Source: Gymnopus androsaceus JB14
Taxonomy: Eukaryota > Basidiomycota > Agaricomycetes > Agaricales > Omphalotaceae
Assembly: GCA_009733575.1 (NCBI GenBank)
Contig: ML769478.1
Coordinates: forward strand, 142,503 to 206,502
Length of the DNA: 64,000 nucleotides
Direction of reading: 5' to 3'
Within the stretch, counting starts at the first letter, position 1; each line of letters opens with the position of its first letter. The translations under genes and the position numbers were made by a program. Below are positions 1 through 64,000 of this stretch, in pieces. The notes below the pieces were generated by a model, which saw nothing but the letters and a program-made list of their open reading frames with translations, ran no database searches and was not told where the DNA came from.

Positions 1-1084
1 AATATGAATTGCCATGTGGTATGTTCCCAATGATGATATTGGTACTAAGATCTTGAAGAATGTAAGCATGACCCAATGATTTGTCAGTGATAATAGAGAA
101 ATTGGATGTGGTGGGCTTTGCATGATTAGTGTTACCTGGGCCCTTTGTTGGAATATCAAAGTGTCCTTTGGACTTGCATTCATCCAATTACCCCTATTCC
201 GGTAGTATTTAAGTAGTTACTTACGTATTACAAATCAGATTGGCTTTTGTTTTTAACCACCATCTCCTCAGCTATGTCCACTGCTACATACATCTCGACA
301 ACAGTACAGGGATGCTCAGACTCCCTTGAGATCTCCCCTCAGACTTGTGCAGGTTTGAGCCATGCTCAATGCTCATTCCAGCGCCACATCTGGAGTCCAC
401 CACAAGGGGGATCCATTTACAGCCTCTTTGCCTCCTTTCTTGGTTGTCATCTGCATCATCCTATGCAGACCAGTCCATATCATTCACTATTCATATTGGC
501 CTCAGCCTTGACCACTGGGTCGAGTCCCAACATCCATCTATTTGGATTCTATCATTCCCAATGCCAATGCATTCATCAAATTCCATCACCATATTCCAAC
601 ATCCGACTTGTACTTGATAAATGGGCCAAATCCATTGTTCATCATTACAAGATCTGTTCATACTTGACAGATATGCTCAATGTTTATCATTGTGATGGCT
701 GTACTTGAAAGATTGGGGGATAACAAATCCCTTCAACAATTGTTTATCATTACAACTGCTATACTTAACACATGTTCTTCATTATTTATCATTGCAATCA
801 CATCTGTCCCAGTCTATTCCTTCCAAGATGATATCTGCCACTCACATCTGCTCCAATGTTTGGATATTCCTTCACAAGTCCATGTTCATTTCATCCTATC
901 CTGCATTTGAAAATGTCCTGCTACCATTGATATGCTTCAAGCTGGGTACCTCTCATTGCTCATCTACCAGTTCCATTGTTTTCCGTGCATCCCGGTTCTG
1001 ATCCCATTACATCCCTTCATTACATTCCTTCACATATGATCTGTTTGGTGCAAGTATTTGCATTTCCTTTGTGCTAAAGATGCT

Positions 1085-1240
1085 CATGGCTCTGGGTCCT
1101 GACCCGGTACCAGCCAGTTTACCTGTGGGAGTACCAACTGATTTTTTAACCTGCAGATCCCGGTACCGGTTTCCCACAGGTCATACCCAGTTGCAGGTTG
1201 CAATTTCATTGTTCACATTGACCGGTTGGTAACCTGCAGA
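1085..1240. repeat. Small foldback region with repeated cctgcag/cccggtacc blocks
   Basis: Blocks such as 'cccggtacc', 'cctgtggga/tcccacagg' and 'aacctgcag' occur in both orientations within about 150 bp, so the stretch can fold on itself. It probably is a MITE or foldback remnant; no target duplication was identified. Confidence 0.4.
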
Positions 1241-2110
1241 CCTGGACCAAAAAAAAACCAAAATTTTTACTTACATACATAGCGTAGTTCAGTCATCTGA
1301 ATTATATGATAAACTTTTAAATACATGACCCATCTTAGATACTAGTCTACCCCTATTATCTCACACTAGTGCTTAAACCACATGTTACTAACAAGATTGA
1401 CAACATGGGTGTTGCATTGAATGCCCTAAATAAGAATTTTAGTGCAGTTGAACAGTCACTGTACCCTTCTTTCAATGTTCTTGAAGAAGCTCCAACATGG
1501 CAGTGCATTGTCCAAGACCAGAGGTCTGCTGAGTCAAATATCTTTCATACTTATCAATGCCAGTCATTCAGCAATTCTCTTGCCTGCTTCTTCTGAGGCA
1601 TGAAATGGAAGCTCAGCCCAGTTGTCAACACAATTTAACATCTGAAATAATTCTTATCAGTATAAATTACATTGGATACTGAAAAGAAAGCCTACCAGAT
1701 ACAACATGAATGAAACACAAAGAACACAAAGGAAACTAATAACTTACACTTACACTGACCCACATTTAAGGATTAAAATTTTTGTATGATTGTTTAAAAA
1801 AACACATTGTAGAGCAAGAAAGTAAGATAAATCAGGGTGGATCTAGGGTACAGTGCACATAATGAAGAAGCAAATTATCCAGGTATGATGTAAAACTAAT
1901 GGAGAATGAGCCAGGATAGGAGGTGGCACAATGAGAAAGACCTACACTAGAAATGTCTGACACCTACAGGACATGTGGAATCATGGGGGGCCAATGTTAG
2001 ACCTTGACAAACATATGTACATAGTAGTTTGCCAATATCTCCTCAACTTCCCATGTCCAGAGATTGTCATCCTCCTTTGGAAAAGGCCATGTCAGCTCAA
2101 TAGGTTTCTG

Positions 2111-2300
2111 TTATATCCATGCTATCATCACTGCTCATTTCCGACACTTGCTGCCAATTTCTGATCATTTGCTATTGATCAATCAACCTTTCAATATAAC
2201 TACTGTTATATCCATACAATCATCACCGCCAACATCCAACACTCACTGCTGATGTTCGACACTTGCCACCAATTTCCGATCAATCGCCATTGATCAATTG
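2111..2300. repeat. Two imperfect direct repeats of about 80-95 bp
   Basis: The unit beginning 'ttatatccat', continuing through 'cgacacttgc' and 'ccaatttc', and ending 'attgatcaat' occurs at about 2111-2186 and again at about 2208-2300 with substitutions and a small insertion. Seen directly in the sequence; function unknown. Confidence 0.6.
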
Positions 2301-2761
2301 ACATATCGATCTGATAGCTGCCCTTTACCATTGGAAACATCCCTATCATGTTTGGACAGACTTTCCAATACTTATTGTTTTATTCCTCTTATATTCTTTT
2401 GTCTTTCTTACTGAATTACTTTATTGTTATACTTACTGAATACACTCCCGGATATATATTACTTATTGTTCTTTACATTTATCTGTTTATCCGAACTCAC
2501 TAGTATTTAAGTAGTATACCATGTATTGTAACTTTAGTTCGAAAATCAACTTAGCCTAGCTGATCTTCTCTAGTTTTATTTCCGACATCTCCACTGATCA
2601 ATCGATCAACATTGCGATCGATTTGCAATTGACTTGCAACTGTGTGTTTGCTCTGCTCTGCCCTTCTTCCACTCCTTCCCTCTGGGACACATTACAGTGT
2701 GTTAAGGGTGTTGCTAATAGCTTCACCAAGTCCCGTTACTTCAAAGGTCCAACCCAGGTCA

Positions 2762-5255
2762 TCAATTGATTTCCCGCTGCTTTGATCTGGGCTGCACAGG
2801 CTTAAACAGTTTCCTGCCTGGCCAAACTTTAACAAGATTGAACAGTGCTTTAACATATTGAACATGCAGCAGTTGATTAGTGTGTGCAGACAACCCAGGC
2901 TGTGTGCAACAAGGACAATGAGCCAGCCCAGGCCAACACTGATGAACTTCTACTTCCCTTGCAAACCAGGCCTCTTTCAACATCTCCACTTCCTTGCCAT
3001 GTCCCTTGGGCTCTAGTACCATGTGTTGATCAATGGTCAGCAACTCCAAACAAAATTTAGCCTCATACAACTCCCATACTATCTCCCGAACAATTTGAGG
3101 GTCCAAAGATCCCAAGACATTGCACTGCAAGCTGTCCATTCCAATATGCCAGCGCGGAAGAGATCTTGTCTTCATCAAGTGTAATTTCTGTTGAATGTGA
3201 CCCTCTAACCAAGGACCTCAATACACTCAACATCTCCTGTTAGTTTTGTGAAGTGGAGTGGAAACCATCAGCAGCTTCAAGCATAGCTTGCCACTTTTTG
3301 TTTATAAATGACCATGGACCAGGGAGACCAAGCCGCCATAGAATGACAGGGCAAATATGTAGCCAGGATAGGATTAGTACTGGTTTAAGTGCATTGTTTG
3401 GATTAACAAAGAGGGAGGGATCAGGAAGGTAATGCTCAAGGAGAGAGAGGGGCCTGTAAAGTGTTGCAGCTCTGCGAGCCTGCAACTGGCTTCATCCCAC
3501 AAATACAAGCAAGACGGAAATCTCTCATGTGTCACTGCAACAAAACAGTTGCACTCTTGGTGTATGGGACCCTGAGGTAAGCCTAATACACATTAGACTA
3601 TTGAACAACAAAATAAAACAAAGTAATAAATTACACATCTGTTCGGAGTTTTTGTATTTTTGTTTCCCACACAGCCAATACCCATTCCCGACTCGTAACA
3701 TCCAGCAGATTAATCTGCTGAGTGGCAGAACCTTGGTCTGCAGAAAAACATAAGGTATGCAAGATGCTGTCAAGCTCAGATACATCCGGGGTATACAAGG
3801 AGTAACAGGTTCCTGAGTTCCAAATGTTCCAACAAGTGATGAAGCAAACTGTTGCTGGATAAATATACTCATGTGAGCATAATAAGTGTGAGTACTGGGG
3901 AGCCCACTGTAGATGAGCACATGAGGAGGATCTTCATGAGCAACATTGAGAGGTCCTCTGAATCACAAAGAGGGAGCATGCAATTCCAGGATTGCTCATC
4001 AAGAGGAGCTACAAACTGGAGTATTTTTGTTATTGCCTGATGCTCCAGATGACACACAAGCCAAACAGGTATACCTAATTGAAATAAATCTCCCGCTGTG
4101 CTGAGGTCCCCTGTGAAAGCATCCATGATATGGGGATCTAGCTCAAAGGTATTGTCAATGTCCCTAAGACACAGAGCCCACTTCTCTAACTACTTAGAAT
4201 GAGCATAAGTCTCCAGGAAGATGTGCTGCAGGCAGGTGAGCTGCAAAGAAACAATGTTGCATGCTCTGGGTTCTGATAAATGTTCAATGTATTTCTGCAG
4301 CTGATCACAACCATGAGTCATGAAACCATCCCACAAATGCTCCTGAGGTAGCTTCACAATTGTCTCAAGGAAGTTACTGCACATCAAGATTACTTCCAAA
4401 AGGACAGATAGTGTAAGAGGGACCATGCCTGTAAGACCAGGAAAGTTGGCACTTTCAAAGTCAGCAGGTTTTGGGTGATACCAGGCCCAGCAAAGAGGAT
4501 GTTCTGGAGAGTCATTGGGGCAGGGTATGGCTGCAAGATGTGCAACAGTGTTATGATCCGGCTGGGGCCAGTACGCATCAGAAAAAACTGTTTTGGGCCC
4601 AGGAAGATCTAAGGTCACCTAGTCCTCTTAGGCAACCTGAGGCATCCTAGTTCGCCCAGGAAAAAGGGTAAAACTTCGGACACCTCAGGTATTCTAGTCA
4701 TCCTAGGTGTCCTGGAATATCCTGGGATGTCCTGGGGCATCCTGGGATAGAAATTCTATCCTAGGATGCCCCAGGATGCCCTAGGACATCCCAGGATGAC
4801 TAGGATACCTGAGGTGTCCAAAGTTTTACCATTTTTCCTGGGCCAACTAGGATGCCTCAGGTTGCCTAATAGGACTAGGTGACCTTAGATCCTCCTGGGC
4901 CCAAAACAGTTTTTGCTAATGTGACAATGGGTCATCCTTTGCGAAATGATTGAGTCACCTCATACACATCTTGCAGCGGGCGATTGGCGCATGGACAACA
5001 TCCATGTTCAGTGCTGTAACGTATAAGCCAACATTGGTAAAGAGTGTGGCAATGTGCCCATTGAAAGAACATAGAGCTAATGTTCCAATGAGTAACATCA
5101 CACAAAAGCCAAGCACTAAATCACTTACAACCAGTAGCTGGATTGTGAGCAGTAGTCAAACCAGCAGCAGCAGCAATGTTTGTGCCACTGGAAGGAGCAG
5201 GATTCTGCAGCAATGGAGAAGACACTGTAAGAATTTTCTTCAGTGTGTCAAGTAG
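2762..5255 (-). pseudogene. Decayed gene of a repetitive Agaricomycete protein family (function unknown)
   Basis: A series of minus-strand open frames lies here: about 4190-4580, 3869-4126, 3240-3485 and 2762-3178. The last contains 'IVWELYEAKFCLELLTID' followed by a Trp/Pro/Cys-rich stretch and 'ALFNLVKVWPG'. The wording is like a large family of hypothetical proteins found in many copies in mushroom genomes, often beside transposons, but I recall that family only loosely. The frames are in different phases and are separated by stop-rich DNA, and the upstream one is cut by a foldback element at 4583-4914 that supplies its apparent first methionine. This therefore looks like a dead, multi-exon copy. 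The minus-strand frame over 4950-5250 (hydrophobic, Leu-rich) may or may not belong to it. No enzymatic motif is visible. Confidence 0.4.
4583..4914. repeat. Long near-perfect foldback (inverted-repeat) element, about 330 bp
   Basis: The left arm starts 'aaaaactgttttgggccc' and the right arm is its reverse complement, ending 'gggcccaaaacagttttt'. The arms run about 165 bp each and meet near 4750 at 'gatagaaattctatc'. Matching is over 90 percent by eye. Within the arms, 'catcctag/gggatgtcct'-type blocks recur, so the arms are also internally repetitive. Target duplications were not evident. It interrupts the decayed minus-strand gene, which fits a foldback/MITE insertion. Confidence 0.85.
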
Positions 5256-6139
5256 AAATTATAGATAATAAAAGGTACTTTTGCAGAATCCCAGCTTCTT
5301 CAACCTGAAGCGGTGACATTTCATGAACTAGATCTTGACTTGGAGGAATGGGAGCATGAACTAGAGGAGGATTGACTTCCACTACAGCTGCACACTGCAG
5401 CTTCCTACAAGCAACATAATCTTTCAAAGAAGTCTGCCCATAATCCTACCAATTCGAGGTCTCCATTGAGATTTGTCATACTTATAGATGGAATCTTTGA
5501 AGATGCCACCAAATTGTGCCTTGACTTCATTGATAAGCATATCATGAGAGGCATACATATGCAAGATATTCCAACATTGAAGATCTATTTCCAGCAAAGA
5601 CAAAATTAACAAGTGAGAATCCATTGTTGAAAGCTTTGAGTAAATGCGGTTGCAAGAGCGAGTAAACGTTTGGAAAGCCGAAGCCAACCAAACAGTGAAT
5701 ACAGAAGGACAAATCCAACTGTACAGTGAAAAGAGAAATCCAATCACTTATGTGCAAGATGCCAGCAACAACAATGAGCAGACGATGAGAGTAAATGGTA
5801 AGAGTTGAGAGTAAGTCCACTAAGTACCTAAGCCATAGCAATTGGCACTGATTGGCAGTGCCAGGCGCTTAGTGGACTTGAGTCCCATGCTTTGGGCATT
5901 TAAGACTCTCCTTCATCTCCTTCTCTGCTCATCATTGTGAACAGTGAGCTTGAGTTGGCTTTGGCCTTCTCAATACCAGTGCAATTAGCTTTGGCTTTTG
6001 CTCCGTATTTGGATGTGTCTGTCTACGTGGTATTGGCTCACCCTGGCTGGATCAAGATTGTTTCAGACGGTATTCAGGCTCATTTATGCTGTCTCCAGGC
6101 GCATTGGTACAGTCAATCTGGATTGGGCTTCTTTTGGGG
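5256..6139. other. No supportable gene; spacer before the hAT element
   Basis: Minus-strand open frames at 5424-5841 overlap in two phases with Leu/Ile-rich translations and no motif I recognise. Plus-strand reading at 5937-6194 is probably upstream sequence of the hAT transposase. Nothing is called. Confidence 0.4.
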
Positions 6140-6147
6140 TATAAAAG
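6140..6147 (+). promoter_or_regulatory. TATA box of the hAT transposase remnant
   Basis: A perfect 'tataaaag' lies 40 bp upstream of an ATG at 6187 that sits in an ideal start context ('accaccatgg'). A CT-rich stretch lies between them, as is usual for fungal promoters. Confidence 0.6.
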
Positions 6148-6186
6148 GTGCATTTCTCCTCTTCCTTTCAACGCAGAACTACCACC

Positions 6187-7904
6187 ATGGGTAAAAGGGA
6201 CACTCAGTCTTTGTGTAGCTCTTCTATGGTGTCCATAACTTCCTCTCTTGCTGCCTCCTCCACTCCCATGGGCAGTAAATGTCCTCGCATTGACAAATCT
6301 CAGGATACAGGCAATGACAACAACAACAACAGCAACATTGAGCTAATTACTCCAACTCATCCTAAACGCCAAAAGGGGCTCTCAACACGCAAGAAGGCCA
6401 TGGCCTTGAAGGGAACCTTTGTGGAGGGGCTCACGGATGAGGACATCCTGCATATGTTCTTTTATTTCATTTATTTTCTACTGTTTAGCTAATTCCTCTA
6501 TAGCCAGACAAATGCAAGGATGGACCTCAGCTATCTACAGTCACTTTAGCATTCCACTCATCAACAAGAGTGACCCAGTAATCATCAAGTACACCTTTTA
6601 CTGTAAGAGGTGTGTATTATCTCAGTGCACTTTCATTCAGCGATTGGATTCATCCTTTTGCCTGTCATAGGCTCTTGGATACATCCTTGGGTTCATTTAA
6701 ATTAATTTTCTTTGTCTTTTCCAAAGCTTATACATGCCTAGACACCCCAATCAGGTTGTATCTTGCACGTGCCATGACAATGGGACCAGCAACTTTAAAT
6801 GGCACATTGATTATTGCAATAGTGTTCTCAAGGCAGAAGCGGCTAGTCAGCTCACTATGCCCATGTTTGCAGCTGGTTCCACTTACAGTAAAGCCAAGCT
6901 CAGGCTTCTCCTTGTCAAGTGGTGTGCACAAAAAAGTCATCCAATGGTCATTGTTGATGATGAGCCCTTTGTGAAGATGCTTTGAATGCTCAATGCTAAC
7001 GTTGCCATCCCTAGTTGGCACACTGTGGCTCAAGACATCAAGGCTGTCTTTAAAATAGTGCATGAGCATATTATTAAGTATCTGGCTAAACAGGCTGGCT
7101 GTAAGCACCAGATGTCCGATGGCTGGTCTTCACTCAATGTCATCTTGGTTCTGGGGGGGCTCATCTCATTCCTTGGGGAAGATGGGGAAATTCATGTTAT
7201 TGTACTTGATTGCTAGGCTATTGCATTTGCAATAATATACTATTTTACTGATAAGTTATTTCAGACTGATGAAATTGCACACTGGGGAATATCTGGCTGA
7301 AAGGGTCCCCCAGTCGCTCAAAGACTATGGACTGACTCTCTTGGTTCTGGGTATGACCTTGGATAATGCCTCCAATAATGATGCATTGTTGAAGGAGCTT
7401 CCTCATCTCCTTCCATCCAAAGCCTCTGTTGGTACACTGTACCAAATCCACTGCTTTGGACACATTCTCAACCTGTGTGTCAAGGTGCTCCTCTCTTTGT
7501 TCAATGCTTCCAAAAAGGCCAAAAAGGCTAATGGAAATGCACAGGCAGCTGAGGGAGGAGCAAGTGACAATGAGGAGGGAAGTGATGATGAGGATGTCCC
7601 TGAGAATGAGGAGGTTGTTGAGGATGAGGAGACTGAGCATGAAGTGGGTGACTGGGCAGAGATTGAAGAATTAAGCAGTATGTTGTTAGAGGTCACATTG
7701 CTTGACACAGAGGACAAAGTAGCTGATCGTCATACAATGAAGAAGGTAAGAGGTGATATTTGCTCTCTGAGCTTTGTATTAATGGCATTGCTTCAGCTTC
7801 ATAAACTTAGCAAGAAATTCTGCAACTCGGATACACTTCAGGAGGAGCTTGTGCAAGCATGCTGGGATGAACAAATTGAGCCAAAGAAGATGGGGGAACA
7901 TTGA
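6187..7904 (+). pseudogene. hAT-family transposase remnant, C-terminally truncated
   Basis: The start follows a TATA box and a strong start context. Segments in order: a basic, Asn-rich N-terminus (6187-6480); a BED-finger-like part ('WTSAIYSHF' then 'KYTFYCKR', and downstream 'CTCHDNGTSNF' with His/Cys); a linker; then the hAT RNase-H-like core with 'HQMSDGWSSLNV', 'HTGEYLAERV', 'LGMTLDNASNND' and 'HCFGHILNLCVK'. The last two carry catalytic-core Asp and the Cys-x2-His signature of hAT enzymes. An acidic insert (Glu/Asp-rich, about 7560-7670) follows, as in many basidiomycete hAT proteins. The reading frame needs several introns or frameshifts (near 6480, 6620-6730 and 7217-7262; the donor of the last looks lost). 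The frame stops at 7902 before the C-terminal hAT dimerisation domain, so the copy cannot make a full enzyme. Terminal inverted repeats were not found. Confidence 0.8.
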
Positions 7905-8690
7905 GGCAAAACCATAGTATACACGCATATATGGACATTATTTTATCTTTTCCTATTTTACTTACTCTGTTTCATCCTATCTTGCCCAGTTTCTCTCATT
8001 TTCCTATTTTATTATATCTCGCTCAATATATAAGGGTAGCTATTCTATCTCGGAATAACAAGTTAGACTTGATACCTGAAACACAGTTCTATCTTAGGAC
8101 CTGTGGTGATTTGTAAATGCTCAGATGTGTCTGCATTGTCCTCTACAACCTTTGAAACAGGTGGCCTTCTTGTAACCTCAATAATACTGAGGCAATTCAT
8201 TCTACTTCCCAGCTATTAAGTTGAGCATTGCTGGTTTTCATCTTGAAGAGAGGTCACATCAGTCTTAGGACTGCAGGTGGAGCCTGACATGCACACCTCA
8301 ATGAGCCTGTTGTTGATTAGGAAGGTCTTTGACCCAAGTGTCGGCTTGGTCTAGTTTTAGGGAGGAAGCTTCTCGGAGTATTACCTAGCTTTACCAACAG
8401 ATTCTACCCCTTGCCTGCTCTTCACTGAGTGTGTTAAAAACACCTACTTGAGTGACCTTGCGCAGCAGTTGTATAAGCTTGTTAGGTAACTCGTGGGATT
8501 CCCTGAGAGTTGGAGTATCAGTGTGCAGGCAATGTAAAGGCTCCCGAGATACGCTAAGTTGTTTGTTGAGCTTGGCATACTTGACCTGTGCTTGGGTATC
8601 CCTGATCCCTCCACCAATCCAAGTAAGGACTCAGACCTGCCAGCATGGCAATCCCACCAGTCTGGAACATATTGGGACACAACAATGTCT
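7905..8690. other. Non-coding, degenerate transposon sequence
   Basis: AT-rich sequence after the transposase stop with no protein motif. The 3' part leads into the Copia integrase scrap and may be its eroded upstream pol sequence. Confidence 0.4.
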
Positions 8691-9033
8691 CACAGTACAC
8701 AACACCCCAGAACACAATGGTATAGCAGAACACATACATTGAATGTTGCTAAATGCAGTTCAAAGTCTTTTGATCTCATCAGGACTCCTGAAATGGCTTT
8801 GGGATTCATGATGAAATATGCAGTATATGTTTGGAGCCAGATGCTGAAGAAGGCCATTGAAAGGGCTACTCCTTATGAGAAACAGTTTGGTATTAAACTG
8901 GACATTACTAATCTTCACACCTTTGGCAGTATCATTTATGTCAAACAAGAAAAGGAACCTGGCAAATTGGAACCACAGGCCCAGGAAGGATGCTGGATAG
9001 GATTTGAACCTGAATCAAATGGTCACTACATCT
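8690..9033 (+). pseudogene. Ty1/Copia retrotransposon integrase fragment
   Basis: One frame reads 'HNTPEHNGIAE' (8696-8735), the signature that ends the Copia integrase core (usual form H-N-T-P-E/Q-N-G-x-A-E, including the catalytic Glu). A shift of frame then gives 'LKKAIERATPYE', 'LHTFGSIIYVK' and 'LEPQAQEGCWIGFEPESN', the usual C-terminal integrase region. Upstream Asp residues, reverse transcriptase and RNase H are missing. The piece is a frameshifted, truncated relic. Identification rests on motif recognition of the Copia pol order (integrase before reverse transcriptase). Confidence 0.8.
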
Positions 9034-9480
9034 AGTGGCCAACATATCACACTGTCACAACAGAGAGGAACATAGTTTTCTGACAGGCAGATCCAACCAT
9101 TGAAGGTGAGGATGGAAATTTGGGAAATTTAGAAACATCAGTCACCAATTCAAATACCAGCTAGGCTAACATAATGGGAGACTGTATGACATATGTAGTC
9201 ACTAGTGGCTTGTAGCAGCGCTAGGAATTTCTTTGGAATTTTTGACCTTCATCCCTCTCTGAATTAGCATAAATTAGGCAAGAAAGTTAGTGCAAATGAG
9301 GCTCTCCAGTCTGGGCTGGTCCTAGTGCCTTCTACCGTTGGAAGAGACAGTGCTGAGGCTATAACTTTTATAATCACCATGTTGCCAGTATCACTTGCTG
9401 GGGTAAATGGGGCAGTGATACTGTAACAAAGGCTTGTTGGACTTTGTGTTTTGCTTATCAAGCTTGGAAACTTGCCGTTA

Positions 9481-11126
9481 ACAAGCTGGGTTCATTGGTA
9501 AAGTAGTGCAGAGCAATCTACACTAAACGACCAGAACACAGGGGTTTGGCTATCAATTTAAATAGCAAGGGTATGTTGTCAAAGATTCTGCAAAGAAAAT
9601 ACTCTCTGTCTCTAGAAGGCAACTGGTGTTTCTTGAAGTGATGCTGGTAGACAATAGAAGGATAGGATCTCCTTTTCTAATCAATCTATATGGATTTGGG
9701 GCAATGATATGGGCAGCAAAATAACAGTAACAACAAAAAGAACCACCAACAGTATGGCTTGGTTCAACAAAGTGATTCCCAACAGTAAGGCAAAACCACT
9801 CAGGACCACAGACAGTATGCTTCCTGTACACCTGAGTTCACTCACAACAGATGGTTGTTTCTTGGTGGTCACACTAAACTCCTCAAAACTAAACAACAAT
9901 TTCACTTGGTTTAAGTTGGTTTTTCACAGTTGTCAGGATTATAAATCTCTAATGCTGGGTGCAATAAACAACTCTCTTCCATACCACACAAAGTATTACT
10001 TTGGTTCACAAGGGAGTGGTATCTTTCCTGTTTCAGCCATAGCTACATCAACGAGGATTCACACTGCAACAAATGAGGTCCAAAGGTAACTTAATTTGCA
10101 ATGAAAATACAGCTAGGTTTTTATACTACGCTCAGCCAGGTGCCGATTAAATAATAAAGTACTTCAAGAACCAGGAGAAATGGTACAACTTGTTTCAGAA
10201 GAGGAAAAATTATAACAAAATAGTCCATATATGCATATCTGTATAACCCTAATGTCTGTCTGTTTGCTTCTTATGGGTATTACACCCTATTTCTGTCTGG
10301 GTTATGCACCTTTGGTCCTTTCCTGGGTGATGTGTACTGCTATGTAGCTGATGCATGCCTGGCACCATGCTCACTAATCCCATCATATTTCTGTTTCTTG
10401 TTGTAGCTTATTACATTCCTCTTTCCTTCCTCATTCTTGTAGCTTCCCAATCATATCCATATTTCTATCTTTCCAGAGTATATTTGTGCAGGAAACACCA
10501 ACTAGTGCGCGGTGTTGTTCTCTGAGCACAAACATCTTTCTCAGCAGACATGTATTCCTTCTGAAACCTGCTACACATCACCTCAAGGGCCTGTGTATGC
10601 TTTCCTGGATTCGTCAGTTCTTCCTCTTTCATTTCGTTCTTTTGGAATATGCTGTTAGCCATTGTTTGATGCCAAAAAAAGTTATTAGTGCTTCCTTGGT
10701 ATCAAGCTTTGAGGGAAACCTCGCTTATTATAACAATGTTGACATCAGCCCACTTGAATTGGTTCTGTCCTGTTTTGTGAAGTCCATATCCATTCCACAA
10801 ATCCCTGAGTTACTTGTCTTCAGAGTGTATCCTTCTGGGTACAAGTCAACATGGGCAATTTGCCTCTTTTAAATGAATGCTGGTGTTGACATGCCAGTGA
10901 AACTCTCTGCTACCAGACTATGGTTTCCTACAGACTACTTAGAAGTTAGAGCTGATATCCAATTTGATACCATGGCTCCATTGGTCCGAGTACTTCCACA
11001 CTTATTAGACTCATTACAGCTACCAGCTTGGGCTCACTATAGCTCTCTTATACCGTTTCTAGAAGCAAACTTGTCAAGAATCATGTTCGCAAGGTCTTGC
11101 CAAAAAATCCGAAAAATCAGCCTATT
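9481..11126. mobile_element. 1.65-kb insertion splitting the 5' LTR
   Basis: LTR identity stops after 'cttgccgtta' and resumes at 'attaccgtagatac', so 'ccgta/ccgtta' is present on both sides as a likely target duplication. Ends resemble short inverted repeats ('taacaagctg' and 'cagcctatta'). Inside, plus-strand frames at 9709-10089 and 10486-11133 show protein-like stretches that I cannot assign, with internal stops. Confidence 0.55.
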
Positions 11127-11947
11127 ACCGTAGATACTGTACCCCTATTCTTTTAGTATTTAAAGGCTGTTGTTGGATGCATCTGCATCTGATTGTCCTT
11201 GCTTACCACCACCAAGCAAGACAACCCAGAATTTACTTGTTGTTCTTCTTCTCCTTGAGTGATGCCATATCATCTATCACAACACAATCAGATCCTGCCT
11301 AGCTGAGGCAGTCAATAATTCAGCAGATCCTGAGCCCTTTTGAGATAGGGGCAGCTCACTGTTGTCACTCAAGCTCTGTCACAACTGTTTATTGCAAGCT
11401 CTCCAAGTCATTCCATACAAATGCGTGACATAACCCTATTTCTCTCATCATAATGGTTGGCTAGGTCTCCAGCATCATACGGCGGTTGGGCTTCCAACAA
11501 ATTAGCTTCACAGCAGCTGGTTATCTGGCACATACACATAACAGCGACTGGGTTTCCAGTAGATCACTTTGTTGGCTGGGTCTCCAGCATCACTATTCAT
11601 TTCATCACCTATGTGCATGTATGTGGGCAGATCAGGCTGTGGCATATGCACTCGCTGTCTCACTTGGTTGTGTATTCAACACTTTGCTATCTCATCATCC
11701 TCCATATTCACCACTCTTGTCTTAAAGCGGTAATGCTGTAGTTGTTGGACATGAGCATAAGGCCTACAGATTACTGGGGGTTATGGAAATCTTAGGTTGC
11801 TGGAATGCAGAATTCCGGGGGTGCATTCACAGGTGCTAGAGGATTTGTGGCACTTTCCGGTGTCTGGAAATGGATCTATGGACTTTATTATTGAGTTTAT
11901 TGTTGAGCTACTTATATTTCTTCTTGCTTCCTTCGCTTGCGGGGGTG

Positions 11948-12131
11948 TGTTGGATTTCGTGTTTTGCTTATCAAGCTCGGAAACTTGCTGTAGATACCAT
12001 ACCCCTATTCTTGTAGTATCTAAAGGCTGTTGTCGGATGCATCTGCATCTGATTGTCCTCACCAAGCAGGACAACCCAGAGTTTACTTGTTGTTCTTCTC
12101 TTTGAGTGACACCATATCGTCTATCACAACA
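11948..12131. repeat. 3' LTR (about 184 bp)
   Basis: Begins with TG and ends with CA as LTRs do. It contains a TATA-like 'gtagtatctaaagg' and is about 85-90 percent identical by eye to the split 5' LTR, which carries a 13-bp difference at 'gcttaccaccac'. Confidence 0.75.
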
Positions 12132-12289
12132 CTGCTGGCAATGGGAGATCTTGGTCTGAAAATGAGAATGATATGAATGAAGCCTTAGAAGGTAAATATG
12201 GCTGGTAGAAGTTGTAGTATTAACTGCATTGTAATGATGGTCCGAACCAATAGATAACTCTTGAACCGGCTAATCCAACTCAAAAACCT

Positions 12290-14006
12290 CTATGTTAATT
12301 CATATTGTGCAGCCAAATCATCAATGAGATCCTCCGTTCTAAGGGTGTCGAACTCAAAGCCTGTGGACAGTGAATCATCTTCCAGCCGAAAAGTAGGCAC
12401 CGTTGAAAAGATGCCTGCCTGCGCGCTACTGTGGAGATTCAAAAAAATACGGCTTAACATGCTAACCGAAATTGCAGACTAGTTTTCAGGTAAGATGTAA
12501 GCCACTAAAAGATAGAATTGCCACTTACGGCGAATGTTGATAGCCCTCCTCGAAGAAACGGCTGCAACATCCGAGTCCAGATAAATTGGTACTTACTTAG
12601 CTCAGATAGGATTATCACTTACGCCAGTAAGCTACGAGAGGACTCAGTTAACGTTCCTGTGATTGTGTCGCCGAGTATGAAGAGATACATACGTAAAATG
12701 TCATGATGTTTGCCAAGTTTGCGAGAGCCATGACACTATCTCCGGTATTGTGAGAACATACTTGGGATCGTCTCAAAAAGGCTTACGCAAAGTAGATCGC
12801 ACCTATATTGGAACGCCGATTTACATTAGCAGAAATGATAGAATAGGGGGACACGTACCATCCCGGAGCATCAAGGAAACAAGAGGAATTCTAAGGCGCC
12901 CCATCCCTGTAATACTGCGTCGCGATTTATGAGTCTGATATAGCGTAAGGCCGAAAAGGATAGAGTCGTAGCAGAAAAGGGCCTCCCACGCGGTGGCTAA
13001 ATCTACACATGAAGTTCAGACTTGCGGCTTTAGACTTTTTTAAAAGGGTCGGCAGCACCACTCACGTATTGAACTTTAAATGGAACAGGGATATTCAGCT
13101 AATGTAGCATGTGAAGGAAACTGCCCCTACCTAATTAACTCGAGAGCTATATGGCACCCGGAGGTGGCGGCAGTACTGCTTTTTTGTCCGAACAGAGACC
13201 ACTATAACGTGAATAATGTGAATGAAAGAAATGGACCAGCAAGGCATAAACGCACCACTGCTACTCCAGCAAGGATTGCACCGCTCCCGAGCATGTAGCT
13301 TAGAATTCTAACACTGCGACCGTACAAAGCATAAATTCGCATTGTCAAAAGAACTGCGAGAAAGAATCAATATAGCGGACCACCCGGACGAAACTATAAG
13401 AATTACCGCATACAATGACCTGCTGAATGACAAGCGCCAGTTGGCGATACAAGCTGTATTTCTCGCAGCTAAATACGAAATGAGTATGATCGAGCTATAA
13501 TACTTAGCCCAAGGTACTAACTAACCTCTGAAATTATAACGCTCCATCTAAATTCAATGGGGTGATATAATAGGGGCATAGCACTTACTGATGTAGACAA
13601 ATTCACGTATTCGAGAATTGTTGCGGTGATATTTGAGAAAAAGGCAAAATATCGATTCAAGAAGAACCAGTAGGAGCTCCATGTCATCGGGCTTCGCCAG
13701 AGATAGTGTATTTCGTATTCTACAATGTCATATTGAATCAGAACCTGTCACAAGCTTTAACCTTGACATTGTGTCTAAAAGTACTCACTTAGCGTCAAGA
13801 GGTGATCCCAATACAAGATTGCTGTAGAAATGATCAATAATGTTCGGCGAAATAAACGACAAGCCTCACAGATGGCTAGCATTTCGAAATAACTTTGCAG
13901 CAATCTTAATGAAAAAGATTATTTGGGTTAGTCTTGTTTAAGTTAATTGCCAGAGTACCCACATTTGATATGCTGTAGAACTGGGGTCTTCAGCGTCGTT
14001 ACTCAT
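12290..14006 (-). CDS. DUF6533-type seven-transmembrane protein, copy A (micro-exon rich)
   Basis: I could thread a continuous protein of about 330 residues from the ATG at 14006 to the TAG at 12290. It begins 'MSNDAEDPSSTAYQ' and contains 'SYFEMLAI', 'ILYWDHLLTL', 'YEIHYLW', 'FFLNRYFAFFSNIT', 'YSLYRQLALVIQQVIVC', 'LLTMRIYALYGRSVRILSY', 'WSLFGQ', 'HLATAWEALFCYDSILFG', 'LMLRDGAIYFAVMALANL', 'PFLRGGLSTFA' and 'SVSMLSRIFLNLH'. This is the order and wording of the DUF6533 family of basidiomycete membrane proteins (function unknown, likely plasma membrane, about seven helices). About 15 exons are needed, including ones of 16 nt (12787-12802), 9 nt (12623-12631), 8 nt (13066-13073) and apparently 2 nt (13526-13527); all keep GT and AG borders. 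The frame is open throughout. It lies 160 bp from the transposon block and is duplicated in tandem by the next gene. No transcript evidence is available to me. Confidence 0.8.
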
Positions 14007-14674
14007 GTGAGGGTGATGAAGGAAAGAGACAAAGAACAAAGAAGCGAAAGAACGAAAGAACGTTATAAGACGTAGTGCGATCGTCCCTGTGGCAATCAGC
14101 GCTCCTGAGCGCCGTCAATCTGGGTCCACTTCTGGCCTGGCATGCCTTTGAATTGTGGATGTTCAAATTGATAACATGCGTCACGCTGTATTTAGGTTTG
14201 GTTCCTTATGTGAACGTTTTTCTTGTACCATTACCTTATTCGGATGACCCGCGGCCTTATTTGGAACCTAACCTTAGCCATGCTGCATTTAGTATATCTT
14301 TATTTTATCTTTGCCGTTCAGCAAGCTGCAAAGCTTCATCTACTCAGTTCTACTTCTACCCCCACCTCGATAGTGCTTCTATATCAAATGTTCAATGTCT
14401 GAGACTCATCCACGCTTAATTCTGCTGGTCTTACTAGTAACTACTAGTACTTGCACCATGTCGAAGTGATGCTGAACATCCATTTCGTGTTAGTGTCGCA
14501 ATCCTTCAAATTTAAACCCCCCAGATTCTGAGAGGATTTATTCTGCTATCCGCCACCAGTTACCATTATCCGTGCAAATATGGTTGGTAGAAGTCGTCGT
14601 ATTAACTGCATTGTAGTGATATTGGTTCGAACATATAAATAACTCGTGAACCGGCTAACCCAACTCAAAAACCT
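14007..14674. other. Upstream region of copy A, part of the tandem duplication unit
   Basis: The 200 bp upstream of copy A ('gaacgaaagaacgttataag', 'tgtggcaatcagcgctc', 'ttcaaattgataacatgcg') closely match the region upstream of copy B at about 16400-16600, so the duplicated unit includes the promoter. No separate gene is seen; the plus-strand frame at 14075-14419 is not supported. Confidence 0.6.
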
Positions 14675-16377
14675 CTATGTTAACGTGTATCGTGTAGTCA
14701 AGCCATGAGTGAGATCCTCCGTTCTCAGGGTATCTAACTCAACCCCTGTGGACCATGATTCTTCTTCCAGTCGAAAAGTAGGCACCACCGAAAAGATGCC
14801 TCTCTGCGCAGCTACTATGGAGGTTTAAAAAAATACGGCTCATCATAATAACCGAAAATGCAGACTAGATTTCTGGTAAGGTTTAAGTTGGTAATAGATA
14901 GAATCACCACTTACAGCGAACGTTGATAGCCCTCCTCGAAGAAATGGCTGTAACATCCGGATCCAGATAAGTTTACCTGCTTAGCTCAGATAGGATTTTT
15001 ACTTACTCCAGCAAGCTACGAGAGGACTCAGTTAGTGTTCCAAAGCTTGCTTTGTAGAGTATGAAGGGATACATACATAGAATGTCATGATATTTGCCAA
15101 GTTTGCGAGAGCCATGACACTATCCGGGTATTGTGAGAACATACTTGGGATCGTCTCAAAAAGGCTTACGCAAAATAGATCGCACCTATATGAACTTATA
15201 TTAGCAGAAATGATAGAATAGGGAGCCACGTACCATCCCGAAGCATCAAGGAAATAAGAGGAATTCTAAGGGGCCCCATCCCTGGAATACTGCGTCGCGA
15301 TTTATGAGTCTGATACAGCGTCAGGCCGAAAAGGATAGAGTCGTAGCAGAAAAGGGCCTCCCACGCCGTAGCCAAATCTACATATGAAGTTCAGACTTGT
15401 GGCATTAGATTTTTAATAGGGTTAGCAGCACCACTCACGTATTGAACTTTAAACGGAATGGGGATATTCAGCTAACGCAGCATGTGAAGGGAACTGCCCC
15501 TACCTAGTGAACTCGAGAGCTATATGGCACCCGGAGGTGGCAGTACTGCTTTTTTGTCCGAACAGAGACCACTATCATGTGAACGATGTGAATGAAGAAA
15601 TGGACCAGCAAGGCATAGACGCACCACTGCCACTCCGGCGAGGATTGCACCGCTCCCGAGCATGTAGCTTAGAATTCTAACACTGCGACCGTACAAAGCA
15701 TGAATTCGCATCGTCAAAAGAACTGCCGAAAGAATCAATACAGCGGCCAACCTGAACGAAACTATCAGAATTACCGCATACAATGACCTGCTGGATGACA
15801 AGCGTTATTTGGCGATACAGGCCGTATTTCTTGCAACTAAATACGACATGGTTATTATCGAGCTATAAGATATAATAGCCCCCGAGGTGCTAACGAACCT
15901 CTGAAATTATCAACGCTCCATCTAAATTCAATGGGGTCATGTAATAGGGCATAGCACTTACTGATGTAGACAAATTCACGTATCCGAGAATTGTTACGGT
16001 GATATTTGAGAAAAAGGCAAAATATCGATTCAAGAAGAACCAGTAGGAACTCCATGACATCGGCCTTTGCCAGAGATACTGGATTTCGTATTCTACAATG
16101 CCATATCAAATCAGAACCTGTCACAAGCTTCAACCTTGATATTGTGTCTAAAAGGACCCACTTAGCGTCAAGAGGTGATCCCAATACAAGATCGCTGTAA
16201 CAACGATAAATAATGCCCAGTGATTTCAAACGACAAGCCTCACTGATGGCTAGCATTTCGAAATAACTATGCAGCAATCTTAATGAAAAAGATTAATTCG
16301 GTTAGTCTTTAAGTTAATCGCCAGAATACCCACAATTGATATGCTATAGAATTGGGATCTTCTGCATCATTGCTCAT
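14675..16377 (-). pseudogene. DUF6533-type seven-transmembrane protein, copy B (C-terminal frameshift)
   Basis: Tandem duplicate of the gene at 12290-14006 with roughly 85-90 percent nucleotide identity by eye. The same exon chain can be followed from 'MSNDAEDPNSIAYQ' (ATG at 16377) through 'ILYWDHLLTL', 'YEIQYLWQRP', 'FFLNRYFAFFSNIT', 'YGLYRQITLVIQQ', 'MRIHALYGRSVRILSY', 'TAWEALFCYD', 'VMALANLANIMTFY' and 'PFLRGGLSTFA'. All micro-exons are conserved: 2 nt at 15899-15900, 8 nt at 15439-15446, 16 nt at 15170-15185 and 9 nt at 15007-15015. In the last exon one extra base, relative to copy A, in 'agtagctgcgcag' (near 14810) shifts the frame and stops the protein about 25 codons later, so the acidic C-terminal tail is lost. 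The helices are intact, so a shortened protein might still be made. The extra base could also be an assembly error. Confidence 0.75.
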
Positions 16378-16668
16378 GGTTATGTCCTTGGGGTGAAGAA
16401 AAGGGAAAGGAGAAAGAGAACAAAGAAGCAAATGAACGAAAGAAGGTTATAAGACTTATACTTAAGACGTGATCAACAGTGGCTCCGAGTCCTTGTGGCA
16501 ATCAGCGCTCAGCGCTCAGCTTCACCTGGCTTGCCTTTTGAATTGTGTATATTCAAATTGATAACATGCGCCAATGTTGAATCGCTGTATTTACAGGAAG
16601 CTGTGGACGTATCTCACGAGCTCGAAGGTCTAGTTATTAAAGTACACGGTAAGCACTTATTGAACTTA

Positions 16669-18389
16669 TCATTGAAGTATTAGAGGCAATGAAACATCCG
16701 ATGGCGTTAGTGGTATCTGCGACAGTGGCTTGTAATACACTCGTCGAATGTTTATCATCAAACGGCATCCGATGAGAGAAGGGTACACCACAGCTATACT
16801 AGTTGCGAGATCGAACGTTTCTGGCTAGAGAATAAAACACGGTAAGACGAAGGATAGTTGTTGGACAACAGACTAGACTGACCAACGCTTTGATCCAAAA
16901 TGACATGTTAGCAATGTAGATCATGCAAATCCTACAAAAGATGGATTAGTACCATTAAATGTAATTGCAGATTCGCAACATACCCAACATAGTATATCAC
17001 AGAGTCTCTTATCAGAATATTTTGGAGGCCCGACCAAGAGGTAATTGGGTTTTTTTCGTCGTGCATAATACTAGCGCGCTCATAAGCTTTGAAAACGACC
17101 AAGGTGCAAAGAATGCATTCGTAGCTTCAAAAATTTCAGATCATTAAAGGCAAGTATAACTAAAGACGTACCCAACTAATGTAGCCCAAAACGCCCACAT
17201 CCATTCTGGTACATCGACAACCTTGCAGCGGGATTGATTACCAGAAAAGTCCGCCACCGCTGAGAACAACATCAGTCAATCAGTCTGTCAAGGTGTCATC
17301 AACATCGCTCGAACTCACCAGTGCCTCTGGTAGCCCCTATGATGAAAATCACGATAACAATGGCCGCCTCTGCAGCAAAAGTGGAGAAAAGGATACGTTT
17401 GATCTTGATGGAGCGTTCATACAAAGCATAGAGACGCAATTGAAGGATGACTGTTCATAGACGGTTGGACGTTGACAAACGATGTCAAGTTGTTAAACAC
17501 ACTTTGAACAGACCAGCAGCTGATCATACCACAGAAGCCTTCGATGATGAGCCAGCTGTAGCCTAGACAGTGTGAGTATCGCAAACGACCACTGGCCAAA
17601 AGGGCTTACATCTGATTAAGGCCAAGAGAAACATCAGGTGGATTTAGAGATAAATTTGCCCATAAAGGAATGACATACAACTGTGATTCGTCAGTTTCTC
17701 AGAAATGATGTTGAGAGACTCCAACTCAGCACTCACTTGATCCGTGACTTCAAGGGTCGTTGAAACTGACAGATGGAAGAATCATTGTCGGTTTGAATGA
17801 TCTGGCAGATGTACAAGTGAAGTCTACACTTACCGAGGACACCGAAACTGCAAGGAAATCAGCATGATGAGGTGAACAGAGAGTCGGACGAGTAGATGCT
17901 CACAAGGCAACAAAAATAGCAACGTATCGGCTCTAGAGATATAGAATGAGTAAACCAAGTTGAGGTGAAAGAGCTCCACGGACCAGATAAAATAAATATG
18001 AAACCAATGTCCAAGGCTTGTCCTGAATCGCACTTGAGAATACTGCGATTGAAATTCAGGATAGAACATGCGCATACCCAAAAAAGCTGTCTCTATACAC
18101 TCAATCAGCATAAGTCAAGACTAACTTAGTGATACAGTACGGACCTCATCCTCAAAGCTTAACACTGAGAAGCCGATCTAATTAGCTCTCAAAGCCAAGT
18201 CTCGTATTGGAGGACTTACAAAACTCCCATATCAAGATCGCCAGAGATCCTACTGATAAAAGGCAATACGTTAGTCTCGCTTGAAAAGTTATAGGGCTGG
18301 AGAACGCACTTCTGATCTCATTGGAACATCTCGCCAAGTTCCAAGTCAATACTAGCAACTGCGACTCCGAGTCGTTGTCTACGTCCATC
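16669..18389 (-). CDS. DUF6533-type seven-transmembrane protein, third, diverged copy
   Basis: Reads from ATG at 18389 ('MDVDNDSESQLLVLTWN') to TGA at 16669. Exon pieces in order: 'IGSLAILIWEF', 'LLSFEDE', 'DKPWTLVSYLFYLVR', 'SWLIIEGFCGMISCWSVQ', 'ILQLRLYALYERSIK', an Ile/Val-rich helix, 'VVDVPEWMWAFWATLV', 'YECILCTLVVFKAYERA', 'LIRDSVIYYVGICM', 'YIANMSFWIKAL' and a C-terminus with 'IGCRLMINIRRVYY'. The pattern 'L-R-L-Y-A-L-Y' and 'L-I-R-D-S-V-x-Y' are family hallmarks. It differs clearly from copies A and B and seems to represent a separate subfamily. Introns are short; I could join most exons in frame but not the third helix region (17700-17960), where the path is uncertain. Same strand and head-to-tail with copy B, 290 bp away. 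Function unknown. Confidence 0.75.
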
Positions 18390-20320
18390 CCTTCTGCTCT
18401 GAGTTTATAAAGTTTGAAGCAGCCAATGATTCATCGAGAATGCGACTGTGAAACTGGAAGAACAAGAAGAAGGAAGAAAATTCGGTGGTTGAACGCATTA
18501 TGCGTGTAGATATTCGCATGCATGACAGATTAAATTTTCCCTTTTTTATCGCATCGATTTGTTTTCTGACAGTCGAAGGCCGAGTCCCGACAATAAATCC
18601 AGCCCGACGCTCGGAAAAAGCGGAAGCTCTTGGAGACATTTCAATTTTGAAGCTTGAATGCAGTTTTGACCTAGCTTGGTGACCCTTGCCCTCTAAAGGA
18701 TGTAATTCGTAAAAGTACGAGGATTCTCGAATTTATTCCGACATCCTCTAGAGGGGACTGCTTTAGGCCTAGTTTTGACCATTACACATCTCGATGAGCT
18801 GTTACTTGGAGGAACGATGGCTCCACAGTGCATGCGCAGTCCATGCAGGTCATGATCAGACATTCTGCGACGTACGTTTGCGATCAGTGTGCGATTCAAA
18901 TATTTTCATCAAGCGCCACGGGCAGGCAAATGGAAATGGCCATGTGTTTACTGCCAAAACGTCGCTCCAGAAATCTTGCTTTGACCGCGCAATTAACGGT
19001 ACCGAGTAACAGCACTCACGGACCCTAGATATAGCGGCTGCTCTGTGAGAGAAAATAGGACTTGCAATTCATGCGTGTTCGACTCGTTTATCTTCCATGA
19101 TTCACTGCTGTCATCCGAGTTCAACACTTCGGACATGTAGTAGCTGAAGCGGGAAGGAATATCAGGTTCAGAGACGATGGTGCTCTGGAACCGGCGTTTG
19201 GCAACACTTGGACCATGCCTTGTAATAATCCCTCCTTCCGACTCCCGAGCAACTACCATTAGAATTTTTCGAGCGACTCCTCAGCTGGAACTATCGTGAA
19301 CCAAGTATATCACAGATGTTGTATACTGTGGGAGCGAGATACAAAACTGAAATGTTCTACAAGCATAAAAGAACGTTGAGCCCAAAAAAAAACTAGAAAA
19401 AGAAGAAAAGGTAAAGTCGCGAAACAAAACTCGACTACTCGAAAATTTGCCTCCAGCACAAGCAAAAATCATCCAAAAAGCCACCATTCAAGGGCAGCCG
19501 CAATTCTTAATTTTTGCAGGGCAGGGACTGCATTCACCGCTACTAGAAACTTTTCTAACCTTCGTCTTGGTCTTCCGCCTACCAAGTGTATCACGGAAGG
19601 CAAATCAAGTGACGAATCCATGTATGTACCTGTCGGATACATCGTTGCGCGTCGAGTCCAGACCCTGGAGATGAGACCCTGGAGATGAGTCTAGAAGACT
19701 AGAATCGTCATCGCTAGTTGACTGTTTCCTAAGTATCTGCAATAACAAGAGTAGGAGGGAAATTAGCTCAATCGAAACCAGCTAACTCTCACCAGCGCCG
19801 CTAGTTGTCCCTGGTTTAGAAAGCCAGAGGCCAGAAGAGGAACAAAATCAAGAGGATGGCGGAAAAAAAATTTTAGACACAGACTCATATATGGGGTAGT
19901 TTTTTGCGCTGAAAAAAATGGTGTTTGAATTTTTGAAAAATAACCAGTTTTGGGAGAGATATGGCCATTCCGTTTTTCCCTGCCAAAACTGAGCGTCTGT
20001 TGAGCCCTCCGAACACAAGCGCTCATAGGCGCTGGTGAAAGAATACAAATTGTCTCACGGAGTCGATTAGCGGAGTAGTCGATAATCGCATGAACAAATG
20101 TCGAGCAACATGATGCAAGTTGGGAACTCCTCGAGTTACCGTAACAAAGCCAACCACTCACAGCAGCGGCGACAGCCTGAAGCAGGCAGACGGTCCAACG
20201 ACCAACACAACACAATCCGTCGTTCAAATAACGGAATACATTCCCTATACACAGTATGATAATGTTATCTTCTTATTAAACTTTGCCTTTCATTTCCCCC
20301 TTGTGCTTCCTACACATCGC
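18390..20320. other. Gene-poor stretch; no supported coding sequence
   Basis: Open frames on both strands (minus 18993-19259, 19763-20227; plus 19447-19674) have no recognisable domain and no convincing splice pattern. The minus frame 18993-19259 encodes 88 residues beginning 'MVVARESEGGIITRHG' and could be a small gene or a last exon; I leave it uncalled. Confidence 0.4.
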
Positions 20321-21153
<833 letters not shown>

Positions 21154-21390
21154 TTTAATAGATGGTGGTGGTTCAAGTTGAAGAGAGAAAGCCGGGGAAA
21201 CGATGAGAAATACTTATCGGAATCTGCCGACGGCAAGATGATCGATGGATAAGATACTACGTCATTTCAGCTTGCTCCTTCTACTTGAGAGTCCAGTCCA
21301 GTATTATCAATACATTATACAACGAACGTTCGAATCTTCTGAGGAGAATGGTTGGATATGCGTAGCTGCAAGAACATGAACGGGTACATC
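21154..21390. other. Short intergenic spacer between cyclophilin and esterase
   Basis: Holds the cyclophilin upstream region and the esterase 3' end. No TATA box or other clear element was recognised. Confidence 0.5.
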
Positions 21391-23685
<2,295 letters not shown>

Positions 23686-24128
23686 TTTTGGTTAGTGGTC
23701 GTGGATAACGAAGGTGAACGTCGCGATGTAAAGGAATACGAAGAACATATATGAGAGCTGGAGGAATGGGCCAGGTGATACCAGCGGGCCGCTCGCTAAA
23801 TGAATCGCGGAGGGCAGCATGACAGCAAGGACACAGAGGTAGACCGGGTGACACACCCTTGTCGTCGGATGATATACCTGGGAAAGCATGAAGAGCAGCG
23901 AAATAAATAACTGATTGCTAAAGGAGAACGAGAAAAGCCCTACGGGGTTGCCCAATGAAGGAACGCCTGATAGTTTTGAAGGTGGCGAAGAGCTCGGCCG
24001 AGATTGCAGGATAAAGCATCTACCATTAAAAACCAATAAAGTAGTACTTCAAAAGAGACAGTATGCGCTTGTCGATGTACTTCTGCGACATGTGCGCGTG
24101 TACGAAGAAAACAAATGACCAAGCCAAC
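23686..24128. other. Intergenic region upstream of the esterase
   Basis: No coding exon recognised. Contains the presumptive esterase promoter; a minus-strand frame at 23692-24036 is Leu/Phe/Pro-rich and unsupported. Confidence 0.5.
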
Positions 24129-24734
24129 CTAGCAAGCAACGTCGGTTCCATCCCCAGTAACAATCCATGACTGTACATCTCCGTTCTCTTCAGCTGTTTC
24201 TTCGACCCAGGCAAACTATGAGAAAAATTGAGGATCAGAACAAGCAGTAGGAGCAAAGTGAGAGAAAGTAGAGACGGCACGTACCACAGTAACGTTCTCT
24301 CTCGATTGACCACCCGTAACAATATTATCCACGATAACTTCTTTAAAGATTCCGGTACCCAACTGATGAACCGACCAAGGTCAGTCCCAAGTCGAGATGT
24401 ACAAGAGGTTATAACTTACGGTAGACACTATAGCGTCTACGTCATTGGAGTCAAAAGAGGTTCGTAGACGAGGGCGGCGACCAGTCCAGGTGCATACCCT
24501 CCTCCACAAACCAAAGACAATTTTCCAGTGGGGGCGTTGTACGAAGCGGTAAAGTTCGAGGTCGATGCGTTGCCGGCTGCAAATTGCATCCCAGGGCCGT
24601 AGGTTTCCTCGATCAAAGCAAAGATACCGGAAGATTGGCCATGAGGAGAGGTTGAGTTCCAGGGAAGCGACAATGGTGTATTGAGCAAAGACATCGAAAG
24701 AGAGATCGGAGAGTATGAAGATGGATTTGAGCAT
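24129..24734 (-). pseudogene. Small secreted-protein gene with two compensating frame breaks
   Basis: The last exons read cleanly: 'LGTGIFKEVIVDNIVTGG' then 'FAWVEETAEENGDVQSW' and 'TGDGTDVAC', ending at TAG (24129). The first exon starts 'MLKSIFILSDLSFDVFAQ', which resembles a signal peptide except for two Asp residues in the hydrophobic core. Between them the protein-like sequence ('WNSTSPHGQSSGIFALIEE', 'GNASTSNFTASYNAP', 'VCGGGYAPGLVAALVYEP') is in a different frame, and after it 'FDSNDVDAIVST' returns to the first frame. Either there are introns that I failed to see or two indels of opposite sign occurred. Asn-glycosylation sites suggest secretion. I do not recognise the family with certainty; no catalytic motif is visible. 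Confidence 0.55.
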
Positions 24735-24772
24735 GGTGAAGTTGGTAGGGAGTCAGAGGACAAATAGAGTGG

Positions 24773-24780
24773 CTTTTATA
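24773..24780 (-). promoter_or_regulatory. TATA box of the small secreted-protein gene
   Basis: On the minus strand this reads 'tataaaag', about 40 bp upstream of the ATG at 24734 in a gene with a CT-rich leader. Position and sequence fit a core promoter. Confidence 0.6.
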
Positions 24781-25486
24781 GTTAAGGGGAGGGGGCGGAG
24801 CAATGGCGTACAAGTCACCATCTTATGAGGCGCGCCGTCGGGTTTCAAAGGCTTCCAACGGGACAATGCTGGGACAATGTGCACATAGCACGCCTATAGA
24901 CTATTGATGCTTGCGAGTTCAGGGAAGCTTGCCACTGGCAAATCGATTAGATAAATCGGCCATAATTCGCCAAAGGCACCACACAACTCACCACAATCCG
25001 AGCAGAGGACCAATGTAGTTGAGCCTGCGGCAAGAACCATATTCTTGCAAACCATATTTCCACAAGTAGAACTATCGCTAGATTCACTCCATGCCTGGTC
25101 GATGAGGAGTTTGCAAAATGATACAAGTAAGGGTCAGTTAATGGCAAATAAAGTGCCTGGACGATGGACACTACGATATCCAAATTTGGACTGGTCTAGT
25201 CAGTATGAGGTTGTAGGGTGTATCCAGCTATCGCGATCGTCCTGAGCCCATAGGCAGTCCAATATAGAAGGACAAACAGGCCTATTAGCTTGGTGTTCAA
25301 AATCAGACATCTGTGCTATTGGCGGTTGAAACAGGTGAGTCACATATGTGACGGCGCGTGACTCATTCCTAGCGTGACTTTTCTCGAGTTGCTCGAGTGC
25401 TCGGGCCGTGGGAAATCATGGCTGTCTACCCAGCACAAATTTCCAAGTCTATAATCCGCTTCAATTGCTTAGGCTGCGATACAGTA
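24781..25486. other. Gene-free spacer
   Basis: No exon or repeat recognised. Includes 'tgactcattcctagcgtgac' with repeated 'gtgac' blocks near 25340-25380, which could be a regulatory site, but nothing firm. Confidence 0.4.
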
Positions 25487-26511
25487 CTAGCTCTCCACAT
25501 AATCTATATTCACTTGTCCACAGGTTGCATCCACATGGACCTCATCTCCTCCCCAAGGCTCACCGCCATCCTCGAGCCGTCTCTTTAACAAAGATTGGTC
25601 CCCAATAAAGATGGTTCTCGTTTTTCCGCTGTGGCTATCCCATGCCACGTTCGCTTTGATCTTGGGCGATAAAGAAAGTTCGCCCAAAGTCACGGAGAGG
25701 GTAACGAATCCTTGGAACGTCAATGGCAGCAATACTTTGGCAGGACCGCATTTGGATGAGGCCGAAAGACGGACGGGGTGTTGGGAAGGATGAAGAGCGC
25801 TGTATTGAACAAGTTCAATGTCTACAGCCAACAAGGTCCAAGAAAATGCTGCATACCAATTTCACGGTTATCGGTCCAAACGTCGTCCGAAAGTCCAACA
25901 CTACTTTCTTTGGCTTCCTCCGTAATTTGGTTTCCTGTTCCCCGACTTTGGTTTCCTGTTCCCTGACTTTGGCCTCCATATCGAGTACCCGCACATCTAC
26001 ATCAATCGACCCACATTCTGACTGCAGAAAGAGATTCTTCCTTCGTGGTTTCGGGCAACTACTTCCACCCAGTATCGATGAAAGGTCTGGAGCATTGGGG
26101 TCGATGATATAGGTGGCAGAGATACTGTCGAAATAGACGTGTCGGTAGACGAAGTTTACGGCTTTGAGCTCGAGGTCGTCCACTGTGACTGGAGCTGTTT
26201 CCAATCGACACTTTGGGTCTTCCTCCGCTGTGGATTTGGTGCAAGTGCTGTCATATGAATGTGAATGTGGCAGGTTCTTCAGGCCTACGCCTACTACAGT
26301 AGGTGAAGGAGGCACGTCGTCGTAATCATAATCCGGTGGGCCTTCCTCCGAGTCCTACACGTTGAACACGTTGAATTGTCGGAACGCTTGCGGTAAAGAT
26401 GTAATCTTAACATACCTGATTCAAATCAATATCATGGACAGTCTGGTTATCAGCCTCTTCAATTCCAAGTTTCTTATCAAAGTCGTCGATGTCTTGTAGT
26501 GGGATGATCAT
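25487..26511 (-). CDS. DUF7330-type protein, copy 1
   Basis: Three exons: ATG at 26511 ('MIIPLQDIDDFDKKLG'), then 'DSEEGPPDYDYDDVPPSPT' and a domain start with 'YFDSISATYIIDP', 'KNLFLQSECGSIDVDV', 'VVLDFRTTFGPITVKL', and a last exon with 'PVRLSASSKCGPAKVLLP', 'FQGFVTLSVTLGELSLS' and 'GGDEVHVDATCGQVNIDY' ending at 25487. The alternating strands with '-x-G-x-I/V-x-V/A-' repeats are typical of a basidiomycete beta-rich cytosolic domain that I know as DUF7330 (function unknown). The exon 2 to exon 3 join is not in frame with either simple acceptor (35- or 57-nt intron), so there is a one-base problem at 25,840-25,880: a decayed copy, an unusual splice or a sequence error. A paralogue lies at 29289-30487. 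Confidence 0.65.
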
Positions 26512-26874
26512 CTCTAATACGTATGAGGGGAAGGACAGTGGAGGGAAGATTGATTCGATGTGGCCCAGCCGTACTTTATAAGTAGCGGCTACTAGGCGCA
26601 GTCCGCAGAGTGACAGCCTGACTCCAGTACTTTCCGTTCATCAGTGTTCCACTGCGCACTGGAAAGGGTTTCATTCATTTGCGCGCAAGCTCCGAAAACT
26701 CTATGCGTATACATAATACAACTGCCTGAAGGTTTCGGTTTCGACCAATAGGAATAGTGCGCAGTGCTCTTCGGGAACCATTACAGCAGCTGAGTGGACC
26801 ATGAGTCAGGTCCACCAGTCCTTCCAGTATTCTACACACCAATCGTACTACAAACCTTTTCAGTACAAGAAAAC

Positions 26875-27813
26875 TCAGTAAAAATGAGACAAACTTACAA
26901 CCTCAGTCTCAAGCTTTTCCCGTTTCGCCTCATTCATCCCCTTCACATTATTCTTCACTGTATAAACTCCAGGACAGCCCCAGTCGACGAGCTCAACGGA
27001 CGATATGGTGGTACCTTTAACCTCGAAAAGGGCATTCTCTTCAAAGTTGTCTCCATAGAGTCGAGAAGCATTAAGCACAATCCAGGAGGCAAAGCACCTA
27101 TAAGAACTCACGAATGGAAAATTTCCTCGTTAACCACGAAACTCGCAACCTTCTTGCACATCATCTTAAGTCCATCCTCCTTCATCTTTTTCTTATCGTC
27201 CGCATTGGCGTTTTTGTAACCCTCACTTTTAACCAGTACTTCGTGTCCAACCTTCCTCAACATCACGATAACTCTAACTTTGATATCTTTTGAAATTTCC
27301 GGAATCAACATAATACCAGAGTCGACGTATTCATGGATGTGCTCGAGTGCTTTGACTTCTCCGAAAGTAACGTCCGAATCAGTGGCCAAGGCTTTCAAGA
27401 TGAGGGTGTCCGCAGGGTGGTTTTTGTACTCTTTGGCCAGCAGATACATTCCAAAGTTATTTCCCCCTCCGGCGTCTGTTAGTTTTTTCCCGAGGTGGAC
27501 ATGGCCCGTCAAGTCTTTCGCTATAAAGGACGAGCAAAACAGATGAGCAGGAATTGAGTGACGAGTGGTAGGCCCCCGATTAAACACTCACTGAATACTA
27601 TCTTCTCTTTTGGAGTAAGGTTTTTCTCGTATGCGATTCCCTGCCAGGGCGGCTACAGGTTTTTGAATAATTGTGAACAAGAGATTATTCATAAAGATTC
27701 ACCGGTGCTTCTCTTGCTTTCAGTGCATTCGGAGTCGGTGCTGCATACGCAGTGATCAAAAGAACACCAAGACCAACAATGAGGGCGATGGAACGAAGCC
27801 ACAGATTGATCAT
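26875..27813 (-). CDS. Secreted protein-kinase-like protein, copy 1
   Basis: ATG at 27813 opens a good signal peptide ('MINLWLRSIALIVGLGVLL' and on to 'AYAAP'). After an exon with 'AGNRIREKPYSKREDSI' the domain starts 'DLTGHVHLGKKL' (Gly-rich), then 'LAKEYKNHPADTLILKAL' (possible beta-3 Lys), 'FGEVKALEHIHEYV' (helix-C Glu), a helical stretch, then 'IFHS' + 'DNFEENALF' (H-x-D-x4-N-like catalytic loop) and 'SSVELVDWGCPG' (Asp of a D-W-G metal site). This is the order of a kinase or APH-like phosphotransferase fold. The join between 'IFHS' and 'DNFEEN' lacks an obvious AG acceptor, so that intron is uncertain. With a signal peptide the protein should enter the secretory pathway. Substrate unknown; the kinase assignment is inference from motif order. 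Confidence 0.6.
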
Positions 27814-28009
27814 TAAATTTTTCGAGAATGTAAGACCAGGGTTTGTTTCTGACCAGCAGATGGTAGCAAAGGGAGAAGGCGGGAAATTTTATAGCACTTG
27901 AGCTCTCGAACCTCCCATCCTACCGATCCGCCAGGTAGTATTATGCGCCTCCGGATAGCCATAAAGTAGAGACGTGTAGTGCTAATAATTTACCACTTCT
28001 TCCAAGTCT

Positions 28010-29044
28010 CTAAACACCAAGCAAGCTAACGAACGTTTTTCGGTAAAGAAACAGACCAACTAGAAAAGTGGAACGCAACCTACCACTTCCGCCTCGGTCA
28101 CGTCTTCTAGACACCGAAAAAGTGCTAGGCATCCCCCAATCAATGAGTTCAACAGAAAAGACTTTATCATCTTTCACAGTGACGAGGATGTTCCCTTCGT
28201 GATTATCACTGTAGTGAGTAAGCAGTGTTATTATAGGTCCACAACTAGAACAAATCTTACTTGTGTAAAATATGCACACTAGCCGCAAAGTGTGCAACCG
28301 CTTTGCACATCAACTCGACCGTATCCATCCTCAACTGTTTCTGAGCCGCGGCTGACGTGGCGTGCCTGTAAAGATCGGTTCGTACTAAGCACATCGCCAT
28401 CCTTCTTCAGCATTAGGATCGCAGGAACATCCAGCTTTTTCGACTTGAACATGCCAGAGGTGACGAGATCGCCTATGACTCTGAGCGCCTTGGCTTCGGA
28501 GAGAGCAGAAGCTTCATTGGCATGCGAATGGGCGAAGATTTTGAGGACTAGTTAGCTTCCGGTGTACTCTTTCCCCTTGTGATCTTTGTACTTTCCACCG
28601 AGAGTAAACGTATTCGATTGTCCAATTTTCTTACCGAGAGTGAGTCCTGTCAAGTCTATAGCGGACACTATATATTATCAAGTCCCAGTCAAGTCAGTTA
28701 CGGGTTGGCGAAGCGGGTTAAGGGTGTACTGACCGAAAGCCTTCTTGTCGGTGTCATCAAACAGCAAAGAATTATTGTAATAGTCTCTAACCCGGGTTGT
28801 CTAAAAACGTTACATATGAGCAGTCGATTGATGAATTAAAACTTAGAAGAGAGAAACGTACACCTAACAACTTTTCCTCTTCCCTTGGTACATGTGCATG
28901 CGGTGCGGCAAATATTGTGATAAGAAGAGAACCGACAATGAAGGGAATGCAAGCGGTTGAGCATGGAATTAGGTTGCAACTAGAAAATCTGACCAGCAGA
29001 GAGAGAGAGAGAAGAAAGAACGGGATAACGAATTTGCGAAGCAT
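28010..29044 (-). pseudogene. Secreted protein-kinase-like protein, copy 2 (disabled)
   Basis: Paralogue of the gene at 26875-27813. Hydrophobic N-terminus ('CIPFIVGSLLITIFAAP'), linker 'TRVRDYYNNSLLFDDTDKK', then 'IDLTGLTLGKKIGQ', 'LVLKIFAHSH' (candidate beta-3 Lys), 'ALSEAKALRVIGDLV' (helix-C Glu), 'VPAILMLKKDGDVL', 'MCKAVAHFAASVHILHN' + 'DNHEGNILVTVK' (catalytic loop H-N-D-N-H-E-G-N) and 'VFSVELIDWGMPS'. The motifs are clearer than in copy 1. However, an in-frame TAA sits just before 'LVLKIF' (near 28550) and a frame shift occurs between 'KKDGDVL' and 'HATSAAAQKQ' (near 28370). As read the gene cannot make a full protein. Upstream start is uncertain; the ATG at 29044 is the first giving a leader in this frame. 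Confidence 0.6.
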
Positions 29045-29288
29045 AAGCAAACTGCATTGCTGCATGAAACTTTTCCCGTCTTGCATTCCGCGCGTCATCA
29101 TATATGGGAAAGGATGTTTGAGAAAGGATGTTTCGGTGTACTCCAATTTCGGCAATTGCTAAGGGTAGATTGGAAAAAAGAACTGAGGTGAATAACAGCA
29201 TAGTAGTAACAAAATACATACACGATGGCCCGGTCGGCGCCATGATATAAAACTACACGGAAACGAAATACATGATAACGCGAGCTGC

Positions 29289-30487
29289 TCAACCAACAGA
29301 TGGTGAAGAAGAAGACGAGGATGAGGATGAGGAATTTCTTGAGAGTCCACCACGACCCCTTCTACTTCCGGTACCACGGCCTCCATGACCTCTACGACCG
29401 CCCCTACCTCTTCGTCTTCCATCTCGAGTGCTTTCTTCCCCATTTTCTCTAGTAGTCGCATCGTCATGCTCAGAGGCTGAGGGACACTGCCCAGATGCAT
29501 GTTCCGTCGAAAAACAAACAGCACAATCTTCCACAAAGCCCACATCCATATTCCCCACAGACGTTTGTAGCATGATCTCGTCGCCCTTCCATCCTCCGTC
29601 CCCATTCCAGATACCATGCCAACTGAACTTCGTCTCTGCATCCTTCAGTACCGATGAATCTCCTACAAAGAGACACGTGAATTTTAGCTCTGACTTGAGT
29701 ACTGAAGCAGAGGCTTTGAGAGGGGGTTCGAGAGATAAACGGCCTAATTTTGTGAAGGCGAGGATGAACCCCTGGAAAGACCGGGGTATGCGTATGGTGG
29801 TGGTCCCTGCATGAGAGGTAACCAGTAGTCTCACTACGGGACGTGCGACGGTTCTTCGCTGCACGATGTTGAGATCACATAGAAGTACAAATTCAATGGA
29901 CACATACTAGCTTTACATTAATTGTCCCCATCTTGGATGCAACATCAATGAGCACTCGGGGTACCTCCTCCTGAGGATCCTCCGGCGACACTACTTCCAG
30001 GTCGGCATCAATTGTACCGACGCTTGTGCGGAGTTTGATGTTGGGTTCACGTCGTTTAAACCTGTTTGGGCTTCCAGGGAATTTGAGAGTTGGGTCGATG
30101 ATGTATTTGCATTCGATGGTTCCAAAGGGCTGGCTGATAGAGACATTGTTCACTGCCCGCGCGGAATGTGAGACGGTAAATGCGTTGGTGGCTTCAGTCA
30201 GGGTGGTGGGAGGGTACGAAGAAGATGAAGGAGAGTCTGGAGAGTCGGATGTCGGTGTGATAGCGGAAGATAACTCGGAGCGTGTTGCTGGGAACTCTTC
30301 TTCATAGCTCGGGGGTAACTCTTCCTGAAGAATGATGGTGGTCATTTAAATCAACTTGAACAACTGTTGGGACACATACCCCTTCCGTTGGGACTTGACG
30401 AGCGTGCTTTCCGCTAATCCTCAAACTTCTTTTGAGACCAGCTTTCAAAGAACTCTGATGGTCTGCTTTTTCCGTAAGTAAAAGCAT
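29289..30487 (-). CDS. DUF7330-type protein, copy 2, with Arg/Gly-rich tail
   Basis: Three exons (30380-30487, 29908-30324, 29289-29858) join in frame to about 364 residues. N-terminus 'MLLLTEKADHQSSLKAG', then 'ELPPSYEEEFPATRSELSS' and a Ser/Pro-rich linker, then the domain: 'NNVSISQPFGTIECKYIID', 'NIKLRTSVGTIDADLEVV', 'LIDVASKMGTINVKL', 'AGTTTIRIPRSFQGFIL' and 'DEIMLQTSVGNMDVGFVED'. The repeated 'S-x-G-T-I' strands are the family hallmark. After the domain comes a Cys-containing stretch and a tail made of 'RRRGRGGRRGHGGRG' and polyserine, which resembles an RGG RNA-binding or phase-separating tail and is absent from copy 1. Frame is open throughout. Function unknown; presumably intracellular as no signal peptide is seen. 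Confidence 0.8.
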
Positions 30488-31016
30488 ATCCTGGAAGTGT
30501 GGTCAGAGCGGAGTCTTTCAAACGAGAAGGAACCTGTGGGTGAGTAAGGGGGAGATGATGGAACGAAAGAAAGAACGTTAGTGGTACTAATCGTTACTGC
30601 GCGAATTCAGTCCAGCACTGGGGCAGTACTCATGATAAAGATCAATTCAAAGAGCGCGTGTGAAAGATTGTTCTTCGTTGTTTACGGATTCTACTCTGCC
30701 TAACAAAATGAAACATGTAGGCATAGATCATCATAGTAGTCGAGGTAAGAAGTAACGCCATAACATATACATACAGCAGCAGGCGCAAATTTTTGCCAAC
30801 ACCAACAGAACCGGCACTTGAGTGTCAACCTAGAAAGTTGTAGGACGATGAGCCACAAACAGCGACTGGGCTTTGGAAACACGATGAGGGAGAGGGAACT
30901 TGAGGTTCGGGGCCATCAGCTGCTTAATATAAGGTCGGCGAACGTCCTCTGATTTCTCAATCTCGACAACACGGAGGATCTAATTGAACAATATGAGCGC
31001 TTTGAATAACTTGACA
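30488..31016. other. Intergenic spacer; no gene seen
   Basis: Promoter-side region of the DUF7330 copy 2 gene ('gaacgaaagaaagaacgtta'). No exon motif on either strand. Confidence 0.5.
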
Positions 31017-31672
31017 AAGGGTAGTCAGATAGTCGATTCTGGGTCGATTCACGGAGTCGATTCAGAAGTCGATTCAGAAGTTGTATTGTAACTAGAATCG
31101 ACGGATCAAATTGACCACCCTTTTGACCTTGAGATTTTACCACTCGATTTTGCACTCAATTCTTACTAGTCTGCAATACCCCAGTTTACACCCCAACAGC
31201 AGGATGCTATGTGCGCGATTCGGGGCTATGTGCGCGATTCGGGACCATGTTAGGTTCTGGAGGATGCATAGAAAATGACAAAAAATTCAATCAGCAGACA
31301 GAAAATGAACTGCTGGAGCTAGGGCACTCACAGGCCTTTATACGTGACACTCCTTCCTATCCCTGAGGGTGCTGATTTGCAGGATATACCACATATTTCA
31401 TATTTCCTCATCTTCCAAGTCTGATTCAACATCAGATAGTCACAGATCATCGGACATGGTTGTGAGGATAAGATGAGTACGAAATAAAGTTTATTTAGTA
31501 AGTAAACTGTAGTATGTAGAGAATCGACACTCGATTTTGATGGTTGTCCCAGCTTCTGAGCCGGGACAACGATTCGCCTGAATCGACTGAATCGACTGTC
31601 GATTCTTGATCCTGAATCGACTTCTGAATCGATTCCGTGAATCGACCCAGAATCGACTGTATGACTACCCTT
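31017..31672. mobile_element. 656-bp terminal-inverted-repeat element (MITE-like)
   Basis: Ends are inverted copies beginning 'aagggtagtca' followed by 'agtcgattctgggtcgattc' and 'acggagtcgattcagaag'; the match continues for about 65 bp. The core octamer 'gtcgattc' is repeated many times inside the ends, a subterminal-repeat pattern common in DNA transposons. No transposase is encoded inside; the minus-strand frames are short. No clear target duplication was found. The right end coincides with the border of a ribosomal-protein gene fragment. Confidence 0.75.
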
Positions 31673-32066
31673 AATTGAGGAAACATACATCGATCGACCT
31701 GAAGCGAGCAGCCATATCCTGATACATACTTTTAACCGCATCCGCGCGGCTAAGCTCACGGTACTCCTTGTACATGTTGTGGGTGCCAGACCGCGAGTCA
31801 TATCGAAGCCAGAACCCAAAGTTCTTTACTTTCAATGGCTTTTTTTCGTGTATCTACAGAGGGAAAAGGGACAGTAATCCCATTCCGCCTGCCTCTTGAG
31901 GACTGGGATAAGCTACGGACAACGTTGATACCAATGATTTCGCCATTGGCTTTCTTGACCTTAAGGAAAGCATTGTTGGGAGGTTCTGGACGAAGAAATG
32001 TCTGTTCGTACCTCAAAAAGTACCAGAAACGAGACTTGGCGACGACCTCGTTGGGAGCAAAGATTT
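31671..32066 (-). pseudogene. 5'-truncated copy of ribosomal protein eL20 (L18a/L20) gene
   Basis: Exons in order on the minus strand: 'IFAPNEVVAKSRFWYFLR', then 'VKKANGEIIGIN', then '[19 protein letters not shown]' continuing '[19 protein letters not shown]' and '[16 protein letters not shown]'. This is the conserved middle and C-terminus of the 60S protein eL20. Two introns are still present (about 50-60 nt), so it is not a processed pseudogene. The N-terminal third is missing, the first intron junction no longer joins in frame, residues are lost in the normally invariant C-terminal 'RHRARFRSI' block, and the frame reads through into the adjacent inverted-repeat element, where it stops. A functional eL20 gene must exist elsewhere. 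Confidence 0.8.
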
Positions 32067-32291
32067 CTAAAAAGCTATCGCAGCGAAGCCAGGAAATAGT
32101 CCCTTATCGTAGAAAACTTGCCTTCTATTGACGATGGAAATTGAAAACAAGTTACAAAAAAAATTGACGCCTGACACACGTGTGTCGCCATTTTCGACAT
32201 CATTAGCGCGCATGTGCTCTCTTCGATTCAAACCTTGGTGAACTTAAAAAGGCTCAGACATGCTTGGTAATGCTCCCTGTCTCTTCCTGCC

Positions 32292-34035
32292 ATGATGATG
32301 AAAGCCTTGATCTGTCTGGTCTTGTCCTGGCTCCTTCACTCGACGGCAAACTGTAGCTCGCTCCCCATAGGCAGGTGTTCTCAAGCTAGTAATCTAATTC
32401 ACTCACTTATGCAGCCCCTCGACAGTCCGACGAGCACAGCTGCAAGATCCCTACCCAAACAAACCGCGTATCACTTTTTGTGATGACAGGACATTCAAGA
32501 TTACTGTGTTTTCCGACATGCATTGGGGAGAGAATCCTTGGGATGCATGGGGTCCTCAACAGGATGCAAACAGCACCATTCTCATGAACAAGGTTCTGGG
32601 CAGCGAGAAACCAGATTTCGTGTGAGTTACAGATACGCCACTACAGTGGAATGGCCCAGAAATGAACATAACATACTTATCTAGTGTTTTAAACGGAGAT
32701 CTCATCACTGGAGAAAGTAAGTAGGTCCGGCATATATCTTCCGCTACTATAAGTACTCGAGCTGAAGCAATGATCATGATCGTTGCAGATGCCTTCAAAG
32801 ATAATGCGACGTTACTCATTGATAGGATCGTCGCTCCTCTAAACGCATTCCAGATTCCGTTTTCTTCGACACAAGGGGTTTGTTAACATTCTAAGCTTTA
32901 TTTTGCACGGTGATTGATTTGCTATGTATTATTCACAGAACCACGACAACCAGAAGAACATCACCCATTTGCAAGAGATTCTTCGGGAGCAAAAGGTCGC
33001 ACCGTTGAGCTATACTCGTATTGCGCCTCCGGGCGTTGGTGGCTTTGAAGGCCCAGGAAATTATTGGATTCCGGTAAGTTCGACTCGAACCTTTGCGATT
33101 TTTTTCCGACTTGCTTTGGCGTTTAGGTTTATGCAAAGGCATCCGGTAATGATATTCAAAAGACTGACAGTACGTGCTACCTATCTGACTTTCGTATCGT
33201 AAAGATCCCACTCCGGTTCTCGTCCTGTGGTTCTTTGACTCTCGAGGTACGTTTGTAAATAAATTCTCTAGTTCTATATACACCCAACTCACTGGGCCCA
33301 TGTAGGTGGTTTTTCCTACGGCGACAATAGCACGGCCGTTCCCGACTGGGTAGACGCCAGTGTCGCTACTTGGATTGCGAACGAGACCGCAGCGATGAAC
33401 GATGCTTGGGGCCCGGCTGAAAATCGTGGTTCTCTGGCGTTTGTGCACATTCCACCGTGAGTCTCGTATACCACCTAAGGCTAGTAGTGCTGTCGATAAT
33501 CGCCTTCTGGGTTAGGCATCTAATTCAAAACCTCCAAGCTACCTTGAATAGCACGAAGGATCCTGGACTGAATGGTACGTTGAGTAAGTTCGTAAATCGA
33601 GTGACTCAGAATGATACTGTGTATTACAGCGGACTTACTGGGTTCGGGATCCACGCAGTCAACGACCGATGAGACCGATCTCGGTGAGGACGATGCATTT
33701 TGGGATTCCTTGAATGCGAATGTCAAGAACCTTCATGCTGTCATTTCCGGACACGGTTCGTCCTTCCTTCCTTCTCCTTTCCTTTTCTATTGTACTCAAG
33801 TCCTTTTCACTACAGATCACGGTAACGAATGGTGTATCCGCGAACCAACCAAGAACGTCATATTCTGTTTTGACAAACATGCAGGGTATGGGGGTATGGG
33901 GATGCTTCTTGGGGATATGGCGTGCGGAATTTGGTTTTCGGATCGACGGATCCGTTGGCGGGGGTGCAGACATGGATTAGGCTGGAGGAAGGGGAGACAA
34001 GGGCGAATATTACGCTGGATGCGAACTATTCTTGA
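32292..34035 (+). CDS. Secreted calcineurin-like metallophosphoesterase
   Basis: Starts with a signal peptide ('MMMKALICLVLSWLLHSTA') after three in-frame ATGs. All metal-binding motifs of the family are present across short introns: 'VFSDMHWGE' (D-x-H), 'VLNGDLITGE' (G-D), 'STQG' + 'NHDNQ' (G-N-H-D/E), 'LAFVHIPPH' (H) and 'AVISGH' + 'DHGNEW' (G-H-x-H). The layout matches the Dcr2/purple-acid-like fungal phosphatases that hydrolyse phosphomonoesters with a dinuclear metal centre. About ten exons, all compatible in frame; TGA at 34033. Several N-x-S/T sites fit a glycosylated extracellular or vacuolar enzyme. No membrane anchor is seen at the C-terminus. Confidence 0.9.
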
Positions 34036-35101
34036 GTGCATTGTGATCAAGAAAATCATGTATAGTACAAAGCTTGAGATGGACTACTACTACTAGCCTT
34101 CAACATGAGCGCGCTCAAAGTCCAGGCACTAATCAAGACAATCTACGACAAGACGAATTCCGGTAATTCACATTCTAATAACGGACAACATCAACGCCAT
34201 CCGGACACAGAAACACGGTGTAGTAAACAGGTGAGGTATCTGGCCCCTTTCTTTTTTGCACGTGCGGAGAATCCATCCCAGGATGATACTCCTTCGCCCG
34301 AGCCTGTTCAACAATCAAAACGGACTTGGTAACATTCATCCATAAGAGCACCACACTCTTCTACAGAGTCTAGATAGGAGCTCTGGAGCGCATAAAGTTC
34401 CTCGGATGTGTCGACTACCAGATATGATACCATCTAGAATCCCGTACTTCCACTTTCCGCCATCTAGCCACAGATGATAGAGTGAGAATGGTGCCATACT
34501 AGATTTGAAGTACCTTACCTTCCTGCTGTAGTATACTTCTGTGACACGTATTGCGGTGATGGGTCCAGAGCGATTTTTGACACAATAAGGACACTGTATC
34601 AATGATTCATATACATGCACACAAGGACAGTAATTGCTGAGTGCATTAAAACAACTCGCTTTCGAAAAGGCAGAGCCATTCTATCGACACTTTCCCACAG
34701 ATATCGGACTTCCAGTCGCTCCTGGAACACCCTCTGCAAGCGTCTCTCAGATAGGGTTTATTCTATGTTCTGGTACTTTGTATTTCTTGGAATAGATCCA
34801 TTTGTAGAAATATCTTGCTTAATACCTTCTGAGCAGAGCGATAGAGTGTATGTCCACCTAACACGTTCAGTATGTCCCCAAAAAATCCATCCTCTGTTAG
34901 TTTCTGTGATGGACGCCGGGGACCCTCGCTGAGCAGGCGAGCAGATGACGGGAGGCAAAACTTGCGTTAGCTCCTCTTTAGTATATCCGAGGCCTGACCT
35001 AGACGCGAGAAGCATTACTTGGAGAAGGTCACAGATGCCTTCAAATACAAAAATTTTACGACGAGGATGGTACAGCGAGTCAAAATTACGTTCTTTCAAT
35101 T
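34036..35101. other. Spacer with unsupported small frames
   Basis: A plus-strand frame (34105-34332, starting 'MSALKVQAL') and a minus-strand frame (34758-35156, containing 'MLLASRSGLGYTKEELT') are open but match nothing I know. The latter overlaps the end of the MYND-finger gene and could be leftover coding sequence of a relative. Confidence 0.4.
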
Positions 35102-37253
35102 TCAAAGAGTCAAATGGAGATGTTCTATATAGATTGAATTGCTGGGGTTTTTCCATCGATGACCAGCTGCTTCCAATCCCGTCGCGGGGTTCTGTAGAAA
35201 CATACCGACATGATTCTCAGAAGGACCCGGTATACGCACCGCTACAAGTGGCCCAATCTCCTCCCCTCTCCTTTCTAGATCATCAACCTCTGCGGTAAGT
35301 GGAATCCATGTGTTCATGGTAATCCGGGTGCCTCTGGATGCTTCGGTGAGGGTTGAAACATAGGATATCTGGGGCTCCAGATGCATCAAGTCAACTAGAT
35401 ACACTAGTTTGGTAGTGATGGGCGTGTTTGGATGGCTTTCCCGATATTCGCTCTGCCGTTTAAGAAAGCACTTCCGCATACCCCATAATTCGCTCATCAC
35501 GATCCACCGCATGAGCTTTATGTCTCTATCTTCTGCATGACGAGAATAGCCCTCTAGGACAACGAAATAAAATGTCAGAATTGTATATGATATAATCAAC
35601 ACACCTGCGTTATCTTTTCCTACTTTTTGACAAAATACTCGATGCTTTTGCCTATCGGTCTTCTGGCACTGACGACTGCAATAAAATGCTGTGGTACATC
35701 CGGAACAGCGAAGGAATTTTGAAGACGGGGGAGTAATACACTGCCCAATCATCGTTAGAAAAGAAAATCACAATGTAATAAGACTCGGAGATCCAATCAC
35801 CTCGGGCGTGTTGCAATAATATATGCCAGTAAGTCTTTCTAGACTATTTGACAAGTCGATCCGGGTGTTAATAATCTTTATAAAACTAATCCACCATCTG
35901 TCCATCATGGTGAACGAATTCAGCATCTAACTCAAACGTAGTCTAGAATTCACAATACCTTTCCGCCCAAGCTTCCGAGTTCCCCGCGCGTTGTTGCCAA
36001 AGATCACGGTCATATGAATACCTGCGTATCGCCTTGGCCACTACTTTCTGTACCGAGCGATAGTAGGTGTATGTCGAGGTCACTTCCAGAACACTACGAA
36101 ACAGTGTTTCCAGGTCTTGCATCCGCGGTAAATGACGATCGAAAGTGCGCAAGAATCGTCGTATTGTTGGTAAAATCCCCGCTTCAACAGAAATAATTAC
36201 ACTGTCAAATCGACCACGGACAAGTCCACCAATCAAGCAAGTCATGCCCAGTTTCCATGTATCCGCAATATGGTCATTCCAGATAGCGGTCGCCCCGTCG
36301 TGGCGTGAGTTGACCTTTTTACTGATGCGGGACAAAAGATGAGAGAGAAAGTACACCCCACGGTGCTTTATCTGCTCGAATTGGAAACAGACAGACATTT
36401 CATTGACCCAGTTAAAGACAAGGATCCAGAGTTTGGCGGCGCAGTAGTTGATCTCTTGCTCTTGGGAAATAATGGACAGTACTCGAGTGGCTCCCAAAGC
36501 GCAAGCTTTAATAGTGAGCTCATCAAAAGTTCGTTTAAATACGTCGTTCCAAAACTTCTCCCAATCTTGGGTATGTCCAAATAAATGACTAGCCTTGAAC
36601 AAGGCCGCGAATGTAGTTGAGGATGTGTGGTAGATATGAGCCGAGCGCTGGTTCGATGGAGAGAGGGTGATGGTGTATAATGGTAAGCGAACTAGCATTT
36701 CTACTACGCCAGGGGTCGAATGAAGATCGGGAATATTAATAACATCGGTGGTGAGTAAGGCCGCATATAAGGTGACAAGCATCGATAATGCCTCGAGTTC
36801 ATGTCCATCTAGCAAGTCGCCAAGGCGCAATTTGGGTTCGATAAATGTGATGAAAAAGAACAGGGACCATTTTGCCATAGGCACCCAATGTTTCTCAAAG
36901 GTAGATACCACGGATGGTGGATGGCTCCGGATGCTACCGTTCAGTGAGATCATCAAGCGATGGGAACGAGTGGATATAGTGCTCATGACAATGAGCACAG
37001 TTTCAACACCACTCGGGATACCACCGACAGTGCTTGTACTTTTCGGAGGATCAATTCGGGTTAAAGATTGTAAGAGAGTCGGGAGAAGTTCGACGAATAT
37101 AGTCTCCGTATTCACCATAGAACACAGCTTCCGAAGCGCATTCTCTGAGCCCTCCTTTCCCGAAACGACTTGTCGTTTGAGTGCCTGCGTAAGGTATAAT
37201 TTGGAGAGTTACATCAAAAAAAGAGAAGCACGTACAGCGATTCTGTTGTCCAT
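35102..37253 (-). CDS. MYND-type zinc-finger protein
   Basis: ATG at 37253 ('MDNRIA', 18-nt exon) joins in frame to a long exon (35943-37200) rich in helices, without catalytic motif, resembling the armadillo-like N-terminal part of Agaricomycete MYND proteins. After an exon ending 'IYYCNTPE' comes the finger: 'CNTPEC', 'LRCSGCTTAFYCSRQCQ', then 'KHRVFC', giving the C-x4-C, C-x2-C, C-x3-C and H-x3-C metal ligands of MYND. The C-terminal exon holds 'LMRWIVMSELWGM' and 'TKLVYLVDLMHLEPQ', ending at 35102. MYND fingers bind proline-rich partners; this large fungal family is uncharacterised. The join after the long exon (near 35910-35950) could not be fixed with confidence. Roughly 600 residues expected. 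Confidence 0.75.
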
Positions 37254-37801
37254 GATGTGTGTAGTAGAAAGAAGAGAGAGATAATCGACGGTTTCAAATT
37301 GGTGAAAGCGGGCGCCTCCGCTGTTTGGTCCCGATGTTTCGTCGAGATGTTACCTTACAGTTGTTATGCAGTTAGTACCGATCGACTGAGTTATTCGAAC
37401 GGTTCTTATTTTTAGTAAGTGAGTTGAAATCCCCCGCTTCGCGTATCAAACCTTATTCACCTCCTGCTCCAACTTGGGACTTTGCTTTAAATTGAGTAGT
37501 TCATCAGTACCAACAAAAGACAACGCATAAAGAATCGTGAGCTTGCGATGTGCTAAACCATATGATTTAAATAGTATAAAGCTTGCTGGAATCATCCAAG
37601 GACAAGACCGTTGAAACGCACTCGCTCGAAGCCAAGTACAATTACTCGCAGCAGGCCGATTGAATGTGGGCAAGTCGTATGAAATGGAGACTAAGTATGA
37701 CAATTCTTGAATATCGGAAGAAGTCAGAAGCATATACAAAGCAAAAAGAGAAGGCAATTGGGAAAAGTAAAAGATGGATCTCGACTATAGCGTCATTATA
37801 G
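37254..37801. other. Spacer between MYND gene and tRNA
   Basis: A minus-strand frame 37446-37757 reads through it without a recognisable motif. A 'ctttt' run on the minus strand near 37,770 lies just downstream of the tRNA and could terminate RNA polymerase III. Confidence 0.4.
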
Positions 37802-37893
37802 TGACCTCTGCCCGGATTGAACGGACGACCTTGTGGATCCTTTATCAATACAGGCGACTGGAATCACACGCTCTACCGCTGAGCTAAGAAGTC
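37802..37893 (-). tRNA. tRNA, probably Trp (CCA), with a short intron
   Basis: On the minus strand: 7-bp acceptor stem 'gacttct' pairing with 'agaggtc' (one G-U), A box 'tagctcagcggtagagc', anticodon loop 'ttcca', and a T arm 'gtccgttcaatccgggc' with 5 pairs and a T-T-C-A-A loop. About 20 nt more than a mature tRNA lie between the anticodon and the 3' half of its stem, where nuclear tRNA introns sit. The anticodon CCA gives tryptophan. The bottom pair of the anticodon stem is A-C instead of A-T (one base seems altered in 'gatccaca'), so processing may be impaired or my intron border is off by one. CCA is not encoded, as usual in eukaryotes. Confidence 0.75.
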
Positions 37894-38758
37894 TACACAC
37901 GTAGGGAGAGTAACGGGTAAAAAATGCAATAAATGAGCGTATCCAAGTCGGGCGTTAAATTCTACTTGACTATAGCACTTGCACTTGAGGAAATCTTAAC
38001 ATTTGGAGCCACTTCGAGACATCCCACTTCACGATGGTCTATAGATTGTTTAGGTGCGTGTTACGAGCTAACTCTTCTCCTAGAGCAGGCAGTTTTTCTG
38101 CTTTGACTTCGATTCCATCGATCCTATCGAGTTTCTGCTTCCGCGCGCGCTTTTCGTGTCTATCAGGATGGACTTTGAGCTATTCGCCAAGGTCGTGCCA
38201 GAGCATAATTAATTGACGTCAACTCCAAGAAGCGAACGTCGACGGGTGAAACCGCAAGATGTCTTTCTTTAGCAGTCAGAGCAATCTCGATTAACAGTCT
38301 CCGTTATATTCTGTTGACCATAGCGAGACAATTACTTTTCTTGTCGTCTCCCTTTACTTATGACTGGATCCCGATTCTTCTCGAAACGCGTGCGCGACGC
38401 GATCGCGTACTGGGCCACGTGACAGGCCTAGAACATCAAGCTCCGATTCCGAGACTCTCCTCATAAAAAATTCAAATTGAATTCATGTTCTTCTGGAAAT
38501 TATGATGAGTATAAAGACCTAGACCAGGTCAAACACTTTTGCTTGCCTCTGCCTCTGAGCTCCCTGGCCTGGGAAATCGGGCGTCCATTAATATCCTCTG
38601 TCATCTGACAGCTGAAGCGAAAAAAGGGCAGCTTTAGAGTGAGCTAACTGAGCATCTTACCTCGGATCCTCCAGTATAAACGGACTCTCTCTCTCGCTTT
38701 TGGGGCAATTGGCTCGGCTATTCTTTGCTTTTCTCTCACCTGTCTACAGAATTACCAT
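37894..38758. other. Upstream region of the ubiquitin-fold gene
   Basis: No coding exon. CT-rich blocks ('tctctctctcgctttt' just before the gene) and a 'gagtataaag' at about 38507-38516 resemble fungal promoter parts. 38034-38216 is open but unsupported. Confidence 0.45.
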
Positions 38759-39873
38759 ATGGCCGACGAGTTTTCCGAAAATCTTCCACGCCCTCGACCC
38801 TTTACCTCCCCAGGCCGTACGAACTCCCAGCTTTCACCCGCTGCTCGTTTTCGCGTGTACAACGACGAAGAGCCAGAGGTCGGCTTGACGACAACGAGAA
38901 CAGCGACAGCAGTGCATCAACCGCCTGCCGGTTCACTGGGAATATCAGCCATTGGCACGACAGCGACAGAAGATCCTTCTTCTTCTTCTCGTCTACCACG
39001 TAACCTCACCGTCTCTGAACTTCCACCACAACAGCAGGCGTCGCCGTACATCCAGTATCTATACGGTGCATTAAATCGAGGGCAGGGATATAGCACAACC
39101 AATTCGGCAAGGACTTCGTATACCAGGGTCGACGATTCAATGGCACTCGAGGAGAATTCAGAACAAGAGGCGCAGCCTGAAGCTGAAGCTGAGGTCGAGG
39201 TCGAGGAAGGAAATGTCGAACAAATTCAGGCAATCCCACAAACGCCAATAGTCTCAATCTCATTTCTATTGATTTCGGGGAAACGCAGAGTGATGACGTT
39301 TGAACCAGAGACGACAGTGGGCAGAGTGAAGGAACTAGTTTGGAATTCATGGCCCACAGGGCAAGGTTAGAGTCCTTTGTACAGTCACACGACCGCTTCT
39401 GATTTGCTTTCCTGAACTTCACCTTATTTTAGATTGGCAGGAGGATCGACCCCCAACACCTTCACATCTACGAATTCTACATCTAGGGAAGATATTACAA
39501 GATGAGGATACATTGAAAGGTGTGTATTGTATTGTGCTAGAGTTGGGCCAGAGTGTCGGACTGATTCTTCGTAGCATGCAATTTTCCTATTCACACGCCA
39601 GCTCCGCCGACATCACCTCCGTCACCGACTCCAGTTCCAACTATCGTCCATCTTGCCATCCGGCCTACGGGTCCAGGAATACCCAACCCTGGAGATAGCG
39701 CCGACTTGGAGAAGCGGAAGAGTAAAATCGCTACGAGGTTGGTTGCCCGATTCAGTTCGGTTGGGGAGCCTACCTCGCCGGTCACTGTGACTCCGACTGT
39801 TGGCGCAGGAGATTCATCCGCGCCTCCGCAAAATGAAGACTCGCCCGGGTGTACGTGCTGCGTTGTGTGCTGA
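38759..39873 (+). CDS. UBL3-like membrane-anchored ubiquitin-fold protein with CAAX-type end
   Basis: Three exons (38759-39365, 39433-39519, 39575-39873) join in frame to about 330 residues. The first 160 residues are low-complexity, Pro/Ser/Thr- and Glu-rich. The ubiquitin-like fold starts 'VSISFLLISGKRRVMTFEP', continues 'TTVGRVKELVWNSWP', 'PSHLRILHLGKILQDEDTL' and, after a Pro-rich loop, 'PTIVHLAIRPTGP'. That spacing and the large loop before the last strand are those of UBL3/MUB proteins. The protein ends 'CTCCVVC': the last four residues form a C-a-a-X box for prenylation and the neighbouring Cys are palmitoylation candidates, so membrane attachment is likely. No Gly-Gly end exists, so it is not a conjugated modifier. 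The long N-terminal extension and C-terminal Pro/Thr linker are larger than in animal UBL3. Confidence 0.85.
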
Positions 39874-41139
39874 GCGGAGTTGCATCATTCCCCACGATCG
39901 TTACCCAACATTTTTGCTGTTGTCCCGGTTGATGTACCGTCCTATCAGCCTGCTCTTCTCTACTCGCATGGACGCACACCCACCGCTCCGTCTCATCGCA
40001 GGAATGCTATTTTGCACATAATCGTTCACGTTGTATATATCTATCGCGATCATCTAGGTTATTACTGGGTCACCTCTTGACGTTCCGTCGCCATCCGCAC
40101 CTTCGTCTCACTGTCGAACGCGAACGTTTAGTTGGCTGTCAGCCAGTTATTCAAGAGACCGTTACGATTGTCTTTGTGCGGTCAATGTTTCAGCATCGAT
40201 TAAAGGCCCTGAATGTTGAGTCCCTGTATCTCCGACTACGGAGCGGACACAGGGGAAAGAGTCAAGACTTTCGACTTTTGACCGCTGCTGTTGGATTTGC
40301 GTGGTTGTGCTTTTTGAGGGATGCACTCACCGTTGAATATTTGCTTCTTTTTCGTGGTTGAAGGTTTTTCGGATTGGTTTTCGGATTGTTTTTGCGGTGT
40401 AAATTGTGTTTTATTTGGATTGGATTTTTACGATGCTTTCGTTTGCTTTCTTTAGGGACGACGAGCGAGGGGGGAAACGTTATTTATAACCATTCGGATT
40501 CTGGAACGAATTTTCCTGCAACATACGAATCTCGCGGTCACTATCGCATGTTCGCTGCAGAACTGCACAGTTTTGGCAGCAAAGATTTGCAGGCAGGATA
40601 GAGACCGGGTACAGTAGAGACTCCCTTCTCTCCTCTCACTTCGAAGTGTGCATTTGGTTTCTTGTGTACAATGATTTTTTGATACCTTACTATTCGTAGT
40701 ACATTCTCCATTTGTCTACACATACCTGCATCCTCCCCACTCTTTTTGTTTGCATTTTTATGACCATTCACGAATCAGGATACTCTTTTCTTCTGTTGCT
40801 TCTTGCCAGAGTTTATATATTTACGTTTGCCATCAGCAACTGCCAAGATTCTTGGCCTGTTTATACCATCTCGAAGTGCGCTTGCTTTTGACAAAGGACG
40901 CGGTGCCAGCGGGGAAGTCACACCCGTACCGTTACCTTATCCACGTGTGCTGAGCTTCAACTCAATGTCACAATTCACACGCTCCTAATCATCTATCTTC
41001 AGCTCCTAATCACTTCGTTATTCAAACGAAGGGTCACACGAGAATTTCCTCCTGGCTCGTGAATTCGTCAACTTCTTCATGATCATTGTCGAGCTTGAGC
41101 TGGCTCAATAGGCAGCGTCAGACGGAAATGTTCTGCATG
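39874..41139. other. Long 3' region without a recognised gene
   Basis: Plus-strand frames (40077-40361, 40374-40601) show no domain, and composition suggests UTR or intergenic DNA. Confidence 0.45.
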
Positions 41140-41795
41140 ATCTAGCTCTTCAGGTCACTTTCATTCTATGCTCAAAGCTCTAAAGTATCTTCTTTGGATT
41201 CCGAGCTTCAACGTTTGTCTTTGTTGTTTAGCTGCGGATTTCAAACCAAACTATGCAATGTGCATGGAGTCTGATTGCCAGCTCTAAGTGACTAAGTCAC
41301 TTTCATCCGGGCTCAATAGTCTAAAACATCTTCGGATCTCAAGGTCCGCCTCAACGTTTCTCTGTCGGATAGCGGCGACTTCAACTACTAATTAAACCAC
41401 CCAGTCAGCATAATTTTAATTTATGAGCCCTCCAATGGGCTCCTATACCGATTCTCCTTGGAACTCATACCACAGGCTAGTAATTTCGAATCATTCTTCC
41501 TTTGGTATATCTTTTCTACTCTCTTGTTTCCCTCGGATTGATGCAATATTTCGGAAAAACTGATTTAATTTCGATAATCTAATTCAGTTGTTCAGATCTT
41601 AGGCATCAAGTTGATACTCTACTGGGAGATGCTCGGCTTAGCTTTTTATGGTGCAATCATACCTCGGTAGTTGGCCGTTAAGAGATTTAATCTCGATAAT
41701 CTCATTGAGTCCGCGAATAGCTCAGGCCTTAGGCATCAAGTTGATACTGTGAGACGGATCTCGGCTTAGCTACTTATGGTGCAATGCCCTTGGAC
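41140..41795. repeat. Two pairs of degenerate direct repeats
   Basis: First pair: about 41150-41265 and 41290-41385, sharing 'tcactttcat', 'gctcaa' and 'cctcaacgtt/cttcaacgtt'. Second pair: about 41565-41668 and 41684-41794, sharing 'cgataatct', 'ttaggcatcaagttgatact', 'ctcggcttagct' and 'ttatggtgcaat'. The second pair is the clearer. No coding content; origin unknown. Confidence 0.6.
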
Positions 41796-43618
41796 TTTTG
41801 TGCTGGGTTAACATCTATCTTCTGACTACGTGAAGAAACAGTCACGGTACGGGTGAACGTTTCTGGTCATCATTGGGCAGAACGGCTGGGTGAAGTGAGT
41901 CCAACGTACACGAGTAGTGTCCGTCTCGTTATAGAGGGCCTTGCTTTGATCACGCACCCTAATCGTGTGGTTTAGAATTTCCATCGATTCCTGTGAAGAA
42001 AAAAAACTCTTCCGAAGAGTTGAAAAGTCAGCGTCTGCCGCATGTACGAAGGCCAGACTCTCGAAGAACTGGATGCCCCAGAACCAGGGTTTCTTCCGTC
42101 GGGGAGCACTTTGGAGCCCTTTCACAACCCCTTATTCTGCGGATTGAGGAAGCTCTACACAAGACGCAAGACGCTTGTTCCTCAAACCAATAACATTGAC
42201 GCGAAGGCCTCTTCTCCTGCGGAGGGCATTTTTATATGTAGTGCTATGTCGAAGGTGAATCGACCGGAACTCGAACTGATCAGGAGGATATGAGCAGCTT
42301 CCTATGCCTCTAGCCTTGCGCCTTTGGACAAGTAAAAAGTACATATAACATTGCCAAACCGCCGGTTAAATTTCTCGCACCCTCTCTGCCCTGCACGCTT
42401 CCTCTGACGTTCCTTCCACTACCATCGGTGCTTCCAAATTCTTATACTTCAAAACACAAGCCGAATCGACGGCGAACTACCATCTGTATTCGCGTGATAC
42501 CTCAGATGAACCTCTCCGCCTCGAATCCTCCTTCTTTTCCGCTATAGTACCGACCAATCGTAAATTTCTTTTTCGAATTCAACGCATACATCCCGTGTGT
42601 TCTCATTCCAAGCTATCCCTGCTTACTGTCACAAAATAATCATTCGCCTGGCGTGTCGTGAATGAGGCCTTGACAGATCGACCTACAGCTCCTACATCTT
42701 CATGGGATATAATATTTCTCATACCATCTCGACTGCTCAGCTTCCTTCTACTACAGTCGACCCGGCAATTGCCTCTGGCTTTGGCTGTCTTTGAACGGTT
42801 CGAACGAGATTAAAAGAAAGGCTAAATGAAACTCAAGTACTAATCTTAAGGCTCCAGCGTTCGGATTATGTTGTTGCTCCTTTCAGGTTCAAGACTAAGT
42901 AAAGAAACGAAGGAACTCTGGAATTGCTCTTGAACAATCGAAAGAGCTCCCCATTTCATGCGTGCAACGAACATATACCGTACGCGCATGATGCAAGAGT
43001 TATACCGTACTAATGATAGGTGCACTTCTCTCAATAATGCTCAATTGAGTAGCGGAGTAGATACTAGAAATACGATCGATATTCCTTTTCTAAAAATCAG
43101 ATTTTGGTGCGGGAATTGAAGTACTGGCGCCCCAGAACACATAGATACTACTTAACGGACTACTGCCTCGTGTAGATGGAATAGTTACGGTACCTGAAAG
43201 TGCATGAGATTATCGCTTCTGTGAAATGCTACTGAGGAAACCAGCAAAAATCCGCCTCATCATCTTGTTCGATCCACGTACATTCTCGGTACATATAAAG
43301 AAGGGAGAGAATTTTCCTATCTGAGAATTAATGATCGGCGACCTTACCGTGTCGAATATATCTAACAGAATCAGGGGGCGTGTAAGGAGACTTCTTTGTC
43401 TTTTCTGGATAAACATTAGATTGACTTCCTCTGGCTAACGCCACTTGAGCTAAGATTTGAAGTGTTTTTCTTTATCAATGTTAATTCCACGCAAGACACA
43501 GAATTCAAGAAACTATAAGGAATATGCAAGCAGAGTACAATCTGTAAGTAAGTACATAGACGACAGAAAACCTGTACGGCGAGATGGAACAGTGGTAATT
43601 TAGCAAGTATCAAGAATT
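41796..43618. other. Gene-poor stretch; possible decayed exons
   Basis: Overlapping frames at 41826-42293 on both strands have no known motif. Around 42390-42640 a plus-strand reading ('ASKFLYFKTQAESTANYHL', 'EPLRLESSFFSAIVP') looks protein-like but has neither start nor splice sites I can defend. Nothing called. Confidence 0.35.
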
Positions 43619-44226
43619 TTAAGCACGACGAGTGTTCGAGCGCGAAGGTACCCCAAGACAAGTAACTTTCGCGATGACGGGCTTAAGATGCTCATCTGTG
43701 ATATACGCCGGAGTGTTGGCGTTCCTGCCTACTACAGCCCCAAGAGTCTATTCGTAAAAGCAAAGGGTTCAGACGTACCACTGTGCGCAAAACAAAAATT
43801 GCTCACCAACGTATCGTCATTCTTTAGAGCAACAGTACCGTTAATTCGCATTCCGTTGACATAGGTTCCGAAAGGCGAGTTAAGATCTTTGATGAAAATC
43901 TTCATAGAGAAATAAACAGTCAGTAATCAACCCAGGATCGATGAGGAGCGGCTCACCTGTCCATTCCGACTCCAGATTTCCGCATGATTTGGGCTGAGCG
44001 AAATGGGAGATATAGGATTTGGAGAATCCTGGAACCTTCTAGGAGCAAACCACCCATTCGTGGACGTGGCGCTCCTGCTACCGGAAGTCGCCCCATCGTT
44101 GGTATCTTGGACGACAGATCCCAGAACCGCTTTGACATTGGCTGGAAGAGGAATGTATTTCGATGCGAAAGGAAAGCTTCCGGCCTTTGCCTGGAGAGCG
44201 AGCATAGGTGGTAGAACGATATCCAT
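43619..44226 (-). CDS. Small FHA-domain protein
   Basis: Three exons (43957-44226, 43807-43899, 43619-43747) give 163 residues. The forkhead-associated core is clear: 'ISLSPNHAEIWSRNGQ' (the S-x-x-H strand that contacts phosphothreonine, here S-P-N-H), 'IFIKDLNSPFGTYVNG' (N-S-x-x-G-T-x-x-N-G), 'MRINGTVALKNDDTLTLG' and a tail 'NANTPAYITDEHLKP'. FHA domains bind phosphothreonine peptides, so a scaffold role in phospho-signalling is likely. The protein is short: the usual C-terminal transmembrane or coiled-coil part of Far10/SLMAP-type proteins is missing, and the first strands ('LGR' motif) are replaced by 'FASKYIPLPANVKAVLGS'. The frame is intact. The start at 44226 gives 'MDIVLPPMLALQAKAG'. 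Confidence 0.8.
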
Positions 44227-46634
44227 TTGTTTCGATTAATGCCGACAAGAGAATTGCGAATCTGTCTCGGAAGAGTCGATAGTTTTGGATAGAAGAAAAG
44301 GTTCTGTCAAAGGTAGGATTTGGAAAACGGATTACTGGCTTGGTGCAGTATAAATATTTAGACAGATGATATATCGAGAAGATCTGCGATATGGAATGGC
44401 TCTTCTGTGAAATGCGAGCATACTGTGAATGAACCTTTCATTTCTCGTCACTGTACGAGAGCGAGGGTATGAACTCTAATCTTTTGGGATTTCAATATAT
44501 TGTCTGCTTAGGATCGTCATTCCTACCCAAAAGGGAATGCATGCATGCTAAAGGCTGGGCTTTTCTGCATGTGAACAAGTGAACGTAAGTAGATGAGCTC
44601 AAAATATCGAAACATACGCGGAGCGGACCACAGCTAACTGCGATAAAGCAGAGACAGAGAGACAACCCCGCAGCCAACTGATTAGCTTCAAGTCGGTGGT
44701 GATTATGAACCTGGATTCCGTCCGGAGCCTATGGGAGCGAAAAAATGATAGACAGCTATTATTCTCAAAATGGAAATCTATGGAAAACTGAATGGCTGCG
44801 ATATACAATGTAGGACAGATGTGCGATGAAAACCCCTCAACCTCGAGGCATTGACACATTATAGTGAGCGGGGCAGCCTTGAGAACGGATACCTAGGCAA
44901 ACAGCACCTTCATGATCAGCCGCAATATTTCCAATTACAGCATCGCAAACCTTCCTCCTCACTCTGATTCAATGAACGTACGAGTCATACACGGCGAGAA
45001 ACTCTGTCCAGCGTTACATTAGATGTGAGAACGAATGACATTGCTGCACACTAGTTTTCCGTCTCCAAACATACATAATCAGACACCTTCCACATTCGGG
45101 GTCTCCGGTGTGCAAAATTTCGGGCCCGCACTCTAAAGCCTCATTTTGCGCCCTCGGGATAACCCTAACCGCTAAACCAGCTAACCCGGGACGCATCTGG
45201 GTGAACCTAACCCATTGACTTACCACAACTAGTATGCCAATGTGAGCGTGAGCTACGTGAATGTACGTGAACTTCAGGAACGAAAATGAAGGTGTCCGAT
45301 CACCCCTTTCCCTTTATCCAGATATTACCCCCTGGCCTACAAATTACGTGCGTAGCGGAGGCTCAAATGTTCAACGTTCAAGGTTCAACCTCAACGAGCA
45401 TTTTCTATGACGTTAGATTTCACGGAATATTCTGTCCGTTACTTTAATGGAGCGTACTCCATTTACTGTACATCCTACACTGTCTACCAATTCTCCAGAG
45501 ACATTTCTACAGTACATTCCTACCTAAAAGTCAGCTAAAAGTACTGTTTCGGAGGAAATTTCCGGAATGAAGGGTTGATCTCTTTTCTAGCTCGCGAGTC
45601 ACGCAGTGAAGAGGGAATAGGAAATCATTCAATAATTCCAAGTAAAAACAAAATCCGTCACATTGTTGGAAGTCACTGAATACATGCCTTGAGAGTGTCG
45701 GTAATGGTAGCAGTCACGCGAAGAGTGCCCATGGGCGCTCCGTTTCCGTAACCGAGTCCCAGCCGACGCTGAAAATCCTAACCTCGGTGTCGCGACAGTA
45801 ACAGCGGAAGATAGGTTGTAAAACTAATTGATTGCAGTGGAAACACAAATTTTAGAGTGCTTTCTCAAAAACTGAGTAGGTTCACAACCGACAGAGCAAG
45901 TTTCGATGTAAGAGTAAGCCGACCAAGTAGAAAACTGAGCAGGAGTAAAATTTTCCATGAAAAGTAACCTCATAGTTCTCTTTTTAATAGTTCTGGAACA
46001 GAATCTCGGTATCCATTTTCTTAGTTCGCTAATATAATTCAACAAGTACATATCAAGTTCCCCGAAATAAAAGATGTAGCACCTCTGGTAAGGAACACAA
46101 CTCTACGAAATACCGTCAACAACGGCAAGAGAGCGCTCCAGCTGAGGCACAGTTCTTCTTAGACAAGCTGTAGACACCCGCGAGAGAGAAAAAAGAATCG
46201 CGAGAGGACAATAAATGCGAGTCTGAATGAGTGAAGAAAAACAGAGGCGCCGGAAAAAAAAGCCTTTTATAGGTCATGTAGAGCACGTGACTGGGCGCTA
46301 CTGAAATTGCGGCGCGCGCTAACGCTGTACGCCTCACGGAATATGTATACGGCGACTTCCTACAATAGTACTTACAAAATCGGCATTATCATCTGGCCAG
46401 ATTGACATTGTACAGTATGTCTTCCCCAGCCTACACCATAGACTTGTCTCAACAGTATTTCACATCCATAGCACCGTTCCACTGAACAACAAAGCAGCGT
46501 AAACATTCGGAACCATCGCACTCCCAAACAATAGCCTTTTTCAAGCAATTTCGCTCGTTCCCACTAGTGGCGTTCAAGAGGCTTGATATATGCGAAAAAA
46601 TCATATCCAGTGATGAAGATACGAGCAATACGAC
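44227..46634. other. Long stretch without a supported gene
   Basis: Minus-strand frames at 44599-44859 and 45824-46051 lack motifs. A minus-strand segment at about 45680-45790 reads 'LGLGYGNGAPMGTLRVTAT' followed by 'ITDTLKA', which is protein-like, but I found no partner exons. A TATA-like 'tataaaagg' on the minus strand at about 46262-46270 with a CT-rich leader might drive a gene in this direction; none was assembled. Confidence 0.35.
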
Positions 46635-46727
46635 TTATTCTAGTGCCTGGAACGACTTCCAGGACTGTTTATGTGGCCTGCGGGAGTTTGGGTGCAAGTT
46701 GCCCAAGTATACGAACCGCGATGTCAT
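46635..46727 (-). pseudogene. RRM-protein relic, copy 1 (N-terminal piece)
   Basis: From an ATG at 46727 the minus strand reads 'MTSRFVYLGNLHPN', the first strand (RNP2) of an RNA-recognition motif, then departs from the fold and stops at 46635. The flanks (46,640-47,190) are homologous to 49,680-50,110, where the rest of an RRM survives. It is a duplicated gene fragment, not a gene. The plus-strand frame 46567-46785 is its shadow. Confidence 0.55.
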
Positions 46728-46735
46728 CAAAAGTT

Positions 46736-47200
46736 GCCTGAATGAAAACAAGGAAATGGAAGGATGCCTGATAGCATTTTGGTAGGTAAAAGAGAGGAAC
46801 AGATAGGAGAAACACGTTGGCGGAAGAGGAACATGGAAATAGACACTAGACTAACCGTCCCAATCTGCCGCAAGCCCTAACAGCTGCCAAAATCCTTCTC
46901 TTCCCCCCGACAGCTGTAACCTAGCATCGCCTGCGGATGCTTTGACTTACGAGCTTCAAACCCCTACAGAAATGGAACAAAAAGCTTTCCTTATAAACTC
47001 AGATCAATCAATCACTTGAAGCTGACCAGGATCCAACAAGCCACGTGTGCCCTTAAATTGGTACATAGACTCATATATAGCTAGCCGAAGGATAAAAAGA
47101 TGATGGGAGTTGCTACAGCGAGGATGAAGACGGGTATGACTGTGGGATTTTTTAACGAATCCAATTTCAATACTAGTATGTAGACGTCCCGAAGAGCAAA
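46736..47200. repeat. Segmental duplicate, copy 1 of two (partner at about 49,690-50,110)
   Basis: Shared strings include 'cattttggtaggtaaaagag', 'ctgccgcaagccct', 'aaatggaacaaa', 'gctttccttataaa' and 'tcaatcacttgaagct'. Copies differ by indels and about 15 percent substitutions by eye. Confidence 0.7.
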
Positions 47201-47807
47201 TCGTCATTGATCTAAGTACATCCAGAACCCTTTCCCTCAGCTCAGTACAATTTGACAGAACAGGAATTTTACCTCGTGAGAGGAGGTAAACAACCCGATC
47301 TAAAGAAAATCTATCTGAAGAAGCGCATTGAATTAACGAAATCTTAAGCAGCGAACAAAGGATCAGCGAGCTTCAACGAGATTAGGAGAAAGGTGTACTA
47401 AGAGACAAACCAACGGGCAGATGTACTACGTAGTACTAAACGCACGCACAGAGAGAAGAGAGAAAAAAGCATATCGTGGAGTAGAAATAAAAACAATAAT
47501 AAGACGAGATGGTGAATATTTTTCAACAATTTTAACGCCACCGTTTCCGAAACGAAAATCTATGTCGAAAAAGAATCTAGTGTCTGTATACATCTCCAAG
47601 ATAAGAACCGCGTTGAAAACGTTCCAGCGGGAAAATTTCTACGCTTTTCTACTAGATAGTGCAGCATGCTTTCAAACGAATGTATGATACATACTAGCCC
47701 AAAGCGTTCCATGAATGAATTCGAACCCAAGCCGTGAATGGTACATAGCAATCGATGTTCATTATATATGATCAAGTCAAGCTAAGCATTTGCAACCCAT
47801 GAACATC
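47201..47807. other. Spacer within the duplication; includes a short third shared block
   Basis: About 47468-47503 ('aaaaaagcatatcgtggagt', then 'agaaat') recurs near 52296-52331, supporting that both hydrophobin neighbourhoods descend from one segment. No gene recognised. Confidence 0.5.
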
Positions 47808-48394
47808 TTAAAGTGGGGCTGGAACAACGAATGCATCAGACACAGTCTTAGTGCCACAGGTGTGAAAAAACGTACTGGAGGCTACAGCCCATAGACATCC
47901 TGCCACCGTAACTGTTATCAGTGCAGCAAACAAGTTGAGCGGAGCTGTACAGGAAGAGCAAGGTAAAAGGTCATTTCTCAAATGTTGCTAATGAGAAGAG
48001 GAAAACACCGACCAAGAGTCGCTATTGTCGGTACAGTCTACACCGATGAGGACATTGTCATCGACGGCTTTGATTACAATACCCAGCAATTCGAGAATGA
48101 AAGCAATAGCGGGGTCAAGTTTAGTTCCAGTAAATTTGCAGCATTGAATTGTACAGCTAATAGGCGAGCCTGAGGGGCCCGACCTTTTAGCACCTATAAA
48201 GTCGTTTCAGTTGGAGCCACCCAGACGAAGTTAAGAAGAGCAGACGTACCGTATGAGGGAGTCCCGCTTCGCTTTTGAGGAGCAAGAGGAGTAAGTCCAC
48301 GGGCCAAACGCTCCCCGTTAGTTTCCCGGGACGGCGACGCAGAGACAGAAGCAACGACAGTGAAGGCAACAGCGAGAACGGAGGTGAGCTTCAT
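47808..48394 (-). CDS. Class I hydrophobin, copy 1
   Basis: Signal peptide 'MKLTSVLAVAFTVVASVSA' (ATG at 48394), a propeptide-like 'ERLARGLTPLAPQKR', then across short introns the eight-Cys pattern: 'ISCTIQCC' (C1, C2-C3), 'LDPAIAFILELLGIVIKAV', 'VLIGVDC' (C4), 'SDSC' (C5, made by splicing at a GTCGGT donor), 'SAQLVCC' (C6-C7) and 'GGRMSMGC' (C8). Hydrophobins are secreted, self-assemble at air-water interfaces and coat aerial hyphae. After C8 the usual 'xPI/VxL' end is not reached: one extra base before the last intron, relative to copy 2, changes the ending to a longer unrelated tail or an early stop at 47848 if unspliced. Otherwise intact. Confidence 0.85.
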
Positions 48395-48449
48395 CACTGT
48401 TATTCGTATGGCTCGAGGGGCTATGGAATGCAAACGGTTTACTAGGCAG

Positions 48450-48458
48450 CTATTTATA
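48450..48458 (-). promoter_or_regulatory. TATA box of hydrophobin copy 1
   Basis: Minus-strand 'tataaatag' about 55-65 bp upstream of the ATG. The sequence around it, and an upstream 'gattcgagaaaaaaaatt' block, are conserved upstream of copy 2 (54634-54644), so both promoters were duplicated together. Confidence 0.6.
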
Positions 48459-48835
48459 TCGAATTCTTCCAAGGGGTGTCAAGTTATCAACTCCGCAAAG
48501 ATTCGAGAAAAAAAATTAAAATATTTCACTACTCGCAGGTTATCATCCTAATCATGGATGACGTCTGAAGGAGCCAGCATACAAGAGTCGCGCTGAACAC
48601 GGACGTGGAGAATTAATCGGGACTCGGGTGGCTATGAGGCAGCGAATCGCAGTGCACAACATGGTGACTTGTCAAAGCGGCGCCGAGGTTAGCATCTGGA
48701 AGGGAGCTGGAGCAGTTCATAAGATTTGCGAACTGAATATATATTTGGCTGTATAGTAAGGTTGCTCAGCAAGAGACAGCGGCATACTAGGGATCAGGTC
48801 GTACCGAAACAGAGGACCAAAAATCTTCAGCTTGA

Positions 48836-49071
48836 TGTACAAGCTGTCGACGTTGTACTCATTTCTGAACGGGATCGGATTACAAAGATGAGCGTACTAC
48901 TTTGAAAAAGGATACGCCAGCGTTCGCTGCTCGAGATAGGGGTGAAATGTAGAAGCTGTCGACGTTGTACTCGTTTCTGAGTTGGAATCGGACCACAAAG
49001 ATGAGCGTCATGTCCCTGCACTAGTTTAAAAGAAGGATACATCAGCGTTCGCTGTTCAGGATAGTAAGAGT
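48836..49071. repeat. Tandem duplication of about 115 bp
   Basis: Units 48836-48947 and 48948-49071 share 'aagctgtcgacgttgtactc', 'tttctga', 'acaaagatgagcgt' and 'cagcgttcgctg'. Seen directly; no coding role evident. Confidence 0.65.
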
Positions 49072-49447
49072 GAGATCTGAACTAGCTTGAAAAATCATTT
49101 GCAACATCTTCTAGACAGAATGCTGTGAAGCGATTTCAATAGATTTCCCGTCATGGCCCACAAAATTGAGAAAGAAGGGGTTGTAGGCTCAGGAGGGTGT
49201 CTGGAAGATAAGAAACGCCAATGCTGGTATTAAGAGCCTACATAGCAGTTGAGGCTTCCTCTATAAATTCGGATTCAACATGAGCAAAATCTCTGCCATG
49301 CTTGTCCACAGCAATGTTTATGCGGGTATATCTCTCTGATCTTGCTTCGTGGGTCTACTACGCAGTTGTCCAATGAACATGCAACTAGTAAGAGAGCTCT
49401 AAAGTCTTTGTGCGCGGTAGGATTCGTGTCTGAGTCTGATTGAAGAG

Positions 49448-49717
49448 CTAGACTCTACTTCGTCGACCACGAAAGAACAATCCAGATTGGAGCGGGGTTT
49501 CGTAAAATTTCTGAGCATCCTCGGGGTTTGGGAGCTCAACGTTGGCAAAGCCAGCTGGATGTCCACTGCAACTAGTGCCTAAAATTTAAGTAAAATAAAG
49601 CGAGGAAACAAAAGAGACTCACAAACATCAATGGACTTGAGACTCTCGAACCTTTCCTCAATGTCTTTGATTTCCAAACAATGCGGCAGGTTGCAAGTGT
49701 ACAAACCACGATGTCGT
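49448..49717 (-). pseudogene. RRM-protein relic, copy 2
   Basis: Reads 'GLYTCNLPHCLEIKDIEER' (RNP2 strand and first helix), 'FESLKSIDV', then after a 50-nt intron 'GHPAGFANVELPNPEDAQK' (RNP1-like strand and second helix) and 'LFFRGRRSRV' before TAG at 49448. That is a near-complete RNA-recognition motif. Compared with copy 1 the start codon is ACG instead of ATG and two bases are missing in the first strand, so it cannot start as copy 1 does. The downstream half is intact, the upstream half degraded: complementary to copy 1. Confidence 0.6.
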
Positions 49718-50297
49718 CGAGAGTTGCCTGAAGCCTGATATCATTTTGGTAGGTAAAAGAGAGGAACAAACGCGTTGGAGAAGAACGTGGAAACTGGAAA
49801 TGGGCGCTAGACCAGCGTTCCGATCTGCCGCAAGCCCTGACGGGCGCCACGATCTTCTTCTCCTACGTCTCAAAATAAAAGAAACTGTATCGTAGTAACC
49901 TAGGCATCGCCCCTGCGGATGCTTCGACTAACGAGTTGCAGACTCCTCCAGAAATGGAACAAAGAGCTTTCCTTATAAAGTTTACAGTAATCGCGGTTAC
50001 CTTGGAAGCTGTCAATCACTTGAAGCTAACCAGGAGGATCCTAACAAGCCGTGTTTGCCTCAAATTAGTACAAAGACCTCGTAGTTGGGAAAGTGATCAT
50101 CAAGCCAAAATCGAAACATATCTGTTCTGCTCGCTGATTTTAGTACTGCCTATAGATGATCAACACCAACCAAGGGGCCAACCACTCGTTATATTAAGTC
50201 TGGTGAAAGGATGGCAATTTGGAAAGGTCTATCCCTGTTCCTACCAGCGTTCGAGTTCGAGCATTGATCTCTGTATCAAAGCAGCAAGCATAGAGCC
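49718..50297. repeat. Segmental duplicate, copy 2 of two (partner at 46,736-47,200)
   Basis: Contains 'cattttggtaggtaaaagag', 'ctgccgcaagccctga', 'gctttccttataaagttta' and 'gtcaatcacttgaagct'. No gene of its own; leads into the seven-transmembrane gene. Confidence 0.65.
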
Positions 50298-51947
50298 ATG
50301 GAACATAATGAGCCCACATTGAATTTGATCAATGTATCGGTTAATTCCTCTATAGCTTTACAGATCACTCCTATTGAAGCTGTCGTGGGCGCCACTGGTC
50401 CCAACACATCTTCCACAGTTGACCTTGCCGCTATTAAAGTCTTCATTGTGCTGCAGATGTTCGGTGGAATAGGCATGCTCGTCCTTCTCTCTTCCGCATT
50501 CCTTTCTCGAACAAAGACGGTTCAACGACTCAAGGTTAAGGTCAACACCTCGAACTTCTCAATTAGTCCTATACTTCGTTCTCGCACTTGGTATAGCTTC
50601 TGTATAAGCTGGACAATCTACTGTGTTTCCTACTGCCTCTTGTTCTTTGCCAGAGAGCAGTTCAATCAGGATGAGAAACCTAGTCATGGAATATGTTTGG
50701 TTCAAGCTGCATTGATATACTCCAGTCCTCCCCTGTAAGTGTTTTTGGCCTTTCGTATGTGGCGTACAGCAGGTTAACAAAATACATAGCACGGGAGCAA
50801 CAAGTTTTTCTCTCTTTCTGGATGTTTGGTGGATGTTTCGCGCATCAACGATGGGCAAAAGGTCCGGCGGAAGTGCATTGATGACTACCGTAAGCTTCCT
50901 CTTACTCGCAGCTCCAAGCTAATGTAACCCATACTATAGCTATTCGTGGCACCGTATGCGTTCTGGGTAATCTTGACCATTGGATTCCTCATCGTGAGTA
51001 AAGATGTCTACCCTCGACTTGAGCTCACCCTTATATAGGCCGGTGGAGTTAATCCGCAAATGGTCCAACGAGACCTCGCAGTAGATCCCTACTGCGTCTT
51101 GAGCCATCCTGTTCCGTACGTCTTCGTATGCCAATTATCATTCAGCTGTGCACAATATTCACTATCCTATTCAGTCCGATATTGGCTTGCTCTCTTACTT
51201 TGGTCTTCGGTCTTGCTGTTCTTGTCATGCTGGGTACGTTCAATCCCTGTCTGCTTCACTACAATTATTACAAGTCCATTTCTAGTAATTTTGGCAGTGG
51301 GCATGTACAGGATGCGTATGCAAGTTAACCAGAACTCCGAGTCTGTCCATCCTTCTCGTTCCAAGTTCGGAATTTGCACTGAGGACAATGACAGGAGCAA
51401 AAGCGGAAACAGGGCACAGATGCTAGCTCTCATCATCCGTCTCATAACATCTGGCCTACTGGGGGTGATAGCGATAACGTGAGTAGACACTCTTCTCAAT
51501 CAACAAAGCGAAGCACGCCGATGGATTTATGTGTTTATAGGATATCTACGGTATTCGTGTTCAACCGAGCAGCGGGTTCCCGAGCAGATTTAGCATTCGC
51601 TTCGCTTCCGCCAGCTGTTGTTTTAGTTTTCGGAACCCAGAAGGTGACAACTTTTAGTACTTGAGTCCGATCTAGCTACGATCTCACTCCTTACTTAGGA
51701 CTTTCTCCTACTATGGTTTAGTCTCATTCAATGGTGTCTTCAATGCTTACCAAGTTGTTTCCACCGAGCAACGCAGGCTTCGCCCAACAATGATAAATCT
51801 AAGGAACCAGGCTCGCCCGTCAACAGTCCCTTCAATGGCGGACATGATGTTTTAGAGATGAAGATAGTACCCACTGACGTCCTTGACATTGGCAGAGGAG
51901 ACGTTGCCTTGCTTGTTCTTCCGAGAGACGTGGGTACAGGTTTTTAG
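50298..51947 (+). CDS. Seven-transmembrane, GPCR-like membrane protein
   Basis: From ATG at 50298 ('MEHNEPTLNLINVSVNSS', with N-glycosylation sites as in an extracellular N-terminus) through about seven exons to TAG at 51945. Helix-forming pieces: 'IKVFIVLQMFGGIGMLVLL', 'TWYSFCISWTIYCVSYCLL', 'GICLVQAALIYSSPPL', 'FSLFLDVWWMFRA', 'LFVAPYAFWVILTIGFLI', 'ILACSLTLVFGLAVLVML', 'LALIIRLITSGLLGVIAI' and 'ASLPPAVVLVFGTQKD'. All exon joins I traced (GT...AG, 50-70 nt introns) keep the frame. The pattern matches a family of Agaricomycete seven-transmembrane proteins often listed as GPCR-like; ligand unknown. The cytosolic tail is hydrophilic with Ser/Pro. It is present only in the second copy of the local duplication. 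Not a Ste3 pheromone receptor by sequence. Confidence 0.75.
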
Positions 51948-53977
51948 AGAAAATAGATAGCAAGAGTGACCCGGGTCACCGTCAGTCGTTCTTCGATGTA
52001 ATATATGCTACGATTGTATCGCGTTATCTATCGCTATTGTCATTGAAATCTGCTTTGGCTTTTTCGAGACGTCAATCAGGACTTAAGATAAGTGTGTGTT
52101 GGGAGTATGGCTTTCAAGCTGTAAATAAAACTTTGCTTGATCGAGCGATTTAACGCTGCACCATTAAAATCTCAAGTGCTCGAGCTCTGGAAATGAGTTC
52201 TGCGGCTCCCATCGGCTAACCTTCATCGGTCGGCGCTAGCTCCACAGGATGTAATTAAGCAGTCGAATCATGCTGATCTTCTTCCTCTTGCTCGAAAAAA
52301 GCGTATCATGGAGTAGAAATACGAACAATGTGTCGAGGAGAACTGAGGAGAGCGAGAAAGATCTTCACATCTTGAGAGACAGAAGAGGAGGTCTGCTCTA
52401 TCACTTACTCGTATACCTACACCTAGTGACACAGATCATTGGCCAAGCTTGAGCCCGTTACACCTTCCGAGTAGAAGTTTGCCTCTCTTCTTGCTCACCG
52501 ATCTCTACAAGATCACCATTATCTAAAAGGACGGAAATGATCACTTTAGTGGGCTTGTGACGGGAAAGATAGCTTTATAGTAGTGATTATGTTTCGCTTT
52601 TGTGAGTTCTGATCCTCAGGAGGCGCTAAGCGCTTCGAAGTCTTCTACTTTGCCCTCCAGAGTGTCTTTCATTATTCTCAGACCATACTTCCATGTCTGA
52701 ATCTGAATTATTATTTGTATAAATGTCTTAATTACGCTGAACCTCTTCAATTAACTCAAGGTTTTCTGCATGCTCAACAACATCTTGGAAAGAAGACCAT
52801 TCAGGGTGAAGGTTACGAGAGGTTACGGTCATACAATCTTGTCGCAATGTCAGGATCAAAACCATCCCAGGGTAAGGATACTTTTTTTTGGGGGTCAATC
52901 ATACCGATTGTATCAGAGATATTTCCGAGATATCCAACATAGTCGCAGACCATGAGGTCTCCCTGTCAGCAACCTGTCAGCCATTGCGAAGTTTTCGCCG
53001 CTGGTTTGTCCGGAAACTTAATGGAATGAAGAATCGGCCCAATGTCCAGTTTTCGAGATCATCACTGCATGTACTTTTATAGAAATTGTACGCTTTGCCC
53101 TTTAGTAGGTAACGGCCGGGCCATAAGATGTATCAACTTCACCTGGATTCAATGTACCGACTTGCTTGCTTGACAAAGCGCATGAAAACTTGTGTATCGG
53201 CTGAACCATTGTACTCAAACAGAGGTATCGGCTCTTAGTAAAGCCAACTTCACTGTTGACATCCTCGGAATCCCGGAGTAGTAAATTTTACGACGGCTTA
53301 CGCTGTATGCGTGTAAATTATTCATGGTCCTTCCAAGCCGGCTACAGTATATGGCGCAATATAATCGCTTGGCCTGTCAGCGCGTCTTCGACCCATTGGC
53401 AGTCAAGCGGGAAGGTTTACTTGTCATGCTAACAATTCGTTCCGCACAGTACCGTGACGTCGTTTGCCGTTTGCTGATGTGCAACAAAGACTCATCTGAA
53501 ACGTTTTCAGTGTTTGCTGACAGCACAGTTTGCGCTCGAGGCGCCTCACGGTTGTAAATGTCAGTATAGAGCTTCAGATGCTGGGCTTTTACGCCATTTC
53601 AAGACCTCCTTCCACTGCAGAAACTCTTGCCATAGCTCCCAAGTACCTGGCTACTTGAGATTATCCGAAATTTATTTCTGCTCACACGAAAATTCACTAG
53701 GCCAAAATAGACCGCGTGTGCGCAAAAGGGAAAGGTAAGGCCAGAATGACTCTAGGGTATGTCATGTATATTGGAAAAAAGCTTACTCCACGTACAAGCT
53801 CTAGCTTAGATAGCAGAGTAGGGCAGAGGGTAGGGTATTGAATAACAAATGGCAATCGTATGATAATAGGCAACGGGTAAAGACTGGAGCAGAGTAAATG
53901 AATAGAGTCCAACGGAGAAGGACTGTCACAGGCAGTGAATGAGAAACCCGACATGCAGTGGAGCGGCCGCCACGATT
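51948..53977. other. Gene-poor spacer between the membrane protein and hydrophobin copy 2
   Basis: No exon motif. Contains the block at about 52296-52331 shared with 47468-47503. Several short open frames (52270-52452, 52715-52955, 53324-53557) are unsupported. Confidence 0.45.
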
Positions 53978-54577
53978 TTAAAGTGTAACTGAAACAACAA
54001 ATGCATCAGACGCAGTCTCAGAGCACGACAGGCACGAAAAACGTATACGTACTGGGGATACAGCCGATAGAAATAAGGCCACCGTGGCTGTTATCACTGC
54101 AGCAAACAGTTTGAGCGGAGCTGTAAGGTAAAAGGTCAGTTTCTTAGATGCTGCTAATGAGAAGAGCAAAACACCAACCAAGTGCTGCCAATGCCGCCCA
54201 GAAGGCTCACGGGGGTACATGTTAAACCGACGAGGACGTCGACGGTGGGGAGTGTAATACCCAGCAATTGGAGAAGTTCAGCAACGAGGGGTCCGATTCA
54301 GCAGTTCCGGTAGAATCACAGCACTGAACGGGCCCGGTCGAACAGCTAGGAGGCGAGCCTGAGGGGCTCGACCTTTTAGCACCTATCAAGTCGTTTCAGC
54401 TGGAACTACCCAGAAGAACTTGAGCAGACGTACCGTATGAAGGAGTCCCGTTTCGCTTTTGAGGAGCAAGAGGAGGAAGTCCACGGGCCAGACGCTCTCC
54501 GTTAGTTCCCGGAACGGCGACGCAGAGACAGAAGCAACGACAGTGAAGGCAACAGCAAGAACAGAGGTGAACTTCAT
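53978..54577 (-). pseudogene. Class I hydrophobin, copy 2 (two one-base deletions)
   Basis: Homologous to copy 1 along its whole length. Signal peptide 'MKFTSVLAVAFTVVASVSA' (ATG at 54577). In shifted frames the eight-Cys pattern remains: 'SCSTGPVQCC' (C1-C3), 'LLQLLGITLPTVDVLVGL' and 'TCTPVSLLGGIGSTC' (C4, C5), 'SAQTVCCSDNSHGGLISIG' and 'CIPITL' (C6-C8) before TAA at 53978, a textbook class I ending. Two single-base deletions break the frame: one just after the signal peptide ('ccgggaac' where copy 1 has 'cccgggaaac') and one before 'LLQLLG' ('ctgaactt' where 'ctggaactt' is expected). Introns and splice sites are intact. Either a recent pseudogene or uncorrected sequencing errors; the preserved codon wording favours recent loss or error. 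Confidence 0.75.
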
Positions 54578-56656
54578 GACCGTTACTTGTGTGAGGGACC
54601 TGGAGGGAACTATCGAGCGCGTTTACGAGGCAGCATATTTATATGGAATTCTTCCAAGGGATGCCGACAAAGGATGTCGAGTTGTTAACTCCGCAAAGAT
54701 TCGAGAAAAAAAATTGAAACATTTCATTTACTCGGAGACTATGATCCCCATCACATGCAGGCGCTCCAGGCCAAGTTCGCCGAAGTATTTGCATACCGTG
54801 GCAGTTGCAGTTGAATCAGAAGTTACGCGAGCATGATGTTTGAAGGAACCAGCATACATACATGGAGCTGCGCTGAAGATTTACGTGGATAATTAATCAT
54901 TTCGAGGATGGCAAAGAGACAGCGAATCGCAGTGTACAATATGGGAGGTTTGATGCAGCCGCTGCTAAGTATTGACTGTCAAAGCAGCGCCGAGGTGGGT
55001 TTTAAAATTCAAGAGTACTTTCAATTGGTTAGCATTTGGAACAATACATAAGATTTGTGAGCTCGAGACGGATTGAGAAACTAGGCAAACTCACCTGCAA
55101 CCCATTCTCCTTCTCCGTGATGCCTTACATCCCTTGCGGAGACCTCCGAAGGCCTGCTTCGGTAGTCAAGTATGCAGCTATATCAATACTGACCGCTAGT
55201 GTCGTACATATGTCCATCACTATAATAGAATCCTACTAATAAGTACTTATCGATTGCGGGATGACCATGCTACCATGCTGACAACAAACGGTATTTGCAT
55301 TCAAACCTCTTCAAACCATATCCCCCCAAGCCCATCGCCGCTTCTTGCTTCTTGCGCCACCGAAAACTTTCTCGCAGCAGTCACCTTTACCTGGGCACCC
55401 TGCATCCACCCCACCACTCGGTAGAGAAGAACTATATCAAAACATGACATACCACGGCAATGTCCACAAAGTTATACAGTTCTGCGAAGCTCAGTCATGA
55501 TGCCATAACTTTTCAGTGAATTGAACGACGGGCCTTCAACTTGAAAAATACTTAAATCTTATTCGCGGGTTCCCATGACTAGGTGCACATAGAAGGGAGT
55601 TATCTTGCTTTCTTTTCGCTCTGGAAGAGGATGGAGAGGATGGCAAATGGGCAGAGCGCGCTCAGTAATAATAATAGAAGACAGAAATCTTCCGCTCGCG
55701 GGCATTCACTATCCAATAAAGTGAGCCTGGAACTGCCTGGAATCATTAGTTAGCGTAACTTACCAGTGCTGGATCAGCCCCAAGTTCGTCTTGTCGAACA
55801 ACATAGGCTTGATTTATCTCGTTTCTTCATATCGACGTATAAGCTATATAAAGATCGTTCAACAGAAAAGAAGATGATGGTTTTGGTCAAACCGTCAGCG
55901 GGCGGGAGACTTGGCGCCTAATCAGGAATGTCCTTCCGTCTCCAATCCGTCTCCGCTCTGGGTAAGCCGAATACAAATATACCTTGTCCTCTTGCGTGGA
56001 GCATCCCTCCCTGGAAAATGGGATCCAAATACGAAGACCCCCTCCTTGAGAAATCGCCAGACTGCGTCGTTAATCAACAAGCCGGGTGTCGTAGGCTGGC
56101 TGCGTTACTATTAGGCACAGCAACAAGCAACAAACATTAAAAAAACGAGCTGGGAAGCAAACTTGGGGTAAATTCCTTGTTGTGAAAAAGGATGCTAAGG
56201 AGTTTGAGTGTGTCCCACTTGTTATGATGTCCCGGTACTGGCACCCGAGGGATGGAGTAGAAAACCAGTGATAGTCCAAGTATATAATGTTGAATATTTG
56301 TCGTCAATCGCGAACGAAAGCATCATCTGAGTCGCTTGTTGAAAGACAAAATGAGCACTCAACTCAAAGCGTTGAGCCATAGTACGACTAGTCACATAAA
56401 GGTGTGATTAGATGCACTTGCAAGCGCTAAGCGTTTCTACTTAAACTTCATCTGCTCTCATTCACATTGGAGCAAGAATGGTCCCAAAATAAATCAAAAT
56501 AAATCGTCTAGACTACGGATTATATGTTCTATGCGCCTAACCGCTAACATGCTTCGCTTCTGGCTGATGGATGACGGTGGATGGAGTCCTTGACGTCAGG
56601 TGTGTAAATTCAAAGTCGATATAATATCTCCATCTCAACGGGCTCTTCGTAGCAAT
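54578..56656. other. Intergenic region; no supported gene
   Basis: Contains the duplicated hydrophobin promoter (TATA-like 54634-54644 on the minus strand). Frames at 55036-55239 and 55911-56140 lack motifs. Confidence 0.45.
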
Positions 56657-59600
56657 ATGTCTTCTCCGTCTCAACAAGGAGAGCAAAGCTCTGGAGACAC
56701 CAAGACGGACAATGGACACGCGAATGGCCGGCAAGTCACAGATCCTATAACGCATCTACCTATTTCTACCCATGACTGGACCGACGTTGAGCTCGAACAA
56801 ATACCGCCTCCTTATTCCGACTCGCAGGCGACAGAAGGAATGGACAAGAAGGAAGTGAACAACCAGCGTCACGTCGGAATGGAGCAGGTCGTTCGGGAAG
56901 AGACAAGCAAAGGCTGGTGGGAGGAGGATACTTCTGGTCGGACGCGTATGGCCGTTGTGGCTGCTGTTTCTGTGTCAATAGGTGGATACTCGACTTTGAT
57001 CCTTTCCAAAATTCTTGGTCGGGTTTTTGGCAGCAGCGGTGGCTTGGGTGTCATCGATATCTTGATTGGAAGCGTTGGCTGTACGCTTCTCGCGCTTGCT
57101 GCTGCGTTTATCGTGCTTCGTCAAGATACCAAGGAAGAGCAAAAAGATGAAAAGGAGGTCTGTACACGGCATGCTATTCTTCTAATATCTACTCAACATT
57201 CTCCAGGAGCCTTGGAAGAAACCCTCCGCACAGGAAAATCCCGAAAGCGCTGTCTGGCTCAACTCTTTTCTCGATACTCTATGGCCCATCGTAAATCCTT
57301 CTCTATTCACTGCAGTCTCCGACATGCTCGAAGACGCACTCCAGGCTTCCCTACCCAAGATGATTCACGCAGTGCGCGTCGCCGATATAGGCCAGGGCTC
57401 TGAGCCCCTGCGAATACTAGGCATCAGATGGCTGGATAGTGCTGACGCGTCCAAGGAGCGCGATGGACTAGTTGCCGAAGAGGGAGATTTCGTCCACTTT
57501 GAGGCCTCCGTGGCATATCGCGCCAAGTCTCAAAGCTCATCCCTAAAGGGTCGTTCAGCAAACCTCCACATGTTGATGCAATTCTGGCTTACCGGTGGAA
57601 TCGTCCTCCCCGTCTGGGTCGACGTCACCGGCATACTCAGTACCGCCCGAGTACGGATTCATCTAACACCAAACCCACCGTTTTTGTCTGTGATGACTTT
57701 GACGCTTCTTGGTCAACCAAAGGTTTCGGTCACCGCGACGCCGTTGGCCAAGAATTTTCTGAATGTGATGGACGTACCTGGGCTTTCGGGATGGTTGCAC
57801 AAGAGCATTGACGCTGCGATATCAGAGTATGTCGCTCCACGCAGTTTGACTATGGATCTGAAGACGCTGTTGATGGGGAGGGAGAAGATGGATACAGAGG
57901 CGCATGGGATTTTATGGATTACTATCAAATGCGCAGAGGGGTTTAAAAATGGGGATGGTATTGAGGTGTGGAAGAGTGAAGACGGTAGAAAGGGTGATGT
58001 TTACGTTACTGCTCGCTGGGGAAAGTGGGGAAAACCTCTTTGGTCTACGAGGTGAGTTTAAACCCCTTCTAATCATGTGTAATGCTAATCATCTCCTAGA
58101 ATCATACAGAACGAAGGTCATCCAGCTTGGGTCGAAAGCACGACTTTACTGGTCGCTCCTGCAGAACTCAACGCCCAGGAAAGGCTCAAGCTCCAACTAT
58201 GGGATTCCGACCGATTCACCGCAGATGACAACCTCGGCACCGTCGAAGTACCTCTATTCGATATCATGCGCTCTTCCGACACACGAAATCGCATCGGCCA
58301 TCGCCAAGACCGCTTTCGCTCCGACGACGGTAAATCAGAGTGGCCGGGCACCCTTACTTGGTCCGTCGGTTACTTTGCCAAAACGACTCTCGAGCAGCAT
58401 CTGGCGCACAAGGAGGATGAGAATGTCGAAGAGTTGAAGAAGAATATCGAGGAGGAGGCACAGGCTAAACTGCGCGAGGCCGAGACACGGAAGCAAGGCG
58501 AGGCGGGTGAAAAGGGTGAAATTGAACAGCAGAAAAAGGAAGATTTGCGTGAAAGGACGGAAGAGATCGTCTCTGGGACTCCTCCGTCCGCCGACTGGCC
58601 AGCGGGGATACTGAGCGTCCGTATAGAGCAGATTAATGGTGTGGAGGTTGATAATCCCAGGAAGTCTGGGTCCAAGACGACGAAAAACCAAGAGGATAAT
58701 GTTGAGCATGAGGAGGGTGACGATCTGCCCAGTCCTTATTGCACTATTGTCATCAACCATGCAAAGGTTTACAAGACTAGGACAAAGATGAAGGCGAATA
58801 ATCCATACGTGCGTATACATAATCTTTTTGTTATTTATCTAACTGACATTTCATCTAGTACGACGCTGGCACCGAACGATTCATTAAGAACTGGTCCACT
58901 AGCATTGTCATGATCGCCGTCCGCGACTCCCGGTTACACGAAGTCGATCCACTCATCGGTGTCGTCGTACTCCCTCTCCGACAACTCTTCACCGACCGCG
59001 GCCGATCGCAGGTGACCGACTCATTCCCTCTCGTCGGCGGTATGGGCTACGGGAGACTCAAATGCTCCGTGATGTTCCGTAGCGTGCAGCTCCAGCCATC
59101 ACCTGAGGATATACATATTCCTCGGGAAATGTTGGGTTGGGATGTGGGCACGCTTGAACTCAACGTCGAGACTATACGCGCCTCTGGGGACCTTCCAGAT
59201 GACCTCAAATCCGCCAGGATATTGTTCCGCACACTGTATGGCCGAGAAAAAGCCCTTCCCGCTGACAACGGCGGCTGGCGTCAGAAGAAAAACAGACCGA
59301 TCCGACTTGCGGTTAAGAACCGCTACGCGTCTTGCCTTCTCATCCAGTTCCGCAAAACTGCGCTGGGACCAGACAAGACGCCTGCTTTTGGCACGCTGTG
59401 GTTGAAAGGCATACCAGATGTGGAGGAAGCCACTGTGCGCATTGCTGTGAGGCGGAAGCAGGGGAAGGATATGGTACGCGGACGGTTCAATGCTAGTGAG
59501 GATATTGGCGAGAAGCTCGGCGAGTTGGAGTTGAGGGTGAGGTTTTGGCCGGGTTTGAGCGGGTATCATCATTATTTGGCGGATAAGGATCCTGCGATGG

Positions 59601-59977
59601 CTGATGTTATGGAAGTTTTGGACGCTGCGGAAGATTCGGAGGAGGTTTCGAGGGATATGTTGTATGAGGAAGGAAATGATGAGTCGTCTGAATCCAGTGA
59701 TGATTCAGACTCGGAGGATGGTGAACAGGAAGAGGAGGGAGACAAAGGCGAAGGTGAAGGCGGGAGAGTGAACAACATCAAAACTACGATGAAGGACTAT
59801 AACAGGCGCAAAGGAGAATTACACAGAAAGCATCGAGGGCTGATGCAATGGAGTGCTGCGAGAAAGGTTGCGTGGATTACGCGGGGTACGGAGGTGGAGG
59901 CTAAGAAGATGAAGAATAAGATTGTGGGCAAGCTGAAGCATCAGCAGAAGGATGGTGGAGTTGAGAAGGAGGTTTGA
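56657..59977 (+). CDS. Mug190/tricalbin-like protein with SMP-type and C2 domains
   Basis: Four exons (56657-57157, 57207-58051, 58100-58808, 58859-59977) join in frame to about 1,050 residues. Start chosen at the second ATG ('MSSPSQQGEQSSG'). Features in order: acidic N-terminus with 'PISTHDWTDVELEQIPPPY'; two hydrophobic segments (about residues 95-165) forming a membrane hairpin; an SMP-like lipid-binding region beginning 'WLNSFLDTLWPIVNPSLF' and including 'ILGIRWLDS' and 'LHMLMQFWLTGGIVLPVWV'; then C2 domains ('GILWITIKCAEGF', 'LKLQLWDSDRFTADDNLGT', 'ILSVRIEQINGVEVDNP', 'IVMIAVRDSRLHEVDPLIG'), a coiled coil ('VEELKKNIEEEAQAKLREA') and an acidic then basic C-terminus. Such proteins sit at ER-plasma membrane contacts and move lipids; S. 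pombe mug190 is the closest type I recall. Intact. Confidence 0.85.
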
Positions 59978-60345
59978 TTGCTGGACTTGGGGACATTGTA
60001 CATTACCTATGTATTTATAGACTTGATTAGTTTTCTCAAGACTATGGCAATAATAGTCATTAGCCTCAGCAAACTCACTTCATCCATGGAACTACTAGGC
60101 AAAGGTGCAGTGGTTATGGAAGCTAAGTTACCTGAAGCCATAGCTCAATTGCCAATGAACATTCTCAAGTATGGACTCTGGAATACACTTGAGACACAGA
60201 TTTATGAGCACTTTATAGCAACCTCCAATTTGGCAATAATAATGTGCAAAAAATCTGATAAAGTATATTACCATAATAGTGGGTAAAAATTATCTCTCAG
60301 TACACCACCCTTTTAGAATACACTCTTTTCCCCAACCTACTTGAC
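59978..60345. other. 3' flank of the Mug190-like gene, grading into repeats
   Basis: AT-rich; an open frame at 59978-60286 has no motif. Transition from unique to repetitive DNA occurs near 60,000-60,300. Confidence 0.4.
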
Positions 60346-60620
60346 ATCTCAAGTACACCACCCCTTATTCCTATGGGTACATGTTACCCCTTCATAACCT
60401 ATGTACAACTGCACCCTATGTTTGATCTCAGTGCATGTTATGTACTCCCAACCTATATTGAATCATAACCTACATCTGAGCTCAGTACATGTACCCAATG
60501 CAACCTATGTTCAACCCCAATCAATGTTTGAACTCAGTACATGCCATGTATTCACAGCCTATGTTGAACTTGAATCATAACCTATCTTCAATCTCAGTAC
60601 ATGTTGCCTCAGTTTTGTCT
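60346..60620. repeat. Degenerate short tandem repeats (cctatgtt..cagtacatg units)
   Basis: Units containing 'aacctatgtt', 'caat/aatc' and 'ctcagtacatgt' recur about every 40-60 bp with heavy divergence. Looks like an old minisatellite or the subterminal part of a transposon. Confidence 0.5.
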
Positions 60621-60717
60621 TCACATTCCTCAGTCTTCCTTCTTATACTGGGCTCTTCATACAATTATAAACCTATGTATAAATCCTTTTTAATCCCTTT
60701 ACTTTATACACACTGCA

Positions 60718-61331
60718 TCAGCAAAACCTGGGTAATGGTCATAGCAGCCATAGCAAGCCATAGTGCTCTACCACACTATGGCTTCTATGGCCTGCTATGG
60801 CTTGCTATGAGCTCCTGTGGGATTTCTGAGTGTTCAAAACAACTGTCAACCATTTGACAGCTATCATTCTCTCCCACTAACCATATATAAGAATCAGCAC
60901 ATCCAGTGTGCATTGTTGCAACTTCCCCAATTTTTCCAAGTCAATACTGAGTTGCAACTTGGGTTTTGGTCTCCAATATTTTGGTGAGGGCTACCGCTTA
61001 CTGTAGTATATGTAAGAACTAGTACTTTAGTTATACTAGTTTTGCCACACTATTGTACTATGTGTACTACCATGAACATGCCAATATAATATTATAAGAT
61101 TATGATTATTTGGGTTCAGTGAGTGAGGGAAGTGATTTCAAAGGAAGGATATATTTAGTTTTGACATGAACAGCTGACAGACAACATGCCATGAAATATA
61201 CAATCCATACCATAACAGTCCATAGCAATTCATAGCTCTGGACAGATGAGGACCTTGCTATGGGTGCTATGGGTGCTATGAGCACTGCACAGAGCTGTCC
61301 AGCTCTGTCCAGTTCACCCAGGTTTTGCTGA
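60718..61331. mobile_element. 614-bp inverted-repeat element rich in ccatagca motifs
   Basis: Ends are perfect inverted 16-mers ('tcagcaaaacctgggt'), and the inner sides hold many copies of 'ccatagca/tgctatgg' in both orientations. No transposase inside. No target duplication recognised, so borders are provisional. Confidence 0.6.
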
Positions 61332-61374
61332 CATGCCAACTTTACCCTCCAGCAAGTCATTGTCACTTGAGCTA

Positions 61375-61382
61375 GGTGTGAT
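61375..61382. repeat. Target-site duplication, left copy (ggtgtgat)
   Basis: Eight bases 'ggtgtgat' directly precede the element at 61383 and are repeated exactly at 61879-61886. Confidence 0.85.
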
Positions 61383-61878
61383 CAAGGGGTGTTCAAAAAA
61401 ATAACCACTGACATGACCTTGGGGGGGGGGTCTGAGAATTCCTTATGGCCGAAAAATTTTTTGTACTATTGAGGCTCTGGGGGCATTTTAGGTTAATTCA
61501 ACTACTGAAATAAGGCTATGAAAACTATTTAAAGCACTTAACATCTCAAATCTCCCTGAAAAACATGGATTCTATAGGATATGATGCATTTTAGTACCAA
61601 TTTAGCACCTCCGTCAAAAAATATTGTCAATGCAAGTGCACTTACACCAGGTTGAATTGAACTTAGATGAACTGCTGTGTATTAATTGCCTCTGAAAATG
61701 TTGTTTGAAGGTGCGAAGAAGAAAAATTTGTTATGTAATACAAATTTGAAGTTGGAAATCCTCCAAAGTGTGGGAAAATTTTACTATATATAGGCAGTGG
61801 AAGGGGGGGGGGGCTTCATGAATCCTTATGACCCAAAAACAAGGTCATGTCGGGACTTAGTGGGTTGAACACCCCTTG
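61383..61878. mobile_element. hAT-type MITE, 496 bp, with 8-bp target duplication
   Basis: Inverted ends of about 38 bp: left 'caaggggtgttca' ... 'gacatgacctt', right its reverse complement ending 'gaacaccccttg'. Flanked by perfect 8-bp direct repeats 'ggtgtgat'. Eight-bp duplications and ends starting CA-(A)-G-G-G-G are hallmarks of hAT elements. No coding capacity; two G runs of 10-11 lie just inside both ends. Confidence 0.85.
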
Positions 61879-61886
61879 GGTGTGAT
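61879..61886. repeat. Target-site duplication, right copy (ggtgtgat)
   Basis: Exact repeat of 61375-61382, immediately after the element's last base. Confidence 0.85.
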
Positions 61887-63041
61887 GTGCTGTGATGTTG
61901 TGTTACTGGTCTGGACTTCAATGTAACCACTGGTGCTACATGGGGTTGCTAAAGGGGTTGTTACTGGCAATGGGGTTGTCAAAAAGAATTATCCCTTCAG
62001 CTTCCTCTTTTTATTGCAATCAACAACACATTCAAAACCTTTCTCTTGGATGACTCAGGTATGTCAAAGCATAAGGATTTTTGTTTATGACATATGTTGC
62101 AAAGCTCTTTGGTGGTGCTCCAGGAGCCTTGGCCTCATCCCATCAGCAAGATTTGCTCCATTTTGGTGCACTCAGGTCTCCTCCTCCTCATGCTCCCTGA
62201 ACCTGCTCAGGTCACCTTGTGCACTGGAACTGACTGACACCACCCAGCTCCTGCCTTCAGTCCTGTGCACCAATTCCATATATAAACACACATTCTCTCA
62301 TGAGAATCTGAGTGTCTCATCCCCACTGATGCTTTGGATTCAAGTGCTTGCAGCTCCTGCATAGTAAGAGCTGCTTTTCTGTTTCCTTGACCTAGCACCT
62401 GAGTCAGATTGCTAGTCCTTGCTATTTTTGGCACTAAGCACCCAAAAGGTCAAGGAACATTGGTTGTGAAACTGTAACATGTAGTGAAATAGAACATAGG
62501 ATTCAGGTTAGCATTGGTTGCAAACTGTAACATTTACTGAAAAAAAACATAGCATGTACTGAGAGCAGGGACATGGGCTGAGAATGGATATCCTGTACTA
62601 AGGCTAAACATAGGATGTGAAACACCAGCTGACCCTTGACTGGTGATGCATGCTTAACATATATTGGGTGTATATGTCATTGAAGATGTTATATTGAATT
62701 CAGATCCGAGCTTGTATCCCCTGCTTTGACCTGTGATATTGCACTGGATCACATCAAAGATTCACACTAGGTCTTGAATATATACTTAAGTTAGACTTAG
62801 GATGAGGTGAACACATGTATTGGATTAAGACATAGGATGCAGGTAAACATGTGCTCCATCTAGTGACATATACTGGATGGAAACTTAGGAAGCAGGTGAA
62901 CATACATTGCATATATTAATATATACTAAATAAAGACATAAGATACAATCAAACATTGGCTATATACATACATGTACTGAGTTAAAATATAGGATTGGAA
63001 CTGACAAAAAAACTTTGCAACCTAGTTTGAAAACCCATGTA
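61887..63041. other. AT-rich repeat-derived region, no gene
   Basis: From 62,450 on, loosely periodic 'ataggat..gaaac..acat' phrases ('cataggatg', 'acatgtactga', 'tatatactgga') recur every 40-70 bp, similar in style to the 60.3-60.6 kb repeats. Frames 61933-62364 and 62207-62434 have no recognisable motif. Confidence 0.45.
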
Positions 63042-63446
63042 CCGTATCTTTTTGACTGTTAGTTCACCAGGTGCTACGTGTTACGCAACGAACTCAATAT
63101 TTCTTAGTTCGGCAGCCAATGCTATGAGTTACGCAATTTTAGTTCATTTGAGGGGGCGCTAGGCGGCAAAATGAGTCTACTTAAATATCGACTCAGAGGC
63201 TCCATGACAAGGACTGGGAATATACCAACTCTAACAACATCCCAGATGAGCCTGATTCGAGAAAGTGTCATTGTTGTTGAAAGTTGTGAATCGTGAATTG
63301 ATCGTGAATGATTCGTTGTATTTTAGCGCCGTTACGGCTTTAGAAATTCTTAGTTTGGGGGTCGATGTTATGCATTACGTCTTCAAAATAACTTAGTTCG
63401 GGGGTACTGTTACGCGTTACGCGAACTATTGGTCAAAAAGATACAG
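63042..63446. mobile_element. Tc1/mariner-type MITE, 405 bp, flanked by TA
   Basis: Inverted ends 'ccgtatctttttgac' and 'gtcaaaaagatacag' continue inward to 'gttagttc/gaactatt' and are flanked on both sides by TA (63040-63041 and 63447-63448). Inside, 'gttacgc' and 'cttagttcgg' motifs are repeated. Non-coding. TA duplications point to the Tc1/mariner superfamily. Confidence 0.7.
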
Positions 63447-63448
63447 TA

Positions 63449-64000
63449 CTTTGGGGTCATAGACATGTGCTGCAAATTATTTTTTGCACAGTATTATTGC
63501 CGTACTCCAACCCACAAAATCAAACTCCATGACAGAGTATCTTGGGTTACTGATTAGGTGATCTCAATGCAAAGATCCCAAAGATGCTAAATAGATACAC
63601 CCAAATAATTGTGCAGCATGGCATTAGTCCTACTTGGGTTGGAGCCAGGACTTCGGTGCCACCCCACATGTGACATGTTACTGCACTTAAATTCAAAACT
63701 ATAGAGTAGTACCCTATTGATTGAGTTTTGACAAGCACTGCTTGTCACAGATAATGTTAAGCTAAACCAATGATAAAGATGTCTATGGTAAATAAGGGAA
63801 ATGTGACAGATGGGTAAGTTTATAGGATTAAAGCAAAGTGTCGATTACTTCGAAGACGTTTGTGACAAGTTTTGAATGAAGAAAAATGATGCCAATGGTT
63901 CAGTCATAGCCTGTTCATCTGGCGATGTGCATTCAGGTATCTGACAGGTGTCACAGGCTAGCTTCGTTATATATCACACCACGTAGCATTCGCCTTCTTG
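63449..64000. other. Unique-looking AT-rich end of the window, no gene
   Basis: A minus-strand frame at 63547-63738 lacks a motif. Nothing supportable up to the window edge. Confidence 0.4.

What the first reader, a model, noticed from the sequence alone, without database searches (positions are those of the whole stretch)
12290..16377. Two tandem 7TM genes need micro-exons of 2, 8, 9 and 16 nt
The DUF6533-type protein can only be threaded in the family's known order if four tiny exons are used: 16 nt (12787-12802; 15170-15185), 9 nt (12623-12631; 15007-15015), 8 nt (13066-13073; 15439-15446) and 2 nt (13526-13527; 15899-15900). Each sits between AG and GT and restores both frame and family wording in both copies, while introns around them differ by indels. 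A 2-nt exon would be extreme for any eukaryote. It suggests intron gain inside former exons and a test case for exon recognition limits.
Basis: partly seen in the sequence, partly recalled or inferred. Interest (0 to 1): 0.75.

Follow-up and report, generated by a model that had tools for sequence, protein, structure and literature searches.

The report
Two-nucleotide exon in mushroom membrane genes
In a mushroom genome, two neighbouring membrane-protein genes are cut by 14 introns into 15 coding pieces, one only two letters long, and the same two-letter piece recurs in some two dozen related genes of that fungus and fits a spliced transcript of one of them, so it is probably an old and working feature of the gene family.

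Summary
Spliced alignment with a profile of distant relatives (at most 61% identical to A) recovers all four in A, B and a third copy outside the window. They are not special to this pair: of 26 well-aligned loci of this Gymnopus androsaceus genome, 23 parse with the 2-nt exon at this site, 2 more show it by eye, 1 has no intron there. Some distant paralogs carry only one of the two introns. A 1,158-nt contig, too short for the unspliced gene, encodes a protein 98-99% identical to paralog L047 with the predicted residue; the only canonical parse found that gives it uses the 2-nt exon. So: an ancient 2-nt exon, probably spliced stepwise. Intron gain within this pair is not supported, and 1-nt exons are known in plants. 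Open: no transcript of A or B spans the site, and the deposited model of A reads an extra Val there that no canonical parse tried gives.

The parts
12290..14006 (-). gene A: 15 exons, 14 introns, 305-aa DUF6533 protein (deposited model P0001, BT96DRAFT_858890, has 306 aa)
14739..16377 (-). gene B: same 15-exon structure, 283 aa; the reading frame ends early in the last exon because of a 1-nt length difference from A and C near 14810
13526..13527 (-). A exon 5, 2 nt (AG), phase 0 to phase 2; with the next base gives Ser (AGC) directly before the conserved Cys
15899..15900 (-). B exon 5, 2 nt (AG); Ser (AGT)
13528..13588 (-). A intron 4, 61 nt, GTAAGT..TTTCAG, phase 0
13469..13525 (-). A intron 5, 57 nt, GTTAGT..ATTTAG, phase 2
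15901..15961 (-). B intron 4, 61 nt, GTAAGT..TTTCAG, phase 0
15837..15898 (-). B intron 5, 62 nt, GTTCGT..ATTTAG, phase 2
13066..13073 (-). A exon 9, 8 nt, phase 2 to 1
   Evidence: same exon in 21 of 56 loci
15439..15446 (-). B exon 9, 8 nt
   Evidence: the near-identical spliced ORF P0015 reads through it
12787..12802 (-). A exon 11, 16 nt, phase 1 to 2
   Evidence: same exon in 24 of 56 loci
15170..15185 (-). B exon 11, 16 nt
   Evidence: read through in P0015
12623..12631 (-). A exon 13, 9 nt, phase 0 to 0
   Evidence: 25 of 56 loci at the same columns plus 4 one column off
15007..15015 (-). B exon 13, 9 nt
   Evidence: read through in P0015
13870..13904 (-). A exon 2, 35 nt (acceptor CATTAAG)
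   Evidence: wording QILLQSYFEM as in P0001
16244..16278 (-). B exon 2, 35 nt
   Evidence: wording QLLLHSYFEM as in P0004

Best explanation
A and B are intron-rich genes for a DUF6533 membrane protein, predicted to have seven helices, of the mushroom Gymnopus androsaceus. Two ordinary short GT-AG introns sit two nucleotides apart, one in phase 0 after codon 80 of the family profile and one in phase 2 inside codon 81, so the stretch between them is a 2-nt coding exon. It supplies the first two bases of the codon just before a conserved cysteine at the start of helix 3 and keeps the frame. Shown: sequence, phases, recurrence in about 25 paralogs, paralogs with only one of the two introns, and a spliced contig of one paralog (L047) with the predicted residue. 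Inferred: that A and B are spliced as L047 is; that the two introns are recognised by intron definition and removed one after the other, because the acceptor of the first and the donor of the second are too close to be bound at once. Which goes first is unknown.
For: Exact 15-exon threading of A and B. Profile-guided spliced alignment chooses the 2-, 8-, 16- and 9-nt exons in A, B and C; the profile comes from 21 proteins of short unnamed contigs, 45-61% identical to A. Forbidding the 2-nt exon's acceptor costs 22.3, 25.6 and 24.0 bits there. The same 2-nt exon is at this site in 23 of 26 loci scoring above 60, by eye in L045 and L057, and in low-scoring L071 and L075; L078 has no intron there. 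The dinucleotide varies (AG, GG, AC, AT, GT, CT), as coding sequence would. Phase-2 intron alone in L002, L054, L066, L070; phase-0 alone in L079. P0123, a 245-aa ORF on a 1,158-nt contig, is 98-99% identical to the L047 prediction and reads LTES-S-CKPF; ATG to the last donor of L047 is 1,465 nt, so the contig must be spliced, and the ORF ends where the last intron, if retained, gives TAA. In L047 the only GT/GC-AG way found to that peptide (one intron, or two introns around an exon of up to 12 nt) is a 55-nt intron, AG, a 51-nt intron; the same holds for L046, whose deposited model P0121 has the same wording. The Cys after the 2-nt exon is invariant in 36 sequences that I picked.
Against: No transcript of A or B across this site was found. 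The deposited model of A (P0001) reads LSTS-V-SCEKY, one extra residue that no GT/GC-AG parse of one or two introns tried yields; a Lentinula detonsa model (P0008) shows the same V. The deposited model of B (P0004) skips the site. In AG-type loci a single intron with non-canonical ends would give the same peptide. For L047, L086 and L064 the profile prefers the 2-nt exon by only 0.3, 1.2 and 1.8 bits. The deposited model P0172, which corresponds to L064, has Arg where the GG exon predicts Gly. A YTRAY branch-point motif is missing from intron 5 of A, B and C and from intron 4 of A. Some acceptors of the first intron are weak (for example ATGGAG in L050). A few genome models (P0177, P0178, P0179, P0183) lack the Cys, so it is not universal.
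Confidence: 0.86

Rival explanations
1. One longer intron with non-canonical ends (in L047 and L046 GT..GC; in A it would end ..TTT before AG): splicing stops two bases short, so the AG at the 3' end of intron 5 is kept as coding sequence and no 2-nt exon exists.
For: In AG-type loci this gives exactly the same peptide (for L047 and L046; read from the sequence for A). The deposited models P0001 and P0172 imply non-canonical ends at this place.
Against: It needs non-canonical 3' ends in about 25 genes, while a canonical pair of ordinary lengths is present in each. It allows only Ser or Arg at the residue, but transcript-like ORFs of other fungi also show Gly, Ala, Trp, Met, Ile, Thr, Leu and Val there (their intron structure is unknown), and P0221, about 43% identical to L068, shows Ile as the AT exon of L068 predicts.
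Confidence: 0.09
2. One canonical 94-nt intron in A ending at TATAG, adding eight residues (LDHTHFVF) before the Cys.
For: It is in frame and GT-AG in A; the corresponding stretch is open in B and C. Some genome models of other fungi do carry insertions at this site, which I take for annotation trouble.
Against: The transcript-like ORFs have no such insertion. The profile alignment prefers the 2-nt exon by more than 22 bits. The L047 spliced contig shows exactly one residue there.
Confidence: 0.03
3. A keeps five extra bases (GTAAG) as in the deposited model, giving Ser-Val-Ser-Cys.
For: P0001 and a Lentinula detonsa model, P0008, read V at this place.
Against: Only single excisions with non-canonical ends produced it. 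Genome models carry V or breaks at this place more often than transcript-like ORFs: 71 of 233 genome models covering the site lack the residue-plus-Cys pattern against 0 of 37 transcript-like ORFs (20 of the 37 were used to build the profile; some of the 71 may truly lack the Cys), and V stands in 32 of 233 against 1 of 37. That this reflects aligners failing on a 2-nt exon is my inference.
Confidence: 0.05
4. The genes are decaying copies and the micro-exons a forced fit.
For: B has a shifted tail frame and C a transposon-like insertion in intron 8.
Against: A is open to its end; the splice sites are kept in three copies; the same structure recurs in paralogs; P0015, on a contig shorter than the gene stretch, is identical to B at 137 of 138 residues before the tail and reads through the 8-, 16- and 9-nt exons.
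Confidence: 0.02

Closest known systems
Single-nucleotide exons of plant APC11 and VPS55 (PMC4674806, PMC8831610; passages)
   Same: Exon too small for exon definition, between two introns, conserved over long evolution (PMC8831610), missed in annotations, relatives in which the base is fused into a larger exon
   Different: Plants and 1 nt in two genes; here 2 nt, a fungus, some 25 paralogs of one family with different dinucleotides and introns of about 50-80 nt; no RT-PCR test yet
Microexons in Phanerochaete chrysosporium P450 genes (PMC1184071; passages)
   Same: Basidiomycete multigene family with many small exons and frequent 45-55-bp introns
   Different: The shortest exon reported there is 6 bp
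Stwintrons, spliceosomal twin introns (search listing with starts of abstracts only)
   Same: Two neighbouring introns in fungi that need consecutive splicing
   Different: In stwintrons an internal intron splits a splice element of the external one; here both introns are complete and two coding bases remain between them
Snowball / SNB1 (PMC10949477; passages)
   Same: DUF6533 protein with seven predicted helices in Agaricomycetes
   Different: Its exon structure was not compared here

Membership tests
DUF6533 (PF20151) | Match above Pfam's curated cut-off | tested here: met
   P0001, the deposited product of gene A: 38.1 bits against 24.1; also P0123 and P0003
DUF6533 (PF20151) | Seven-helix membrane protein (as described for SNB1) | tested here: met
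   AlphaFold model of the relative P0003: seven long helices, mean pLDDT 81.9; a prediction, and not of A itself
Microexon | Internal exon of a few nt between canonical introns | tested here: met
Microexon | Included in mature mRNA | tested here: inconclusive
   Supported at protein level for paralog L047 by a spliced contig; none found for A or B across the 2-nt exon; 8-, 16- and 9-nt exons supported for B by P0015
Stwintron | Internal intron interrupts donor, branch or acceptor element of an external intron | tested here: not met
   Both introns carry their own GT and AG, and two bases between them are needed for the frame
Class A-like GPCR (resemblance only) | Disulfide between start of helix 3 and second extracellular loop (recalled feature) | tested here: inconclusive
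   C86 and C153 of P0003 invariant in the 36 sequences picked, at the start of helix 3 and in a hairpin before helix 5 of the model; distance not measured
Class A-like GPCR (resemblance only) | Fold match to solved receptors | tested here: inconclusive
   The 50 matches shown of 806 look by title to be GPCRs or proteins with a GPCR domain, but the best E is 0.0045, none is at 0.001 or below, and TM-scores by query length are below 0.5

The most novel reading that the evidence does not exclude
A 2-nt exon has been kept since before the radiation of a large membrane-receptor-like family of mushroom-forming fungi, in dozens of genes per genome and across Agaricomycetes, spliced by obligatory stepwise removal of its two flanking introns, and it is systematically misread by annotation (extra Val or Arg, lost Cys). 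It would be the smallest exon known in fungi and the largest set of sub-3-nt exons I know of, with single-intron relatives and several natural dinucleotides as built-in controls.
Probability: 0.58. Interest if true: 0.78.

Novelty: new variant of a known kind. Interest (0 to 1): 0.66.

Why it matters
How small can an exon be? A few 1-nt plant exons are the answer in the papers I saw. Here is a natural series: about 25 paralogous genes in one genome with a 2-nt exon at one position, carrying different dinucleotides and intron lengths, plus relatives with either intron alone. This makes order of splicing, site spacing and the role of the dinucleotide directly testable by RNA-seq. It also warns that public gene models of this family may be wrong just before a conserved cysteine.

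Tried and rejected
Single-intron parses of A: 17 in-frame GT/GC-AG options, none giving LSTS plus one residue before the Cys; one (GTCTAC..TTTAG, 130 nt) keeps the Cys with one residue before it but drops four loop residues. Two-intron parses of A (introns of at least 35 nt): 93 in frame, one giving LSTSSCEKY, none giving the deposited VSCEKY. An attempt to show annotation trouble by indel rate along the profile went against me: the loop just upstream varies in length, and transcript-like ORFs outside the profile had as many or more indels there (up to 0.71 against 0.35 in genome models), so I use only the residue-plus-Cys count. A first version of that count was too strict (6 of 26 transcript-like ORFs irregular) and was replaced. 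The search for a transcript of a non-AG locus gave relatives at 61-69% identity to L063 (P0176 Gly, P0173 Arg) but no near-identical one among the 120 listed of 145, so the GG exons stay untested. In L060 and L064 the donor the aligner chose for the first intron (GTTTTG) is probably 15 nt too early; a GTAAGC lies there. Paper searches for a 2-nt exon under twelve wordings gave 2 listings, not pertinent by title and not read, and 0; related searches gave 0, 0 and 2. Other fungal genomes were not among the collections on hand, so conservation outside this genome is inferred from proteins only.

Rows dropped: of the 49 places one (C582:984-1115) was not fetched. L004 (near-identical to L005), L089 (same place as L023) and L052 (covers L083 and L084) were left out; the short automatic loci were not run apart, except L023 and L037, because larger stretches of the same places were. 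P0015, P0170, P0271 and P0280 were left out of the counts. L060 with L064 and L057 with L065 are close pairs that may be allelic or recent copies, so the loci are not all independent.
Full report
What was checked. The window is contig C96:142503-206502 of an 83.3-Mb genome. Deposited proteins of Gymnopus androsaceus JB14 match it, and several lie on contigs of exactly the same length as contigs here (412,838; 39,608; 180,045; 232,077), so the organism is very probably that mushroom. The contig given for P0001 is 214,725 bases while C96 is 206,502; I cannot explain that difference. Gene A and gene B are tandem copies on the minus strand; a third copy, C, lies just left of the window at C96:138267-140651.

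Gene models. To reduce my own bias I wrote a spliced aligner that scores a protein profile against DNA with GT/GC-AG introns, simple donor and acceptor weights and length tiers (the weights are recalled general values, not fitted). The profile came from 21 proteins encoded on short unnamed contigs, 45-61% identical to A. It chose the same exons in A, B and C, including 2, 8, 16 and 9 nt, and moved the intron-1 acceptor to ..CATTAAG, which is also the reading in the deposited model of A.

Not only here. The aligner was run over 56 loci: A, B, C and 53 stretches around DUF6533 matches or matches to protein A. In the 26 that score above 60 there are 326 internal exons; 25 are 2 nt long and 23 of these sit at the same place, phase 0 at column 80 (78 in L060 and L064) to phase 2 at the next column. 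L045 and L057, which the aligner parsed otherwise, show the same exon (AG and GG) by eye in the printed sequence; L078 has no intron at that codon and reads it straight through. L071 and L075, with negative scores, also have it. The 8-, 16- and 9-nt exons recur in 21, 24 and 25 (plus 4 one column off) of the 56 loci. In a midpoint-rooted tree of 48 loci those with the 2-nt exon fall mostly in one large group with A, B and C; L086 and L071/L075 fall in the group next to it, among loci with one or no intron (a rough tree, no support values read).

Is it chance? For 25 loci with the exon, shuffling the interval 2,000 times gave any acceptable 2-nt exon in 4-29% of shuffles, and one as good as the real one in at most 1.85%. 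The loci were picked for having it and are related, so the combined value (8e-42) is not a true probability; the fairer comparison is about 14% expected against 25 of 26 seen (23 by the aligner, 2 by eye). Forbidding the acceptor of the 2-nt exon cost 22-26 bits in A, B and C and 0.3-18 bits in the other 22.

Independent single introns. L002, L054, L066 and L070 carry only the phase-2 intron, with the two bases joined to the upstream exon; L079 carries only the phase-0 intron, with the two bases joined to the downstream exon; L081 would be similar but with a GC donor. These are low-scoring alignments, but the codons can be read in the printed sequence. So the two introns are separate, and the 2-nt exon is what remains when both are present. 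Which was gained or lost first is not settled.

Transcript evidence. P0123 is a 245-aa ORF on a 1,158-nt contig, 98-99% identical to the spliced prediction for L047. From ATG to the last donor L047 spans 1,465 nt of genome, so the contig must be spliced; its ORF ends where the first bases of the last intron make a TAA, as if that intron were retained. It reads LTES-S-CKPF. In L047 the only GT/GC-AG way found to that peptide is a 55-nt intron, the exon AG and a 51-nt intron; otherwise a single 106-nt intron with ends GT..GC or GG..CG is needed (one intron, or two around an exon of up to 12 nt). The deposited model P0121 agrees with the prediction for L046 over the aligned stretch. P0015, on a 906-nt contig, matches B at 137 of 138 residues before the tail, where the same stretch of B spans 989 nt of genome, and reads through the 8-, 16- and 9-nt exons. 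That the other short-contig ORFs are transcripts is an inference from their unbroken reading.

Against. The deposited model of A has an extra Val (LSTS-V-SC) that no GT/GC-AG parse tried gives, and a Lentinula detonsa model has the same. P0172, the model for L064, has Arg (AG plus A) where the exon predicts Gly. I read these as aligners forcing two unplaceable bases onto the genome; in line with this, 71 of 233 genome models covering the site lack the residue-plus-Cys pattern against 0 of 37 transcript-like ORFs, and Val stands in 32 of 233 (3 with a nearby insertion) against 1 of 37; P0016 (Gly) and P0036 (Val) are 93% identical. But 20 of the 37 built the profile, some genome models (P0177-P0179, P0183) seem truly to lack the Cys, and the indel rate along the profile did not support me. 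Intron 5 of A, B and C and intron 4 of A have no YTRAY branch motif. It remains possible that A itself is spliced non-canonically.

How it probably works. The deposited product of A has DUF6533, and the relative P0003 is predicted to have seven helices. The codon completed by the 2-nt exon stands before Cys86 (numbering of P0003), invariant with Cys153 in the 36 sequences picked; their places, at the start of helix 3 and in the hairpin before helix 5, suggest a receptor-type disulfide, and the 50 structural matches shown look GPCR-like, though weak. Losing the 2 nt shifts the frame at that point. With two bases between acceptor and donor, both sites can hardly be occupied together, so stepwise intron-definition splicing is the likely route; this step is inferred, in line with the argument made for the Arabidopsis 1-nt exon (PMC4674806, passages).

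Known or new. One-nt exons are known in plants. The smallest nuclear fungal exon I met in the passages read is 6 bp, in Phanerochaete P450 genes, and a 2024 abstract says functional microexons had not been described in filamentous fungi. Searches for a 2-nt exon under twelve wordings gave nothing pertinent by title. That is a statement about these searches, not about all print. SNB1, a DUF6533 protein in a gene family required for fruiting-body patterning in a mushroom, shows that the family can matter (title and passages).

Noticed in passing
L043:1542-2220 (G000:C96:139041-139719), left of the window: Copy C carries a 679-nt element with inverted ends (about 148 nt at 93%) inside intron 8, which grows from 57 to 732 nt with splice sites intact; 120 matching pieces in the genome, its own included, suggest a multi-copy DNA transposon or MITE.
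   Followed up: partly
window near 14810: B differs from A and C by 1 nt in the last exon, shifting the C-terminal tail; the near-identical spliced ORF P0015 has the family tail.
   Followed up: partly
L002, L054, L058, L062, L070 (profile columns 158-163): In these distant paralogs the aligner puts another 2-nt exon (phase 2 to 1) where the others have the 8-nt exon, as if shortened by two codons; low-scoring alignments, no chance test.
   Followed up: no
L047 / P0123: The spliced contig of L047 seems to keep its last intron, so intron retention may occur in this family.
   Followed up: no
L004 and L005; L060/L064; L057/L065: Near-identical or close loci on different contigs, perhaps uncollapsed alleles or recent segmental copies.
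   Followed up: no
G000:C96 against the contig listed for P0001: The contig here is 206,502 bases, the one listed for the deposited proteins of A, B and C is 214,725, while other contigs agree to the base.
   Followed up: no
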